From Methanolobus zinderi (lineage in GTDB: Archaea > Halobacteriota > Methanosarcinia > Methanosarcinales > Methanosarcinaceae): a DNA stretch of 64,000 nt. The stretch spans positions 2,533,332 through 2,597,331 of the forward strand of contig NZ_CP058215.1 in NCBI RefSeq assembly GCF_013388255.1. The letters are read 5' to 3'. This document shows positions 1 through 64,000 of this stretch, one piece after another (the stretch's first letter is position 1; each line of letters opens with the position of its first letter). The position numbers and the translations under genes are program-made. The notes under the pieces are model-generated. The model was not told the DNA's origin, did no database searches, and saw only the letters and a program-made list of their open reading frames with translations.

Positions 1-123
1 ATATACAGAAGTAACAGTTATTCCTGCAAGCAGGATAGTGAGGAGCAGCATGAGTATGACACCGATTACAGGCGATATGCCACTATCAGCAAATACGAAA
101 ATAGGAGAGAATCTTTTTTGCAT
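1..123 (-). CDS. Archaeal type IV pilin, N-terminal part (partial)
   Basis: Only the first 41 codons lie in the window; the gene runs off the left edge. The start ATG is at 121-123 on the minus strand. The N-terminus is a short charged leader followed by SGISPVIGVILM and a hydrophobic stretch (about residues 18-38), the signature of archaeal type IV pilin precursors (Pilin_N family) cut by prepilin peptidase just before the hydrophobic helix. The mature protein would assemble into an adhesion pilus or pseudopilus through that helix. The body of the protein is not visible, so the subtype is unknown. Its promoter must lie in 124-330, shared with the divergent ferredoxin gene. Confidence 0.75.
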   Translation of the reverse strand, partial: MQKRFSPIFVFADSGISPVIGVILMLLLTILLAGITVTSVY

Positions 124-399
124 AGTATGCAGTTAATACGGAACTACATAAATTTTGCTTAATTAAAATAATATATTTTTCTATTGAACAAATCTATTCA
201 GAACAAAGAAAGGACTATGTGCAGAACAAAAAACCGGACCTTCAGAGAAATAGAGAAAACATGGAGATGTTATCTTTATTTAGACAGACAACGATAACTT
301 TTTATTTCACTTATGTAATGATAGAGTGTAGTTCATTACTAATATAGTGGATATTAATATAATACGCCACATCAGTCAAACAATAAGGAGAAAAGTAAA

Positions 400-576
400 A
401 TGGTAGCAATTATTACTGTCAGCGAATGTGTCGGTTGCGGAACATGCGTAGATGAATGCCCGGCAGAGGCAATCGCTATGAACGGCGACAACATTGCAGT
501 AGTAGACGCAGGTGAGTGTCTGGACTGCGGTGCATGTGTCGATGTGTGCCCGACAGACGCAATAGCCATGGAATAA
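400..576 (+). CDS. 2[4Fe-4S] ferredoxin, 58 aa
   Basis: This small electron carrier has two cluster-binding motifs, [12 protein letters not shown] (Cys 10, 13, 16, 20) and [12 protein letters not shown] (Cys 40, 43, 46, 50), arranged as the pseudo-twofold repeat of clostridial-type ferredoxins. All eight ligands are present and there is no extra domain. In methanogens such proteins shuttle electrons to CO dehydrogenase, Ech or Rnf, and heterodisulfide reductase; which one applies here cannot be told. The start is set by AAGGAG at 385-390, ten bases before the ATG. TATA-like sequences lie at about 336-345 and 352-362. A GAATAA/TTATTC hairpin at 571-591 followed by T-rich sequence to 630 may end the transcript before asd. 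Confidence 0.93.
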
Positions 577-641
577 CCCATTGGTTTATTCCGGGGCGTT
601 CTATTTTTAAATTCTTTTTTCTTATTTTTCGAGGAAGATCT

Positions 642-1673
642 ATGTCAGAATCAATCAAAGCAGGTGTCTTGGGTGCTACCGGTGCGGTAGGACAGAGATT
701 CATACAGGCACTGGAGAATCACCCCTGGTTCGAAGTCACATCCCTTGCAGCATCTGAAAGAAGTGCAGGGAAAACATACGGAAAAGCAGCTAACTGGAGA
801 CTCGAGAGCAACATCCCCGACAATGTAAGGGATATGGAAGTTGTCCCGGTTGATCCCAAAAAGGTGGATGCGGATGTTGTATTCTCAGCACTTCCATCAG
901 ACTATGCTAAAACCGTAGAGGCTGAGTTTGCCAAAGAAGGATTTGCAGTTGCAAGTAATGCATCCGCATTCAGAACGGCAGAAGATGTACCGCTCGTGGT
1001 CCCCGAGGTCAATGCAGATCATCTGGGACTCATAGATGTACAGCAGGACAATCGTGGATGGGACGGTTACATAGTAACAAACCCCAACTGTTCTACCATT
1101 ATCATGGTCCCGACACTCAAACCACTCATGCAGTTCGGCCTTGAAGCAGTCCAGGTGGCCACTATGCAGGCAGTCTCCGGTGCAGGTTACAATGGTGTCT
1201 CTTCAATGGCAATACTTGATAATATCGTCCCTTACATCGGCGGTGAAGAGGAGAAGATGGAAACAGAACCACTGAAACTTCTCGGTGAGTTCGATGGTTC
1301 AGAGATCACCTTTGCAGACATAGACATCAGTGCATCCTGTAACAGGGTTCCGGTAATGGATGGTCATACCGAATCGATCTGGGCAAAAATGGCAGATAAG
1401 CCAAGCCCTGAACAGGTTAAAGAGGCATTCCTCAACTTCAAGCCGGACCTTGGAGACCTCCCGACTGAGCCCGAAGAGGTAATCATAGTCAGGGAAGAGG
1501 CAGACAGACCACAGCCCCGCCTTGACAGGAACATGGGCAATGGTATGAGTGTATCTGTCGGAAGGATCAGAGAAGGTATCCGTTATACCGCAATGGGACA
1601 CAACACCATCCGCGGTGCAGCAGGCGCAAGTGTTCTTAACGCCGAGCTTCTCCACAAGATGGGCAAACTCTGA
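642..1673 (+). CDS. asd: Aspartate-semialdehyde dehydrogenase
   Basis: It reduces aspartyl phosphate to aspartate semialdehyde with NADPH, the branch point to lysine, threonine, methionine and isoleucine (and, in many methanogens, to aromatic amino acids via aspartate semialdehyde). At 343 aa it has family length. The N-terminal Rossmann motif is [13 protein letters not shown] (residues 8-20), and the active-site Cys is C150 in TNPNCSTI. The start at 642 follows GAGGAAG. An upstream in-frame extension exists but reads through the ferredoxin terminator region and lacks family similarity. It is the short archaeal/fungal-type Asd judging by the SGAGYNGV segment. Confidence 0.95.
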
Positions 1674-1685
1674 TAAGGTGATATA

Positions 1686-2420
1686 TTGAAAAACGGCAGT
1701 ACACTGAAACTGGCAACAATCACTTTGCTCTTACTCACATGTACTGCCACTTTTGCAAGCGCTTCCATGTTCGAACTTGAGATCATCCCCCTCTCAAAGA
1801 TCATGGAAGATCCCACTGTTTATGACAGCACGATGGCATATCGTAAGATAAGTGTCATCGGCAATCTTTCCGAAATCGGGAAACAATCCGCTGTGCTCAC
1901 GGAAGATGATTATTCTCTGAAGATAGATACGACAAAATCAGAGTTGTTCGACGGTTTTGAGGGCGGTGAACAGGCCATGATCACAGGCGAGTTCATGCAT
2001 GATCCCATAGAAGATGATATCATGTATCCCAGCTATGTTCTGCACTATCCGATACAGGACATGGGAGAAGTCAATATTTCCAGCATCAACTCCGATCCTT
2101 CATACTATAACGGAAAGTATGTCACAGTAACCGGGGAACTTAGCAGTATAGACTCCTCAATGAGCCGTTATACATTAGTGCTTATGGATAACTCCACCGA
2201 AGACCACATCAAAATATATTTTTACGGATCAACCGATCAGGAAATCGGGGATGTGGCCAGATTGTCAGGGCTGTATAACGGAGGAATACTTCACAGCGAG
2301 AAAATGGGATCTGACATTGATCCTTTAGACATATCAACCATAATCCCGGGTTTCAGTTCACTAGCCGGCCTGATAGCCCTTGGAGCCGTGGCGATACTTT
2401 TAAGCCAAAGACAGCGTTAA
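1686..2420 (+). CDS. Secreted OB-fold-like protein with PGF-CTERM-like tail
   Basis: This 244-aa protein was not recognised by name. Residues 1-26 form a signal peptide (hydrophobic core LATITLLLL, then small residues). The central part has two similar beta-rich halves, each with a phrase of the type ISVIGNLSEI / VTVTGELSSI, suggesting duplicated OB-like domains. The C-terminus is IIPGFSSLAGLIALG..., a PGF tripeptide (about 221-223), a hydrophobic segment and a basic end (QRQR). That is the layout of PGF-CTERM signals processed by archaeosortase ArtA and lipid-anchored. The start is a TTG at 1686 preceded by AAGGTGAT (1676-1683). It follows asd by 12 bases and precedes pyrH by 12, so it is probably cotranscribed. 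Confidence 0.6.
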   Translation: MKNGSTLKLATITLLLLTCTATFASASMFELEIIPLSKIMEDPTVYDSTMAYRKISVIGNLSEIGKQSAVLTEDDYSLKIDTTKSELFDGFEGGEQAMITGEFMHDPIEDDIMYPSYVLHYPIQDMGEVNISSINSDPSYYNGKYVTVTGELSSIDSSMSRYTLVLMDNSTEDHIKIYFYGSTDQEIGDVARLSGLYNGGILHSEKMGSDIDPLDISTIIPGFSSLAGLIALGAVAILLSQRQR

Positions 2421-2432
2421 GCAGTGATTATT

Positions 2433-3137
2433 ATGTTAATTATTTTATCAGTAGGCGGATCAATTCTGGCAAAGGAACTGAAGCCTGAAAGTTTTCTGGC
2501 ATATGCCGATGCACTCAGGGAAATCTCAAAAGAGCACGATATAATAGTTGTAACAGGCGGCGGTGTTGCTGCAAGGGATTACATAAATGTCGCACGCAGC
2601 ACAGGTTCGAATGAGGTCGAATGCGACTACATTGGTATAGACATCACCAGACTGAATGCAAAACTGCTGATATCGGCACTCGGTGATGATGCATATCCAA
2701 GACCACCTCTTGACTATGTAGAGGCAAGAGATGCTTTTACATCCGGTAAAATTATCGTTATGGGAGGAGTTATCCCGGGCCAGACAACGGATGCGGTTGC
2801 AGCCATACTCGCAGAGTACATGAGTGCTGACATGCTTGTAATCGCAACTGCAGTGGATGGTGTTTATACCGCAGACCCGAGAGAGCACCCCGATGCAAAG
2901 AAATACGATACCATGACATGCAAAGAGCTTGTCAACACTGTAATAGCCACCGAGATGAAAGCAGGTTCCAAATCACCTGTGGACCCACTGGCTGCAAAGA
3001 TCATCGAGCGCTGCAATCTTGAAACAATAGTAATGGATGGCACCAATGCCAGCAACGTCCGGCAGGTCATCATGCAGGAAAGTCTGAAAACAGAACCTCT
3101 GAGCAAGGTTCACCTGGGAACCCGCATCAAAGGTTGA
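2433..3137 (+). CDS. pyrH: Uridylate kinase (UMP kinase), archaeal type
   Basis: It phosphorylates UMP to UDP using ATP in pyrimidine nucleotide synthesis and belongs to the amino-acid kinase fold, not the adenylate-kinase fold. Visible hallmarks are the N-terminal LILSVGGSILAKE, the GGGVAARDYI loop and VDGVYTADPREHPDAKKYD, the nucleotide-binding segment shared with archaeal UMP kinases. The protein is 234 aa, typical of archaea. I chose ATG 2433 because it gives the conserved start MLIILSVGGS; GTGAT at 2424-2428 then serves as the ribosome site. The alternative GTG at 2424 would add three residues. Confidence 0.92.
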   Translation: MLIILSVGGSILAKELKPESFLAYADALREISKEHDIIVVTGGGVAARDYINVARSTGSNEVECDYIGIDITRLNAKLLISALGDDAYPRPPLDYVEARDAFTSGKIIVMGGVIPGQTTDAVAAILAEYMSADMLVIATAVDGVYTADPREHPDAKKYDTMTCKELVNTVIATEMKAGSKSPVDPLAAKIIERCNLETIVMDGTNASNVRQVIMQESLKTEPLSKVHLGTRIKG

Positions 3138-3178
3138 AGTTTACTGCATGGCGTGAAAACTTAGATCAATTTTTTGTT

Positions 3179-3475
3179 TTAATTGTAGGCGACCAGGTAA
3201 TCCACTTTGTCATCCCTGGAGCTTACGTCCTTTAGTTTTGCTCTGGACTGCTTCAGAGCCTGGATGGTCTGCTCGAACTTCTCGATCTGGAGCTTTGCCT
3301 GCTGAACTTTCTCATTCTCCTCTTCAAGCTTTTCCAGCAGAGCATTGCGCTGCTCTTCAGGGATATCCGCGTTATCTATCTGTTTCTGGTAGTGTGATGA
3401 TAATTTCACATACTTGCGGAACATCTCGTTCATAGTGTTGAGGTCTTTTTCGAGGTCTTCAATTGATCTGGCCAT
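3179..3475 (-). CDS. Small coiled-coil protein, 98 aa
   Basis: This is an unrecognised small cytoplasmic protein. Residues 5-90 are almost entirely heptad-like and highly charged (for example LEEENEKVQQAKLQIEKFEQ), predicting a long helical coiled coil interrupted near DNADIPEEQRN. It has no signal peptide or membrane segment. The pattern of two long helices around a turn is reminiscent of prefoldin-like proteins, but I see no beta-hairpin region, so that is only an analogy. The ATG at 3475 is chosen because GGAAGTG precedes it by a good distance; upstream in-frame residues have different character. It stands alone between pyrH (convergent) and the leu operon. Confidence 0.65.
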   Translation of the reverse strand: MARSIEDLEKDLNTMNEMFRKYVKLSSHYQKQIDNADIPEEQRNALLEKLEEENEKVQQAKLQIEKFEQTIQALKQSRAKLKDVSSRDDKVDYLVAYN

Positions 3476-3688
3476 ACAGCTAACACTTCCTTCCGGAACA
3501 AAAAGGACAGATATTTTCACCTTTATCTGGCCGTGAGTCCGGCTTTGTATAATCTTAACTAATGAAAACTTCACTCCTGGCTATATAACTATTTCTATAT
3601 TTTTGAATATAATCCTAATCATCATTATGAGATAAAAACAGAAACAGCATACGGATTATAGAAATAGAACCAGAAAGTAAAAACCAAG

Positions 3689-3722
3689 AAAAAAAAAAAC
3701 AGAAATGCATCCCTGAGGATGC
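3689..3722 (-). terminator. Hairpin plus T-tract behind leuB
   Basis: Read on the minus strand, a perfect 6-bp hairpin (GCATCC, loop, GGATGC; 3707-3722) begins 13 bases after the leuB stop. After seven bases it is followed by an uninterrupted run of about eleven T (3699-3689). This resembles an intrinsic terminator for the leuD-leuB transcript. Confidence 0.7.
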
Positions 3723-3735
3723 AAAAATAAAAGGA

Positions 3736-4863
3736 TTATTTGCCCAGGACTATCCTGGCAATATCGTCACCCACATCGGATGTACCTGCGGAGCCACCCA
3801 TATCGTAGGTCTGGACCTTTGCTTCACGGATATTGGTCTCGATCGCGGACACGATAGCATCTGCAGCTTCCTTTTCACCAAGCTGCTCGATCATCATGGC
3901 ACCTGCCCAGATGGTTGCTATGGGGTTGACCTTGTTCTGACCCTTGTACTTCGGAGCTGAACCGTGGATAGGCTCGAACATACTGGTTCCCTCAGGGTTG
4001 ATGTTTCCTCCCGGAGCCAGTCCGAGTCCGCCCTGCACCATTGCACCAAGATCGGTAATGATATCTCCGAACATGTTAGGGGTCACGACAACATCGAACC
4101 ACTCAGGATTCTTCACGAACCACATTGTGATAGCATCGACAAAGTTGAAGTCTGTCTTTACATCAGGATGCTTTTCTGCAACTGCATTGAACTCCTCTCT
4201 CCAGAATCCGTATATGTCTGAGAGGACATTTGCCTTGTCAACTGATGAAACATGTTTATTCCTATTTTCAGCAAGATCGAAAGAGTATTCCATTACTCTC
4301 TGTGTGCCTTCCTTTGAGATCATACCTATCTGGTATCCGATCTCCTCACTGTCAGTCTCGATGTCAAGACCGAACTTTGCATTGTAAAGTGACCTGTGAA
4401 CCTCAAGAAGGTCCTTACTTGTACCTGACTTTGCACGTCCGCCTATACCGATATAGAAGTCCTCTGTGTTCTCCCTGACGACAACAAAATCGATGTCCTC
4501 GGGAGTCTTATCCTTGAGTGGACACCATACGCCATCCAGAAGCTTGATCGGACGCAGGTTTACGTACTGGTCGAAATAGAACCTTGCAGCAAGCAGGATA
4601 CCTTTCTCCAGTACCCCCGGTGCGATCCTGTCATCTCCGATCGAACCAAGGTAAATAGCGGAATACTGTGAAAGTTCCTTCAGTGAATCTTCTGAAATAA
4701 GCTCACCTGTCTCAAGATAATGGTCAGCACCGTGTGGAAACTCCTCCCACTCTACGTCAAAACCGAATCTCTCACCTGCAGCATCGATGACCTTGCGACC
4801 TTCTGCAATGATCTCTGGTCCGATACCGTCTCCGGGTATTACGGGTACTTTATACTGGGTCAT
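3736..4863 (-). CDS. leuB: 3-isopropylmalate dehydrogenase (or homoisocitrate dehydrogenase)
   Basis: This NAD-dependent beta-decarboxylating dehydrogenase oxidises 3-isopropylmalate in leucine synthesis. The sequence has [13 protein letters not shown] at the N-terminus, the [10 protein letters not shown] arginine segment, [25 protein letters not shown] for Mg-isocitrate-type binding, and [11 protein letters not shown]. At 375 aa it is slightly longer than bacterial LeuB. Methanogens also use a close paralogue (AksF) in coenzyme B synthesis, and the two are hard to separate by eye. Its partner 45 bases upstream is an isopropylmalate-isomerase-like small subunit, which favours leucine. A ribosome site, AGGAGAA, precedes the ATG. 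Confidence 0.85.
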
Positions 4864-4908
4864 GTTATTCTCCTGTTATAGTGATATTTATCAAGTGTGA
4901 AGCAGATT

Positions 4909-5388
4909 TCAGATAATTCTGCGGGTATACTCTATGAGACCGCCGGCATCCATGATACCCCTGACGAACTCAGGCAGAGGTGTTGCCTGGTATTTCTCAT
5001 CTTTTGTCAGGTTCGTGATAACACCTGTTGCAAAATCAACCTCAAGCTCATCGCCATCGGATATCTTATCGGTATCGGGGCATTCGAGAAGTGCCACGCC
5101 AATGTTGATGGAGTTCCTGAAGAAGATACGTGCAAAGGATTTTGCAATCACACAGCTTATCTTTGTGCCTTTAAGTGCGATCGGAGCATGCTCCCTTGAG
5201 GAACCGCAACCGAAATTATTACCTGCGACAATTATGTCGCCTTCTTCTACCTGCTTGGCGAACTCCGGTCTGACACCTTCAAAAGCGTGTTCAGCAAGTT
5301 CTTCAGGCGTGTTGAGAATAAGGTACCTGCCAGGGATAACAGCATCCGTATCTACGTCATCTCCGAATTTCCAGACTCTTCCTTTCAT
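4909..5388 (-). CDS. leuD: 3-isopropylmalate dehydratase small subunit
   Basis: This swivelling small subunit (159 aa) of an aconitase-family hydro-lyase interconverts 2- and 3-isopropylmalate together with LeuC, which is not in the window. Family motifs are [33 protein letters not shown] and [14 protein letters not shown]. The substrate-specificity loop reads YLIL, nonpolar like isopropylmalate isomerases. Methanogen homoaconitase has YLRT at this place (recalled from the MJ1271 work), so I favour leucine over coenzyme B synthesis. The start at 5388 is preceded by GGTG; a TTG six codons earlier is less convincing. It is the first gene of the leuD-leuB operon and divergent from an Lrp-type regulator. 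Confidence 0.88.
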
Positions 5389-5453
5389 ATTAACACCGGA
5401 TATCAATTATTTGGATTATCGATTAAGTTGAATACCATAGATACAATCATCCT

Positions 5454-5481
5454 AAATAATACTACTGGAAATAATACTACT
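5454..5481. promoter_or_regulatory. Tandem 13-bp repeat between leuD and lrp-type gene
   Basis: AAATAATACTACT occurs twice in perfect form (5454-5466 and 5469-5481), spaced by two bases, giving a 15-base period. It lies in the 170-base divergent promoter region, where an Lrp/AsnC protein would be expected to bind. A role as operator is inference. Confidence 0.4.
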
Positions 5482-5560
5482 CTGCGATTTACAATAGCAA
5501 CTACTTTGTATAAACCACCAGAAAAATCTTAATAGCTTCGACGGTCTTTAATTTATATCA

Positions 5561-6004
5561 ATGGTAAGCAAAAAAGATATTCTGATCCTCTCTATACTGC
5601 AGGAAGGAGCGCGCACTCCGGTTTCTGAAATAGCAAAGCAGGTAGGCCTCAGTGAGAACGGTGTCAGGTACCGGCTTGATAAGCTGGAAGAAGAGGGCTA
5701 TATCAAGAACTATGTGGTCCTGCTCAACCCTAAAAAGTTCGGTAAGAATACATTTGCAATATTCAACCTTGAGATGGAACCAAAAAAAATGAAGGCAGGT
5801 ATAAACAAACTGCTTTCAATGGAAGAGTTTACCAGGATATATCAGACCACAGGCCAGTATTCTATCAAAGCCTTCGGCCTTTTTGATGATGATGAGGATC
5901 TGACAAACTTTATCAATGAAAAACTCCTCACAGAGCTGCCTGTCCACAATTACAGCGTTGAGATAGTAACCAAAAATATCAAGGATACCATCTACAACGT
6001 GTAA
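5561..6004 (+). CDS. Lrp/AsnC-family transcriptional regulator
   Basis: The 147-aa protein has an N-terminal winged helix (residues 4-52; recognition region VSEIAKQVGLSENGVRYRLD) and a C-terminal RAM/ActD-like ligand-binding ferredoxin fold (about 66-145, with YQTTGQYSIKAFGLF as the turn region). Such regulators sense amino acids and assemble as dimers to octamers on DNA. It is divergent from leuD-leuB, so control of branched-chain amino-acid synthesis is plausible but unproven. No Shine-Dalgarno is seen close to the ATG; TTTGTATAAA at about 5505-5514 could serve as its TATA box. Confidence 0.9.
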   Translation: MVSKKDILILSILQEGARTPVSEIAKQVGLSENGVRYRLDKLEEEGYIKNYVVLLNPKKFGKNTFAIFNLEMEPKKMKAGINKLLSMEEFTRIYQTTGQYSIKAFGLFDDDEDLTNFINEKLLTELPVHNYSVEIVTKNIKDTIYNV

Positions 6005-6037
6005 GTGATTTGTTCTTTCTGAACCGGCCAGCCTGAA

Positions 6038-6871
6038 TCAAAGGCTCTTGTACCAGATATTCATGCTTTCAAGCTTGCCGCCGATATTCGTATTCTTGAC
6101 AAGAGTTCCCGCATACCGGTAGGAATTCCTTGAAAACACTATATTCATACCAAAAGACCCTGCCCTGGCAATGGTATAAGCTGTGAGCACACCTCTCTCG
6201 GCCATCTCTTTTTCCATATAGCCCAGAAGGTACTGGGAATAACCCTTCCCACGACACTCCAGAAGTGTTGCAAAGTCAGTCATTTCCACATTATTATTCT
6301 CAATATCCATTTCAGATGACGCCAGAGCTACTATCCGGTCATCTTCCTTGATACAGAAGTAAACTACATTATCGGACATGGTCTTGAGCAGGTAGGATGG
6401 GTCGTGAATGGGGAAAGGATAGGTGGCAAAGACCTCGTTGTATATCTCTGCCATGCGCTCCACATCCTCCTCAGTACAGAGCGTGCAGGAGGCATCATTG
6501 TCAAGTCGGAAGGACTCATCTTTGCTGTCCTTTGAGAGAGCTGTCTCAAGTACTTCCTTATTGACCTTTGCATCCTCGTCGACCATCCGGGACCTTGTGA
6601 AGTATTTACACATGAAGCTGGCATCTTCCTTGCCATCGAAGAAACCTGGTACAAATGCTTCCTCCCTGTATCCGAAAGAGAGAAAATCCTCCTTCTGTGA
6701 GGAGGGGATTTTAGCAAATATCTTGGAATAATCATTCTTCTGTGCAATACTCTCCAGGTCTTCAAGGATGGAACCATGATCAGCTGGAGAGAGATGCATC
6801 AGGTAGATCCTGTCGTTGAAACTGCCGTGCTGTATCGCAGATTCACCTACAGTTTCCACTTTATCCTTCAC
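6038..6871 (-). CDS. ablB: Beta-lysine N6-acetyltransferase
   Basis: It acetylates L-beta-lysine with acetyl-CoA to the compatible solute N-epsilon-acetyl-beta-lysine, the second and last step after AblA. The 277-aa protein has an AblB-specific N-terminal half and a C-terminal GNAT domain with the acetyl-CoA loop [16 protein letters not shown] (motif A; R/Q-x-x-G-x-G). Its ATG lies inside the 3' end of ablA (11-base overlap), so the two are translationally coupled. In methanogens this pair is induced by high salt, which suggests a marine or saline habitat. Confidence 0.93.
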
Positions 6872-8177
6872 TGTCCCTTCTCTCCAGTCTTTCTGTTTCG
6901 CCGGGAACCAGACTTAAGGTTTCGTCGTGGTCCACAAGCAGTTTTGCAATACCCACTGACTTGTATTCCGATGCATCATCAAGTTTGAGCTGCAGACTGC
7001 AGTCATCACATTCACGGCTGCAGTATACTGGTTTATAGTCTTCAGGCTCTTTATAGGAGGTAATAACACCCTCGTAGTTCCTGAGAATCACCCTGTTCGT
7101 GGACCTTGATATCATATATGTCGGCAGTATTGGAATCTTTCCTCCGCCTTCCGGAGCATCTATTACATATGTAGGTATGGCAAAACCACTGGTATGACCT
7201 ACTAGGTGTTCCATGATCTCAATACCCTTTCCTACAGAGGTCCTGAAGTGTGTAAGACCCTCCGACAGGTCACACTGGTAAAGGTAATATGGTCTTACCC
7301 TGTTCTCTACAAGTTTGTGGAACAGCCTCTTCAGAATCCTGTAACAGTCATTGACTCCTGAGAGCAGTACTGTCTGGTTACCAAGGGGAATCCCGGCATC
7401 AGCAAGTTTTCGCAGAGCTTCCCTTGATGATTTGGTTACTTCACGCGGATGATTGAAATGGGTGTTTACCCATACAGGATGATGCTTTTTCAGTACATTC
7501 ACAAGTTCATCGGTTATACGGTACGGAAGTACTACCGGCATCCTCGAACCAATCCTTATGACCTCAACATGCGGGATTGCACGCAGTTCCGTAAGTATCC
7601 AGTCAAGATACTCGTCCGAGAGCATGAACGGGTCCCCGCCGGAAAGCAGTACATCCCTTACCTCAGGATGGTTGGCTATGTAGTCAAGTCCTTTCTGCAC
7701 TTCTTCCTTTCCGGGAACGGAATCCACATCACCGACCTTTCTCTTTCTGGTACAGTGTCTGCAGTACATGGAACAGACATTACTTATATGGAACAGCACT
7801 CTGTCGGGATACCTGTGTGTGATCCCGGGCACGGGGCTGTCAGAATCCTCTGAAAGAGGATCATGCATGTCGTCTTTCGATAATATCAGCTCACTTGGTG
7901 AAGGGAAGGCCTGCATGAATATCGGATCATTCTTCAGGTCATCGGCCTGAATAAGTGACAGATAATAGGGAGTTATGGAAAGCGGAAACTTTTCAAGTGT
8001 TTCTTCCAGGGATTTTCTCTCTTCCGGATCGAATTTGATATCCAGAAGTGTTTCAAAAGTATCAATATCATTTACACAATGCCTGATCTGCCATTTCCAG
8101 TCCTTCCAGTTGGAAATCGCAACTTCAGGGCTTATCTTCTCGGCAATGTTTTTTTGTCTAACTAAATGGGCTTTCAT
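6861..8177 (-). CDS. ablA: Lysine 2,3-aminomutase
   Basis: This radical-SAM, PLP-dependent enzyme converts L-alpha-lysine to L-beta-lysine. The cluster motif CSMYCRHC gives Cys 135, 139 and 142; [11 protein letters not shown] is the segment with the PLP-binding lysine; [13 protein letters not shown] is the family's substrate/SAM segment. The C-terminus has extra cysteines ([13 protein letters not shown]) consistent with the zinc site of this family. The length of 438 aa is normal. A TATA-like AAAATATATTTTT is at about 8200-8212 on the minus strand, about 25-30 bases before the start, and GTGAT precedes the ATG. Confidence 0.95.
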
Positions 8178-8425
8178 CGAATCACGATCGAAAAGTTGAA
8201 AAATATATTTTTAAGATTCAAATATTGTCACTATAGCATAATCCATGACCGCACTCAATAACAAAACGCTGCAAAATTGCAGTGGTCAAGGATATGTAGT
8301 CTGAATATTTTGTATTACGGACATACTAGTGAGATTAAGTGATATATACCTTATCCGAATATTCTTCAAAAATTACTATCTTTTTCTGCATAAAAAGAAG
8401 TAAAGTGTATAATAGCTAATATTCT
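8178..8425 (-). promoter_or_regulatory. ablA control region
   Basis: The 248-base gap between the HerA-like gene and ablA is AT-rich and contains no gene I can support. It holds the ablA TATA box (8200-8212). About 60 bases upstream is a 6-bp inverted repeat CTGCAA-AA-TTGCAG (8269-8282), enclosed by a wider imperfect pair TGACC (8246-8250) / GGTCA (8284-8288). The pair could be an operator for osmotic control or the terminator hairpin of the upstream gene. Confidence 0.4.
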
Positions 8426-9703
8426 TCAGGGACGATGCAAAAGCTGTTCATCGCCACCATGCCAGCTCATACGGGGCCTGATCCTGATGACATGCGTGCT
8501 TTCCGTGTTATCGTCCACTACAAGAGCAATTCCTCTTTCGGTACCCATTTTCTTTATGGAATCTCCGAAATTCTCACTCATATAAGTAGGTTTTACAGAC
8601 TCAAGTGCGAGAATATCGTCCTGAGAGGTTAGCCGGTGGCATATAACAACATCAGATTGAGAAAGTACATCCCTGTGCAGAGATGAAGGACGCTGTGTTG
8701 CCAGAACAAGTGAAAGACCCGGCTGGCGACCCTGTCTGAGCCATTCGTTCAGTAGCACATCTGATGAAAGTGTGTTCCCTTTTGCCGGAACGAACTGGTG
8801 AGCCTCGTCAATGAACATCCATACAATAGGGATTCCTTTTTCAGTAATCTCCTCACCCATAAGCATCCTTTCATGGGCCCGGCGGGATTCCAGTCTCCTG
8901 TGATAGATATCCCTTGCAAGAAAGCCTACAACCGCAGACCTGACCGAATCGTTTTTGATAGTGCTCACATCAATGACAGACAGGGTACCTCCTGCCACTA
9001 TATCGGAAATATCCATTCCGTTCCCGGCAAAAATACCCCATGACATGGCTGTCCTGAAATAGTTCTCCGCCGCACTTCTTGATACTATATCCGAGCGTTC
9101 GTCTTCAAGTATGTTATCCAGAATATCCTCAAAGGAAAAGTCTGACGAGCTTTCACGAAGTGCTTCAATGACCCTCACTATAAGAACACCCGTGGAAGAT
9201 ACCGGATCAAGTCCGAAAAGTTCGCACCACTGATAAGCATCGACCTGTGACAGGGGGATGGACATTGGTTTTACACTGATATTCCTTTTTCTGTACTCCT
9301 CTTCACTGCCGGCGGGAACATAGATTTCCGCGTTAAAGCCGGATGCTTCAAGATCCCAGTCAGAAAGGGAATCTGCCTGCACCACATTTTCCCTGGAAAA
9401 AGTCCAGAATATACCCATGGTATCAATAACAATGGATGCAAGATTCGTTTTAGCTTCATCGGGAAGCATCAGAAGCTCCTCTATAAGTACAGCCATGGTA
9501 TAGGACTTACCATAGCCCCTTTTACCACCGATAAGAACTGCATGCGGCCTCTGTACATCCAGTTTGACATCCGCACCGGAAGACCTGTCCAGTGCAAGAT
9601 ATCTTCCAAGATGGAGGAGAGCCTTATCCGATCTTCCGTCCCCTCCAAGAATATATTGTTTTTCCGACACGCCTGCACAAAATATCTCCGATGTATTTTC
9701 CAT
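8426..9703 (-). CDS. HerA/FtsK-superfamily ATPase (DUF87 type)
   Basis: The 425-aa P-loop ATPase has Walker A GGKRGYGKSYT (Lys 66), Walker B IVWMFIDEAHQF and the ATQRPSSL sensor motif typical of HerA-like ATPases. HerA proteins form hexameric rings that translocate DNA, usually with the nuclease NurA in end resection. No nurA, mre11 or rad50 neighbour is visible here, and the N-terminus is short (no long HAS-barrel), so it is probably a stand-alone DUF87-type ATPase of unknown role. AGGAT precedes the ATG at 9703. Confidence 0.85.
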   Translation of the reverse strand: MENTSEIFCAGVSEKQYILGGDGRSDKALLHLGRYLALDRSSGADVKLDVQRPHAVLIGGKRGYGKSYTMAVLIEELLMLPDEAKTNLASIVIDTMGIFWTFSRENVVQADSLSDWDLEASGFNAEIYVPAGSEEEYRKRNISVKPMSIPLSQVDAYQWCELFGLDPVSSTGVLIVRVIEALRESSSDFSFEDILDNILEDERSDIVSRSAAENYFRTAMSWGIFAGNGMDISDIVAGGTLSVIDVSTIKNDSVRSAVVGFLARDIYHRRLESRRAHERMLMGEEITEKGIPIVWMFIDEAHQFVPAKGNTLSSDVLLNEWLRQGRQPGLSLVLATQRPSSLHRDVLSQSDVVICHRLTSQDDILALESVKPTYMSENFGDSIKKMGTERGIALVVDDNTESTHVIRIRPRMSWHGGDEQLLHRP

Positions 9704-9875
9704 GTATCCTAAGAATTGTAAAGATTATAATAATTTTTCTTCTTGCATCAATAAATTATAAAACACGTTGAAAAAACAGACATAATACACGGGTAAATTC
9801 ACCATAAAAACATTTACAGCATACGTAAAAATCAGATACGGAATACTTATATAGAACTATATATATTACAGGTGC

Positions 9876-9994
9876 AGAGGAATCTCACACGATAATAATT
9901 CCCCCTCTGATGCATTGATTCTTTTTGGCTAAATGTATCAATACCCCCAAACATCACCCAACCATCATTATGCGAGATTCCTCTTTCCTCTCTT
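9876..9994 (+). ncRNA. Candidate small structured RNA
   Basis: The 323-base gap 9704-10026 has no ORF but a complete-looking RNA gene. A TATA box (CTTATATAG, about 9846-9854) lies 25 bases before 9876, where a perfect 11-bp stem begins (AGAGGAATCTC 9876-9886 with GAGATTCCTCT 9974-9984). A second stem, 7 of 8 pairs, continues it (9892-9899 with 9964-9971), and a hairpin ATTGAT/ATCAAT (9914-9919, 9937-9942) sits in the loop. Two runs of five C (9901-9905 and 9944-9948) stay unpaired. The 3' side is a pyrimidine tract (9980-9994), as at archaeal terminators. Strand is chosen from the TATA-stem spacing. It is not SRP, RNase P or rRNA by size or motif. Confidence 0.6.
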
Positions 9995-10026
9995 AGCAAT
10001 TTGTAAAGAAGACAGGACCATCCATT

Positions 10027-11436
10027 TTACTTTTCAATGGAAAGTATACCCCTTGCAGCAAGAACTCCGGTGGCTGCTGAGTTAACGAGGTCCCTGGACA
10101 GACCCGCACCATCCCCTGCTGCAAAGAGATTTCCAATACTTGTTTGCATTTTACTGTCAACCTGAAGTTTTATCGAGTAGAACTTGACCTCGGGGGCGTA
10201 CAGCAATGTAGAGTCGGAATTCACTCCGGGAATTATCTCATTGAGGACTTCCAGACCTTCTATAATATCCATGACCATCCTGTGCGGCAGAGCCATGGAA
10301 ATATCCCCCGGAGTGATATCTTTTAAGGTATTGACAACCGTGTTTCTCTCTATGCGTTTTTCCGTGGAACGCCTGCCTCTGCGCAGATCTCCCATCCTCT
10401 GAAGAACAGGTTTGCCACCACCGATAGTAGTTGCAAGTTTGGCCACGGACCTTGCATACCTGATTGTGTTTTCCATTGGCCGGGTCAGTTCCACGTGCAC
10501 GAGAAAGGCAAAATTTGTATTTTCGGACTCACTCCTGTGCATGGAATGGCCGTTTGTGGCAACAAAACCCTCGTATTCTTCCTTAACAACAAATCCATGT
10601 TCATTGGTGCAGAAGGTCCTGACAAAATCATCATAGCGCCTTGTATGGATGTGGAACTTCGGGTCATGATTGATTCTTGTGATAGGATCCATGATTATCG
10701 AAGGTACTTCAACTCTTACACCTATATCGACACCGCTGAACGAATAGAGGATCGAGTGTCTGTTCACCATCTCATTCACCCAGTCACAGCCAACCCTTCC
10801 GGGAGCGAGCAGGATATAGTTTGCACTAAGCCTTTTTCCATTTCCAAGCAGAACTCCGTTGCATACATTATCTTCTACAATAAGGTCTGCAACATCGGTA
10901 TTCAGAAGGAAATCAATACCCTTTGCTTCAAGATCCTGCTTGAAATTAGATATCAAGGCAATGGAATTATCCGAGCCGATGTGACGCTGCTTAATCTGAA
11001 TGAAGCTCGCACCCACGGACGCAGCTTTCCTCTCCAGGAATTCAACCTCATCTGCCGGAGGAGAAGAAATGTTATTGGTGGCACCATATTTCAGAAAGAT
11101 GCTGTCCACATATTCTACAAGCTCCCAGGCGCTTTCCTGGTCAGATGTGAAATCCGCAAGATTCCCACCGATATCAGGCCGCAGATTAAGGGTTCCGTCC
11201 GAGTATGCTCCCGAGCCCCCAACACCACGCAGTATCGAACATGGTTTGCAGTGCTGACATCCTTTCGTAGAGCTCATCGGGCATACCCTTTCATCTATAT
11301 CCCGACCTGCATCAATTACAAGGATTCTCAGCTCGGAGGATGTAAGCTCATGTGCTGCAAAGAGACCTGCCGGTCCCGCGCCTACTATAATGACATCATA
11401 ATCCCACTCGGTCAGTACCAGAAATATCACTTCCAC
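10027..11436 (-). CDS. FAD-dependent oxidoreductase (COG2509-type)
   Basis: This flavoprotein of about 469 aa has an N-terminal dinucleotide fold VIIVGAGPAGLFAAHEL and a C-terminal FAD-closing segment FAAGDGAGLSRDLV. A Cys-rich insertion, CPMSSTKGCQHCKPC, near residue 52 marks the group of uncharacterised NAD(FAD)-utilising dehydrogenases. Substrate unknown. Start: a GTG at 11436 opens the frame, but there is no clear ribosome site and the conserved part begins at about residue 12, so a slightly later start is possible. It follows purP by 42 bases on the same strand. Confidence 0.82.
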   Translation of the reverse strand: MEVIFLVLTEWDYDVIIVGAGPAGLFAAHELTSSELRILVIDAGRDIDERVCPMSSTKGCQHCKPCSILRGVGGSGAYSDGTLNLRPDIGGNLADFTSDQESAWELVEYVDSIFLKYGATNNISSPPADEVEFLERKAASVGASFIQIKQRHIGSDNSIALISNFKQDLEAKGIDFLLNTDVADLIVEDNVCNGVLLGNGKRLSANYILLAPGRVGCDWVNEMVNRHSILYSFSGVDIGVRVEVPSIIMDPITRINHDPKFHIHTRRYDDFVRTFCTNEHGFVVKEEYEGFVATNGHSMHRSESENTNFAFLVHVELTRPMENTIRYARSVAKLATTIGGGKPVLQRMGDLRRGRRSTEKRIERNTVVNTLKDITPGDISMALPHRMVMDIIEGLEVLNEIIPGVNSDSTLLYAPEVKFYSIKLQVDSKMQTSIGNLFAAGDGAGLSRDLVNSAATGVLAARGILSIEK

Positions 11437-11478
11437 GGATATACCTGCAGGGGTACATCCGGTGGAATATTTAATTTA

Positions 11479-12546
11479 TTAGGATAAAATCTTATCCAGT
11501 TGGTTCTCAGACCTTGCGAGTTTGATCTCCTGGGCTATCCTTCTTCCAGTAGACAGGTTTGAATCCACAAGGTCGGAATAAGGTGAGCCGTTCAGATAGA
11601 TGTTGGTACCTGCAACGATCCTGGCGGAGATCTCAAAGACCTTTATCTCCAGGTCATCGGTTACCACGGTCTCAAGACAGAAGGGGCCGATCATTCCGCC
11701 AAAGAGCTTGAGGGACTGCTCGACAACTTTCTCACCCAGTTCAAATATCAGTGGCAGAAGAGACTCCCTTGCCACAAGGGGTACGTTTCCGGTTACGACA
11801 TATGTGGGATGGATACCTGCCGCTTCCAGTTCCCTTGGGGAGCCAAGCCTGAAGATCTCATCGGCGTTTGACTCGACCCTGCGGTCCATGCTGAGCATCT
11901 CCAGGATACCCTCACTTAGCTGGTAGCCCTCTTCCCTCAGTGGAGAATAGAAGAAGTGGAAATAGTACCTGGTACCTGTTATGAACTCCTGAATGGTGTA
12001 TTTCTCATCGGGATTTACATGTCGCTTGAACTCTTCAAAGGTTTTGGCTATAAAGAAACCTTTTCCGCCCTTTGCGCCATGGTACTTTACCATCACGGGC
12101 CCGTTGATATCTTCGGCTTTTACCTTCCTTGGCATATGGATACCGGCGCCTTCAAGCCATACTCTCTCCTGTTCTCTGTCGGATTCCCATTCAAGCACAG
12201 ACCTGTTACCGAATGTTGGTACAGGAAGATCAACGAATTCTTCATAACCCAGGTACTCCACAAATGAACCGTGAGGAACGATTACGGCATTCCTGGATAC
12301 GAGTTCGTCTGCGATCTTTGGAATGTCCTTATAACTGTCCACCACAATGAACTCATCAGGTTTTGCTTTGGGAAAAGCATCATAGAATTTTGGTGGTTTC
12401 TTTACACATATACCTATTGTCTTTAAGCCTTCTTTCCTTGCCCCGTCAAAGATCTGAAGACTGGAATGGGAACAGACAGTTGCAATACTGAGGTTGTCAA
12501 GATCGTAGTTCCCGATAATTTCCATAATACGTTCTTTTGAAATCAT
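11479..12546 (-). CDS. purP: 5-formaminoimidazole-4-carboxamide ribotide synthetase
   Basis: PurP makes FAICAR from AICAR, formate and ATP in purine synthesis, an archaeal replacement for the folate-dependent PurH step. The 355-aa ATP-grasp protein shows the N-terminal region VCSHSSLQIFDGARKEG and the ATP-grasp segments VMVKYHGAKGGKGFF and FCLETVVTDDLEIKVFEISA. The length agrees with characterised methanogen PurP. I placed the start at ATG 12546 (MISKERIMEI) rather than the GTG eight codons upstream. It is probably cotranscribed with the FAD oxidoreductase. Confidence 0.94.
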   Translation of the reverse strand: MISKERIMEIIGNYDLDNLSIATVCSHSSLQIFDGARKEGLKTIGICVKKPPKFYDAFPKAKPDEFIVVDSYKDIPKIADELVSRNAVIVPHGSFVEYLGYEEFVDLPVPTFGNRSVLEWESDREQERVWLEGAGIHMPRKVKAEDINGPVMVKYHGAKGGKGFFIAKTFEEFKRHVNPDEKYTIQEFITGTRYYFHFFYSPLREEGYQLSEGILEMLSMDRRVESNADEIFRLGSPRELEAAGIHPTYVVTGNVPLVARESLLPLIFELGEKVVEQSLKLFGGMIGPFCLETVVTDDLEIKVFEISARIVAGTNIYLNGSPYSDLVDSNLSTGRRIAQEIKLARSENQLDKILS

Positions 12547-12680
12547 AAATATAGCCCCGAAATTTACCACATATTGTCTTAGCTACTCTTTAACTTTACG
12601 AGTACTTTTCGTAAAAAAAGACTTCAAACAGACCCGTACTTAAAGGAAACAATATAATTACCTTTTTATATACTACCTTT

Positions 12681-13685
12681 ATGCAAGAAAACGAAGAAAA
12701 CACCGGCTCAGAAAAAGTCCTTGTTCTGCCCCTTGCCGAGGGCTCAAAAAAGATAACGCAGGTACTTTCCAATGACCGGGCGATGAAGATTCTGGACATA
12801 CTTGCCGACACGCCCATGTCCGCAAGTGATGTGGCAGAAAAGACAGGCATGCCGCTTACAACAATCAAATACAACATCGATGCGCTTGTGGAAGCTGACC
12901 TTATCAAAGTTAAAAAGACAAAATGGAGCAAGAAGGGCAGGGAGATCAAGATATACGAACCTGTCCAGAAGATAATCGTTGTTGCCCCGGGAAGTGTGAA
13001 AGGAGATAAGTCCTCGATACTGAGCATGCTCAAGAAATATCTCATCATGGTGGGAGGGGCTATTTTTGCAGCCACCGGGCTGGAGGCTCTCACAAACTAC
13101 CTCAATCTCGGCATCGGTACGTCACCCATGGCAAGCTCCGTCAGATCAACTGAGTATCAGGACACAGTGGCGCCATTGTTGAACGAGGATCTACCACCAG
13201 AAGCTGCGGACGAAGCTTTCGTCCCGGAAGCACCCATGGAAGAGAAAGCAGTCCCTGAAAGCGAAGAGATGTCTGCCTCTGACGTTACCGGAGAAGAGGT
13301 TCAGGAAGCTGAAACTTTCGAAGAACCTGTTACGGACCAGGCTGTTGACGGCCAGGATTACGAGATCACAGAAAGCCCTACATCCGATGACATGCTGGTT
13401 CCCGAGGATGTTGATCCGGAAGCCGTAAGTTCTGTTATCCCTAACGATAGTCTTGACAATGGGGCAAACATTCTCAATGATAATCTCAGTGCAACAAACC
13501 AGGTTCCTGCAGCAGGGGACTCCGGCATGGCGGCAGATAGTGTTTCACCAATGTCGCACCAGCTTTCCGGCATTATCCCGGATGACCTGCTCTCACATGC
13601 AAGTGTATGGTTTTTCTTTGGCTGTCTTTTTGTAATTGCTCTCCTTTTCATAAGAGAAATATATTATAGAAATAAAGAGATATGA
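12681..13685 (+). CDS. Membrane-anchored winged-helix regulator
   Basis: This 334-aa protein has a cytoplasmic ArsR-like winged helix (about residues 28-95; PMSASDVAEKTGMPLTTIKY is the recognition part), a first membrane helix at about 118-138, and an acidic low-complexity stretch of about 165 residues rich in Glu, Asp, Pro and Ser. A second membrane helix follows near the C-terminus (about 308-326), ending RNKEI. The acidic part should be outside the cell and both ends inside. The layout suggests a one-component transmembrane signalling regulator. The target is unknown. CAATATAATTA at about 12650-12660 lies about 25 bases before the ATG, consistent with a leaderless mRNA. Confidence 0.7.
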   Translation: MQENEENTGSEKVLVLPLAEGSKKITQVLSNDRAMKILDILADTPMSASDVAEKTGMPLTTIKYNIDALVEADLIKVKKTKWSKKGREIKIYEPVQKIIVVAPGSVKGDKSSILSMLKKYLIMVGGAIFAATGLEALTNYLNLGIGTSPMASSVRSTEYQDTVAPLLNEDLPPEAADEAFVPEAPMEEKAVPESEEMSASDVTGEEVQEAETFEEPVTDQAVDGQDYEITESPTSDDMLVPEDVDPEAVSSVIPNDSLDNGANILNDNLSATNQVPAAGDSGMAADSVSPMSHQLSGIIPDDLLSHASVWFFFGCLFVIALLFIREIYYRNKEI

Positions 13686-13695
13686 TTCTCCGTGA

Positions 13696-14511
13696 ATGGG
13701 CATGAGAGTAGCACTTAAGATTGCATATATCGGAACAGGGTATCACGGGTCGCAGATTCAGCCTGATGTCGGCACCATTGAAGGTGAGATATTCAGGGCG
13801 CTCACCGAGCTTGATATCGTCGGTGACCCAAAAGATGCCGGGTACATAAGTGCCGGAAGGACAGATACCGGCGTACATGCAAGGGAGATGGTAATAGCCT
13901 TTGATACGGACAAGCCAAACCTTGCAATACCAAGGGTAATCAATTCAAAACTCCCGAAAGCGATATGGGCATGGGCACATGCAGAGGTACCGGATGACTT
14001 TGACCCCAGGAGAGGTGCCATATCCAGAAAGTACCGCTATGTCATGAGCGGTGAGAAATATGATATCTCCAGCATCAGGTCAGCTTCAAAGATACTTGTG
14101 GGTAAGCACGATTTCGCAAATTTCTGCAGTAAAGAGGGAGATAAGAATACAATCCGTACCATTGAAAAGATTGATGTAAGGGTCAGTGGAACCCTTACAA
14201 AGATCGACATCCAGGCAAACAGTTTCCTGTGGAACATGGTACGTAAGATAGTGACCGCGCTTACCATGGTAGGAAGCGGTGTCAGGGACGAAGAATGGTT
14301 GCAGCAGATGCTGGAGCCTGAGTTCTATGAAGAGGGACTCGAATGCGCACCACCCTACGGACTTACGCTTATGGAAGTGAACTATCCCGAACCTATCGAG
14401 TGGACCGAGGATGCCTACTCCATACGCAGGGCAAATGAGGTCTTCCACGAGTACACGGTGCGCCATCGTGTGATGGCAGAGGTTATGGACCATCTTGTAC
14501 CAAAGGAATAG
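13696..14511 (+). CDS. truA: tRNA pseudouridine synthase A
   Basis: It converts uridines in the anticodon arm (positions 38-40) of tRNA to pseudouridine. The catalytic motif GRTDTGVHA places the nucleophilic Asp at residue 57, and FLWNMVRKIVTAL is the conserved RNA-binding helix. The protein is 271 aa. An ATG two codons downstream (13702) has better spacing from the upstream GTGA and may be the true start. It begins 10 bases after the membrane regulator gene, so the two may share a transcript. A T6 tract at about 14518-14523 follows the stop. Confidence 0.93.
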   Translation: MGMRVALKIAYIGTGYHGSQIQPDVGTIEGEIFRALTELDIVGDPKDAGYISAGRTDTGVHAREMVIAFDTDKPNLAIPRVINSKLPKAIWAWAHAEVPDDFDPRRGAISRKYRYVMSGEKYDISSIRSASKILVGKHDFANFCSKEGDKNTIRTIEKIDVRVSGTLTKIDIQANSFLWNMVRKIVTALTMVGSGVRDEEWLQQMLEPEFYEEGLECAPPYGLTLMEVNYPEPIEWTEDAYSIRRANEVFHEYTVRHRVMAEVMDHLVPKE

Positions 14512-14549
14512 AAGGGCTTTTTTAAAAAAAAGATCGTCCGGACACAACG

Positions 14550-15152
14550 ATGGAATATTTCGTTAACATAAAGGATGCCATGATCAGGTATCATGTCATT
14601 CACAGCAAGGTAAGGAATCCGAGACTTGAGTTCAGGGGTGGGAAGTTTCAACTTATCATCCCGGAAAGCTATCCAGACCATGAAAGAATAATCCGGAAAC
14701 ACAAAAGGTGGATATACAACAGGCATATCCGCATGCAACGTCTGCTCTCAGCCTCAAAGGACCTTGAACTGGATCACAGCAGGTCGGAGGAAGAACTTAA
14801 AGGTCTTGTCAGAACATGCGTATTGTCAATGGGAAAAGAGCTAGGTGTGCAGCCAAAAGCAGTACGTTTCCGGAAGATGAAGACAAAATGGGGAAGCTGC
14901 AGTTCAAGATCAAACCTCAATTTCAATACCTATATGCGATACCTTCCCGGAGAACTGATTGAATATATTGTGTATCACGAGATGGTTCACCTCATCGAAC
15001 CCAATCATAGTCCCGATTTCTGGAAGCACATAAGAGCACGTTTTAAAGATCCTAAATATTACGAAGAGCAACTTTCAAACCACTGGTTCCTGATACAGGA
15101 AGAGATAAATAAGCAGATACCTGCCAGAAACGGCAGAGCATCTATTCCTTGA
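14550..15152 (+). CDS. DUF45/YgjP-type zinc metallopeptidase-like protein
   Basis: The 200-aa protein carries HEMVH (residues 143-147), the HExxH zinc site. A few residues later comes NHSPDFW with the likely third ligand His 153, and an upstream KWGSCSSRSNLNFN is the hallmark of the DUF45/YgjP family. No signal peptide is visible, so it is cytoplasmic. The family is predicted metal-dependent peptidase; the bacterial homologue is linked to UTP hydrolysis, so the true substrate is unclear. Its end overlaps the convergent trmG10 gene by 11 bases. Confidence 0.88.
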   Translation: MEYFVNIKDAMIRYHVIHSKVRNPRLEFRGGKFQLIIPESYPDHERIIRKHKRWIYNRHIRMQRLLSASKDLELDHSRSEEELKGLVRTCVLSMGKELGVQPKAVRFRKMKTKWGSCSSRSNLNFNTYMRYLPGELIEYIVYHEMVHLIEPNHSPDFWKHIRARFKDPKYYEEQLSNHWFLIQEEINKQIPARNGRASIP

Positions 15153-16179
15153 TAAGGACAGTAAATGTCCTTGTAAGACTGCCGTGTATCTTCTGGGTAA
15201 AGATATCAACGACTTCAAAACCGGCTGCTCTGGCAAAATCAGTCACCTGCATTTCAGATACAACAACAGCTCGTTTCCCTTTTTTAAGCACCCTGTACAT
15301 CTCAGAGAAAGAGTCCGAATAGAGATGATGCAGGGATTCGGCCTTGATAGCTGCAGAGCGACCATAGGGAGGATCGGTAACAATCGCATCCACCGTGCAG
15401 TCCTTTACCGGAATACGGCAGGCATCACCTACCAGAAGGGAATAATCCGAGTCAAAGAGGTCCATGTTCATCTTCGCACCATGAGCTATCTTCTGCCTTA
15501 CCTCGATACCGATAACATGTGTAGAGAGCAGTCCGGCCTCAACAAGGATTCCGGCAGTTCCGCTGAAAGGGTCAAGAAGGACCTCACCCGGCCTGATGCT
15601 GCTGATATTTACAAGTGCCCTTGCGACCCGTGGCATAAGCACACCGGGATAGAAAAAGGGTTTTTTGTGGGGCGCCCTGTGCTCATAAGCACCCCTGTCC
15701 ACCGAGGCCACCACCGAGCCAAGGATTGCCCTGTCGGTCATGACCAGACGGAACACCACATCAGGAGATTTCAGGTTTGCCCTGAAACCCTTCCTGTAAA
15801 TGCTGCCTCCGATGCGACCCTCTATATTTTCCCTTTTGACATTGCCTGAGTGTTTTATCCTTTTAGCACGGACAACATAGGTCTGCCCGGACTCAATATG
15901 ATTTGATATGTCAATCTTTTCAGCAGTTGCTATTATTTCATCCTCATCCACATCAGATATGCCTGCCACCTTCAGGATGTGGTGCGACATCGCAAGTCTT
16001 TCCGCCACACTGACAAGAACCCTGTCGATTTCCCTGTGATCTCCTGCTATGTCCACTACAAGGCACTGATCGAAGTGTGCAGATTCAGCGAACTCAAGGC
16101 CTGCGGCATGCAGACATGAGATTATCTCTCTGCGGGGAAGGACATCATGCTCCCCTGATAACTCAAAAGCATATAGCAT
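15142..16179 (-). CDS. trmG10: tRNA (guanine-10-N2)-dimethyltransferase
   Basis: It methylates G10 of tRNA with S-adenosylmethionine. The N-terminal half is a THUMP-type RNA-binding region; the C-terminal half is a class I methyltransferase with DPFSGTAGILVEAGLL (motif I), VIGIEVRQ (acidic motif II) and the catalytic TDPPYGRS (motif IV, N-exocyclic amine type). These are the features of archaeal Trm-G10/Trm11. The start is ATG 16179; a TTG three codons upstream is possible but has no ribosome site. The 3' end overlaps the convergent DUF45 gene. Confidence 0.9.
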   Translation of the reverse strand: MLYAFELSGEHDVLPRREIISCLHAAGLEFAESAHFDQCLVVDIAGDHREIDRVLVSVAERLAMSHHILKVAGISDVDEDEIIATAEKIDISNHIESGQTYVVRAKRIKHSGNVKRENIEGRIGGSIYRKGFRANLKSPDVVFRLVMTDRAILGSVVASVDRGAYEHRAPHKKPFFYPGVLMPRVARALVNISSIRPGEVLLDPFSGTAGILVEAGLLSTHVIGIEVRQKIAHGAKMNMDLFDSDYSLLVGDACRIPVKDCTVDAIVTDPPYGRSAAIKAESLHHLYSDSFSEMYRVLKKGKRAVVVSEMQVTDFARAAGFEVVDIFTQKIHGSLTRTFTVLIKE

Positions 16180-16248
16180 GTAGCGCAATAGAAGCAGGAG
16201 GTAATATTAAAAGCCTTTCAATAATAAAAGAGAAATAGACAAAAACGG

Positions 16249-16545
16249 TCAGAACATCAGTTCAAGTGCTTCCCTGCCTGTCATTCCCACCTTTATGCCA
16301 AGATCTATGGCTTTCTCGGTAGCACCCACCACAAGTGCCTCAAGTACGTCCTCAAAGGTATTGACACCCTTGACCTTAACTGCCACATCACCGAGTGCAG
16401 TTGCAGCTTCCATATCAAGATAGCCACACATGACAAAACCCTTATCAGCTTTTATCAGCAGGAGCGGAGCACTCTGCATCTGCATACTCAGACCAATGGC
16501 CGATCCGTTATCGAGTTCTATCTTTTCTACTATCATTGCAATCAT
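16249..16545 (-). CDS. DUF1805 (YunC-like) protein, 98 aa
   Basis: This small globular protein of the DUF1805/YunC group has the conserved APLLLIKADKGFVMCGYLD strand-turn and a C-terminal helix GMTGREALELMF. Function is unknown in the family. Two ATG codons (16545 and 16536) compete; the second has GAGATGATT upstream, resembling a ribosome site. It lies 25 bases after the secreted-protein gene on the same strand, so probably in its transcript. Confidence 0.75.
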   Translation of the reverse strand: MIAMIVEKIELDNGSAIGLSMQMQSAPLLLIKADKGFVMCGYLDMEAATALGDVAVKVKGVNTFEDVLEALVVGATEKAIDLGIKVGMTGREALELMF

Positions 16546-16570
16546 CTCTGTTCCATAGATTCATCAGGGA

Positions 16571-17320
16571 TTATATCAGCGAGTTTCCTCTTACGGTCTT
16601 TAGAAAATCATCTGTAAAGCCCGGAAATATCTCATCCACAAGTGAGCCGAAGGACTTTGTATCCGATTCTACAGAAGATACGGGAGTTTCTTCATCCTCT
16701 TCGCCTTCCAGATGCAAAACCATGTCCGGTTCAAAATGGATTACAGCCTCACCTGTAAAGCCGAAATCTCCACTTACTTCCTGACCCAGATCACCGGAAT
16801 CTATGGATACATTGTCTATTCCCTCTGTGGATTCCACCTTAATATTGTCAGGCAGCCTGATGGTCACAGCAGTACCCGGCTCACCCAGGAACCATATCCT
16901 GTCACCTAGAGAGATAATGGGTTCTTCAAAAACATAGTGCACCTCATACATGTTGACGATGGTGTCTTCCTTTGTAACCGGACCCAGGCTCTCCATGGAC
17001 ATGTCAGATTCCACACCTGTGACCACTATTGCGTCTGATGAGCCGTTTATCTTCACATCCATATTCCCTTCAAGTAAACCCAGGAGCTGCGCCCGGCTTG
17101 TGGTATCCATTTTCAGAACTTCCCAGGCAGAAACAAAGCCGTCGTTATCACCAAGCTCGGAGTCTATGAATGCCCTGTACAGAACAGACCTACTATCCGA
17201 ATACTGTTCGGTGTAGGTCCATGACATTCCATCAAGTCCCACTGTTATGTCGTTCTCCCAGCTATACGAGGCTTCTGCCGGTAACATAAATATTGAAAAA
17301 ACTATTAGTAGAATAATCAA
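16571..17320 (-). CDS. Secreted or membrane-anchored protein, start uncertain
   Basis: The function is not recognised. The visible N-terminus is a hydrophobic core (IILLIVFSIFMLPAEA) followed by a signal-peptidase-like AEA site. The rest (about 230 aa) is a soluble, acidic, beta-rich domain with no Cys and no C-terminal membrane helix. The nominal start is TTG 17320, but the in-frame sequence before it reads IRKTSHL, ideal as the basic n-region of the same signal peptide. An ATG overlapping the map stop codon (17356-17358) with AGGAAGG after it is one base out of frame; see findings. It is the downstream partner of map. Confidence 0.6.
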   Translation of the reverse strand: MIILLIVFSIFMLPAEASYSWENDITVGLDGMSWTYTEQYSDSRSVLYRAFIDSELGDNDGFVSAWEVLKMDTTSRAQLLGLLEGNMDVKINGSSDAIVVTGVESDMSMESLGPVTKEDTIVNMYEVHYVFEEPIISLGDRIWFLGEPGTAVTIRLPDNIKVESTEGIDNVSIDSGDLGQEVSGDFGFTGEAVIHFEPDMVLHLEGEEDEETPVSSVESDTKSFGSLVDEIFPGFTDDFLKTVRGNSLI

Positions 17321-17354
17321 ATGGGATGTTTTTCGGATAATTATCCCTTCCTGT

Positions 17355-18254
17355 TCATTTTGTTGTTATCTCACACCCGTCATCGGTAACAATTACAGTG
17401 TGCTCTGCCTGTGAGACCATGCCGCCTCCTATCTCCTTGAGCACAGGATACGAATGTACCACTCCTGCTTTTTCAAGCTGTAGCAGCGCGAAGTCAAGCT
17501 TTTCCGTCTTAAACCATCTCTTGGCAAAGGGAAGTGTCCTGTACGGTTCAAGTTCCTTTAAGAGCTTTCTGGCTGCTGGCAATCTCACCGGTTTTTTTCT
17601 CACAACCTGGAATATCTCTGTAAGAGTACCGTCATAGACCTTACCTGTTCCGTCGGTAGCAAAGGGTTCAATGGCAATGACATCACCGCTTTTCAGAACA
17701 TTACCGTTCCCTATTCTCCTGTTCGGGATACTTGGAGGAGCATGCGGGATATATCTGTCCAGCCCGTGTCCTGTAAGGTTTCCGATGGGCTTGAATCCCA
17801 TTGAAGTGATGGTATCCTCTATAACCTCACCGAGCTCTGCGGTATTGACACCATCCTTCACAGTATCGATAGCCGCATAAAGTGCAGCCTCGGATGCCTT
17901 TACAAGGTCACCGTACTTACCTGTAAGATCCACGGTAATAGCAGAATCAGCAATATAGCCGTCAACCTGGACACCAAGGTCGAGCTTGACAACATCTTCC
18001 CCGAAAACCGTTTCCTCACCTGCATAAGGAGTTGCGTGTGCGGCTTCGTCGTTCCTTGAAAGATTGCACGGGAAAGCGGAACCGTCTGCGCCCAGCTCGA
18101 TCGCCCGGTTCTCCACAAACTCGGCCACCTCAAGCATGCTTGCACCTACTTTGATCCGGTCCTTTGCCTCGCCTCTTACCTGAGAGAGTATCCTTCCGGC
18201 CTCAAAGTATTTTTCCAGTATTTCCTCTTCCTGATCCTGTGTTACCTTTGCCAT
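17355..18254 (-). CDS. map: Methionine aminopeptidase, type II
   Basis: It removes the initiator Met from nascent proteins. The 299-aa sequence shows the pita-bread metal ligands: VVKLDLGVQVDGYIADSA (two Asp), GHGLDRYIPHAPP (His), AIEPFATDG (Glu) and QAEHTVIV (Glu). The insertion between GHGLDRY and the C-terminal third marks type II (archaeal/eukaryotic). GGTGATAGG precedes the ATG. It lies between a second M24 peptidase gene and the secreted protein gene, all on the minus strand. Confidence 0.95.
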   Translation of the reverse strand: MAKVTQDQEEEILEKYFEAGRILSQVRGEAKDRIKVGASMLEVAEFVENRAIELGADGSAFPCNLSRNDEAAHATPYAGEETVFGEDVVKLDLGVQVDGYIADSAITVDLTGKYGDLVKASEAALYAAIDTVKDGVNTAELGEVIEDTITSMGFKPIGNLTGHGLDRYIPHAPPSIPNRRIGNGNVLKSGDVIAIEPFATDGTGKVYDGTLTEIFQVVRKKPVRLPAARKLLKELEPYRTLPFAKRWFKTEKLDFALLQLEKAGVVHSYPVLKEIGGGMVSQAEHTVIVTDDGCEITTK

Positions 18255-18297
18255 ATCCTATCACCTGTCCTTAAATAAGATAAACTTTTTCAAAGGA

Positions 18298-19473
18298 TCA
18301 TACAATAAACTCTTTTTCCATTTCCGTGAGATTCTCAAAACCATCATCCGTTACAAGAATAAGGTCCTCAAGACGGATGCCTCCCACATCGGGATAGTAA
18401 AGACCAGGTTCTATGGTAATGATATTGCCGGCTTCCAGAACCGTGTCACGCTCACCCACAAACGGAGCTTCGTGTATCTCAAGGCCGACACCATGACCAG
18501 TGGAGTGAATAAAACCGCTTTGCGAACCGCTTCTGGTGGTATCGTATCCCCTCTCTTCGAACACATCACAAACCCTGCCATGTATATCACTGCATTTTAC
18601 TCCGGGCTTTATCATTTCAATGGCAACTTCCTGAGCTACATGCACTGCCTCATACATATCTTTCAGCCTTTCTGATGCATCACCTTTGAGTACTGTACGG
18701 GTCATGTCGGCAAAATAGCGATTCTTCTTGCTGCGAGGGAATATGTCTATAACAACAGGTTCATCCGCCCGGAGCACACCCGTACCCTCCCAGTGAGGAT
18801 TTGCGGAACCCTTGCCACATGCCACAATAGTGCCCTCTGACTCACAGCCGTGTTCAAGAAGAGTAATATCGATCTGGTGACGCACTTCTTCCGCTGTAAG
18901 GTCAAAACCATTATAGTTGAGTTTGCCGTCTACGATCTCGGACTTGTGTATCATATTAACCGCTGCTTCCATGGCAAGATTGCAGGCATTCTGTACCGTC
19001 TTTACCTTTTCGATCTCCTGTTCACTCTTGCGGGAACGTAGCTGCTGGAATGGGCTTTTAATAGCCTCGAAGGAAAAGCCTTCTTCTTTGAGAGTCTGTG
19101 CTATGTGATACGGGAAATCCCTTGGAACAGTTATCCTGCGAGCGCCATGATGCTGCAGTATCTCAGCCAGGCAGTCACAGTATGCAAGGGAAGGATCTCC
19201 TCTTTCCTTTATCTTGTCCCGGTACTTACATTCCTGAAGTGTACGTATCTGTGATACCCTTGATTCATTCTCCGCACGTCCGCGTTCCATATCAGAGATC
19301 AGCAGGATCTCATCGGCCTCCTTTGTCTGGATATAGGCGAAGGAATCGGAAGCAAAGAAACTGGAGGAATAGTACATATCGGCATTACCGGAATTACCTA
19401 CGATCATGAAAGCATCTGATCTGTGATCCTTAAGAGTATCACTTATATCAAGAGGATTCTTTTCTTTTGTCAT
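18298..19473 (-). CDS. Xaa-Pro aminopeptidase-like M24 peptidase
   Basis: The 391-aa protein has an N-terminal creatinase-like domain and a C-terminal M24 catalytic domain with metal ligands in VVIDIFPRSKKNRYFADMTR, HSTGHGVGLEIHEAPF and IITIEPGLYY plus a final Glu in GIRLEDL. It is expected to hydrolyse X-Pro dipeptides or short peptides in the cytoplasm. The start is ATG 19473, giving MTKEKNPLDIS; the frame is open further upstream but without a good start. A TATA-like TATTAAATA at about 19485-19493 lies just upstream. It precedes map by 43 bases. Confidence 0.88.
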   Translation of the reverse strand: MTKEKNPLDISDTLKDHRSDAFMIVGNSGNADMYYSSSFFASDSFAYIQTKEADEILLISDMERGRAENESRVSQIRTLQECKYRDKIKERGDPSLAYCDCLAEILQHHGARRITVPRDFPYHIAQTLKEEGFSFEAIKSPFQQLRSRKSEQEIEKVKTVQNACNLAMEAAVNMIHKSEIVDGKLNYNGFDLTAEEVRHQIDITLLEHGCESEGTIVACGKGSANPHWEGTGVLRADEPVVIDIFPRSKKNRYFADMTRTVLKGDASERLKDMYEAVHVAQEVAIEMIKPGVKCSDIHGRVCDVFEERGYDTTRSGSQSGFIHSTGHGVGLEIHEAPFVGERDTVLEAGNIITIEPGLYYPDVGGIRLEDLILVTDDGFENLTEMEKEFIV

Positions 19474-19647
19474 ACGGAGTATTCTGTATTTAATAGTACA
19501 AAATTGTTCCCAGTGTGGGATTTCTGGCAGCAGCAAAGGCATGAGTGTAACAGAAAGATATTATGTACAGAACTGACGGATCTTTGAACATAAGTTGCCA
19601 TAGAAAGTGCATACCGGATATATACACCTCCATAAGAACCTCCTGAT

Positions 19648-20037
19648 ATGCAGAATACAAACAGTCATCAAACAAACATCCTGGCTGACATGGCATTTTT
19701 TCTGCATGATATAAGGTACATCATCCTGTTCTACGTATTCGGTGATTTTTTAACAACCCGACATGCACTGGCATATGGTTTTGAAGAAAACATATTCCTG
19801 CGATCGGTCATGGCAGAATACGGAGTATGGTCATTCCTGATACTGAAGCTTGTTTTCCTGATAATAGTATATTATAACTACAAGTTACTGAGACAGGAAA
19901 GTGCAGGATGGAGAAGGCTGTGGGAAATATCAAAGAAGTTTATAATAAGCGTGGGTATTTTCCTTGTATTCAACAACCTCATGGTTATCTTTCTGGAATG
20001 CAGCTTTCTGGAGATAATTAAGAGTATACCTCTTTAA
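19648..20037 (+). CDS. Small membrane protein with DFLTT motif, 129 aa
   Basis: There are three to four predicted membrane helices (about residues 22-40, 58-78, 92-118). The phrase FGDFLTTRHALAYGFEENIF resembles the D-x-x-T-T ... G-x-x-E-x-N signature of DUF5658-like small membrane proteins; that assignment is tentative and the function unknown. TATATA at 19618-19624 is about 25 bases before the ATG, indicating a leaderless transcript. It is divergent from the M24 peptidase gene. Confidence 0.65.
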   Translation: MQNTNSHQTNILADMAFFLHDIRYIILFYVFGDFLTTRHALAYGFEENIFLRSVMAEYGVWSFLILKLVFLIIVYYNYKLLRQESAGWRRLWEISKKFIISVGIFLVFNNLMVIFLECSFLEIIKSIPL

Positions 20038-20083
20038 TGATGACCATGCTGATCTATAATATCAATATTCTGAAATGAAATTC

Positions 20084-20524
20084 TTACGGGAACGGCAGTA
20101 TGAACACCGAGTTCACTTCAATACCAGTGATAACCGGACTCATCCTGTCAATATCCTCCTTTGAAAGGCCTGACATGTTAAAAGTCACTTCATCCTCCAC
20201 ATGGATATAAGATTCCACAGCTATGCTTTCATTGACATATACTCTCTGACTATCAGAGACCATTCTACTCTCGAATTCGTCTCTGAAGGCAGGTTCAACG
20301 GATTCCACGAATATCTCTTTGCTACCCGGATTATACAGGGTCAGATTATATGAGTAGAGTTGTATATCCGTATCATTACCGTCTGCTGCGCCCATGGTCT
20401 GAGTACTTTCCTGAATGAGAAGAATATCTTCCTGTGATTGGTCAGAATTATCCCATGGCAATGAAATTCCAATCATTAACCCGAATAAAAACAGGATTAT
20501 TCCGAATGTCAGTGTTTTGTCCAT
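20084..20524 (-). CDS. Membrane-anchored extracellular protein A, 146 aa
   Basis: The protein is unrecognised. Residues 5-22 form a single hydrophobic helix (FGIILFLFGLMIGISL), then about 120 residues of polar sequence with several N-x-S/T sites, expected outside the cell. It resembles the next gene upstream in architecture (signal anchor plus small beta domain). GAGGTTT precedes the ATG. It follows that gene by 32 bases, so both are probably made and act together at the cell surface. Confidence 0.65.
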   Translation of the reverse strand: MDKTLTFGIILFLFGLMIGISLPWDNSDQSQEDILLIQESTQTMGAADGNDTDIQLYSYNLTLYNPGSKEIFVESVEPAFRDEFESRMVSDSQRVYVNESIAVESYIHVEDEVTFNMSGLSKEDIDRMSPVITGIEVNSVFILPFP

Positions 20525-20556
20525 AGTATAAACCTCAATCAGAATGATTATTATTA

Positions 20557-21003
20557 TTAATTTTGTGATTCTATTGTAAGACTGCTGTTGTGGACCTGAT
20601 TCCTGTCCAGGTCTTCGATCACCATATCCATCTCGTATACAGCTGATTCCTGCCTGGGAACCTCAAAAAATATAGGATTCTCAGCAGAAACATCTTCATA
20701 CAGCCTGTTATCACCGGCAGCTATTGTGTTATTGTTTTCTCTTATGTCGTAGTCAGCATAGTAGTCAGCAATCATATCAGGATTGCGTGGTATATATGTG
20801 AACACAAGACGATCTTCATAACCGTAGGTTCTGGCAATGAAATCATCATTTTCCAGCAATTCTCCGTCTATACTTGCAACCTGTTCACCACTCTCTTGAA
20901 CATCGCTTACCGTACAATAGAAATTTCCGATAAAGACAAGTGCAAAGGCAAGTATAAGCAGAACAATGAATGATATAAGAATAGTTTTTAAAATTTTAGT
21001 CAA
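20557..21003 (-). CDS. Membrane-anchored extracellular protein B, 148 aa
   Basis: The protein is unrecognised. A strong N-terminal membrane helix (ILISFIVLLILAFALVFIG, about 8-26) is followed by an acidic, Asn-rich extracellular domain of about 120 aa with no Cys beyond the one after the helix. It uses a TTG start with a very good ribosome site (GGAGG, nine bases before), which fixes the start. It heads a two-gene unit with protein A. The likely TATA box is ATTTATAGA near 21054-21062, and a perfect palindrome lies just upstream. Confidence 0.65.
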   Translation of the reverse strand: MTKILKTILISFIVLLILAFALVFIGNFYCTVSDVQESGEQVASIDGELLENDDFIARTYGYEDRLVFTYIPRNPDMIADYYADYDIRENNNTIAAGDNRLYEDVSAENPIFFEVPRQESAVYEMDMVIEDLDRNQVHNSSLTIESQN

Positions 21004-21074
21004 GCAGTGCTGCCTCCATAATATGTTCTAAGTGAAAAGATACACAAAGTTTTCTATAAATCTTGTGTAAACTG

Positions 21075-21086
21075 CGAACCGGTTCG
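21075..21086. promoter_or_regulatory. Perfect 12-bp palindrome CGAACCGGTTCG
   Basis: It sits between the Msr-like regulator gene and the two surface-protein genes, immediately upstream of the putative TATA box (about 21054-21062) for the latter. The position and perfect symmetry suggest an operator, possibly for the adjacent regulator. It could also be the hairpin behind that regulator's stop codon. Confidence 0.35.
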
Positions 21087-21089
21087 AAG

Positions 21090-21869
21090 TTATTTTTCAA
21101 AGGAAGTTACAGGCACTGATCTCTTCCGGTAATACTCGAAGAGTTCCTGTCCCCATTCGAGTGCTTTATGTCCTTTGCATACGAGTTGTTTGCTGTCATA
21201 TTCATAAGATTTTGTCAATAACCTCATAACAGAACAGTGATCGTTGATCGAAAAGGACACCAGATCCATCTTATCTTTGTATATGAATAGCTTCACGGAG
21301 TCTGTTGATAGTAATTCCCTGAAATCTTCAAAATATTCCTCCCTGATTTTCTCAAAGAGTTTTTCAGAAACAATTAACGATGCGTCTATGTCCCTGTCCA
21401 TGAGGTCCAGGAAAATCTGGAGATGGTCCGGGTGAAGGAATGAAACAAAGGAATTAACGTACTCGGACTTCTTACTGGTTTCTATGAATTCCTCGTTGAG
21501 CTCAAAAATATTGTACATGTCTGGCTCTATTATAGTGCATGGATCGAGCTCTTCCAGCCTTTTCAGGAGATACCCGGGGATGAAATCCAGATCATGACTA
21601 CCCCAGTAATCGACGTTCTCTTCCAGAACGTTCACAGTACCAATTGCGGGGAGCATTCTGTCAAGAATAAGTTCTCCAATGGATGTGAGTTCATAGGACT
21701 GACCGTTCTTGGAGATAAGATGAGTTTCTTCCAGAACCTTTGCCTGCGGGAGCAAGGCCTGTCTGCTTGTATTAAGACCACAAAGAAGAGAAGTTATCTC
21801 TACAGGACCATCTTTCAGCATCAAAAGCATGTTTTTTCTTTTCTCGGATGCAAAAAGTACATCTAGCAA
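21090..21869 (-). CDS. Winged-helix regulator of the methanogen DUF1724/Msr type
   Basis: The 259-aa regulator has an N-terminal winged helix (about residues 3-75; EITSLLCGLNTSRQALLPQA is the helix-turn-helix region) and a larger C-terminal domain containing DPCTIIEPDMYNIFEL and HPDHLQIFLDLMDRDIDASL, typical of the DUF1724 family common in Methanosarcinales. The Msr regulators of methanol methyltransferase genes belong to this family; the target here is unknown. The only available start is TTG 21869 without a clear ribosome site, so the first residues are uncertain. It is upstream of the surface-protein pair on the same strand. Confidence 0.82.
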   Translation of the reverse strand: MLDVLFASEKRKNMLLMLKDGPVEITSLLCGLNTSRQALLPQAKVLEETHLISKNGQSYELTSIGELILDRMLPAIGTVNVLEENVDYWGSHDLDFIPGYLLKRLEELDPCTIIEPDMYNIFELNEEFIETSKKSEYVNSFVSFLHPDHLQIFLDLMDRDIDASLIVSEKLFEKIREEYFEDFRELLSTDSVKLFIYKDKMDLVSFSINDHCSVMRLLTKSYEYDSKQLVCKGHKALEWGQELFEYYRKRSVPVTSFEK

Positions 21870-22035
21870 CGCTTTATTTATTGTTCCACCAACCCGGATC
21901 CATTTGCCCGGTGCAAGATTAAACCTTACAGTATTAGAACTTTACCGGCTGTGAAGAAAAGATTAACTGATTGAATAAAAACAAGCAGATGTTACAAATC
22001 TGCATGCAAATTGTTCTAATAGCCTTAACTTGCGC

Positions 22036-22143
22036 TTAGAGATTTGTTAATCCTGCAACCATAACCACTGCAAACATCAATGTAAGATACAGGAATGTTA
22101 GTACCAGAACTTTGAGTACTCTTACATCGCCACAATCGTTCAT
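22036..22143 (-). CDS. Candidate 35-aa single-span membrane protein
   Basis: An ATG-initiated frame reads MNDCGDVRVLKVLVLTFL... and ends GLTNL. It consists of a short polar head and one hydrophobic helix (about residues 10-31), a sensible small membrane protein. A TATA-like CTATTTATG at about 22178-22186 lies 35-43 bases before the start. No family is recognised, and a chance reading frame of this length cannot be excluded. Confidence 0.4.
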   Translation of the reverse strand: MNDCGDVRVLKVLVLTFLYLTLMFAVVMVAGLTNL

Positions 22144-22327
22144 ATCTACCATAAGAAATAATAGCGAACCTTTCCATAAATAGTTATGTTTGTGTATTAA
22201 TTTCATATAGCAGGCTGAATAAAAACACCACTAGAATAGCACAAATAATTTTTCAGTAGCAATAGCTAACTCAGATAACAGTCATAATTGCCACGTTTGA
22301 CAGGAATACAGCAAAAATACACATAAT

Positions 22328-22465
22328 TCCAAAGGACTTCATCAAGGAACTCAGAGGCGATAGCGAGAAGAAACTATGGATACCTATGACCAGATCTCAC
22401 CCGATGAGATGAAAGTCGCTTACATGAAGCATATGCCGGAGCTGGATGTAAAATCAGCCATATAA
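22328..22465 (+). pseudogene. Remnant of tyrosine recombinase C-terminus (copy 1)
   Basis: The stretch encodes PKDFIKELRG, then after a frame break near 22374 MDTYDQISPDEMKVAYMKHM and a stop at 22463-22465. It matches the end of the recombinase remnant at 23086-23658 almost base for base. Only the last ~45 residues, including the region of the catalytic Tyr (DTYDQI), remain, and they are out of frame with the preceding part. It is a decayed duplicate. Confidence 0.7.
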
Positions 22466-22476
22466 TATAAATTCAA

Positions 22477-22677
22477 TTATGTTTCAAAAATAAGCATGGC
22501 ATGAGAGTCTATTTCCTGATCTTCGTTGACTTCTTCAACGACCGAGGAACCCATTGCATCTTTAAGATCTGCCAGGCAATTAGCACATAACAGATAACTA
22601 CCAACTTTACGAAGATATCCTTTTTCTATTGCTTCATATCCAAATTGACGATCACAAAAGAAACATTCATGGAACAT
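22477..22677 (-). CDS. Small two-CxxC zinc-ribbon-like protein, 66 aa
   Basis: The motifs CFFCDRQFG and LLCANCLADL, about 30 residues apart, form a likely four-Cys zinc site. The acidic C-terminus (EEVNEDQEIDSH) has no motif. Function not recognised; such proteins are common in archaea near regulatory or mobile genes. ATG 22677 is preferred over GTG 22695 because a TATA-like AATTATAAGC (about 22700-22709) would place transcription start at about 22680, making it leaderless. Confidence 0.6.
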   Translation of the reverse strand: MFHECFFCDRQFGYEAIEKGYLRKVGSYLLCANCLADLKDAMGSSVVEEVNEDQEIDSHAMLIFET

Positions 22678-22938
22678 AGTAATATATTGACCCACATAGC
22701 TTATAATTTTAATTAATTACTTATGTTTTAATATAAATAGATAAAATTAGTTTTAAGATATTGATATTTTATAATTGACTAAGAGATCTGCAAAAAACTC
22801 TTTAGAAGTTGTTTTGAGTTTATTTCGCTATTATCCGGCATCATTCAAAATTAATTACACAAATATTTAAATAAAATCATGACATTAAAATAATTAGTAG
22901 GATGCAAAATATTCGATGAATGAGCATAGCCAATTGTG

Positions 22939-23064
22939 TTTTAATTAGCACAAGCATCCTACCCATGAATTATTGACCACACTATGATTTGTACCACCCC
23001 ACCAAGCCCAAACACTATAGATCTTTTTCTGTGGTCAATAATTTACAATCATTGCTAATTAAAA
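22939..23064. repeat. Nested palindromic element
   Basis: Two perfect inverted repeats share one centre: an outer 12-bp pair TTTTAATTAGCA / TGCTAATTAAAA (22939-22950, 23053-23064) and an inner 14-bp pair AATTATTGACCACA / TGTGGTCAATAATT (22968-22981, 23030-23043) around a 48-base core rich in CACC. A third 9-bp pair, GTAGGATGC / GCATCCTAC (22897-22905, 22954-22962), overlaps on the left. It fills most of the gene-free stretch 22696-23085, just before the recombinase remnant, so it may be its attachment or control region or a small palindromic mobile element. The remaining bases of that gap hold nothing I recognise. Confidence 0.6.
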
Positions 23065-23085
23065 AATCCTTTTAAACTTTAGTGA

Positions 23086-23658
23086 AAACTGCAACCATTT
23101 CTAATTCATCTCAAAGACGAAAGAAAACTAACTCTGGCAACCATAAACGCCTACTTCGCAAGTCTTAGCACCTTCTTTGATTTCCTGGAGTTTGAAGGAG
23201 TTCTCCAGAGGAACGAACTTGCAAAGTTTCGCAAAAGATACCTTCGTCACTCCAAGAAGAACCATACACCGGAAAAGAAACAGCTCATCAGCATAGAACA
23301 GATGAAAGAGTTCATCCTCCCCATAAAGTTACTGGAACACCAGACCTTAGTGCTCTTCCTGGCAAAGACAGGCAACAGGATCACAAGAAGCCCCATTTAC
23401 CGGATAGTAACAGACTACACCGAAAAGTTCGGCATACACAACCCGAAAGGCCACTTACACGAAAAGTTTACTCCGCATTGCTTATGGGTATGGTTTACAA
23501 CCTGGCTTAGAAGATCCGGAATGTCAAAGGACTTCATCAAGGAACTCAGAGGCGCCACCAGAGGCGAGGCCATGGATATATACGACCAGATCTCACCCGA
23601 TGAGCTGAAGGTCGCTTACATGAAGCATATGCCAGTGTTGAGAATAGGTCCACAGTAA
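23086..23658 (+). pseudogene. Tyrosine recombinase/integrase, inactivated (copy 2)
   Basis: The frame is open from 23086 but lacks a proper start codon. It begins with a SAM-like core-binding region (HLKDERKLTLATINAYFASL) and ends with the catalytic region (PHCLWVWFTTWLRRSGMSKD ... DIYDQISPDELK). Two defects are visible. About 90 residues of the usual catalytic domain are missing between AKTGNR and ITRSPIYRIV. The HxxR box reads HCLW, losing the catalytic Arg. The terminal Tyr (DIYDQI) persists. This is a dead integrase, presumably the relic of whatever brought the 22-26.5 kb island. Confidence 0.75.
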
Positions 23659-23819
23659 AGTTAATGAGCACTTTTTCATTAATTCTTGTTGAAACCACTT
23701 ATAGAGGTTGATATAGTGATGTATATCGCCTAGGTTAAAATTCTATAGCACCCCACATCAATCTACTAAGGTAAGCAAAAAGAGTTATCAGAAAAGTGCA
23801 TTTAAATTTTATTATATTC

Positions 23820-24002
23820 GGCTTTGTAGAAATCTTCATGCCATAATCTCAACTGTGGAAGATACAACCACGAGGACACAGAGTTCACGGAGGGATATTT
23901 GTTTTCATTCTCTGTGAATTCCGTGGTTTAAACTTAATGTGGAGGTTATCTACAGAGCCTGATATCCAATTACTCTAAAATTATGAATATTTCTACAGAA
24001 CC
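23820..24002. mobile_element. MITE-like palindromic element, about 183 bp
   Basis: The ends form a 20-bp terminal inverted repeat with 17 matches (23820-23839 GGCTTTGTAGAAATCTTCAT; 23983-24002 is its complement with three changes). Inside are a second copy of the end motif (TCTACAGAGCC, 23949-23959) and an imperfect palindrome ACCACGAGGACACAGAG / CTCTGTGAATTCCGTGGT (23867-23883, 23910-23927). It has no coding capacity. It occupies the gap 23659-23992 and overlaps the last codons of the secreted-protein gene at 23993, supplying its TAG stop. Confidence 0.6.
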
Positions 24003-24751
24003 GCAGTATCAACATGTTTCCATAAATAAGAAAAAACGTTCATATCTATAATTTTAAACTTGGAAGATGGCTGTATTAAAACAAAAGTAGGTCTGAGTTT
24101 TGTTTTATCAGATGAAAAAAAACTCAAATCCAAATTTGAATATATTAAATTTTCTGAGCTTGGTGGTCTCTTAATAATAAATGAGTTATCCCCCTCCACA
24201 CTAGAAGAGACGGATTCATTGAACTTAGAAGGATTGTTTTTCCAGTTCATTGGGGTCTCATAGTACTCTTTTAAAGTCTTTTTTGATAAAACATCTAATG
24301 CTTCTGGAAATATTTTTTCTATATACTCACCCATTGTTATGTCTGTACCGTAAATTTCTTCTAATACTTCCTTTTTATCCTCTGTCATGTCAAAATTATA
24401 CTCTTCTTTCTTTTGAGTAATGGCAGGTACTATTTCAAAAGATATGGTTGTAGGCATCATTTCATTTTTGTTGTTTTGATGCACACCCGACGTAGGTTCG
24501 AAATTAGCAACCATGCCAATTTCTTCCAGTTCACTCTCAATTTGCATAATCTTTTTAGTTTGCACTATAACTTCTTCGAATGATGAATTTTCATCGGCTA
24601 CAATTTTGTTGTATTCATCTACTAAATCCGAAAGGTGATTCTCTAATCTATTTCTATCTTCTATGTTAATATTTTCATTTGCCAGTATGGTTTGTGTAAA
24701 GAAACACACAATCAACAACAAACCTAACAATACACCTTTTATTTCTTTCAT
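23993..24751 (-). CDS. Secreted paralogue 2, C-terminally truncated, 252 aa
   Basis: No known family recognised. It has a signal peptide (VLLGLLLIVCFFTQTILA, cut near residue 24), then a helical charged domain (RLENHLSDLVDEYNK, DENSSFEEV) and a conserved core shared with the neighbour: NFEPTSGVH, EIYGTDITMGEYIEKIFPEA and FSYLWK. Against that neighbour (315 aa) it stops just after FSYLWK, about 60 residues early, and the final codons lie in the terminal repeat of the element at 23820-24002. No strong ribosome site precedes the ATG. The AT-rich composition differs from core genes. Confidence 0.65.
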   Translation of the reverse strand: MKEIKGVLLGLLLIVCFFTQTILANENINIEDRNRLENHLSDLVDEYNKIVADENSSFEEVIVQTKKIMQIESELEEIGMVANFEPTSGVHQNNKNEMMPTTISFEIVPAITQKKEEYNFDMTEDKKEVLEEIYGTDITMGEYIEKIFPEALDVLSKKTLKEYYETPMNWKNNPSKFNESVSSSVEGDNSFIIKRPPSSENLIYSNLDLSFFSSDKTKLRPTFVLIQPSSKFKIIDMNVFSYLWKHVDTAVL

Positions 24752-24989
24752 TGTTTCGTGTCCAAAGCACCATTGTTCAGTTTAGAAAAATGATTTGCAT
24801 TACATATCACAATAACATCTACCCTACATATAAATAATTGACATTAATGTACATAAATTAAAAGATATTCGACGAATGTGTAGACCCTTACACAGATTCT
24901 CGCCATTCAAAAAATTAAGACAACCAAGAATACAAATATGTCCCATGATATCGAAACAAAAAAGGGGATAATTCCCCCTAAAAAGATGT

Positions 24990-25937
24990 TTAAATAGCCC
25001 CCACTGGTTTGACATCGCAAGTAGATACAGCAGATGCATATAGTGGCCAACAGCCAAGCGGATACACGCAGAAATGGTTTCCTTGAGTATAATAAGAACC
25101 ACTAATAACTGTTTTCTCCTTACTTGCTTCTACTTTTCCAGTATTATAGCCAACTTTGAAAACAGAATCTTGCGGAACAGTCTGACTAGTTTTCCATAGG
25201 TATGAAAAAACCTCCATCTCTGGGATTGGGCATTTGTAATATGGAGAGATTACAACTGACGTAGATTTAAATTTTACACTACTAGATGATAGTACGGATA
25301 AATCAGAGCTATGGAGTACAGAATAAGTTGTTGATGTTGCCATTATGTCATCAGAAGATTTGTCCTTACCATAAGTGGAAGAGAGGGATTCATTACACAT
25401 ATAAGGATTATTACTCCAGGTCATTGGGGTCTTATAGTACTCATTCAAAGTCTTTTTTGGTAAAACATCTAACGCTTCTGGAAATATTTTTTCTATATAC
25501 TCACCCATTGTTATGTCTGTACCGTAAATTTCCCCTAATACTTCTTTTTTGCCTTCATTCATTTCAAAAACATATGCTTCTTGACTTTCCTTGCTTTTCT
25601 TATCACTGTTTGAAACTATTTTGAAGGACATTGTTGCAGGCATCACCTCATTTTTCTTATTTTTGTGCACACCCGATGTAGGTTCAAAATTGACAACCAT
25701 GCCAATATCTTCCAGTTCATCCTCAATTTGCATGATCAATTCAACTTGCGCTTGAACTTCTTCGAATGATGAATTTTCATCAGTTACAATTTTGTTGAAT
25801 TCATCTACCACGTCTGAAAGGCGATTATCTAATTTAGTTACCTCTGCCGTGCCCACATTTTCATTTGCCATCGTTATTGATGTAAATAGACATACAATCA
25901 AAAACGAAACTAACATTAATTTATTCATATTTTTCAT
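24990..25937 (-). CDS. Secreted paralogue 1, full length, 315 aa
   Basis: This is the intact member of the tandem pair, with no recognised family. Signal peptide at residues 1-24 (KLMLVSFLIVCLFTSITMA), helical charged region to about 75, NFEPTSGVHKNKKNEVMPAT, the shared segment EIYGTDITMGEYIEKIFPEA, then a Ser/Thr-rich beta-like part. The extra C-terminal third has three Cys (NHFCVYPLGCWPL, STCDV) that may form disulfides outside the cell. AGGAG lies eight bases before the ATG. The 240-base gap to the second paralogue contains no other gene; separate transcription is likely. Confidence 0.7.
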   Translation of the reverse strand: MKNMNKLMLVSFLIVCLFTSITMANENVGTAEVTKLDNRLSDVVDEFNKIVTDENSSFEEVQAQVELIMQIEDELEDIGMVVNFEPTSGVHKNKKNEVMPATMSFKIVSNSDKKSKESQEAYVFEMNEGKKEVLGEIYGTDITMGEYIEKIFPEALDVLPKKTLNEYYKTPMTWSNNPYMCNESLSSTYGKDKSSDDIMATSTTYSVLHSSDLSVLSSSSVKFKSTSVVISPYYKCPIPEMEVFSYLWKTSQTVPQDSVFKVGYNTGKVEASKEKTVISGSYYTQGNHFCVYPLGCWPLYASAVSTCDVKPVGAI

Positions 25938-26543
25938 GGAATTACTCCTATATTTGCTAGTTTTAAACTAAAAAAGTATTCATATTTTAGCTAAATTTAT
26001 TTACTTTTCTAGTAATAAACTTTATAACAATACAAAATATATAACATTATCTACAGAAGAAAAATTGTTTAAATTTGGAGTAGTTGTATATAACATAAGT
26101 TATCAAATGAAAGTACGACTACCGCTGTAAATTAAATCCAATCTAGAAATTCAATGGAGTTTTATAAAAAGTATAAAGTCAAAAATAACTGCTCAGAGCC
26201 GAGATCCAATATACAATAGCATAAAGTCATAGCAGTATATGAAATGCAGCTGGCTACAAAAACGAGCAAAATAAAACAATACCAGTTTTTACAAATCGAT
26301 TATTGTTACAACTTATAAATCTCTCAAACAAAACAAGAGCAAATAGCATCAACATATACAATAGACGGATTATCAGAATTTTGAATGCATTTGAGTTGCC
26401 GCATTCATTAATACGTACCATACCAAAAACTAGAAAAACATTGTACAAATAATTGTATAACTACCTTATTTTTTAATGAAGTTTTGATAAAAACTGCTAT
26501 ATATAAACAAAAATACATAAAACTCTTCATGGAGTTTTAAAAC
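25938..26543. other. AT-rich gene-free stretch of the island
   Basis: About 600 bases of very AT-rich sequence separate the secreted paralogues from tRNA-Asp. I see the promoter zone of paralogue 1 at its left end, but no convincing coding region. One minus-strand frame of 64 codons (26254-26448) is hydrophobic yet has no ribosome site or recognisable sequence. No CRISPR repeats or RNA-like stems stand out. Confidence 0.5.
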
Positions 26544-26567
26544 AAAAAAAAACCCGGACAAGCCAGG
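26544..26567 (-). terminator. Terminator of tRNA-Asp
   Basis: On the minus strand, 13 bases after the tRNA 3' end, a 5-bp hairpin (CCTGG, loop CTTGT, CCGGG) is followed directly by nine T. This is a compact intrinsic-type terminator. Confidence 0.6.
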
Positions 26568-26580
26568 AAAAAGTTATTAA

Positions 26581-26653
26581 CGCCCGAACCGGGATTCGAA
26601 CCCGGGTCGGAGCCTCGACAGGGCTCCATGATAGGCCTCTACACTATTCGGAC
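26581..26653 (-). tRNA. tRNA-Asp (GTC)
   Basis: A 73-nt cloverleaf on the minus strand: acceptor GTCCGAA with TTCGGGC and discriminator G; anticodon stem GAGCC/GGCTC with loop CTGTCGA, giving anticodon GTC; T arm CCGGG-TTCGAAT-CCCGG. CCA is not encoded. A TATA-like CTTTATATC at about 26701-26709 lies about 50 bases upstream, so it has its own promoter. Its 3' end borders the AT-rich island, a classic integration position. Confidence 0.95.
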
Positions 26654-26726
26654 ATTCTGCGGTTTTCGCTTGTGAGCACCCCTTAATGGATGTTCTGAGA
26701 TATAAAGCTTTTCATGATTTTGGAAG

Positions 26727-26837
26727 TCCCGCCTCCCAGACTCGAACCGGGGGCATCGCGGTGCCTGCGCGGAATTTGTGAACGTGTCACATGAACCATA
26801 CTACAGCCGCGCACTCTACCAACTGAGTTAAGGCGGG
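26727..26837 (-). tRNA. tRNA-Tyr (GTA) with 38-nt intron
   Basis: After removal of an intron (26763-26800) the 73-nt tRNA has acceptor CCCGCCT/AGGCGGG with C1-G72 and A73, the archaeal Tyr identity set; D stem ACTC/GAGT; anticodon stem CGCGG/CCGCG; loop CTGTAG-A (anticodon GTA); variable loop ATGCC; T arm CCCGG-TTCGAGT-CTGGG. The intron sits at the canonical 37/38 position. Its 3' part GCAG pairs with loop bases CTGT, leaving three-base bulges at both splice sites, that is, a bulge-helix-bulge for the archaeal endonuclease. CCA is not encoded. Confidence 0.93.
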
Positions 26838-27034
26838 TCCTACAAATCATGCATCAGCACGCCAATGCTATGCGATGCAACACACCAATACGCACAATAA
26901 TACTTAGCTCTTTCGCCGCAAAGGAAGATAATGCCGGTAAATACCACTTATCTTAAAAAACACTACACAGAAAAGTCATAGATAAAGTTGAAAAATACGG
27001 GCAGAGCTATCACCCGTATCTTAAAAAAATGATA

Positions 27035-28231
27035 TCAGAAAGTATCCAGCTCTCCCTTGACCACCATATCGGTGATCCTGGTAATGTCGGAAAGCCAGTC
27101 ATCAATAACTGATTCTGTTTCCGCTCTTATGGATGCGAAGTTTGCGCCATCCTCAGGGATCACATGTGCACTGGCCACAAGTGGCTGGTCAATGGGCATG
27201 CCGATCTGTGAGAGCAACCTTATGTGTACATCCTGTATCTGGGGCACTTCCTTTGCAATGTCCCTTGCCATCTGGGTAGAAAGCAGGTTGTAGATCTTAC
27301 CGATGTGGTTGATCGGATTCTTTCCGCTTGTGGCTTCCATGCTCATTGGCCTTCCTGGAGTTATAAGACCGTTGCAGCGGTTACCACGACCAACAGAGCC
27401 ATCATCCCCCATTTCTGCAGATGTGCCCGTAACGGTCAGGAAAACAGAGCCACACTGCGCATTGTCTGCTGCATTGATAAATGTGGATACGTTCCTGTCA
27501 GTGCGTTTTAGCGCAAGGTCAGTAACATAGTCTGCCATCTCCTCTTTGATATTCATATAGTGGTCCATGTCATCCACATGCCTGCCCACCATTCCGCAGC
27601 AGATGGTAAGTGAAATATCATCGCCGTCACGCAGGCCCATGACCTTGATATCAGTACCAATTCCCGGAATCTTCTTTTTAAGATCGGTTATGAGCTGCCT
27701 CTCGGATTCATAGACGATCTGCTCCAGTTCTGAGAACGGTGCATGTCCCACACCAAAGGAAGTATCGTTTGCTACCGGCACACGATCCCTGTTGAACACA
27801 TCCCTCAGGTCAGAGGAGCCGGTACCCAGCTTACAGTCCACGATCATGTCCCTTTCAAGATCAAGGTCGACTATCGTGTTCCTGAGATAATCCCTTGCAG
27901 CCTGAAGTGCGACGGCCTCTGCAGGAATCTCCACGCCTTCGAATTCTTTGGTGGCCCTGCCCACAAGAAGGGTGTATATGGGCTGGATGACCTCTCCGCC
28001 CCCGAACTGCGGATTTGACCTGCCTGCAACGATCTGTGTCTCATCGGTATTGTGGTGTAGGACCACACCGCATTTTTTTATGTATTCAGCGCATAGTGCC
28101 CGGCTGACCGCTTCCGCAAGACCGTCCGAGATACTGTCCGGGTGACCGACACCCTTCCTCTCCACAAGCTCGATCTGCTGTTTTTCTATTGGCGTTTCTA
28201 CCAGGTGTTCGACTTTGATATTCCTTAACAT
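27035..28231 (-). CDS. mat: S-adenosylmethionine synthetase, archaeal type
   Basis: It makes S-adenosylmethionine from methionine and ATP; demand is high in methanogens for methyl transfer and radical SAM chemistry. The 398-aa sequence is the divergent archaeal MAT, with [51 protein letters not shown] and [20 protein letters not shown]. The start at ATG 28231 is set by GAGGAT ten bases upstream; upstream in-frame codons are not conserved. Divergent from hisG. Confidence 0.96.
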
Positions 28232-28489
28232 TTTGCTATCCTCATGCAATATTATTGGCACACTACGAACAAGAATAATAGATAATCAGATACTAAATTA
28301 AGTATTCTTTTCTGTATCAACTAAGCATGTATTATTTAATATTATCTCTTTCAAGGTATAACCTGTAATCATATTTACAGCTTTCAAAATCCAGTACAGA
28401 AATATTCGTCAGCGTGAAATCTATATGTCATAAATGTCTTTGAAAGAACACTCAATTTATATAGCTGACTCTATTCAGAAGGATAATCC

Positions 28490-29344
28490 ATGATACGCAT
28501 TGCCATACCTAACAAAGGACGTTTGCATGACCCTACGGTCAGCCTGTTCAGGGAAGCAGGATTACCGGTACTTGAAGGTGGTACCAGGAAACTGTTCGCA
28601 AAGACCACCGACCCTGAGATCACATTTCTTTTCGCAAGAGCCGCCGATATTCCCGAGTACGTGCAGGACGGTGCTGCCGACGTCGGGGTAACCGGACTGG
28701 ATCTGATACATGAGACAAAATCAGATGTTGAAGTGCTCCTGGATCTTAATTTCGGAGGGGCAAACCTGGTACTTGCAGTTCCAGAGGAATCAAAGATATC
28801 CTCTGCAAGCGAACTCAATGGTATGCGTGTTGCCACTGAATTCCCTAATATCACAGAAGAATACTTCAGGGAGAAGGGAGTCGATATCGAGATAATCAAA
28901 GTGAGCGGTGCCTGCGAGATGACACCTCATGTGGGGATTGCGGATGCCATCGTGGACATATCAAGTTCCGGCACGACCCTTGTGACCAACCACCTGAAGA
29001 TGATAGATAAGGTATTCTCATCATCGGTCCAGCTTATCGCAAACAACAAAAGCATGCAGAAAGACGGTAAGATCGAACAGATCAAAACAGCCATGGAGAG
29101 CGTACTGCGTGCCAAGGGTAAGCGCTATCTTATGATGAACGTACCTGAAGAGCATCTTGCAGAGGTAAAAAGAGTGCTTCCGGGAATGGCCGGACCAACG
29201 GTCATGAAGGTGGAATCAGATTCATCCATGCTTGCGGTTCACGCGGTGGTCGAATCCGACAGGATATTCGCAACCGTTGGCAAGCTTAAAAAGGCCGGTG
29301 CAAGGGACGTTCTGGTCGTGCCAATTGAAAGGATGATGCCCTGA
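28490..29344 (+). CDS. hisG: ATP phosphoribosyltransferase, long form
   Basis: The first step of histidine synthesis: ATP + PRPP to phosphoribosyl-ATP. The 284 aa include the catalytic periplasmic-binding-like domains (IAIPNKGRLHDP, DVGVTGLDLI, VDISSSGTTLVTNHL as PRPP loop) and a C-terminal ACT-like regulatory domain (about residues 210-284), so this is the HisZ-independent, histidine-inhibited form. AAGGAT precedes the ATG by six bases, and TTTATATA at 28456-28463 is the likely TATA box. It heads hisG-hisA-hisB. Confidence 0.95.
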   Translation: MIRIAIPNKGRLHDPTVSLFREAGLPVLEGGTRKLFAKTTDPEITFLFARAADIPEYVQDGAADVGVTGLDLIHETKSDVEVLLDLNFGGANLVLAVPEESKISSASELNGMRVATEFPNITEEYFREKGVDIEIIKVSGACEMTPHVGIADAIVDISSSGTTLVTNHLKMIDKVFSSSVQLIANNKSMQKDGKIEQIKTAMESVLRAKGKRYLMMNVPEEHLAEVKRVLPGMAGPTVMKVESDSSMLAVHAVVESDRIFATVGKLKKAGARDVLVVPIERMMP

Positions 29345-29353
29345 GGTAATTCC

Positions 29354-30094
29354 ATGGCTTTTGAAGTGATCCCTGCGGTCGATATGCGAAACGGCAAGTG
29401 CGTACAGCTCGTGCAGGGCGTTCCCGGCAGCGAGATGGTCTCTCTTGATGACCCTGTGGCCGTTGCAAAGGACTGGATAAGTCAGGGTGCAAAAACCCTT
29501 CATCTCATAGACCTCGATGGTGCAATAGAGGGCACACGCCAGAATGCACCCCTCATCGAGAAGATAGTAGAAGAATGCAGGCCCATGGGAGTTGAGATAC
29601 AGGTAGGAGGAGGCATCCGATCCTTTGAAGATGCCGCAGGCCTGCTTGAGCTCGGAGTGGACAGGGTGATCCTGAGTACCGCAGCAATCAGGAACCCGGA
29701 GCTTGTTAAACAACTTGCAGATTCCTTTGGCAGCGAGCATGTGAATGTCGCCCTGGATTCAAAGAACGGCAAAATATCCATCGAAGGCTGGAAAAAGCAA
29801 TCAGAACATACTGCTGTGGAGATGGGTACCAGGTTTGAGAGCCTGGGCGCAGGCAGCCTCCTTTTCACGAATATCGATACCGAAGGTCTTATGCAGGGAG
29901 TGAGCACAGGCCCCACAGAAAAGCTGGTAAACTCGGTCAGTATCCCGGTTATCGCATCAGGAGGAGTCACATCCCTTGAAGACCTTTTGGCGATCAGGAA
30001 GACAGGAGCATCAGCAGTTGTTGTGGGAAGTGCACTGTATACCGGAAAGTTCACACTTACAGAAGCGATAAATACTATCAGTGAAAATTTATAA
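29354..30094 (+). CDS. hisA: ProFAR isomerase
   Basis: It isomerises the aminoaldose ProFAR to the ketose PRFAR in histidine synthesis. This 246-aa half-barrel duplication TIM barrel shows the first catalytic Asp in [18 protein letters not shown], the phosphate loops [10 protein letters not shown] and VIASGGVTS, and the second Asp in [12 protein letters not shown]. It is 9 bases downstream of hisG with GAGGTAATTCC as ribosome site. Confidence 0.95.
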
Positions 30095-30116
30095 AAAACA
30101 CATAAAAGGTGCATCT

Positions 30117-30692
30117 ATGAGATCTGCAGAAGTATCACGCAAGACCGGTGAAACCGATATCCGGATAGAACTGAACATCGATGGGACAGGAGATTCAGAT
30201 ATCGATACCGGCATAGGTTTCTTTGACCACATGCTCACAGCATTCTCAAAACATGGCAACTTTGACCTGACTGTCAAAGCCAGCGGAGACCTGGTCGTGG
30301 ATGATCATCACCTTATAGAAGATACTGGCATAGTGCTGGGCCAGGCTTTTGCAGAAGCACTCGGAGATAAGGCAGGAATTGCCAGGTTCGGAGAAGCCCG
30401 CATACCAATGGACGAAGCCCTTGCAAGCGTGGCACTGGATCTTGGCGGTCGCAGTTATCTAGTACTTGATGCAGAGTTCATGTCAGCAAAGGTAGGAGAG
30501 TTCAGCACCCAGATGGTCAGGCACTTTTTCGAATCGGTTATCCAGAACTCGAAGACCAATATGCATGCAAGTGTCTACGGTGACAATGACCACCACAAGA
30601 TAGAGGCACTTTTCAAGGCATTCGCATATGCCATGCGAAGGGCAACGGTCATTGAAGGAGAAGGGATAAAAAGTACCAAGGGAAGCCTTTGA
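30117..30692 (+). CDS. hisB: Imidazoleglycerol-phosphate dehydratase
   Basis: It dehydrates imidazole glycerol phosphate to imidazole acetol phosphate with Mn. The 191-aa monofunctional enzyme has the duplicated metal-binding His motifs [11 protein letters not shown] and [15 protein letters not shown], plus [10 protein letters not shown]. The start at 30117 ([10 protein letters not shown]) follows AGGTG; upstream in-frame codons reach back into the hisA stop region and are not conserved. It is the last gene of the cluster; hisI lies separately at 59.1 kb. Confidence 0.95.
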
Positions 30693-30715
30693 TCGACAAG
30701 TATCAATGAGAATTC

Positions 30716-32830
30716 TCAATTAAACTTCTTCTTCAATTTCTCATAAAATGCCTGTTCTCCACCTGATGTCTTCTTTGAAAGCCTCTCGACTATGAGCTCA
30801 GGCGTACTTTTTGCGACATAATTATAACGCGGACTTCTCTCTACCACAAGGTTCAGGTCGGCATCAAGTCCGCTTGCCTCTATACCATCAACCCTGATCT
30901 TGCAAGTGGTGTTCTCAAGTATGAGCTCAGGCAGGTGGGACACGAATACAGACATGCTTTGCTTATTCTCGGTCAGTACCTCAAGAATTCCGGCAATGAT
31001 CTTGGCCGAAGCACCAGGCTCGGTGATGGATTCGAGTTCATCCGCCAGCACCATCTTGGCAGAATCATCCGCCACCACAGCAAACTCCGTAAGCGTAGTC
31101 TCGAAGGCTCCCGCATCCAGTGTTCCCTTGGACTTGGCGAAATAGTAGAACCCGTCCGTAAGTGAGATCTCCGAAGATTCTGCCGGCACCGGGAATCCCA
31201 TATGAGTCAGGATCACGGACTGTGCGATCAACTCCAGCATGGAAGTCTTACCACCCGAGTTGACACCACTGAGAAGTATTACCCGACTGTCATCACCCTC
31301 AGGACTGTAACTGTTCCTGCCAACAGAATAGTCAATAGGGACAACATCCCCGTGTCTTGAAGCTATGAAGAGATTACGGCCCTGTTCGAGTGCAAGACCC
31401 GGACCATCAACTATTTCCGGCATTTCAAGACCATTATCCCTGGCAAAACAGGCTACTGCAAAGCCTACGTCAAAATCCAGGACTTCCCGGATCATGTTCC
31501 TGGCAATATCAAGATAGGAAGAAAGTACCTTTCCAAGCTCGCGCTTGTGCTCAAGCTGTCTTGTAAGTACCCTGCGTTCCATATGCTGCCTGAAAGAAGA
31601 CAGCTGTTCCCTGTCAAGCTCCACAGGATGGCAAATCTCATCGGGAAAAAGAGCGTCTATAAACAACATTTCCTTTTTCTGAAGGTTCAGCTCATCACAG
31701 ATGGAAGCTGCACATTCTTTCATCACGGAATAATAGGATTCATGCAATTGCTTACCCATTACGTCCTTCACTTCCATGGAGCCCTTCATAACCCTGAGCA
31801 TATCCTGTCCACCAAGGGTGAACTCACTCTTTGCCAGGGACTCGTCAAATTTCAGATTCGCATCTTTCAATGCTGCCGCAACACATGCATCGAGGTTTGC
31901 AATGACATAGCGCAGCCGGTCAATTTCCTCGTCGGTACCCTCGATGACATTTCCCTCATCATCGATCAGTGAAAGAGTGGAAGCAAGCACTTCCAGTTCA
32001 TCATCTGACACATCATCCAGAAATGATACATTCCTGGAGCGTAATATCCGCACAACATCAATGGCACACTGCAGGCTACTGAGATTTCTGGAAAAAACGA
32101 TCATCTCTTTCTCAGGAATGATCTGCCAGTCTTGACTTTTCCTTATATCGGAGATGAATTCCGGATGGATATCTTCCGGAAGATCAAAGGACAGGTAAAC
32201 ATCGTCTGCAGCAACAACATGGGAATAGCCACGTGCCATGTCAACAAATTCCGAGAGGGAGCCTGCCAGCTGCACATCCATCATTGAGCCAAACCTCTCC
32301 CTTGCATACTCAAAAGTTTCCTGTTCTGCACAGATTATCACCCTGTCACGGATCTTCGGAACCGTGAGCTTAATATTGAGTGGTTTTACCCTGGTGAGCA
32401 TGGAAACGATTTCCGTATCCTCACCCAGCAGTTTTGCAGTTTCCATGTATCCGGATACAGAGCTGCGCATCTGCATGATAGCATCTGATCTTTTTGACGG
32501 ATAGGGGATATGGATATGCAGCTTATCCCTTGCGTAGCTGGTATGTGCGTAGTCCTTTATGAGCTCCAGAAGTTTTTCATATACCGCCATGGCCTCTTCT
32601 GTCCTTAAAAAGTCAGATATCCCAACTCCTTCGGTTTTCGACCTGATATCATGTACAAGGGATATTGCAAAGCGCTGCCCGATACCTTCCACCTGGGAGA
32701 TACCCGCAATGTCGGCCCTGAGTATCGCTTCAAGGGCCAGGCTTTCAGTTCCGAAATGTTCGATAAATCTTTTTGCCATCTTATCCCCTATACCGGGGAC
32801 GGCACGTAAACTCTCGATATCTGCAGACAT
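30716..32830 (-). CDS. MutS-like ATPase with N-terminal helix-hairpin-helix
   Basis: The 704-aa protein begins with two HhH motifs (LRAVPGIGDKMAKRFIEHFG, residues 8-27, and ISQVEGIGQRF) and ends with a MutS-family ATPase: Walker A LSGVNSGGKTSMLE, Walker B MVLADELESITEPG and the signature region. The middle has coiled-coil clamp-like helices, but no MutS mismatch-reading domain I with Phe-x-Glu is visible. It resembles archaeal MutS-related proteins without proven mismatch repair. No Smr nuclease domain. It lies 22 bases after the TIGR03915-type gene, suggesting a shared DNA-processing transcript. Confidence 0.85.
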   Translation of the reverse strand: MSADIESLRAVPGIGDKMAKRFIEHFGTESLALEAILRADIAGISQVEGIGQRFAISLVHDIRSKTEGVGISDFLRTEEAMAVYEKLLELIKDYAHTSYARDKLHIHIPYPSKRSDAIMQMRSSVSGYMETAKLLGEDTEIVSMLTRVKPLNIKLTVPKIRDRVIICAEQETFEYARERFGSMMDVQLAGSLSEFVDMARGYSHVVAADDVYLSFDLPEDIHPEFISDIRKSQDWQIIPEKEMIVFSRNLSSLQCAIDVVRILRSRNVSFLDDVSDDELEVLASTLSLIDDEGNVIEGTDEEIDRLRYVIANLDACVAAALKDANLKFDESLAKSEFTLGGQDMLRVMKGSMEVKDVMGKQLHESYYSVMKECAASICDELNLQKKEMLFIDALFPDEICHPVELDREQLSSFRQHMERRVLTRQLEHKRELGKVLSSYLDIARNMIREVLDFDVGFAVACFARDNGLEMPEIVDGPGLALEQGRNLFIASRHGDVVPIDYSVGRNSYSPEGDDSRVILLSGVNSGGKTSMLELIAQSVILTHMGFPVPAESSEISLTDGFYYFAKSKGTLDAGAFETTLTEFAVVADDSAKMVLADELESITEPGASAKIIAGILEVLTENKQSMSVFVSHLPELILENTTCKIRVDGIEASGLDADLNLVVERSPRYNYVAKSTPELIVERLSKKTSGGEQAFYEKLKKKFN

Positions 32831-32852
32831 GTTTATTCACAGATTTCCGTAT

Positions 32853-33689
32853 TTAAGCGTTGAATTCGTCAAGGGTACAATTTGCTATTCCACGCTCAAC
32901 TTTATATCTGTCCCTTCGTGACATCTCACTGACAGAGGCCGAACTCTTTGGTTGCAGCTGTTTAGCGTGTCTTTTATTGCGCCTGTTTTCGATCATCTGG
33001 GAATCATAATAGACATCCCAGAGTTGATCAAGCTCATCGTCTTCCCTTGAAAAACTCAGGCTTTGTATAAAAGATGAGCGTACGTTGGTAAAATTCTCAA
33101 GTCCTATGTAGCGCCCGTTGCCGATCCAGGCAATATCATTTTCAATAACATAGACAGGCAGATCCGGGTTCTTTCCCGCAAGCCAGCGGCAGAACATGTC
33201 ACCGATGTGATGAGGGGAATCCACTTCAACAGTCAGTATGCCGTTCACAAAATCAGGTCTGGCGAACATGCATAACCGTTGATAGGCCCGTGTCACATCG
33301 CGCATGTAATTATAGAATCTCTTACCGGTCGGACTTTTACCCGAATATAGCTGATCGGCATTACCCGCACAGGAGCATATGAAATGTACAAGTTCTACAG
33401 GGTTGCAGGAAGAATGCCTTAAAACAAGGTCGATGTATTTTTCAACACCCGGATCACGCTGGAACATCCGGCTTTTTCTCCTGCCAAGTATCCGGGTGGC
33501 AAGATCGGAGCAATTGGTCACCGGTTTGAAACCAAGGGTCCTCACATCGTCCTCAAAACCCGAAAATGATATCTTACTTTTAAGCTCTTCCAGAGTATCC
33601 GCATATATGAGATCTGATTTCGGACTGTCCAGTAATTCATAACATGCAAGTAGCACACCCTCCACGTTTTTCTTGAAGGCTATTATCAT
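32853..33689 (-). CDS. TIGR03915-type DNA metabolism protein
   Basis: The 278-aa protein resembles the partner protein that is always encoded next to the radical SAM protein of TIGR03916 type (here directly upstream, with stop and start overlapping by one base). Recognisable phrases are PGVEKYIDLVLRHSS, GKRFYNYMRDVTRAYQRLCM and DPDLPVY-like PDLPVYVIENDIAWIGNGRY near DVYYDSQMIENRRNKRHAKQ, the conserved C-terminal pattern. No catalytic function is established; in some genomes a uracil-DNA-glycosylase-like domain is fused, hence the DNA-repair suggestion. Confidence 0.75.
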   Translation of the reverse strand: MIIAFKKNVEGVLLACYELLDSPKSDLIYADTLEELKSKISFSGFEDDVRTLGFKPVTNCSDLATRILGRRKSRMFQRDPGVEKYIDLVLRHSSCNPVELVHFICSCAGNADQLYSGKSPTGKRFYNYMRDVTRAYQRLCMFARPDFVNGILTVEVDSPHHIGDMFCRWLAGKNPDLPVYVIENDIAWIGNGRYIGLENFTNVRSSFIQSLSFSREDDELDQLWDVYYDSQMIENRRNKRHAKQLQPKSSASVSEMSRRDRYKVERGIANCTLDEFNA

Positions 33690-34828
33690 CAGCTTGCCCC
33701 CATGAAAGAGGCCAGGTTGGTCTGTCTTTTTCCGTTTATCTCAATGAACGGACGGGCTCTGGATATAACAACACCCATACGCATGAGCTCCTTTTCAGAT
33801 GAGATCGGCCTGGACCTTACTATCCTGTTGGCACCCACGGGACCTATACCCGGTACAAGCAGCAACTCATTCAGGCTGGCAGAGTTGACATTCACAGGGA
33901 ATCTTTCAGGATGTGACTGTGCCAGCAGCATCTTGGGATCCGAATCTATGAGAAAGCCGTTGTCGTCATAGACCATATCAAAATCAAAGGCTTTCAGGCC
34001 ATAGTCCTTGAGAAGATAGGAAGTCTGGTAAAGCCTGATTTCCCTCCACCGGGGAGAAGACGGATTGTTCTCAAGAGGTGTGGACGGCACCGGATCAAAA
34101 CTCATGAAATACGGCCGCCTCAGTTCATACTTATCCATGAACTTATCAACGGTCTGCACTATCTCACGGTCGGGCTCCGACAGAGCACCCACCACGAACT
34201 GAGTGTCATTGGCACCCACTATTCGGCCACCATAGCCGACTTCCTTTCTCTTTTTGTTTATCAGGTCCCTGGTCCACTTTAGTCTCTGGAGCACATCACT
34301 CTTGTAATCAAAATTCGGGCATATCTCCGAATAGTTCACAGAACTTGTGGTCTCAGCGTTCACACCGAACTTGTTCGCATAATCTGCAATCTCCTCCAGC
34401 AGATACAGAGGAGTGCCAGGCATAACGCGCATATGGATGTAGCCGGTAAAGCCCTGGTTTCGCAGGAGTCTTGCCACCTCAAGCTGCTTCTCGGCGGTGT
34501 TCTCAGCATCACCGATAACACCGGAAGAAAGAAAAAGACCCTCAATAGCGTTCTTTCTGTAGAAGGACCAGGTGATCTTTGTGATCTCCTCAGGAGTCAG
34601 GGACGCCTTTACAGAATTCCTCCCGCATCTGTTGGGACAATAGCTACACTCCCCGGAGCATGAATTTGTAAGCAGGGTCTTGTACAGCTGGATACAACGA
34701 CCGTCAGGACCGAAGGCGTGACATACGGCACTCTGGTTACAGCTATCATACTTTGTTCCCTCGGAGAGTACCTTCATCCTCTCCGTGAGTGTCATATGGT
34801 GTTCATTAACAGTGTGCCTACTGGTCAT
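33689..34828 (-). CDS. Radical SAM protein, putative DNA repair/modification (TIGR03916-like)
   Basis: The 379 aa contain the cluster motif CSGECSYC (Cys 57, 61, 64) after a conserved N-terminus TLTERMKVLSEGTKYDSCNQ, a radical SAM barrel, and a C-terminal helix-hairpin-helix (SLNELLLVPGIGPVGANRIV) that should bind DNA. The genomic pairing with the next gene is characteristic. Substrate unknown; a spore-photoproduct-lyase-like or base-modifying reaction is speculation. AGGATTA precedes the ATG; a second ATG at 34795 is possible. Confidence 0.85.
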   Translation of the reverse strand: MTSRHTVNEHHMTLTERMKVLSEGTKYDSCNQSAVCHAFGPDGRCIQLYKTLLTNSCSGECSYCPNRCGRNSVKASLTPEEITKITWSFYRKNAIEGLFLSSGVIGDAENTAEKQLEVARLLRNQGFTGYIHMRVMPGTPLYLLEEIADYANKFGVNAETTSSVNYSEICPNFDYKSDVLQRLKWTRDLINKKRKEVGYGGRIVGANDTQFVVGALSEPDREIVQTVDKFMDKYELRRPYFMSFDPVPSTPLENNPSSPRWREIRLYQTSYLLKDYGLKAFDFDMVYDDNGFLIDSDPKMLLAQSHPERFPVNVNSASLNELLLVPGIGPVGANRIVRSRPISSEKELMRMGVVISRARPFIEINGKRQTNLASFMGAS

Positions 34829-34939
34829 TGCTTATTAATCCTGTATCAGACTATATAAGCGGCTACCAAGCGATGTGAAAGTATTAACAGAGCAGAGAAT
34901 AAACAGTAAAAATGTAAAAAACAGAATCAAATGCTGGAA

Positions 34940-35494
34940 TTATTCTTCCCTGACTTTAACCTTGATCTTGAGGACACTTACAGGTTCAAGCTTTTTCCAC
35001 ATTACAGTGGCATTTTCGTCAAATGTGAAATTGCTGACTGTCTTATCTGAAAATTCACCATCCACTTCATAAACAAAAAAGCCTTCTTCGCCATTTGTTG
35101 AAACAATATTCTCCTGACCGCGTATGTTCCTGACCTCGACAACAGCCACCTTTTTCAGTGCTTCAAGAAGAGTTGTGCCCTTTTCCACCTCAACTGTCTT
35201 GGCAGGTGCGAATATATCGAGAGCCTTGAACAGATTTCTGTCATTTAGCTGCAGAACATGGGTCTTGCCGTATACTTTTCTCTGTATGAGATCTGCTGCT
35301 TCGAGAATATTTGCATGTTTTGCTGCAACCGGAACCGAGATGTCCAGTTCACGTGCAAGTTCGGAGATGTGCATTTCCCCTTCTGTCAGTTTTTCGAGCA
35401 TTCTCAGGCGGGTTTCACTACCCAGAGCACTGAAAAGTTTCAAACGGTCAAGATGCTCGGGGTCTTCAGATTCGTTATTATCGTCTCGGCTCAT
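34940..35494 (-). CDS. ArsR-type regulator with DUF4430-like C-terminal domain
   Basis: This 184-aa protein has an ArsR-like winged helix (about 16-80; ISELARELDISVPVAAKHAN as recognition region). A C-terminal domain of about 80 aa with KGTTLLEALKKV and a beta-rich end resembles DUF4430, a ligand-binding fold known from cobalamin-type carriers. The ligand is unknown. ATG 35494 is favoured over GTG 35515 because a strong TATA box TTTATATATAC at about 35518-35528 lies the right distance upstream for a leaderless mRNA. Confidence 0.78.
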   Translation of the reverse strand: MSRDDNNESEDPEHLDRLKLFSALGSETRLRMLEKLTEGEMHISELARELDISVPVAAKHANILEAADLIQRKVYGKTHVLQLNDRNLFKALDIFAPAKTVEVEKGTTLLEALKKVAVVEVRNIRGQENIVSTNGEEGFFVYEVDGEFSDKTVSNFTFDENATVMWKKLEPVSVLKIKVKVREE

Positions 35495-35616
35495 AGATAT
35501 TAATGGATTATACACCCATGTATATATAAATTCCGCACCTCATACATTCTCTATAAGTGTAAATGTCCCTGCAGCATATCGATTCGTATCCACAGACGAG
35601 TTAGAGAACAGTTACT

Positions 35617-36606
35617 TTATACGGATCTCCTGTTAAGGGCAGCACGCTGGGTCCTGATCTTCTCGTCAATGGATTGCAGGTCATGGATAATGAATTCATG
35701 GGTCAGGTAATCGGGAGATACATATTCCACTATCTCCGAGCAACGTTCATGAGTGAAAGGCATATGCTGATCCATTTTCTCAACCACTTCCATGACTTTG
35801 CCGAGACGGTCGAAGAAGGCCATTTCCTCAAAGCCCTCGGGAATTGAAGAATCAGGATCTGACTGCATGATCTCCCCGGACAGGCTGTGATGAAAGTGCA
35901 TACCCTCAATACGATCAACTATGTCCTCTGGAAGCTTTGAAAGTACATCCAGAACGGTGTCCACCGCACATTCCTCCTCCCTGCATTCCTTTGTAGCATT
36001 CATGAGATGTCCCACATCGAGAACGAATGCCCAGTTATCAAAATCAAGCTGCTCGGTGAAATGTCTGATCGGTCCCGCATCGAGAAATGTCAGTCCCGGC
36101 CACCAGAGATTCTCAAAGAACAGACGCACAGGTGGTTCACCTGAGGAGAAGGCTTCCACTGACTCATTCAGGAACTCGGCTGTGGTATCCATTACATCAT
36201 AATCAGTACAGTTGAAACTACGCGTGAACACGTGCTCCAGTTCCACATAAGCCACATGGAACACACCGTATGAGGCATCAAGCAGGCTTGCATTCTCCAT
36301 TGCTTTTCTGAAATTACCGACAATCTCCTCACGACTCTGCCCGCCAAAGAGATAGGTTTTTTCGGCTTCCTCAACATCCGAGGAGAACACAGAATCATCA
36401 AGCCACGCCCTGTGTCGTCCCATCCAGTAGGGAAGATGTACTCCCTCTATGAGATGTCCGGGAATCTCCGGCAGTGGAGAATGGTCCACATAGAGTTCTA
36501 TACCATCAAGCTGGTGCCTGGTCAGAAAGTTTGCGATCTTACCCCAGTCTGAATCAAAAATATCCATCTCAACCTTGTAAGTTGAGAGATTCATCAGTTC
36601 TTTCAT
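35617..36606 (-). CDS. TIM-barrel protein of the AP-endonuclease 2/xylose-isomerase fold
   Basis: The 329-aa protein has barrel-end acidic and His residues in the expected order: GIELYVDHS, GVFHVAYVELEHVF, LFFENLWWPGL, FVLDVGHLMN, GMHFHHS and FTHERCSEIVEY, compatible with a divalent-metal site. The specific reaction is unknown. It begins 19 bases after the cbiZ stop, with GGGAT before the ATG, so it is probably in the same transcript, pointing to a role around cobamide salvage (inference). Confidence 0.7.
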   Translation of the reverse strand: MKELMNLSTYKVEMDIFDSDWGKIANFLTRHQLDGIELYVDHSPLPEIPGHLIEGVHLPYWMGRHRAWLDDSVFSSDVEEAEKTYLFGGQSREEIVGNFRKAMENASLLDASYGVFHVAYVELEHVFTRSFNCTDYDVMDTTAEFLNESVEAFSSGEPPVRLFFENLWWPGLTFLDAGPIRHFTEQLDFDNWAFVLDVGHLMNATKECREEECAVDTVLDVLSKLPEDIVDRIEGMHFHHSLSGEIMQSDPDSSIPEGFEEMAFFDRLGKVMEVVEKMDQHMPFTHERCSEIVEYVSPDYLTHEFIIHDLQSIDEKIRTQRAALNRRSV

Positions 36607-36625
36607 AATTATCCCGAATCTCTTT

Positions 36626-37813
36626 TTACCTGTCCGGCACTGCACTTAATTTCCCGTTCTTGATCAGCCACGCGGTAATATTGATCCAGTTATCCACAAT
36701 GGAATTCTTTTCATCAAGAATTTCATCAAAGGGTAAATCTACAGCACAGCCCAGCAGGTCAGGCAGACCTTTCATAATGGAAACTGCGGCTTTCTTACCG
36801 GCGGTTTCCGGAATGAGACCCCATGATATCTCATCAAGTATATGCAGAACCGCAGCTGTAGTACTTACGAGAGAAGGATTCTTGGAAAACTCACGTAGCT
36901 CCTTTAAAAAAGCAGCCTTACGGTTCTGTCCCTCAAGTCTTGATGCTGCCTTCCAGTACATTGCCTCATCCACACCGAACCTGTCAAGGCGGACCATCAT
37001 ATCCCTCTGGGAAAGAGGTGTGAGATCGGACTGGAGTTCCAGGGCACGCAGGGTTGCTTCCAGCACACACCTTCCTATCATCTCCCCGAGCTTGGAATGT
37101 TTCCCGGCATCGGTTAAAGTGATAGTACTTGTCCTGTCCGCAACGATGGCTATCATATCCGTCCCTGAACCCGTTGCAATACCATTCGAGTGCCTGCTTG
37201 GTGCCACAAGCTGCTGCAGTGCCGCAGTCTTTGCCTCGGTTGCAGTGACGATCGCCCTGGTCATGGAATACGGAGGGAGGTTTGCACCTATGAGAAGTAT
37301 GGTGTTGATGGTACCCTGTATATACTGATAAGCCCCGTTTTCCTGGTAATATGAAGCAGGATCACCCACACGCCCTCCGTTGACTTCGATGCCTCCGGTG
37401 ACTATGGCAGTCACTTCCACACCCCTGAAAGAGCGTGTGACAATAGCGGCATTCTCCATACAGGCCGCGGTCAGCAGGCCGGATGATTTTTCGGGATCCA
37501 CCCCGAGTTTGTTCGATATGAACTCAAGATAAGCCGGAACGCTACCTCCTTCAAGGTCCTCTGCAGAATGTTTACCCCTTGGCACATGGTGATTGAACAC
37601 AGCCTCCAGGTCTTCCCTGTATCCTCCATTGACCCAGGAAGTTGTAAATGCACTTCTGCCCTCCGGAAGGATGACCACAATGGAACCGGACCTGCGATAC
37701 ACCTTTTCACCACCTGAAGTCTCCAGCAGCATGACACCTACCTCATCTTCAAGAGGTGAGCATTCTCCAGAACCTGTTCCTGCTGGCAGGGCTTTTTCCA
37801 AATCTTCTACCAT
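36626..37813 (-). CDS. cbiZ: Adenosylcobinamide amidohydrolase with C-terminal extension
   Basis: CbiZ hydrolyses the aminopropanol side chain of adenosylcobinamide or pseudo-cobamides to adenosylcobyric acid, letting the cell salvage and remodel corrinoids needed by methyltransferases. The diagnostic region is about residues 55-240, with AFTTSWVNGGYRED, CMENAAIVTRSFRG, EAKTAALQQLV and GIATGSGTDMIAIV. About 150 residues follow (to 395), helical and without a recognised domain; many CbiZ proteins end near residue 230-240. The gene is followed by the TIM-barrel gene. Confidence 0.88.
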   Translation of the reverse strand: MVEDLEKALPAGTGSGECSPLEDEVGVMLLETSGGEKVYRRSGSIVVILPEGRSAFTTSWVNGGYREDLEAVFNHHVPRGKHSAEDLEGGSVPAYLEFISNKLGVDPEKSSGLLTAACMENAAIVTRSFRGVEVTAIVTGGIEVNGGRVGDPASYYQENGAYQYIQGTINTILLIGANLPPYSMTRAIVTATEAKTAALQQLVAPSRHSNGIATGSGTDMIAIVADRTSTITLTDAGKHSKLGEMIGRCVLEATLRALELQSDLTPLSQRDMMVRLDRFGVDEAMYWKAASRLEGQNRKAAFLKELREFSKNPSLVSTTAAVLHILDEISWGLIPETAGKKAAVSIMKGLPDLLGCAVDLPFDEILDEKNSIVDNWINITAWLIKNGKLSAVPDR

Positions 37814-37913
37814 GAATCCTTCACCATATTCTTATTTAAAAATTGTAATTCCCTTTACGGAAGATCATGATAAGTTATCCGACAGGGGGCTTATAAGTGT
37901 TTGTGAAAGGGCA

Positions 37914-39347
37914 TCATGCAGTTTCGGCTGCAGCATGTGCTGCCTCTCTCTCGGACAGGTTCCCAAGATACAGCCGTGCCCACAGAAAGATCACTAAAGC
38001 ACCGAGCATATTGCCGACAACCATTCCCCACCAGACACCTATGATTCCCATATCCAGGACTACCGCAAATACAAGGGCAAACAACGGAACGAATATGAGA
38101 GCGCGCAGGATCGTTGCCGCAAGTGCATTGATACCCTTGCCCACACCCTGGAAAAGAGCCGAGGAAAGCAGGCCTAAGGATACCGTGGGGTAGAAGATAC
38201 AGATTATCCTGATGAAAACAGTAAGATCATCGGTTATATGGGATGCACCTTCTGACATGGTAAACGCGTAGGCTATCTGTGGTGCAAGCACGAATGTCAG
38301 AACTGCAATACCCGTCTCAACAAGAAAACCCATCTTCGTTGCGTAAACATGGGTAAAAGATACCTTGTCATAGGACTGCTCACCAAAAGCAAAGCCACTC
38401 ATAGTGATAACAGCAGTTGCTATACCGATAAGGGGTGCAATTGCCACCGTTGCAACCCGCCAGCCTACAGTGTAGACAGCCACGGCATCGGTATTGCTTA
38501 CATAGATTATGATGATATTCATGATCAACATCATCAGGGCCATGGATGACTGCTGGAAGGATGCCGGTATACCAACCCTGAATATATCCCTGAGTATACC
38601 CCTGTCGAACCTGAAATCCCCGAAATCAAAGGACACATAGGTATCCTTGCGGAAAAAGAGCCAGTTGGCCATGAGAGCTGAACTGACCCCAAGAGAGATC
38701 ACAGTAGCCCAGGCCGCACCTGCAATACCCATATCAAGCTGGTATATCATTATCGGGTCCAGTATGATATTCAGAACGGAACCAAGTACCATTGCATTCA
38801 TGGCGCGTTTGGTATCACCTTCACTGCGCAGAATGGCGCTTGCCACGTTGGGGAAGAACATCAGGATACTTCCGGCAAATATTACCTTTCCGTAGGAGGT
38901 TGCAAGCCCCACGGTCTCTCCGGCCCCAATCAATGTGAATATTGTTTCTGCATAGAAGTAGAGCGGGACCGCGAACAGTACCACCAGTATGAGCATCAGG
39001 ATCATGGTGTGGACCGCAACGTTGTCAGCTTCATGCTTGTTCCTTGCACCCAGTTTGCGGGATATCGCGGAACCTCCGCCAATACCGAGTCCGTTTGAAA
39101 GAGCTATGGAAGCAAAGAAGAACGGGAACACGAAGCCTACAGCTGCAAGGGCATCTGCTCCAAGCCCGGATACCCAGAAAGTATCCACCAGATTATATAT
39201 GGTCTGGATGGACATTGCAAACATCATGGGTAGTGCCAGCTTTATGATGGCTTTTTTAGGATCACCGGTAAGGGTATCCATTCCTTTGGTGCTTTTTTCC
39301 GTCCCGACTTCCGGATAGGGGTCGGGGTCGACTTCGGAACCCTTCAT
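37914..39347 (-). CDS. MATE-family multidrug efflux protein
   Basis: This cation-coupled exporter of 477 aa has about 12 membrane helices in two homologous halves. The N-half shows LALPMMFAMSIQTIYNLVDT and the IGGGSAISRKLGA loop; the C-half has GIPASFQQSSMALMMLIMN. A 25-residue polar N-terminus precedes the first helix. Its ATG overlaps the stop of the marR-type gene by four bases (ATGA), so the transporter is co-expressed with and probably controlled by that regulator. Confidence 0.93.
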   Translation of the reverse strand: MKGSEVDPDPYPEVGTEKSTKGMDTLTGDPKKAIIKLALPMMFAMSIQTIYNLVDTFWVSGLGADALAAVGFVFPFFFASIALSNGLGIGGGSAISRKLGARNKHEADNVAVHTMILMLILVVLFAVPLYFYAETIFTLIGAGETVGLATSYGKVIFAGSILMFFPNVASAILRSEGDTKRAMNAMVLGSVLNIILDPIMIYQLDMGIAGAAWATVISLGVSSALMANWLFFRKDTYVSFDFGDFRFDRGILRDIFRVGIPASFQQSSMALMMLIMNIIIIYVSNTDAVAVYTVGWRVATVAIAPLIGIATAVITMSGFAFGEQSYDKVSFTHVYATKMGFLVETGIAVLTFVLAPQIAYAFTMSEGASHITDDLTVFIRIICIFYPTVSLGLLSSALFQGVGKGINALAATILRALIFVPLFALVFAVVLDMGIIGVWWGMVVGNMLGALVIFLWARLYLGNLSEREAAHAAAETA

Positions 39348-39796
39348 TTTTGGGCCTTCCTTGCCTCGTTCTCGGCAGATATATTGCCTATTGCCCTGTT
39401 CATCATGAGGATGAAACTATCCCGTTCTTCCCCGGTGAAACCCTTAAAGACAGTTTCGTTGATCCGGGAAGATATCTCCTTTATCACAGGTCCGAGCTCT
39501 CTTGCCCTGTCCGTAAGGAAGACGCAATATGCACGCTTATCCCGCGGATCGGTTTCCCTGCGTACGTAGCCGCATTCCTCAAGTTTGTTCAGGGCCCTGG
39601 TTCCTGTTGCCCGGTCACAGCTCAGTGCTCTGGTAAGACTTTCCTGGCTTATGCCATCACGATGCAGCAGGCGCATCAGAAATGGAAACTGACCGCTTCC
39701 TATCCCATATGGTTCCAGTTCCCCTGCAATAAACGTCTGAACCTGCCTTGCAAGCAAAAAAGACTCTCTCCCTATGGACTCATGTGCCTTTTTCAT
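39344..39796 (-). CDS. MarR-family regulator
   Basis: The 150-aa protein has the MarR winged helix: GIGSGQFPFLMRLLHRDGIS, then SQESLTRALSCDRATGTRAL (recognition) and the wing REETDPRDKRAYCVFLT. Such dimers repress efflux genes and release on binding phenolic or hydrophobic compounds. Two starts are possible: ATG 39796 with AAGGA upstream, or TTG 39829 with GGGGAT upstream, which adds 11 residues. It is coupled to the MATE gene, and an inverted repeat lies over its promoter. Confidence 0.9.
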   Translation of the reverse strand: MKKAHESIGRESFLLARQVQTFIAGELEPYGIGSGQFPFLMRLLHRDGISQESLTRALSCDRATGTRALNKLEECGYVRRETDPRDKRAYCVFLTDRARELGPVIKEISSRINETVFKGFTGEERDSFILMMNRAIGNISAENEARKAQK

Positions 39797-39838
39797 TAGA
39801 AGGTCCTTATTTTCGGATGATGAAATCAAAATATCCCC

Positions 39839-39873
39839 ATTGTTGCTATATCAATAGTTGCGTATGCAACAAT
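39839..39873. promoter_or_regulatory. Candidate MarR operator
   Basis: ATTGTTGC (39839-39846) and GCAACAAT (39866-39873) form a perfect 8-bp inverted repeat. A second inverted pair, GTTGC-GTAT-GCAAC (39857-39870), overlaps its right arm. The TATA-like box of the marR gene (about 39878-39887, minus strand) is adjacent, so a bound dimer would cover the transcription start. Autoregulation is inference. Confidence 0.55.
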
Positions 39874-39915
39874 ATGTATTTAAAATAATCGCATACAAAA
39901 ATCAAAGCCAGAAAA

Positions 39916-40830
39916 TCATTCGGCAAAAAGCTCTACACCCATGATGCTGAGGAAGATATCCTCAAGTGAGGGGACTATGGTTCGCATCTCAACGATATCC
40001 CCGCCTCTGGATGCCACCCATTTGGTAGTATTATTGACCACATCTATATCATCGGTAATTACAACATAAGCATCATCTGCCTGTGTCACATCTGCAAGAT
40101 CATAATCCCCGATGTCATCGACCCTGAACTCAAGACGGTACTGTATCTTACCGTATTCTTCACGGATATGATCCGCTGTTCCCTGTATGATCTTCTGTCC
40201 GTTCTTCAGTATCAGGATGTTGTCACAAAGGCTCTCTACCTGATAGAGATTATGGGCTGTAAAGATGATGGTCTTGCCTTCTTTTTTAAGAGAGCGGACA
40301 TAGTCTGTGATATATCTTGATGTCATGGGGTCAAGACCCGATGCAGGCTCGTCATAGATCAGGATATCGGGGTCATTGATAAGAGAGCGGGCGATTGCGA
40401 CCTTACGCTTCATACCCTTTGAGAGATCACCTATCTTCTTGCCGTCCGCATTGAGCGAAAGATCAAAAAGCAGATCTGAGATCCTCTTTTTTGCCACGCC
40501 CTTATCAATATCATAGAGTTCTGCAAAGAACATCAGATAATCGTTCACAGACATACCCTCATAAAGAGGTGATTCTTCAGGAAGAAAACCTAAAAAGGAC
40601 TTAATTTCAACGGAGTCACGGAACATATCAAGACCTTTCATGGAGATGTCACCCCTGCTTGGTTTGATAAGACCACCAAGCATCTTCAGTGTGGTCGTCT
40701 TTCCAGCACCGTTGGGGCCTACTATTCCGAAGATCTGGCCTTTTGCTATGGAAAAGCTCAGGTTTTCAACTGCAACGAAATCCCCGTATTCTTTTCTGAG
40801 TCCACTGACTTCGATGATATTCTGTTCCAC
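39916..40830 (-). CDS. ABC transporter ATP-binding protein
   Basis: The 304-aa ATPase has Walker A GPNGAGKTT, signature LSKGMKRKVAIARSLI (a KGMKRK variant of LSGGQ), Walker B ILIYDEPASGLDP and the H-loop FTAHN. A C-terminal extension of about 80 residues follows, as in ABC-2 exporters (NatA/CcmA type). It is encoded 81 bases after mscS on the minus strand, while two ABC-2-type permeases start divergently at 41858. They probably form one transporter. Confidence 0.92.
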   Translation of the reverse strand: MEQNIIEVSGLRKEYGDFVAVENLSFSIAKGQIFGIVGPNGAGKTTTLKMLGGLIKPSRGDISMKGLDMFRDSVEIKSFLGFLPEESPLYEGMSVNDYLMFFAELYDIDKGVAKKRISDLLFDLSLNADGKKIGDLSKGMKRKVAIARSLINDPDILIYDEPASGLDPMTSRYITDYVRSLKKEGKTIIFTAHNLYQVESLCDNILILKNGQKIIQGTADHIREEYGKIQYRLEFRVDDIGDYDLADVTQADDAYVVITDDIDVVNNTTKWVASRGGDIVEMRTIVPSLEDIFLSIMGVELFAE

Positions 40831-40911
40831 AAATACACAATATAGATTACAATATATAAAATGTTTTATAAAAAATAGAATGAATGGTTGCCGGTGGCAA
40901 CCTCATATGAT

Positions 40912-41721
40912 TTATTCTTTATCCAGATGTACATCCATCTGCGGGAACGGAATTTCAACGCCTTCCCTGTTGAAAGCATCGTATATACCATTGATCAGTT
41001 CGTTCCTTACAGGCCAGAAATCGGATGTCTTTGTCCATGCACGCAATTGCAGGTTGACCGAAGAATCAGCCAGTTCGGTCGTCACAACCGAAGGTGCTGG
41101 ATCATCAAGTACAAGTGAATGTCCCTTCATCAGATCCAGTGCCACATTGACCGCTTTACCGACCTCAGTACCGTAACTGACACCCACATCAACACTGATC
41201 CTGCGTGTTGGCATGCGGGTTGCATTGATAATAGGACTGCCCCAGACAAGCTTGTTAGGTATGGTTATGAACTGGTTATCAGGTGTCAGAAGCTCGGTAG
41301 CCATGATACCCACGGCATCCACGGTACCTGAAAGACCGTCAACAGTCACATACTCCCCCTTATCAAGAGGCCTAAGAGATGCGATCCATACACCGGCAGC
41401 CACGTTATTCAGGGAATCCTGCATACCAAAGCCAAGAACCAGTCCTATGACCGCCGAAAGTCCGACGACCACCGAGCTTACGTCAACTCCAAGAGCACTC
41501 ACAACAGCCAGCAATACCGCAACGTATAGCAACGCCCGCAGAAACCGGACAAGGAACTCGATGATGAGTTCCGGAAGTTTGGTTTTCTTAAGACCGTTCC
41601 TGAACATCCCGGAAAGAATCCCCGCAACCACTATTCCGGCGATAAGAACCACCAGTGCGAACAGTACCTGCGACACCGCTATGTCGGTATAAGGTATAGT
41701 TTGAGCTAGAATATCCGCCAT
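40912..41721 (-). CDS. mscS: Small mechanosensitive channel MscS
   Basis: This 269-aa channel opens under membrane tension to release solutes at osmotic downshock. Three membrane helices lie within residues 1-110; the pore-lining third helix region reads VVVGLSAVIGLVLGFGMQDS and is followed by LNNVAAGVWI. The beta domain and C-terminal alpha-beta domain complete the family fold. The start at ATG 41721 follows GGAG by eight bases; upstream in-frame sequence is unrelated. Its presence suits an organism that accumulates compatible solutes (ablAB). Confidence 0.92.
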   Translation of the reverse strand: MADILAQTIPYTDIAVSQVLFALVVLIAGIVVAGILSGMFRNGLKKTKLPELIIEFLVRFLRALLYVAVLLAVVSALGVDVSSVVVGLSAVIGLVLGFGMQDSLNNVAAGVWIASLRPLDKGEYVTVDGLSGTVDAVGIMATELLTPDNQFITIPNKLVWGSPIINATRMPTRRISVDVGVSYGTEVGKAVNVALDLMKGHSLVLDDPAPSVVTTELADSSVNLQLRAWTKTSDFWPVRNELINGIYDAFNREGVEIPFPQMDVHLDKE

Positions 41722-41857
41722 TTTTACAACTCCACAAACATCCGAAAATGATGTTCTGAAAAGAATTCTGTTCTTATTACATATAATGCTTGGGAAATTT
41801 GTCAATAAGTGTATTAGTTACATAGATATTAATATAATAAAATCATAATAAAACTAG

Positions 41858-43678
41858 ATGCCAGGCTGGTTCACAATAGCAAAATGGGAATTCTTCAGGT
41901 CAAGACTCAAATTCGATGCAAGATCATCTGCAATGCTCATCATTTCTCTGATACTGGTGGTGCTGGCTTCTGCCTCCGCAGCCCAGACTGAGATGAGCAT
42001 GAACCAGGAGATCTACAGTATATCCACCACCGAACCCGGACTGGAACATATTCTTGAAAGCGACCAGAGATTTGACACCCGTATCGTTACCGCCTATGAA
42101 GCAAGTCAGTTCTACAGATACGGTGACGACCTTACGATCATCGGGAATAACGCATACCTGGCACAGACAAGAAAATCAGCCGCCGCCGGTAGCGCACTTG
42201 AAAACACAATCAAGGAATATCGTGAGATAGTACTGAGTTCTTACAATGATGTGAACAACAGTCACCCTGTATGGGTAACAGTCCATGACGTGGAGAGACC
42301 CCAGAACTTCCAGCTCCTGAGTGCAGAAGAAACTGCAGGAAGGCTTGAAGCCGGGACAGAGGAAGACGAGGAAAGACAAAGTACTGCATATACTAATGAT
42401 GAAAACGGCGAGGGAATCACACCAGATACATACAGTTCAGGTTCATCATTCATGCCTCCCGAGGACATAGAAGAACTTGACCAATACCAGGGAAAAACCT
42501 TCTTCCAGCGGCAGACGATCTCAACACCAACCCATTTCTCCCCACCGATCCCTTTTACAGCAATCCTGTATGCATTCCTCTTCATATTCCCAATATACTT
42601 CGTATCACAATTCTACTCCACCAGTGTCATGGATGAGCGCACCAACAGAAAAGGTGAGCTCATACTCGTAGCACCTCTCAGGGCAAAGGACATCGTTATC
42701 GGCAAGACCGTGCCATATCTTCTGGTAACTCTTCTCATACAGGCTGCTATCACTTTCTACATCATGGGAATTCCCACAGCCTTTGAAGGACTCAAGAATG
42801 TGTTTCTTATCCTTGCCACCATATTCCCCGTGGTACTGCTGTTCTTCGCACTTTCGTTCTTCGGAGCCATCCTTTCAAGAAGCTTTAAGGAGCTGACATT
42901 TGCGAGCGTTTTCCTCTCGGTGGTCATTTCAGGCTACCTGTTCTTCCCGGCCATGTTCACAAATATCCATGCAATAAGTTCCATATCCCCTATCACACTA
43001 ATCGTCCGCCTGATAGAGGGAGAGAGCATAATGCTTGATACATACATGTTCTCAACCATTCCGTTCTACTTTGTGGGACTGTCAGCATTTGCCTTCGGGA
43101 CTTTCATTTTCAGGGAAGAGGACCTCTTCACCCAGAAGACAATTAAAGAGAAGATCGTGGATTCCTTCGAGATCTTCCTGTCACACAGGTACGGCTCGGT
43201 TTTCCTGCTCAGCATCGTCTTCATACCGTTTGTCTACATGACCCAGTTGATGCTGATAGTCATGCTTTTCAATCTACCTGTACCGTATTCTGTAATAGCT
43301 ATGATAATATTCTCGGCCATGGCAGAGGAACTTGTCAAATCAGCAGGTATCTACACCTTGTTCAAAAGAAAACTTGCAGATGTCTCTCTGAAGAACGCCG
43401 TCAGACTGGCGGTTCTTTCAGGTACGGGTTTCTTTGTGGGTGAGAAGGCGGTTGCTGTGCTGACACTTTCCCCTATAGCCAGTTCGGCCTTTGGTTCTGT
43501 CATGACAATGGGCACACTTCTGCTGATCCCGCTCTTACTCCATATATCAACCGCAATGGTCAGTTCACTGGGTATGTATCGTCTGGGAACACGAAGATAC
43601 TTCATGGCAGTGCTTCTGGCGACCATCGTTCACAGTGCATATAACATGTTCATCCTGAGGGTGATTCTCTTTGGCTAG
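41858..43678 (+). CDS. ABC-2-type permease fused to a PrsW-like intramembrane protease
   Basis: In this 606-aa protein, residues 1-425 look like an ABC-2 permease: an N-terminal helix, a large extracellular domain (about 43-230) and a bundle of helices including VMDERTNRKGELILVAPLRA, the usual cytoplasmic coupling segment. Residues 440-606 are a separate helical domain with the spaced motifs AEELVK (Glu 490-491), FFVGE (Glu 529), LHIST (His 562) and VHSAYN (His 592), as in PrsW/CPBP-type membrane proteases. No Shine-Dalgarno is visible; TATTAATATAAT at about 41826-41837 fits a leaderless mRNA. Confidence 0.78.
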   Translation: MPGWFTIAKWEFFRSRLKFDARSSAMLIISLILVVLASASAAQTEMSMNQEIYSISTTEPGLEHILESDQRFDTRIVTAYEASQFYRYGDDLTIIGNNAYLAQTRKSAAAGSALENTIKEYREIVLSSYNDVNNSHPVWVTVHDVERPQNFQLLSAEETAGRLEAGTEEDEERQSTAYTNDENGEGITPDTYSSGSSFMPPEDIEELDQYQGKTFFQRQTISTPTHFSPPIPFTAILYAFLFIFPIYFVSQFYSTSVMDERTNRKGELILVAPLRAKDIVIGKTVPYLLVTLLIQAAITFYIMGIPTAFEGLKNVFLILATIFPVVLLFFALSFFGAILSRSFKELTFASVFLSVVISGYLFFPAMFTNIHAISSISPITLIVRLIEGESIMLDTYMFSTIPFYFVGLSAFAFGTFIFREEDLFTQKTIKEKIVDSFEIFLSHRYGSVFLLSIVFIPFVYMTQLMLIVMLFNLPVPYSVIAMIIFSAMAEELVKSAGIYTLFKRKLADVSLKNAVRLAVLSGTGFFVGEKAVAVLTLSPIASSAFGSVMTMGTLLLIPLLLHISTAMVSSLGMYRLGTRRYFMAVLLATIVHSAYNMFILRVILFG

Positions 43679-44777
43679 GTCAGGAAAATCCTATAAGAAG
43701 ATCAGAGGCATTGCAAGAAAAGAGTTCTCGGAACTCATGCACGAGAAGACGTTCATACTTTCAGTACTGATCCAGCTCTTCATAGCATCCTTTTCTACAT
43801 TCCTTGTGATCGGACTTACCTCATTCTATGATCCCACTGCAATGGGAGACATGGAACTGCAGGGAACAAAGATAGCCGTTGTGGGAACAGATGATAACGA
43901 ACTTTACAATCTTCTACAGGAAAGCAAACTCAATACAAAGCTCTACAGTGACCTTACTCCGGCATATACTGACTTTTATGAACGCAGGATGGACGCTATA
44001 ATAATAATACCGTCCGGACCCCCGCAAGGAGAGGATATACTGAACGTGGAGATATATCTCCCCAAGTCGGAGATAAAATCCACACTTATCTCCATGCAAT
44101 TAAAAGAACCACTTGAGCAGTTCGAGCAGCAGGTACGCGATATACGCACACAGCGTCTGTCGGGTTATTCACCAATCGATGTGAATATTATAAAAAGAGG
44201 CATCAATACCTCTTCCACCTATTTCGAATTTGTCTATGTGGCACTTCTCCCACTGCTTGTATTCACACCTGCATTCATATCAGGCGGACTTATTATCGAC
44301 TTCATTACGGAAGAATATGAAAGAAAGACAATGGAACTGCTGCTTGCATCCCCAGCATCCCTGCTGGATATCGTTAGTGGTAAGGTCCTGCTTGCAACTG
44401 CCATAGTGCCCCTGCAGTCCTTTGCGTGGATGCTGCTACTAAGACTAAACTGGATCAGGATAAGTAATTTCTTCGAGATACTGCTGGTGGTCACAATCAT
44501 AGGACTGATACTTGTACTTCTGAGCAGCAGCATAGCCCTGACGTTCAAGGACAGGGGCGTCTCCCAGCTACTTTACTCTATGATATTGATCTTTCTCTTT
44601 ATGGTATCATATCTCTTCACTAATTCACCCCTAAACCTTGTAACACGCCTCTCCATAGAGAGCATAGGTTCAATGGAATCGGGTATATGGATCCTGATCT
44701 ATTCCCTGGTTGCAGCTGGATTGTATGTTCTTATGAGGGCTACCGTAAGCAAGAATACAATAACATTTAAAAGATAA
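43671..44777 (+). CDS. ABC-2-type permease
   Basis: The 368-aa permease has a membrane helix near the N-terminus (FILSVLIQLFIASFSTFLVI), an extracellular domain of about 150 residues and five further helices. EEYERKTMELLLASPASLLD is the ABC-2 signature in the cytoplasmic loop, and SGKVLLATAIVPLQ follows. It starts at a TTG overlapping the end of the upstream permease-protease gene by eight bases, so the two are translationally coupled and should form a heterodimer with the ATPase encoded at 39916-40830. Confidence 0.88.
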   Translation: MARSGKSYKKIRGIARKEFSELMHEKTFILSVLIQLFIASFSTFLVIGLTSFYDPTAMGDMELQGTKIAVVGTDDNELYNLLQESKLNTKLYSDLTPAYTDFYERRMDAIIIIPSGPPQGEDILNVEIYLPKSEIKSTLISMQLKEPLEQFEQQVRDIRTQRLSGYSPIDVNIIKRGINTSSTYFEFVYVALLPLLVFTPAFISGGLIIDFITEEYERKTMELLLASPASLLDIVSGKVLLATAIVPLQSFAWMLLLRLNWIRISNFFEILLVVTIIGLILVLLSSSIALTFKDRGVSQLLYSMILIFLFMVSYLFTNSPLNLVTRLSIESIGSMESGIWILIYSLVAAGLYVLMRATVSKNTITFKR

Positions 44778-44787
44778 AAATACATAG

Positions 44788-46623
44788 ATGTTGATAATGG
44801 CTGCACGGAAGCTGGCAATCCTGACATTTATTTTACTTATTTTTACATCATCAGCTCATGCTTACGATTTTCGTGACGAGAACATATGGATATTCAAAGG
44901 GATGTATGAACTGGGACCCGGAGAGAGAGCAGAGCTGAATGAGTTTACCGTAAAGGCACATACCGTGGATACGGACAGCAACTCAGCCACTTTGCTGTTA
45001 TACATTAACCGGGATTTCGCGGAATCCTATTATGTGGACACGGGAGCTAACAGTGAACAGATCTATAATGGAGAGCTGAAGATCGATGTCCTGGATATCA
45101 GCAATGGCATCGTGTCACTTGAAGTGCACAGGCAGAAGTATGAGAGGGTCTGGATAACAAATCTTGCAAAAACATCCCTTGGGATTGGCAACAGTATTCA
45201 GGATGGGGATTACACTGTAAAGCTACAGGATATCACTGAGGAAGGTGCAAAGATAGAAGTCAGAGGCGATGGCGTCACTGATGAAGAAATCTATTCCTCA
45301 GGCAACCACAGAAAGTTCTCAGATGAATTCATGGTTCATGTAATCTATGTTAATAAGCGGACACAGGAAGTCTCCATGGAAACACTGAGACCCGGAAAAC
45401 CGAAGATCAAAATAGACACTGTGACGGATAAGGACAGCTATGAATCAGGAGAGACAATAGATTATCAGTTCATGGTAACCAATAACGGAACCCTTCCGTT
45501 GCACGGCCTGATAGTAAGCACAGGTTCCAACGAAGCTGATGTCAGTGAACCAGAGATGCAGCACTCTGAACTTGAACCCACAAAGATAAAAAAATTTATA
45601 ATACCTATATCAGCACCTGTGACACCTGTTGCAAAAACAGTGAAGATCGAATCCGAGGTAATTGGTTATGATTATAAGGGAAATCCATACTCAGGATCGG
45701 GACAAACTGAAGTTCTGATCGAGCCTTATATTTCCGTTGAAAAGAGTGTTGAAATAGTTGAAAAACCCGACAGCAGCGTTCAATCCGGAACTGAGGAATA
45801 TTTCAGGATCAGCATATCCGTGGAGAATACAGCTGATTTTCCCACAGCAGTAACGGTCAGTGACGTACTTGACCCATCATTGATTCCCTACGACCTGAAA
45901 AATACCGAATGGACATTAATGGTGGAAGCAAATTCTGCAAAAGAAATCGAATACCTTGCAAAACCCACATTTCCGGGAAAATATACATTCGAGCAGGCAG
46001 TTGTGCAATGGAAGGACGGCGGAAAGGCATATACTGTGAAGTCCGGCCCTGTTGAGGGAGAATACCTGATACACGGTTCAAGGGTCGTAGTGGAAAAATA
46101 CGTATCACCAAATTACGCACTTCCGGGAAAAGAAGTGGAAGTTACTGTTAACATTATAAATTCCGGCAGCAGGAAAGTAGAAGTCAGACTTTCCGATAGT
46201 GTTCCCGGCCAGTTCACAATGGTATCCGGCAGCAACACATGGGAAGGCAGCCTTGATGCAGGTGAATCAGAAGAGATAAAATACGTGCTGGTAACAGAGG
46301 CCACCGGAAAACTTGATCTGGGTGCTGCAAGAGTTGATTATACAGACGAGCAGGACCAGAGTGGAAGTTCAAGTTCGGAAAAAACGGTGCTGTATGTGGA
46401 TGATATGACAGAGAGCATTGTACCGGAAGAAACAGCAGAGACTGTGCAGGAATACGGGGAAGATACAGAAATCCATAATGATGCGAATCCAGCAGATGCA
46501 AATCCTGAAGTCGGGCGTGTGGAAGCTGCCGGATTCATGGTATCGTCATTTATCACCCTGTTCTGTATACTCGCGATCATACCGGCAATTGCATATCTAT
46601 ATATAAATAGAGTTTATAAATAA
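44788..46623 (+). CDS. Surface protein with NEW3/CARDB-like repeats, membrane anchored
   Basis: This 611-aa protein has a signal peptide (AARKLAILTFILLIFTSSAHA), about 180 residues of N-terminal beta domain, and then three Ig-like segments of the NEW3/DUF11 type: SYESGETIDYQFMVTNNGT, EYFRISISVENTADFPTAV and EVEVTVNIINSGSRKVEVR. An acidic linker and one C-terminal membrane helix ending NRVYK follow. It starts 10 bases after the permease gene and is probably a partner or substrate of that transporter. The second in-frame ATG (44797) gives the better signal-peptide start. Confidence 0.75.
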   Translation: MLIMAARKLAILTFILLIFTSSAHAYDFRDENIWIFKGMYELGPGERAELNEFTVKAHTVDTDSNSATLLLYINRDFAESYYVDTGANSEQIYNGELKIDVLDISNGIVSLEVHRQKYERVWITNLAKTSLGIGNSIQDGDYTVKLQDITEEGAKIEVRGDGVTDEEIYSSGNHRKFSDEFMVHVIYVNKRTQEVSMETLRPGKPKIKIDTVTDKDSYESGETIDYQFMVTNNGTLPLHGLIVSTGSNEADVSEPEMQHSELEPTKIKKFIIPISAPVTPVAKTVKIESEVIGYDYKGNPYSGSGQTEVLIEPYISVEKSVEIVEKPDSSVQSGTEEYFRISISVENTADFPTAVTVSDVLDPSLIPYDLKNTEWTLMVEANSAKEIEYLAKPTFPGKYTFEQAVVQWKDGGKAYTVKSGPVEGEYLIHGSRVVVEKYVSPNYALPGKEVEVTVNIINSGSRKVEVRLSDSVPGQFTMVSGSNTWEGSLDAGESEEIKYVLVTEATGKLDLGAARVDYTDEQDQSGSSSSEKTVLYVDDMTESIVPEETAETVQEYGEDTEIHNDANPADANPEVGRVEAAGFMVSSFITLFCILAIIPAIAYLYINRVYK

Positions 46624-46645
46624 TTGGCATAATAAGAGGGTAGCA

Positions 46646-47050
46646 ATGGAATTACTCGCATTTATCGGTTCTGCAATGCTTTTTACAGTATTTGCCCTGA
46701 CGGTGCTTTTCATTCTGGTGGCAGTGTCGTCCAGACTAGCAATGCTGACCCTGCTGGTCATACCCATACTCGCAGTAATCATATTACCCGGAACAAGCGT
46801 AGCATTTCTCTCATACAGGCATTTTTTGTTTGCAGACGGACTTGTGCCGGTGAATAACTTCCACATCCTGCTGGTCATCTGGTCGACCCTGATGGGAATA
46901 ATAATCTCCACCGAATTCCTTACATGGTATCTTAAAACCGGGAAAAGGAAAAGATCGGGTGAACAGAAGGCAACACAATCCCCTGAAATAAAAAAGATAC
47001 TCAACGCAGGTGTTCTCAGATTAAGAGCGGTCCTGGCAAAGCGCAACTGA
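46646..47050 (+). CDS. Small membrane protein, 134 aa
   Basis: Not recognised. Three hydrophobic helices (about 4-28, 32-52 and 72-93) are followed by a basic cytoplasmic tail of about 40 residues (TGKRKRSGEQK ... RLRAVLAKRN). GAGGG lies eleven bases before the ATG. It follows the surface-protein gene by 22 bases and is likely part of the transporter operon. Confidence 0.65.
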   Translation: MELLAFIGSAMLFTVFALTVLFILVAVSSRLAMLTLLVIPILAVIILPGTSVAFLSYRHFLFADGLVPVNNFHILLVIWSTLMGIIISTEFLTWYLKTGKRKRSGEQKATQSPEIKKILNAGVLRLRAVLAKRN

Positions 47051-47088
47051 CGGGAAAATTCTAATATAGTAGCGGAGAGTAAATTTAT

Positions 47089-47385
47089 TTGGGGGTATGT
47101 AGCCTGAAAGATGAAGAAGATATGGCAGCAGAAGATAAAAGGGTTGTTGAAGAAGAAGAAGAAAAACCTGAGCCTTGGAAGTCCGCGTTGTTCTCACTGA
47201 TATTCCCGGGACTGGGTCAGATCAGAAACAATGATCCCAGAAAGGGACTTCTGTACTTTGCCATTGCATTCACCCTGATACTGACACTGCATCTGGGAGT
47301 AACTGCTATCATACTTGCCCTGTTCTGGCTCTATAACATATATGACGCCTACACGGTTGCAAGCAGAAAAGCGGAGGGACCATGA
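47089..47385 (+). CDS. Small TM2-like membrane protein, 98 aa
   Basis: A charged N-terminus (EEEEEKPEPWK) precedes two membrane helices carrying LIFPGLGQIRNNDPRKGLLY, the pattern of TM2/DUF5683-like proteins (PGLGQ ... G), and LFWLYNIYDAYTVA. Function unknown. The start is unclear: TTG 47089 is 12 bases after GGAG, and ATG 47122 (MAAEDK) has no good ribosome site but gives a more usual N-terminus. Last gene of the plus-strand run. Confidence 0.62.
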   Translation: MGVCSLKDEEDMAAEDKRVVEEEEEKPEPWKSALFSLIFPGLGQIRNNDPRKGLLYFAIAFTLILTLHLGVTAIILALFWLYNIYDAYTVASRKAEGP

Positions 47386-47416
47386 CTCTTCCGGAGCATG
47401 GTCAGATATCTTAATC

Positions 47417-47692
47417 TTAAGCCTTCCCTCCTCCGAGAGAATATTCTGACATTACCTTAAGGTATTCTTTATCAACTTCCATTAGCACTGTCTGGAACAT
47501 TGCCACATGGACCTTTTCCTCCCTGGCCACATCAAGTAAGATCTCCTTGAGGTCCTCACTTTCAGTTAGCGAGGCCATGGACTCATAAAGATTGATGGCA
47601 TCGAGCTCTGCGATCATGGCAGCTCTCATGATCTCCTTATCAAGGTCCTCTTCATCCACTATTTTGAGATTGACAGGTATTTCCGAAAACAT
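47417..47692 (-). CDS. Encapsulin-cargo-like half-ferritin 2, 91 aa
   Basis: A two-helix ferritin-like subunit: IMRAAMIAELDAINLYESMA carries the first metal-binding Glu and LLDVAREEKVHVAMFQTVLM carries ExxH. This is the signature of EncFtn-type proteins, which pair into a ferroxidase four-helix bundle and oxidise ferrous iron. The Pyrococcus encapsulin carries a very similar domain at its N-terminus. ATG 47692 has a strong site, GGAGGTC. It is 16 bases downstream of its paralogue. No encapsulin shell gene is in the window. Confidence 0.8.
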   Translation of the reverse strand: MFSEIPVNLKIVDEEDLDKEIMRAAMIAELDAINLYESMASLTESEDLKEILLDVAREEKVHVAMFQTVLMEVDKEYLKVMSEYSLGGGKA

Positions 47693-47708
47693 GTCCTGAC
47701 CTCCGTGT

Positions 47709-47993
47709 TCACTTTGAGAGTTCTTCGTTGACCTCTTCCTCACCGGCCTTGAGCTCTTCTTCCTGTTGCTTATCTTCCCTCAATAAAAGGGTCTGGAACT
47801 CCCCCACATGGGTCTTCTCTTCCAGCGCAACATCCAGAAGCACTCTTTTGACCTCGTCATTTTCGGTCATTTCAGCCATCTGTTCATAAAGGTTGATGGC
47901 ATCGAGTTCGGCAACTATTGCGGCCCTTAATATCTCTTTGTTGATGTCTTCGGGTTTGACCTTGTCTATATCCGTTGGTATCTTTGACAGCAT
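47709..47993 (-). CDS. Encapsulin-cargo-like half-ferritin 1, 94 aa
   Basis: This paralogue of the next gene reads AAIVAELDAINLYEQMAEMT and LLDVALEEKTHVGEFQTLLL, with both metal-binding Glu and the ExxH, followed by an acidic tail (EEELKAGEEEVNEELSK) of the kind that in encapsulin systems links cargo and shell. Expected to be an iron oxidase/storage or iron-responsive protein in the cytoplasm. GGAGG precedes the ATG by ten bases. A TATA-like box TTAGATATATTG (about 48043-48054) is flanked by the palindrome at 48031-48040. Confidence 0.82.
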   Translation of the reverse strand: MLSKIPTDIDKVKPEDINKEILRAAIVAELDAINLYEQMAEMTENDEVKRVLLDVALEEKTHVGEFQTLLLREDKQQEEELKAGEEEVNEELSK

Positions 47994-48030
47994 GGTTTAG
48001 TTTCCTCCATTCTTAATTGATATATAGCAG

Positions 48031-48040
48031 CCGCTAGCGG
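48031..48040. promoter_or_regulatory. Palindrome CCGCTAGCGG at the half-ferritin promoter
   Basis: A perfect 10-bp palindrome stands between the likely TATA box (48043-48054, minus strand) and the start codon at 47993, close to the expected transcription start. A DtxR/IdeR-like or other iron-dependent repressor site is possible, but the sequence does not match a known box that I can name. Confidence 0.35.
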
Positions 48041-48239
48041 ACAATATATCTAATAGATAGGGCTGCTTGATTCACTCCTATATTTTCAAGGAACACGAAT
48101 GTATTTATAAATATCGAAGAGGTTTATCCTGATTTTTTAGAGAGAAAAAGCAAATACATGGCTTTGAAATAAACATATCTGCATTGAATCTCTAAAAGTA
48201 CAGGGTACTGAAAATCGGACAGAAAAGAAAGAGCATAAA

Positions 48240-49043
48240 ATGTATCCGAACTTTAAAAGATATGGAAAAGAGCCATACGATATTGCAGTCATTCACGGAG
48301 GACCCGGGGCACCGGGAAGCGTGGCAGAGCTGGCCATGGAGCTTTCAAACAGGTCATCCACCGGAGTACTGGAACCCCTGCAGACCTCAATGAGCATTGA
48401 CGGACAGATAAGTGAACTGAGAGATATCCTGAAAAGGCACGGTAAACTGCCGGTATCACTGGTCGGGCACTCATGGGGTGCCTGGCTTGCCTTTATGTTT
48501 GCAGCACGACATTCAAATTATGTCAAAAAACTCATCCTGGTTGCCAGCGGTCCGTTTGAGGAAAGCTATGCCCCCACAATCATTCAAAAGCGACTGGAAC
48601 GCATGAGCGAGAACAAAATGGAAGAATATCTTCATCTCAGCGCAAAGATGAGCGATCCCTCTGTAAAGAATAAGAACTATTTTTTTGCAAAATTCGGAAA
48701 ACTCATATCAGGCGTCGATTCATTCCATCTGTTACCTTTCAAGGAGAACACTGCAGAATTCAGCCACGAGATCAACAGAAGTGTGTGGAATGAAGCCAGT
48801 TATCTGAGAAGAAGCGGTAAACTGCTCAGGATGGGAAAAGACATCAGATGTCCTGTGGTGGCAATACACGGCGATCACGATCCACATCCCTTTGAAGGTG
48901 TCAGGAAACCGCTGGAGAGAACACTCAGGGATTTCCATTGTGTACTGCTGAAGGACTGCGGACATTACCCCTGGAGAGAAAAATATGCCAGGGAACGCTT
49001 TTATGAAATTCTCAGAAGAGAACTGGGACATCTGGAAATGTAA
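48240..49043 (+). CDS. Alpha/beta hydrolase
   Basis: The 267-aa hydrolase has oxyanion region VIHGGPGAPGS, nucleophile elbow VGHSWGAWLA (catalytic Ser in GHSWG), acid candidate in IHGDHDPHPFEG and catalytic His in KDCGHYPW, all in canonical order. The HGGPG segment resembles proline iminopeptidase-like enzymes, but the substrate is unknown. It has a long leader (TATTTATAAATAT at 48102-48114) with a 9-bp inverted repeat TTTTAGAGA/TCTCTAAAA (48135-48143, 48189-48197). Confidence 0.88.
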   Translation: MYPNFKRYGKEPYDIAVIHGGPGAPGSVAELAMELSNRSSTGVLEPLQTSMSIDGQISELRDILKRHGKLPVSLVGHSWGAWLAFMFAARHSNYVKKLILVASGPFEESYAPTIIQKRLERMSENKMEEYLHLSAKMSDPSVKNKNYFFAKFGKLISGVDSFHLLPFKENTAEFSHEINRSVWNEASYLRRSGKLLRMGKDIRCPVVAIHGDHDPHPFEGVRKPLERTLRDFHCVLLKDCGHYPWREKYARERFYEILRRELGHLEM

Positions 49044-49070
49044 TCAGTTCAGAGAAAAAAGTAAAGAATA

Positions 49071-50837
49071 CTACTCTATATTATGATAGTAGTACTCCTT
49101 TTTAGCCTTCTGTTCCCTGTCAAGTCTTGAATGAGGCTTGTTGACACGAGGCCGGGACGTATCCTCATCACGCCTGAAGGTGATATCCAGATTTTCAAGG
49201 AACTGGTTCATTCCGGCCTGCATACTGGCAGGCTGGTGTGCCTTACCGTAGACCGCAGGCTCACCTTCGAAAACGATCAGACGCTCGCTGAGCATGTCGA
49301 TCATATAGATATCGTGGTCAACTACCATCGCGGTCTTACTGCTGTTCTCTGCAAATCTCTTGATCACCCTGGTGGTCATTGAACGTTGTTCAACATCCAG
49401 GTGTGCGCTTGGCTCGTCGAGAATATACATGTCCGCATCACGGCAGAGACAGGCTGCGATCGCAACCCTCTGTAGCTCTCCACCACTGAGATCTGTCAGG
49501 GAGCGTTCATAGAGTTGCTCGAGCTGCAGCGGTTTTGCCACCTCGGACTGGAAGTAGCTCGTATCAAACTTCGAGGAGATGCCACGAAGGAAATACTGTA
49601 CCTGCAGGGGACTGTCGCCCTTGATGTACTGGGGTTTGTATGATATGGAGATGTCCAGATCAAGTTCGCCTTCATCGGGTTCGATCTCGCCTGCAAGCAT
49701 TTTGACGAATGTGGACTTACCGATACCGTTTGGACCTACTATACCCAGCACCTCACCTTCTCTCAGGGAGCCCTCTTCTGTTTCAAGGGAGAAAGCCTCA
49801 TCATAGCTTTTGGAGAAGCTGTTATACTCCACAAGTGTTTCCACATCTGTCTCTTCTCTCGGGGGGTGTACCTCGAACTTGATAGCTTCCGGACGGATAC
49901 GCACGTTCTCCTCGGGCAGATAACCCTTAAGATACTGGTTGATTCCGATACGTACACCCTTCGGATAGGTTATCACACCATAGGCACCGGGCTGACCGTA
50001 GGCCACATGTACCACATCTGCAAGCATGTCAAGTATCGCAAGGTCGTGCTCTACCACCAGCACCGCCTTTTCCTCTGCCATTTCCTGTATGAGCTGGGCG
50101 GAATTGATACGCTGGTAGATATCAAGGTAGGGGCTTATCTCGTCAAAGAAATAGAAATCCGCATCCTTGGCTGCACAGGCAGCAATGGCAACCCTCTGGA
50201 GTTCTCCTCCACTGAGCTCTGTGATCTTCCTGTCGATTATGTGGGACAGGTCAAGTCTCTCGACCAGCTCGTCAAGAACACCACGCTCATCGGTCTTCTC
50301 TAGAAGTTCACTTGTCTTGCCTTTGAATGCCTTTGGGATCAGGTCCACGTACTGTGGTTTCTGTGAGACCTTGATATTACCATCCACCACATCACTGAAA
50401 TAATCATAAAGAACCGTGCCGGAGTAATATTCAAGCACTCTTTCCCAGTTACCTTCACCCTCACCGAAGTTGGGTACGAGGGTTCCGGAGAGTATCTGTA
50501 CGGCTGTACTTTTACCGATACCGTTCGGACCAAGGATACCTGTCACCCTGCCTACCTGCGGGACCGGAAGCCCGTAAAGTGCAAAGGCATTCGGACCGTA
50601 CCTGTGTGTGGGTTCCGTGAGCTCTTCCGGAAGGCCTATGATCATGATGGCATCGAACGGACATTTGTTGATACAGATACCACAGCCCACGCAGAGTTCT
50701 TCGGAGATGGACGGTTTTCCGTCTTCCTGGAAAACAATGGTCTCATCACCGGTCCTCACTCTGGGACAGTACTTTTCACATTCGTGACTGCAACGTCTTG
50801 GCTGGCATCTGTCTTTGTTCAGTATGGCTATTCGCAT
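49071..50837 (-). CDS. rli: ABCE1/RLI ribosome recycling ATPase
   Basis: This essential archaeal/eukaryotic factor splits post-termination ribosomes with aRF1/Pelota. The 588-aa layout is complete. Two N-terminal [4Fe-4S] motifs (RCQPRRCSHECEKYCP and CVGCGICINKCPFDAI) precede two ABC domains, each with GPNGIGKST and the signature LSGGELQRVAIAA. Walker B motifs are FYFFDEISPYLD and YILDEPSAHLD, with the hinge in between. AAGATGCGA-like sequence upstream gives no strong ribosome site. It is followed, on the other side, by the convergent hydrolase gene. Confidence 0.97.
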   Translation of the reverse strand: MRIAILNKDRCQPRRCSHECEKYCPRVRTGDETIVFQEDGKPSISEELCVGCGICINKCPFDAIMIIGLPEELTEPTHRYGPNAFALYGLPVPQVGRVTGILGPNGIGKSTAVQILSGTLVPNFGEGEGNWERVLEYYSGTVLYDYFSDVVDGNIKVSQKPQYVDLIPKAFKGKTSELLEKTDERGVLDELVERLDLSHIIDRKITELSGGELQRVAIAACAAKDADFYFFDEISPYLDIYQRINSAQLIQEMAEEKAVLVVEHDLAILDMLADVVHVAYGQPGAYGVITYPKGVRIGINQYLKGYLPEENVRIRPEAIKFEVHPPREETDVETLVEYNSFSKSYDEAFSLETEEGSLREGEVLGIVGPNGIGKSTFVKMLAGEIEPDEGELDLDISISYKPQYIKGDSPLQVQYFLRGISSKFDTSYFQSEVAKPLQLEQLYERSLTDLSGGELQRVAIAACLCRDADMYILDEPSAHLDVEQRSMTTRVIKRFAENSSKTAMVVDHDIYMIDMLSERLIVFEGEPAVYGKAHQPASMQAGMNQFLENLDITFRRDEDTSRPRVNKPHSRLDREQKAKKEYYYHNIE

Positions 50838-50880
50838 GTAAGATCCCTGTCAATAAAAATGAAAGTAATGAAAAAAGATA

Positions 50881-51285
50881 TCAATTCAGAAGCAGTGTCC
50901 ATGTCACCAGACAGAAGTCAATGACTATGAACTCCACATAGAACCAGTCCTTAAAACCGAATTCTTTGGTGTTTATCTTGATCAGCGGGAAGATCACCCT
51001 CTGGATATAGTACGCAAATCCCGCAACTATGATCAGTACGGCATACCATACAGTATCGGTCCCCGCTCCATAGACCAAATTGGCAACAATACCGGCTACG
51101 ATACCTAGCAGAGCTGCAACTGCGGTCTTGATGATACCTTCTACATGTGCCTTTTTTCTCTCTTCGGGAGTTTTTGGCTTATAGGCAACCTTTCCGACAG
51201 TCTCAACCTGTTCGGTTTCAGAGGCTTCGGCGGCCTTTTTCTTAGAAGCAGCCTTAGGTTGTTTTTTCTTGGACGGTTTTGGCAA
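50881..51285 (-). CDS. Membrane protein with Lys-rich N-terminus, 134 aa
   Basis: A very basic N-terminal arm (PKPSKKKQPKAASKKK) of about 45 residues is followed by three membrane helices (about 50-72, 78-98 and 112-133). The GIVAGIVANLVYG helix and three-helix plan are reminiscent of archaeal EMC6-like proteins, a tentative assignment. The basic arm could contact the ribosome or lipids. AGGAGAT precedes the ATG. The gene stands upstream of rli on the same strand (43-base gap), which supports a translation-related role only weakly. Confidence 0.65.
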   Translation of the reverse strand: MPKPSKKKQPKAASKKKAAEASETEQVETVGKVAYKPKTPEERKKAHVEGIIKTAVAALLGIVAGIVANLVYGAGTDTVWYAVLIIVAGFAYYIQRVIFPLIKINTKEFGFKDWFYVEFIVIDFCLVTWTLLLN

Positions 51286-51370
51286 TTGATAATCTCCTGA
51301 ATAATTGGATATCCGGGTACTATAAAAAACTGTTAGTTATATAAAGTTTTATCCTGCATACAGGACACTA

Positions 51371-52375
51371 CTAGATAAACTCATTGCTCAGAACATTGTT
51401 TATTTTGTCAATTGCAATTGCATTGAATCCCTGAGAGTTCAGATGGCCGGCAAACTTTCCGGGCCTGTGTCCTCCGGGATGATAGACCACTGTAAATTCC
51501 GGATCAAGTTGGTGGACCATTGATGTCAGTCCCCGTGCATCCAGATGGTCGCTTATCTGAATGGCAGGATAGCGATAGTCAGCTCTGCCCGTCATGACAA
51601 ACTTAGCCATATCCGATGGCAGTTTATCAAGATCCCAGGGTGGTACGATGCAGACGGAATCCCCGCATGATTCACCGATACATGCGAGTTCACCTGCATC
51701 ATCAAGCAGGGAGCGTGTCAGTTGCAGGGATTTCTCTTCCATTTCCACGGCCCCGTCGTAGCCGCAGCTGCGCATCAGTTCCACAGCCCGCTGGGCCTTG
51801 CCGAAAGCATAGGCTCCAAAGGCAACACAGCTGTTATCCTCCAGCGCAGAGGAGAATCCCTGGATATCATCATCAAAATAACAAGTGGTATCCCCGGGAT
51901 CCCCGTAGTTGGCCTCGGTTATGAGTACATCACACTCCGGAAGCTGCGAGGCATCCTTTACATCACCTGTGACAAGTATGCGGGTTCCCACATCATTTTC
52001 CCAGTAGAAGGCACTTGAACCCACGGTATGAAAATTAGGGAATGTACTGACCTTGACACCATTGACCTCAATGGAAGCACCAAGTTCCACGGTCCTGCCC
52101 TTATAGTCCCTGTCATGCCGGATCTCAAGGGCATGGGCGGTCTTCCCTGTGCATATGGAACGATCTGAAAGCATTGCAGATTTGCCGTTATGATCGGAAT
52201 GTGCATGAGTGATAAGATAGGCATCAGGTTGCGGATACTTCGCAGGGGTCCTTGTCGTATCTATGGAGAATGTGACCAGTTCGTCTTCCCCGGACCTAAA
52301 CTTTACAGACAGATGTGGCTTGAAGGAACCTCTCGAGTTCTTCTGCCTGAAAACCATGATCCCAAGGTCGACCAT
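51371..52375 (-). CDS. Metallo-beta-lactamase-fold hydrolase, exonuclease-like
   Basis: The protein has motif II THAHSDHNG for two zinc ions, further metal ligands in PNFHTVGSSAF and LVTGDVKD, and a C-terminal His in VYHPGGHRPGKFAGHL. The beta-CASP-like insert (CVAFGAYAFGKAQRAVELMR) and the final segment resemble RNA/DNA-exonuclease-related MBL proteins (COG1236-like) more than lactamases. The 334-residue reading starts at ATG 52375 after AAGGAT; a TTG at 52417 would add 14 residues. Substrate not known. Confidence 0.8.
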   Translation of the reverse strand: MVDLGIMVFRQKNSRGSFKPHLSVKFRSGEDELVTFSIDTTRTPAKYPQPDAYLITHAHSDHNGKSAMLSDRSICTGKTAHALEIRHDRDYKGRTVELGASIEVNGVKVSTFPNFHTVGSSAFYWENDVGTRILVTGDVKDASQLPECDVLITEANYGDPGDTTCYFDDDIQGFSSALEDNSCVAFGAYAFGKAQRAVELMRSCGYDGAVEMEEKSLQLTRSLLDDAGELACIGESCGDSVCIVPPWDLDKLPSDMAKFVMTGRADYRYPAIQISDHLDARGLTSMVHQLDPEFTVVYHPGGHRPGKFAGHLNSQGFNAIAIDKINNVLSNEFI

Positions 52376-52499
52376 TTCCTGCAATATCCTTATCCCTCGG
52401 ACAGGGATTAATCTCAAAGTATATACATGTTTTTCAGGAAAAAAGTCTGAATAAAGTGAATAAGAAAAACGGAAGGAAAGAAAAGAAAGATGAAAGCAC

Positions 52500-52769
52500 T
52501 TAGAGTACTTTCTTGAGTTCCTCGATCAGGATACCGGCAGTGGTCACGCCTGTAAAGCGTTTGACTGCCTCTCCGTCCTTCACTATAATGAGTGTCGGAA
52601 CAGCCTGTATGCCATATTTTGCAGCCATTTCCTGATTCTGATCCACATCAATGACCTTTACATCAACCTGGTCTCCGAACTCTTCCTTTACCTTATCAAG
52701 GAAAGGCTTCTGCATCTTGCAGGGTCCGCACCATGTTGCACTGAAATCCAATAATTCCGGTTTGCTCAT
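52500..52769 (-). CDS. Thioredoxin/glutaredoxin-like protein, 89 aa
   Basis: A compact thioredoxin fold with active site ATWCGPCKMQ (Cys 14 and 17) and cis-Pro segment AVPTLIIVKDG. At 89 aa it is shorter than bacterial thioredoxin (about 105), typical of methanogen thioredoxins. It reduces disulfides in target enzymes, with electrons from thioredoxin reductase. The start is set by AAGGTG before ATG 52769. The leader contains a GC-rich hairpin-forming stretch at about 52852-52877, unusual in this AT-rich genome. Confidence 0.92.
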   Translation of the reverse strand: MSKPELLDFSATWCGPCKMQKPFLDKVKEEFGDQVDVKVIDVDQNQEMAAKYGIQAVPTLIIVKDGEAVKRFTGVTTAGILIEELKKVL

Positions 52770-52960
52770 ATTAACACCTTTTCTTTTGAATGAAAAATGA
52801 TCTATTGATTTAATTATCTTTTCGGTATCCTTTAGCAGGAAACATGCTTCCGCCACCCTCCCCCGAGGGCGCGGGCTGTTTGCACCGGTAATGCATGCCT
52901 TACACACAACCTTTGTGCTTATAATATAAATAATTTACTATGTGGCCTGAAAAATACCAT

Positions 52961-53752
52961 TCAAAGTTTTCTTATTTTAGTGGTCAGATCCAGAGGCTTT
53001 GAATAATAAAGAGAACTCGTCACGATAAAATCCACATGTTTTGCATACTCGGAAACCATTTTAAGATCAATACCGCCGACCCCGATCTCAATGTGCGGAT
53101 TCACGGACCGAAGTTCCGGCACGAGGGTTTCCAGCTCTTCAGGACTGTAATGGTCCAGAAGCAGTACATCCGCAAGGGGAGCGTATTTGAAGGCCTCCTC
53201 CCGGGTCCTTGGTTCAATCTCGACCTTTTTCATGGCCCGAAGTTTTCCGAAATCTCCGGCCACGTTGAAATGATTCTGTGTGACAAGGATGGAATCACTG
53301 AGGGAGTTGCGATGATGCTGGCCTCCTCCGGTCTTTACGGCCTTGAGCTCGTATTTCCGGAATCCCGGATGTGTCTTCCTGCTGGTTGCAATTTCCACAC
53401 CTGCATTGACCTTATGAGCAAGTTCAACGGCAATGCGGGTATTGGAAGCTATGGCACATACCAGTGAGAGAAATGTCTGGGACACGCGCCAGAGTTTAAA
53501 AAGCACCGGCAGCTCACCCTGAGCTTCGAATATCACATCATTGGGATAGAACTCAGCACCGTTATCGGGACACGTGACAACTTCCAGACCCTTCTTTTTA
53601 TAGAAGTCAGCCAGGTCATCCATACATGCAGCAACCCCGTGTTCCCGGGAAATTATCCGCAGCCTGCCATTGCCCTGAATATCCAGAAGTTCTGTGGTCT
53701 CATCACCGTACGGGCAGTCCTCCGAAAGGTAAAGCTCAAAAAAATCCATCAT
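52961..53752 (-). CDS. NadC/ModD-family phosphoribosyltransferase
   Basis: This 263-aa protein has the type II phosphoribosyltransferase fold of quinolinate phosphoribosyltransferase: SEDCPYGDETTELL, ATSRKTHPGFRKYELKAVKTGGGQHHR and LLDHYSPEELE are clear. The opening (EDxPYGDxTT) and spacing look more like ModD, a NadC relative found in some molybdenum-transport loci, than canonical NadC. No nadA/nadB or mod genes are nearby to decide. ATG 53752 or 53749 can serve as start. Confidence 0.82.
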   Translation of the reverse strand: MMDFFELYLSEDCPYGDETTELLDIQGNGRLRIISREHGVAACMDDLADFYKKKGLEVVTCPDNGAEFYPNDVIFEAQGELPVLFKLWRVSQTFLSLVCAIASNTRIAVELAHKVNAGVEIATSRKTHPGFRKYELKAVKTGGGQHHRNSLSDSILVTQNHFNVAGDFGKLRAMKKVEIEPRTREEAFKYAPLADVLLLDHYSPEELETLVPELRSVNPHIEIGVGGIDLKMVSEYAKHVDFIVTSSLYYSKPLDLTTKIRKL

Positions 53753-53839
53753 GTTGTCACCCTGATGATATTAGTTATGGTGCATACTTCATAACTATTG
53801 CTATAGTTTTAAAGGGAGGAAAAAAAGAGGAAAGAAAAA

Positions 53840-55729
53840 TCATTCCTCCAGAGTTGAAACATCCCCGGGATCCATGCCAAGCTCCTGTGCTTTGAGCACC
53901 CTGCGCATGATCTTTCCGCTGCGGGTCTTGGGAAGAGAGTCCACGAACTCTATTTCCGAAGGCATGGCGATGGGGCCCAGGTTCATCCTCACATGATACA
54001 GCAGATCAAGTTTCAGCTTCTCAGCGGGCTCGTAACCCATGCGGAGTATAATGAAAGCCTTGATGGAATCACCCTTGAGCGGATCAGGTTTTCCGATAAC
54101 TGCGGCTTCAGCAACCACCTCATGGGACACAAGGGCACTTTCCACTTCCGCACTGCCGATATTGTGCCCGGCTACGATCAGCACATCATCCGAACGTCCG
54201 AGTATCATGATATAGCCGTCCTCATCCTTTACCGCAAGGTCACCGGCTGCATAGTAGTTGTTGATGGAGTTCCAGTACTGGCGGTATCTCTCATCGTTGT
54301 TGTAAACGGTCCTCATCATGGACGGCCATGGTTCCTTTATTACCAGGAAACCGCCAGTCCCGGGAGGCACCGGCTCACCGTTCTCATCCACCACATCGGC
54401 AACTATTCCGGGTACGGGCCTGCCCGCAAATCCGGGCTTCATTGGCTCGCCCACCGCAGTTGTGAGCATATGCATACCCGTTTCGGTCTGCCACCAGGTA
54501 TCCAGTATCGGACACTTCTCCTTTCCGATTACACGGTAGTACCATTCGAAGGCCTCCGGATTGAGAGGTTCGCCCACAGAACCCAGTACCCGGAGGGAGC
54601 CCAGGTTATATTTGTTCGGCCACTCCTCACCCAGCTTCATGAACATGCGGATAGCCGTGGGTGCGGTGTAGAAGACCGTAACGTCAAACTCCTCGATCAT
54701 ATCCCACCAGACACCCGGATCCGGATAATCAGGTGTTGTCTCGGAGATCAGGATCGTAGCGCCCATTGCAAGCGGACCGTAGACTATGTAACTGTGACCT
54801 GTGATCCAGCCGGGGTCTGCAGTACACCACATAACATCCCCCTCTTTGAGGTCGAACATGTTTTTCGTGGTATAGTATGTGCCCACCATATATCCTCCGC
54901 AGGCATGGACAATTCCCTTTGCAGGACCTGTGGTACCACTTGTATAGAGAATGAAGAGAGGGTCTTCGGCATCCATGACCTCAGGCTCGCATTCCTTCTC
55001 CACGCCTTCCATGATCTCGTAGAAATCAACCTCGATCTCCGAGAAGAGCTCCATCTGTGGCTTCATCCTTCTGAGAACGACGATCTTCTCAACGCTTGAA
55101 GAACCTACTACGGCTTCGTCGACAATGGATTTCAGGTCCAGGCGTTTACCACGTCTGAGGCTTGCATCTGCTGTGACTACTATCTTTGCCTGTGCATCCT
55201 TTATCCTGGAGCGCAGGGCATTGGAGCCGAAACCTCCGAAGACGACACTGTGTACCGCACCTATACGGGCACATGCGAGCATTGCAATTATCTGCTCTGG
55301 AACAAGGGGCATATAGATACACACCCGGTCACCTCTTCCAACTCCCAGGGACTTGAGTCCGTTTGCAAACCTCATAACCTCACGGTAAAGCTGACGATAT
55401 GTTATCACCTGCTCTTCTCCGTCATCCCCAACCCATATGAGAGCTACCTTGTTCTTTCTCCCGTTGAACACATGCCGGTCCAGGCAATTGCAGGTAATGT
55501 TCATTTTGGCGTTGACGAACCATTTTGCATAAGGGTGCTCCCATTCTCTTACACGGTCCCATTTCTCAAACCATTCGAGTTCCTCCGCAACCTTCTCCCA
55601 GTGAGCCTCCGGGTCTTTTACGGATTCATCATAGGCCTTTTCATAATCCCCCATCCATGAGTCTTCCTTTACGGAAGGGTCCGGAAGGTAACTCTTTGTA
55701 TCCAGTTTGACATCAAAGTTATCAGACAT
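53840..55729 (-). CDS. acs: Acetyl-CoA synthetase (AMP-forming)
   Basis: It activates acetate to acetyl-CoA via acetyl-AMP. The 629-aa sequence has the P-loop [19 protein letters not shown], the WWQTETG adenylation motif, [15 protein letters not shown] hinge region and the acetylatable Lys in [13 protein letters not shown]. In methylotrophic methanogens this serves acetate assimilation rather than energy generation. GGAG lies seven bases before the ATG, and GATATATAAT (about 55756-55765) is the TATA box. T-rich sequence after the stop (minus strand, 53838-53815) is a likely terminator. Confidence 0.97.
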
Positions 55730-56043
55730 TTACACTCCTTTCCTAACTATTAATGATTATATATCTCACAAGACCCGACCTTGTTTCAGGTCGATCGAAC
55801 TTAACTCAGAAACCACTCAACAAAGCCTGCATAGGAATGCATTTCAGCTCAATGTATTGTTATTGGTGGATACTGAAAAGGAAGAGATAATGAAACCAGA
55901 GGTTAATAGTTCCCATCCATCATGTATAATCATGATATTAGTATAAACCTATTTTGGTCATTGGATAAAAATTACACAGGATAGGCTCAGAAGAAAGTAA
56001 CTGAAATATAAAGAAAAGATAAGAAAAGACAGGAAAAAAGAGA
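55730..56043 (-). promoter_or_regulatory. acs upstream region with inverted repeat
   Basis: This 314-base gap holds the acs promoter at its left end. Just upstream of the TATA box lies CGACCT-TGTTTC-AGGTCG (55776-55793), a perfect 6-bp inverted repeat, a candidate operator. The right end (about 55995-56043), read on the minus strand, is a T/C-rich tract behind the NAC gene that could end its transcript. I see no gene in between. Confidence 0.4.
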
Positions 56044-56394
56044 TCAGGCTGAGAGTGCCAGTATGGCTTCCGCCAGGTCACCGTTGGCATTCTTCAGTGC
56101 TTCTCTTGCCTCGTCTTCTGAGACGCCGGTCTGTTCTGCTACCAGCCTTACATCGTCGTCAGGTACTTCAACTTCCCTGGCAACCTCTTCCGGGGTACCG
56201 ACTATCTGATAGGTATCCGTACCCTGTGCTGTCATGATGGATACGTTTGCATCATTGAACACAATGTCCTTATCAGGAGTTCTAATGATGACCTGTTCAA
56301 CATCGTTGACTTCTTTGATGTCTATACCCATCTGTTTCATCATTTGCTTGACTTTTGCAGGGTTCATTCCCCTGCCGCCGATTCCCGGAAACAT
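56044..56394 (-). CDS. nac: Nascent polypeptide-associated complex protein (archaeal NAC)
   Basis: The 116-aa homodimeric ribosome-exit chaperone has a NAC beta-barrel domain (about 28-75; [20 protein letters not shown]) and a C-terminal UBA domain (about 80-116; [20 protein letters not shown]). The short Met/Lys-rich start [12 protein letters not shown] is the ribosome-binding helix. ATG 56394 follows AAGGTGAT; upstream in-frame codons are not conserved. Confidence 0.95.
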
Positions 56395-56459
56395 ATAATC
56401 ACCTTGTAGCAATAATTGAATTTTACTATTTAAGTATTCTTATGCTCTTCTGACTGTGC

Positions 56460-56786
56460 TTAAGAGCAACCGCCACCACATGATCCGCATGCGTTTGCTG
56501 AAGAAGAGTTATCGATAACGAAACCCTTGCCCTGTGGTCCGTCCACATAGTCAATGGTTGCGGAGGAGAGACCTTCCACGTCATTCTTGTTCATAACGAT
56601 CTTAAGGCCGTTTACTTCCTCAGTAACGTCTTCTTCTTCGCTGATCTCATTTTCCAGTGACATTCCGTACTGAACACCACAGCAGCTCATTCCTGCTATG
56701 AATATCCTTAATGAATGGTCCTGTTTGTCCTGCTCCTCGAGCAATGATTTTAATTCTGCTGCTGCTTTCTCACTTACTTCTACCAT
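56460..56786 (-). CDS. IscA/HesB-like Fe-S assembly protein
   Basis: The 108-aa A-type carrier fold contains SEKAAAELKSLLEEQ, the metal-binding Cys near residue 34-35 (GMSCCGVQYGMSL) and YVDGPQGKGFVIDN followed by the tail ACGSCGGGC. The tail keeps the Cys pair of the family, while the double Cys at GMSCCG differs from the single Cys of classic IscA and is typical of the archaeal branch. Ribosome site GAGGAA. Single gene between nac and the next protein. Confidence 0.88.
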   Translation of the reverse strand: MVEVSEKAAAELKSLLEEQDKQDHSLRIFIAGMSCCGVQYGMSLENEISEEEDVTEEVNGLKIVMNKNDVEGLSSATIDYVDGPQGKGFVIDNSSSANACGSCGGGCS

Positions 56787-56905
56787 ATTTATTCCTCTTT
56801 GTCTATACCACAAGGTGATTTAAGCCGGTAATCCCTTATATGGGTTTTTGATATATAAAATATTCGCACATGTACGAACGAATATCTGAAGTCTTGAAAG
56901 GACGA

Positions 56906-58075
56906 TTATACGAACTCTGCATCATCATCCACAGGATTTCGCAACACTTCCGAATTGTAAGCATTTATCTCAACGGAATTGCGAGGTCCTTTGACCTCCC
57001 ATACGGGTACATAGACCAGCTGTACATTTAGCTCGATATCATCGGGTGCAGGCTTAAATCTCTTGTGCTCGGATATGATCGCCTCGCCCTGGGTGGCATC
57101 AAAGCGCAGGTCCTTTGTGTGCTCGTCGATAATGCCATCAAGAAGCTCCTTTTTCGCTTCCTCCTCAACTGTCTGAGGGTGCTTTACCTCATAACGTACA
57201 TCCGGAATTGCAACCGTCTCACGCACATCATGCAGTGATATCTGTTCGTTGTTACCATTCAGAGCATTCACACAACCCGAACCTTCGCCTGATATATCCA
57301 CTATCTTGGACCTGTACCTCTGCTCGGTACTAAGGTTATAGTCATATTTCCAGAAAGGCACAAGTTTGAGCATTATGTCCTTATAATCATAGACATAGGA
57401 CCTTGCGGTAGAGATGGCATGTTCCTTTGTCATATTCACAGGAACAGCCTTAAGGTTGAGTAATATGCTGTCTGCCGGCAGAGCTTTTTCTGGAACTTCG
57501 GTCTGCTGACTTTGCTCCCTGACAGGAGCACTGGCTATTACCGGCTCACGTGAAGGCTCAGAATAGCGTGAAAGAACGGAGCCTTCAGATGCAGGTGCAG
57601 GTTCTTCTGCCTTGTAAGCTGTACCGTTCCCGAAAATAGATTCGATAGCCACCTTTGCAATCTCATCGGCACTCTGAGGAGTGACAGTTTTTGCAATGGG
57701 CGCTGCAGCAACCACTCTTTTCCTGGCAGGACTGTCCAGCAGGTCCAGATCCATGGCATTGCCTTCAATATCAGCCACAACAGCCCTGCCTATCTGCAGG
57801 GACATGTCATCACGATCCCATACCTTCAGGCCTGCTTCTTCAGCATATTGAAGCATATCAGCGTCTGTCCTGTCTGTTATAATGTACAATCCCTCGCCAT
57901 CTGTCATCTGGTTGGCAAAGTTCTTTATCTCCACCGAATCCGGATTTGAAGATAATTTGACGTACGTTCTCTGACCGTTCTTCTCAGCGATAAAATCATG
58001 CTTATGAGAATCCGTAACACTGTAACCAGCCGAGGAGAATATATCCCTCAAGATGCGCACTAAATCTTGTTTCAT
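56906..58075 (-). CDS. Protein with restriction-endonuclease-like N-terminal domain
   Basis: Residues 1-105 of the 389-aa protein look like the small Mrr/restriction-endonuclease-like fold (LRDIFSSAGY, HDFIAEKNGQRTYVKLSSNP, YIITDRTDADMLQYAEEAGL), probably a nucleic-acid binding module. The catalytic D-E-K set is not obvious. A Pro/Ala/Glu-rich linker (about 150-210) leads to a C-terminal domain of about 180 aa (KAVPVNMTKEHAISTARSYV) that I do not recognise. No signal or membrane segment. The start at 58075 removes a hydrophobic non-conserved extension. Related proteins seem common in Methanosarcinales, function unknown. Confidence 0.65.
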   Translation of the reverse strand: MKQDLVRILRDIFSSAGYSVTDSHKHDFIAEKNGQRTYVKLSSNPDSVEIKNFANQMTDGEGLYIITDRTDADMLQYAEEAGLKVWDRDDMSLQIGRAVVADIEGNAMDLDLLDSPARKRVVAAAPIAKTVTPQSADEIAKVAIESIFGNGTAYKAEEPAPASEGSVLSRYSEPSREPVIASAPVREQSQQTEVPEKALPADSILLNLKAVPVNMTKEHAISTARSYVYDYKDIMLKLVPFWKYDYNLSTEQRYRSKIVDISGEGSGCVNALNGNNEQISLHDVRETVAIPDVRYEVKHPQTVEEEAKKELLDGIIDEHTKDLRFDATQGEAIISEHKRFKPAPDDIELNVQLVYVPVWEVKGPRNSVEINAYNSEVLRNPVDDDAEFV

Positions 58076-58180
58076 GAAAATCAGTATCCCCTGTTTTGCA
58101 CAAATAAAATAGCCGTCATAAAATAAAAAGATAAGCAATAAACCTATCTGTTAAAAAAAATAAAATCTGCAGGGTCCTTT

Positions 58181-58945
58181 TCAGAGTACCCGTGTAGTGG
58201 TTTCAAGCTCAATTCCCTTGTTAGTGATAATGTATGATATCGTCCTGTTGGGAACGATCATCCCGCGCATCTTCCGGATCATGATGGTGCGCTCGATCTC
58301 ACTGCCGCGTTCCTTGAGCCTGAACTCGATGACACCGTCACATATGTGCTTGAGATTGTTCTCGGTAATTGCATCATGCATGCCGCTGGTCATGAGTATG
58401 AGCTGGATGGCTCCCGTTGCCTTGCCAACGGAAGATACTATCTCTATGGCCTCCACGACAGTATTGAGATCATATGCACGCAGGAAATAGGAGATCGAAT
58501 CGACCACACCACGGTACTTGTTCTCTCTTTTGTACATGACCGTGGATTTGAGCAGGTTCAGGGAATCAGTCCCTTTTTTCAGGAAATCCTTTGCAGAAAG
58601 ATTACTTGTGAACTCTTTGGGAAGCACATTGTAGAACCTGGGACCGTAAGCATCGATAAACTGGAGACTGCCGTTCTCGATGTGCTTTCCTACTTCCCAT
58701 TTGTGATCCTCCATTTCATGAATGATCTCGGATACGGGGTGTTCTGAAGAGAAATAATAGACATCCTCATTGTTCAGGAGCCCTCCGTAGACGAACTGCT
58801 TTGCGAACATCTCCGAATTTGCTCCAGGCTCTCCCAGTGCAAGTATTGTCGTGCCTGGAGGAACACCTCCTCCAAGCTGTACATCCAATCCGCTTATACC
58901 GGTGGGAATACGATATCCTCCGGTTCCATCGAAACTATAATCCAT
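58181..58945 (-). CDS. RecA/KaiC-like protein with degenerate Walker A
   Basis: The 254-aa RecA-fold protein of the RadA55/KaiC group has TGISGLDVQLGGGVPPGTTI, the usual entry to the P-loop. The loop itself reads GEPGANSE (residues 38-45) instead of GxxGxGKT, so the catalytic Lys is missing. The remaining core (FSSEHPVSEI, GVVDSISYFLRAYD as Walker B region) is intact, and the C-terminus has MIRKMRGMIVPNRTISYII. A signalling or scaffolding role is more likely than ATP hydrolysis. GAGGGTG precedes the ATG. Confidence 0.78.
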   Translation of the reverse strand: MDYSFDGTGGYRIPTGISGLDVQLGGGVPPGTTILALGEPGANSEMFAKQFVYGGLLNNEDVYYFSSEHPVSEIIHEMEDHKWEVGKHIENGSLQFIDAYGPRFYNVLPKEFTSNLSAKDFLKKGTDSLNLLKSTVMYKRENKYRGVVDSISYFLRAYDLNTVVEAIEIVSSVGKATGAIQLILMTSGMHDAITENNLKHICDGVIEFRLKERGSEIERTIMIRKMRGMIVPNRTISYIITNKGIELETTTRVL

Positions 58946-59093
58946 GTTTTCACCCTCTGTAAATGTAATCGGTAAACTTACATCTATAATTATGTAGTAA
59001 TTATATTTATATTGATAGATAATAGACTTTTATAGTATATATCAATTAGTGATTGCTGTTAATTAAAAATCTTAAGAGAACACCGGTGACACC

Positions 59094-59459
59094 ATGATAG
59101 ATCTGGATGAGCTGAAGTATGATGATAATGGCCTGATACAGGCAATTGCGCAGGACAATGATACAAAAGAAGTGCTTATGTCCGCTTTTATGAACAGGGA
59201 AGCACTCGAGAAGACCATTGAGACAGGAATAGTCCACTACTGGAGCCGCAGCCGTGGCAAACTCTGGAAAAAAGGAGAGAGCTCCGGCCATATGCAGGAT
59301 GTAAAAGCAATCTACATCGACTGCGACATGGATGCGGTCCTGATCATGGTCGAGCAGGAAGGCGGCGCATGCCACACAGGCTACAGATCATGTTTTTACC
59401 GCACGATCGAAGGAGATGTAACAGGGAAGAAAATATTTGACCCTGAAGACGTGTACTGA
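59094..59459 (+). CDS. hisI: Phosphoribosyl-AMP cyclohydrolase
   Basis: The third step of histidine synthesis: a zinc enzyme opening the adenine ring of PR-AMP. The 121-aa monofunctional form has [28 protein letters not shown] (Mg-binding Asp) and the zinc Cys region [14 protein letters not shown]. It lies away from the hisGAB genes at 28.5-30.7 kb. The ATG at 59094 follows GGTGACACC. Confidence 0.95.
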
Positions 59460-59557
59460 TATTTTTGATGCGGCCCGGGAAAATATCTACCGGTGGTGCC
59501 ACTACCGGCTTACCGGGGTCGCAACTGAATTATAGAATCCACTTCATAGAGCTCATT

Positions 59558-61408
59558 ATGATAGAAGGTAGCAAGGACGGACAGAAAGTCGTCCCTGATA
59601 CGAGTTCAGTTATAGATGCGATCATTTCTGAAGGCGTGAAAAGGGGAGATTTCAAGGGTTCCAGTATAGTTATTCCCGAAGCCGTGGTGGCGGAGCTTGA
59701 AGCACAGGCAAACCGCGGACTTGAGATCGGGTTCGAGGGACTCGAGGAGTTGCAGAGACTGCAGGATCTGGCAAACGAGAACAGGATCAAGCTTTTCTTC
59801 CATGGTAAAAGACCGAACCTCGACCAGGTAAAACTTGCCAGGGGTGGGGAGATCGATTCCCTGATACGTGAAACGGCAATCGAGCTTGGAGCGAAGTTCA
59901 TTACAGGTGACAGGATACAGTCCATGGTCGCAAAGGCTATGGGCATAGATGTGGAATTTGTCAAGCCCGAACCAAAGGACCCGGAGCCCCTGAGCATAGA
60001 GAAGTTCTTCACACCGGATACCATGTCGGTCCACCTTAAGAACAGAGTCCCTCCCATGGCAAAGAAAGGCTCCATAGGGGACGTAAGATACGTCAAGATA
60101 GGCGATGTACCCAGCACTTACGGAGAACTGAAGGATATGTCAAGAGAGCTGCTTGACAGGGCACGCTCGGACCATAACTCTTTCTTCGAGCTCTCCTTCA
60201 GCGGGGCATCGGTATTGCAGATAGGCAATATGAGAATAGCCATTGCAAATCCCCCGTTCTCCGATGATTTCGAAATAACCGCAGTGCGTCCTGTGGCATC
60301 GGTATCACTGGAACAGTACCGCCTGAGCGATAAGCTCAAGGAGAGAATACGCGACCAGAGAGGAATTCTTATCTCAGGACCTCCCGGTGCAGGAAAATCC
60401 ACTTTTGCCGCTGGTGTGGCAACTTACCTGAACAATAAGGGATTTGTTGTCAAGACCATGGAATCCCCCAGGGACCTGCAGGTACCGAACGAGATAACCC
60501 AGTATGCACCCCTTGATGACAGCCTGGAGAACACCGCGGACGTGCTCCTGCTTGTACGCCCGGACTATACGATCTACGATGAGGTACGCAAGACAAAGGA
60601 CTTTGAGATATTCTCGGACATGAGGCTTGCAGGTGTTGGAATGATAGGAGTCGTGCATGCCAACCGGGCCGTGGATGCTATCCAGAGACTTATCGGCAGG
60701 GTTGAGCTTGGTGTGATACCCCAGGTCGTTGATACTGTGATCTTCATCGATAAAGGAGAGGTTGCCAAGGTGCAGATCCTCCAGTTCACCGTGAAAGTGC
60801 CAGCAGGCATGATGGAGCAGGATCTTGCAAGACCCGTCATCCTGATATCGGACTTTGAGACAGGAAAGAGCGAGTTCGAGATATACACATACGGCGAGCA
60901 GGTCGTTGTGATGCCCCTGGGAGAGGAGCAGGAGAGAAAACCATCCTGGAAACTTGCAGAGGGAGAGGTTCAGGAAGTGCTGGAGGACTATGCCAGCGGT
61001 CCCGTCAGCGTAGAGATGGTCTCGGACAGCCGGGCGCTGGTCAAGGTACGTGAAAAGGACCTGCCCCGCATTATAGGCAAGGGCGGCAGCACCATTGATG
61101 ACATCGAGAGGATGCTAGGTATCCACATTGACGTACGCAGGTCCGATGAGAAGGAGCAAAAGAAGCAGGGTGAAGAAAAGGAGATTAAGCCCCAGCGACC
61201 CATTATAGAGCGTACCGACAGGCACGTGATCCTCAATGTTCCCGAACTGGCGGCACAGGATGTGGAAATATACGCAGGGGACAGGTTCCTGTTCTCGGCA
61301 ACCGTGGGACGTCATGGTGATATCAAGGTCAGGAACGATTCCACTGTAGCAGAAAGTGTGCTGGATGCGGTTGAGGAAGGCGAGACCGTGACAGTGCATA
61401 TGATGTGA
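59558..61408 (+). CDS. PIN-ATPase-KH protein (archaeal PilT/VapC-family ATPase)
   Basis: The 616 aa comprise an N-terminal PIN nuclease domain (VVPDTSSVIDAIISEG, EAVVAELEAQANRG, FITGDRIQSMVAKA with acidic catalytic residues), a central PilT/VirB11-like ATPase (Walker A SGPPGAGKST; VGMIGVVHANRAVDAIQRL) and a C-terminal KH RNA-binding domain (LPRIIGKGGSTIDDIERMLG). This three-domain protein is conserved in Euryarchaeota and suspected in RNA processing. ATG 59558 is chosen because family members start just before PDTS; a TTG at 59465 is also open. AATTATAGAATC near 59528 lies about 25 bases upstream. Confidence 0.92.
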   Translation: MIEGSKDGQKVVPDTSSVIDAIISEGVKRGDFKGSSIVIPEAVVAELEAQANRGLEIGFEGLEELQRLQDLANENRIKLFFHGKRPNLDQVKLARGGEIDSLIRETAIELGAKFITGDRIQSMVAKAMGIDVEFVKPEPKDPEPLSIEKFFTPDTMSVHLKNRVPPMAKKGSIGDVRYVKIGDVPSTYGELKDMSRELLDRARSDHNSFFELSFSGASVLQIGNMRIAIANPPFSDDFEITAVRPVASVSLEQYRLSDKLKERIRDQRGILISGPPGAGKSTFAAGVATYLNNKGFVVKTMESPRDLQVPNEITQYAPLDDSLENTADVLLLVRPDYTIYDEVRKTKDFEIFSDMRLAGVGMIGVVHANRAVDAIQRLIGRVELGVIPQVVDTVIFIDKGEVAKVQILQFTVKVPAGMMEQDLARPVILISDFETGKSEFEIYTYGEQVVVMPLGEEQERKPSWKLAEGEVQEVLEDYASGPVSVEMVSDSRALVKVREKDLPRIIGKGGSTIDDIERMLGIHIDVRRSDEKEQKKQGEEKEIKPQRPIIERTDRHVILNVPELAAQDVEIYAGDRFLFSATVGRHGDIKVRNDSTVAESVLDAVEEGETVTVHMM

Positions 61409-61433
61409 ACTTTTGGATTTTGGTTATCTGCCC

Positions 61434-61464
61434 GGCCTGAAGGCCAGGATGGTTTTTCTTTTTT
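61434..61464 (+). terminator. Terminator behind the PIN-KH gene
   Basis: GGCC-TGAA-GGCC (61434-61445) forms a tight hairpin. After seven bases it is followed by TTTTT-C-TTTTTT (61453-61464). It lies 26 bases after the stop codon. Confidence 0.65.
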
Positions 61465-61557
61465 GATGCATTTCAGATTAGTGATAGAAAATTCCAGTGA
61501 GAGAATAAGAATTAAGCATCGTGCTCCAGGCTTATGACACAAATCAAAGGATTCTAC

Positions 61558-61980
61558 TCAGGAGTTTCTGTTTAGGTACTGTGCTATGTACTTTGCAAAT
61601 TCATCGAAATCCTCCAGCCTTTCTGTCAGGAACATATGAAGGATATCGATATTCACTTCTTCATACATATGAACAAGAACATTCCTGAATCCTGCTGCCT
61701 GGGCGAATTCTTTTGCAAAATCCTCGGGAATTATCCCATTCCTCCCCAATATTAGAAATACACTTCTGTAAATCTCAGGCCTTTCGAATCCTTCTCTGGA
61801 AATTATCATCTCGCCGATGTCTATCGCACTTTCAATTGCTAGCTGGAAGTTACGCTCAACAGCACTACGAAGCTCGTAATTATCCTCAAGCTCGGAGCTG
61901 TCTGCATCCACGGATCCAAGATAGCTGACACACTTCTGCATGAAATCAAGTTTCCTTTGTATTCTGTCCCCGTAGTGCAT
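61558..61980 (-). CDS. hepT: HepT-like HEPN ribonuclease toxin
   Basis: The 140-aa all-helical DUF86/HEPN protein contains the active-site motif RNVLVHMY (R99-x4-H104-x-Y106, the RX4HXY box). HepT toxins cleave RNA or tRNA ends and are neutralised by their partner MntA, which AMPylates the Tyr. Its ATG overlaps the mntA stop codon by one base (TAATG), so the antitoxin is translated first, as usual for this pair. Confidence 0.9.
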   Translation of the reverse strand: MHYGDRIQRKLDFMQKCVSYLGSVDADSSELEDNYELRSAVERNFQLAIESAIDIGEMIISREGFERPEIYRSVFLILGRNGIIPEDFAKEFAQAAGFRNVLVHMYEEVNIDILHMFLTERLEDFDEFAKYIAQYLNRNS

Positions 61981-62426
61981 TATGCCAGCCCCTTTTCCAG
62001 AATCCTTTCCAGTCTGTGCCGGTTCATGCGGTCCTCGTAATATTTCCAGTCAAGGTACACGGACATGATACTCTGCTCTACATCCACCTTCAGATCACTG
62101 TCCCTTTCAAACACCAGAACATTGGGCCGGATTATCTCAAAGCTGAGTACCGGAGGTGTATCGTTGAGCACTTGCAGGTCGATCCTATCGGTTCTGAGAA
62201 GATCACATAAACCTGCAATCTGTTCAAGACGCTTTTTGTTCCTCTGGACTTTCGTCAGCCCGCGGGACAGGTAAATGCCTATGTCAATGTCACTCAAAGC
62301 GGTGGATTTACCCTCTGCCACCGAGCCAAAAAGATAGGCAAGCTCAACACATTCCTCTTTACTGAAAAACTCTCTGAGGATAGGCAGGAGTTGTTCTTTT
62401 GACGGAATCGGGGTTTTTGAATCCAT
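61980..62426 (-). CDS. mntA: MntA-like nucleotidyltransferase antitoxin
   Basis: The 148-aa minimal nucleotidyltransferase has LFGSVAEGKSTALSDIDIGI, the GSx10DxD motif with both metal-binding Asp, and a further acidic residue in RIDLQVLN. It transfers AMP to the HepT Tyr and so blocks the toxin. The C-terminal helix is basic. ATG 62426 is used; ATG 62432 two codons upstream is equally possible. AAAATATTTAAAAA at about 62445-62459 is the likely TATA box, making the mRNA leaderless. Confidence 0.9.
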   Translation of the reverse strand: MDSKTPIPSKEQLLPILREFFSKEECVELAYLFGSVAEGKSTALSDIDIGIYLSRGLTKVQRNKKRLEQIAGLCDLLRTDRIDLQVLNDTPPVLSFEIIRPNVLVFERDSDLKVDVEQSIMSVYLDWKYYEDRMNRHRLERILEKGLA

Positions 62427-62477
62427 GGGCATCGATGCTTTGAGGTTTTTAAATATTTTGTATGTGCCAATGAGCAA

Positions 62478-62861
62478 TTAAGATTTGTCCCTCCAAGAGA
62501 AGGAACAACGTAACCATCCGCCGAAGGCGGCACATTCCTTCACAATGTACTGAAGACCATTGCATTTATTTCAGCAGGATTTCCACAGAGTGTGGTCAAT
62601 GTAAATTTTTGAGATATACGTGGCTTCCTTTTGTTCCACTACCAAGAAACTAGGTTTCACCCGGATTTCGATGAACTTCTGGCAGGAAATTACTGATAGT
62701 CCATGCAATAAAAAATATTCCTTTTGAACTTTAGTGAACAGTAGCTTGCATTAATGTCCCTCCACTAGTTCAGCAGCAAAGGGTCGTGCCGCCTGCGGCG
62801 GGTGGTTGTGTGCTATCAGTTCTCCAATCGTTCTTACAGTAAATAAGTGATCAAATAGCTC
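62478..62861. repeat. Gene-free stretch with inverted GC hairpins and remnant motifs
   Basis: No gene is visible. CCGCCGAAGGCGGCAC (62518-62533) recurs inverted at 62786-62801 with one change, and each copy is itself a hairpin. GTCCCTCCA occurs twice in direct orientation. TGTGGTCAAT (62596-62605) and CCTTTTGAACTTTAGTGAA (62720-62738) also occur, the latter with one change, around the palindrome and recombinase remnant at 23.0 kb. It looks like debris of a mobile element. Confidence 0.5.
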
Positions 62862-63419
62862 CTACGCCTTTTCCAGCACCGCCGCCCTGTCAGGAAAACG
62901 CCCCGGCCTGTCCGCAACCCTAAGCCCGGCATCGCCGGCTATCCTGAGGCTCTCCTCGAATTCCCTTTTGGAAACATGGAAGGGCGGCTCCTCCATGTAT
63001 ATGCGGCCACCGTCTTTGAGCACGGATACCAGTTCACTGAAGAACGATTCCTTGTCCGGCAGCTCATGTACCACATAGAAGAGGAAGACAAGATCAAAGC
63101 TTCCGGATACGCCAATCCTGTCCTCGGTGCACTGATGCAGCTCGACGTTCTGCTCGATCTCAGACCCCCGGATCTTTTCCCTTATCTGCTCAAGCATGCC
63201 TTCCTGCAGGTCAACGGCCACCACCTTACCGCTGTTGCCGACCATCCAGGCCAGATCAAGGGTAAAGAAACCCGGACCGCAGCCAACCTCCAGCACATCC
63301 ATACCCTCCCTGACATAAGGGGCAAGTATCTTCTGCGGATTCTGCAGCCATTTCCTGATTCTGTTATCAAGGCTGCCGGATAGTTGTACGGGACACACAT
63401 GGGTATTTCTTGAAGTCAT
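62862..63419 (-). CDS. Class I SAM-dependent methyltransferase
   Basis: The 185-aa methyltransferase domain has motif I VLEVGCGPGFFTLDLA, the acidic post-motif VVAVDLQEGMLEQI and motif IV region FDLVFLFYVVHELPDKESFF, followed by LKDGGRIYMEEP. It is UbiE/Methyltransf_11-like. There is no extra domain and no substrate clue. ATG 63419 is preceded by GGAG at a good distance; the GTG five codons upstream would overlap that ribosome site. GC-richer than the flanking gaps. Confidence 0.88.
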   Translation of the reverse strand: MTSRNTHVCPVQLSGSLDNRIRKWLQNPQKILAPYVREGMDVLEVGCGPGFFTLDLAWMVGNSGKVVAVDLQEGMLEQIREKIRGSEIEQNVELHQCTEDRIGVSGSFDLVFLFYVVHELPDKESFFSELVSVLKDGGRIYMEEPPFHVSKREFEESLRIAGDAGLRVADRPGRFPDRAAVLEKA

Positions 63420-63557
63420 TGCTACACGCTCCACTAAATTAGGTTACATTTTAGAATATTGTTTATTGTAGAGATATCATCTAAAAGTAGATTAATTTGC
63501 CGAAAAAGATCTGTTGTGGAAAGGTGGGGGGACTACATAAAATATAGGTGTTTGTGG

Positions 63558-64000
63558 TCACCCTACAACAAGTCTTGAGGTCTCTCTTAATAAGTGAGCA
63601 GGCATTGGATATTTTAGTCTCCATACGAAGTTAATCGGTTTTTCGCCTTCATGACTCACATATTCCGCTGGCCCCAAGAAATAATAGGGTTGAGCTAAAG
63701 AATTGACACTTTTGTTTATTCTCACAAAAAGAAGGATTGTATGACCCATACCTTTGTGGTTAATATATCTCTGTCCGGTTTTAGAATCAATCCTGGTTGA
63801 TGCTTGACTTTGCCAATGGAAGAGATTTTCATTAATTGCATAGTCATTGTACATCGTAGTTGGAGAATAGTCTTTTTCATTCTTGTTTAATGTAATGAAA
63901 AACACATCTGTCTTTTTGTCTTTGATGTATAATACTCCAGTCTGTATAGTATGGTTTTTTTGCAAATCAAAATATCCAAGTCCAGCAAGTGCTTCTGCTT
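63558..64000 (-). CDS. DUF3427-containing helicase, C-terminal part (partial)
   Basis: The frame stays open through the right edge, so the 5' part is outside the window. The visible 147 residues match the end of DUF3427 proteins: FHWQSQASTRIDSKTGQRYI, GHTILLFVR, YYFLGPAEYVSHEGEKPINF and the terminal PMPAHLLRETSRL. In complete proteins this follows a phospholipase-D-like nuclease and a superfamily 2 DEAD/DEAH helicase, an arrangement associated with restriction or phage defence. The terminal domain is intact to its stop codon. Confidence 0.82.
   Translation of the reverse strand, partial: AEALAGLGYFDLQKNHTIQTGVLYIKDKKTDVFFITLNKNEKDYSPTTMYNDYAINENLFHWQSQASTRIDSKTGQRYINHKGMGHTILLFVRINKSVNSLAQPYYFLGPAEYVSHEGEKPINFVWRLKYPMPAHLLRETSRLVVG

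Follow-up and report, generated by a model that had tools for sequence, protein, structure and literature searches.

A predicted small RNA gene with conserved C-rich open strands in four genera of methanogens

In the window, the 64,000-nucleotide stretch of Methanolobus zinderi DNA analysed here, genes for a HerA-like (DUF87) ATPase (8426-9703, minus strand) and an FAD-dependent oxidoreductase (10027-11436, minus strand) enclose a gap that holds a predicted small RNA of about 110-125 nt on the plus strand (9876-9995). The ATPase gene lies upstream and is divergent, the oxidoreductase gene lies downstream and is convergent, and both served as synteny markers. A TATA box, CTTATATA (9846-9853, plus strand), is centred 27 nt 5' of the first GAGG base of the closing stem and is directly preceded by a BRE-like purine-rich stretch (9840-9845, plus strand). 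The predicted RNA starts near 9876 with the 5' strand of the closing stem P1, AGAGGAAUCUC (9876-9886), which is supported by fold and covariation and pairs perfectly over 11 bp with the 3' strand, GAGAUUCCUCU (9974-9984). Enclosed between these strands are the unpaired join J1 (9887-9907), with CCCCC at 9901-9905; the inner hairpin P2 with its variable loop (9908-9940), in which 9908-9916 pairs with 9932-9940 (UGAUGCAUU/AAUGUAUCA); and the unpaired join J2 (9941-9973), with CCCCC at 9944-9948 and CCC at 9957-9959. A pyrimidine-rich tail (9985-10003), conserved in place but not in sequence (60% identity), is the probable termination zone.

The MFE of positions 9870-9994 was -27.1 kcal/mol, against -16.5 ± 2.8 kcal/mol for 200 dinucleotide shuffles (z -3.8; 0 of 200 as low), and both CCCCC runs and the CCC run were unpaired in the MFE and the centroid structures alike. 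A sequence-only reading had described a TATA box, a perfect 11-bp closing stem, an inner hairpin and a pyrimidine-rich tail, all of which are borne out within 9846-9995, as is the single-strandedness of its two CCCCC runs. Its second stem, extending P1, survives in part: in the window's genome this stem is weak, with a few isolated pairs, and it is absent from the 14 closest-type relatives, but in other homologs (L018, L050-L052, L055, L058, L069, L073) P1 does extend by 6-8 bp past an internal loop of 1-3 nt. The single open reading frame over the RNA element, of 50 codons with a TTG start, runs antisense to it (9847-9999, minus strand) and is not conserved in relatives. Since no frame is conserved on either strand among 31 homologs, we rejected a protein-coding reading.

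The TATA centre precedes the first P1 GAGG base by 25-30 nt in all 31 homologs, the box having been placed by eye in six of them (L007, L009, L011, L012, L014, L049), where the script chose a neighbouring AT-rich word. Because this distance is constant, transcription is expected to begin at the closing stem, in agreement with the sequence-only reading. The spacing, together with the position in the gap between the ATPase and FAD or purP genes, gives the RNA its own promoter in an intergenic region, as in archaeal intergenic sRNAs (itsRNAs). Between the TATA box and the expected start, many Methanolobus genomes have ATATGTAGGTG in common, which in ten genomes searched was found with an upstream TATA solely at the RNA gene; it is possibly an operator or start element. 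It occupies about -14 to -3 before P1 in L005, L007, L010, L013, L015 and L017, and the L016 variant, ATATGTAGGGG, is part of an inverted repeat, CCTAC-N6-GTAGG.

Blast against 60 relatives gave 18 strong homologs within Methanolobus, the window's own counted. A covariance model built from these 18 (R1) scored the window RNA at 105.6 bits (E 1.4e-23) and extended the matches to more Methanolobus genomes and to g25 and g4, two other Methanosarcinaceae genera; inspection of syntenic gaps added L069, L070 and L073, bringing in genus g23. A second model (R2) gave matches in 23 of 27 Methanolobus genomes, strong ones in four g4 and two g23 genomes, and weak ones in three genomes of g25; R1 alone matched a fourth genome of that genus. 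The covariance search across the Methanosarcinaceae that had been proposed as a check thus came out in favour of the gene, placing the RNA in Methanolobus and three further genera of the family. One homolog, in G026, lies at C1:1876715-1876827 on the minus strand. Searching 186 genomes of the order with R2 gave nothing further at E < 0.02. R1 and R2 had no convincing match outside g1, g4, g23 and g25, and hence none in the genera that genome size marks as large-genome Methanosarcina-like ones. A rescan of ten genomes with a permissive threshold gave no second convincing copy. We rejected the weak covariance matches L059 and L060, which have neither TATA box nor P1, and L019, which has no homologous structure. 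An Rfam scan of the window matched only a tRNA (26581-26653) and nothing above gathering score for the RNA, which speaks against a C/D box or other catalogued RNA, and a second scan gave chance-level matches only. Nor did Rfam, which includes RsaE, indicate homology to the RoxS/RsaE family.

Almost all homologs with comparable flanks have the HerA-like ATPase gene on one side of the RNA and the FAD oxidoreductase gene on the other. The exceptions touch either side. In L005, L009 and L017 the FAD gene is absent and purP stands in its place, and in L053 it is reduced to fragments, with the RNA kept in each; no ATPase was found beside the RNA in L058 and L073; and L054 matches neither flank. Because either flank can be missing with the RNA kept, neither neighbour accounts for it. 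In L011 (G007) the ATPase gene beside the RNA matches in pieces only (residues 5-49, 50-130 and 323-418) and seems to have been disrupted or deleted beside an intact RNA. The RNA is absent from the syntenic gap in two Methanolobus genomes, G012 and G011, and in the large-genome genus g11; loci whose syntenic gap lacks it include L078, L080 and L082. The gaps in G012 (L068) and G011 (L071) are otherwise syntenic, and since the FAD gene of G012 shares 88% identity with that of the window, the RNA seems to have been lost there recently and is not essential in that genome.

RNAalifold on the first 18 sequences found little covariation because these sequences are too alike. Covariation was counted on an alignment of 20 sequences from several groups (A3), which leaves out g25 because MAFFT misplaces its 5' end in alignment A2. 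On A3, P1 was paired in 94% of cells and scored 0.333 for covariation, whereas shuffles gave 0.163 ± 0.022 (0 of 500 as high, which is support and not a probability, as the shuffles ignore relatedness) and the slid stem at most 0.133. The duplex energy of P1 averages -20.8 kcal/mol with its own strand and -15.2 kcal/mol across groups, with none of 5000 random matchings as good. The strands themselves differ, as in GAGGAAUC/GAUUCCUC, GAGGUAU/AUACCUC (L070), GCGAGGUA/UGCCUCGC (L058, L073) and AGAGGAG/CUCCUCU (L069), and the inner part of the stem is swapped in relatives for CCUGCAU/AUGCAGG or CCCACU/AGUGGG.

The open strands are about as conserved as the paired ones. Among 14 species identity is 100% in J1, 98% in J2 and 92-99% in the stems, falling to 66% in the hairpin loop and 60% in the tail. 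At unpaired core positions the share of G is 0-7% across all 31 homologs, each of which has two to four C-runs and lacks G-runs, so that several conserved single-stranded C-runs, a feature of RoxS/RsaE-type RNAs, are found in all of them; this C-rich, G-free character persists across groups though the exact sequence differs. Conservation of the joins, together with the absence of a kept frame, indicates that the C-rich open strands are selected as strands, not as code. The RNA is thus both structured and non-coding, as archaeal intergenic sRNAs are, with a fold, a covarying P1 and no kept frame. Promoter spacing, compensatory changes in the stems, synteny and presence in four genera strongly support the complete small-RNA gene first proposed for this gap, and we conclude that it is very probably a stand-alone small RNA gene representing a new family of archaeal intergenic sRNA. 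The sequence evidence supports gene, promoter and fold, the transcript itself being predicted, and indicates that the RNA is kept over a long time in related methanogens.

What such an RNA would act on was addressed at gene starts taken from about 17% of the window's own genome (376 starts) and about 14% of G024 (324 starts), defined as the longest open reading frames and so in some cases wrong. Relative to positions further upstream, G-runs were about 4-5 times commoner at -20..0 of genes in two species (GGGG in 23 of 374 against 4-7, and in 18 of 319 against 3-9), with GAGGG, GGGTG and GGAGG also enriched, so ribosome-binding sites are what the C-rich strands would mostly encounter in 5' regions. 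The earlier proposal of a regulator of mRNAs with GGAGG-type sites is at most compatible with these data: the conserved joins are CCCC/ACCC, matching GGGG/GGGU rather than GGAGG, and target prediction against ribosome sites, as had been suggested, showed J1 and J2 duplex energies at these 376 and 324 starts to be no better than those of shuffled joins. No shared target emerged either when degenerate 12-14-mers matching J1 and both halves of J2 were sought in ten genomes, which returned the RNA gene itself and scattered single matches. The strongest candidate target in the window's own genome was a VWA/Big_1 surface protein (L084:6821-12349), rejected as a shared target because a protein search found it in only 10 of 16 genomes, five of the six lacking genomes carrying the RNA. 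This genome has two large Big_1/VWA surface-type proteins (1842 aa and a 1987-aa frame) less than 15 kb apart, at L084:6821-12349 and G000:C1:20809-26739, and relatives of these large proteins occur in many, not all, Methanolobus genomes.

We suggest, leaning only slightly to this side, that the RNA is best read as an antisense regulator acting in trans on a limited set of mRNAs. On this reading a non-coding RNA of about 110-125 nt, transcribed on its own, would begin with the first base of P1, and P1 and the inner hairpin would keep two nearly G-free, C-rich strands open. Those strands could serve as short seeds (CCCC/CCCU and ACCC) for antisense pairing with G-rich stretches in the target mRNAs, some of them at ribosome-binding sites, and pairing would block translation or alter mRNA stability. 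The C-rich joins could in this way mask some ribosome-binding sites. We prefer the antisense reading because of its precedents, sRNA162 (PMC3510493), RoxS/FsrA (PMC10433868) and sRNA154/sRNA41 (PMC5867862). Against it count the start-pairing and shared-target results above, and also the near-identity over 50-odd unpaired bases, which exceeds the need of one short seed. A broader form, the one put forward in the sequence-only reading, in which an anti-Shine-Dalgarno-like RNA covers GGAGG-type sites on many mRNAs, would fit the enrichment of GGGG, GAGGG, GGGTG and GGAGG at -20..0 and a mild excess, seen for J1 in G024 alone, of sites below -14 kcal/mol (23 at starts, 14 inside genes); yet mean pairing of J1 and J2 at starts is close to that in gene-internal windows in both genomes and not above that of shuffled joins, the joins read CCCC/ACCC, not CCUCC, and GGGG lies within 25 nt of the start in only 23 of 376 own-genome starts, so we consider such general cover quite improbable.

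The main rival to the antisense regulator, itself unlikely, is a protein-binding decoy or ribonucleoprotein scaffold in which a protein, and not mRNAs, would recognise the C-rich bubble. The whole joins are conserved and not one seed, their C-rich, G-free character outlives the exact sequence between groups, and the start-pairing and ten-genome 12-14-mer searches found no conserved mRNA target, all of which favours this rival; but no conserved neighbour hints at a partner, either flank being dispensable, and it counts against this rival that we know of no archaeal C-rich-RNA-binding partner for such a role. A more specific proposal, in which the closed, C-rich bubble offers a surface that a translation or decay factor recognises and the RNA is an archaeal sponge or decoy with a logic like that of CsrB or 6S RNA, we regard as improbable. 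The oxidoreductase gene, on the opposite strand, has its end at 10027, roughly 30 bases past the RNA tail, and the 3' end of its mRNA may enter the RNA gene, which raises the idea of a cis-antisense regulator of this convergent mRNA; we give this very little credence, because the RNA is kept where purP replaces the FAD gene (L005, L009, L017) or a remnant is left (L053), and because plain antisense overlap does not need unpaired joins as conserved as the stems. Equally remote is a locus with no RNA gene, in which a near-palindromic DNA element or an untranslated remnant is conserved: P1 does render the DNA partly palindromic and the opposite strand gives a weak match, whereas compensatory changes, G-U pairs, the constant TATA distance and strand-specific C-richness all speak for an RNA.

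The RNA is new as a family without a match in Rfam, the RNA catalogue searched, and known in kind, as an archaeal intergenic sRNA. To our knowledge, work on archaeal sRNAs has seldom gone beyond a single genus. For this RNA there are an alignment and a covariance model, and its promoter and genomic place are fixed in four methanogen genera, so that expression, structure and targets become testable together, and the nearly fixed, G-free open strands make target choice by archaeal sRNAs directly addressable.

In Methanolobus psychrophilus R15, of the same genus as the window, 195 intergenic sRNAs have been mapped (PMC5378194); the part of that text available to us does not describe the window RNA, a homolog of which may be among the mapped start sites. 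The RoxS/RsaE and FsrA RNAs of Firmicutes, which direct several single-stranded C-rich regions at G-rich Shine-Dalgarno sites (PMC10433868), have C-rich single strands in common with the window RNA and are bacterial. Closer in kind are the intergenic methanogen sRNAs: sRNA162 of Methanosarcina mazei, found only in Methanosarcina, masks a ribosome-binding site with a single-stranded linker (PMC3510493), and for sRNA154 and sRNA41 masking of ribosome-binding sites is likewise reported (PMC5867862). The window RNA, with covariance matches confined to four genera of the family, is set apart from these three by description. Compared in that way, sRNA162 and sRNA154 are stem-loops acting via a linker or loops, whereas both open strands of the window RNA lie inside one closing stem; and whereas the linker is the most variable part of sRNA162, the open strands of the window RNA are among its most conserved parts.
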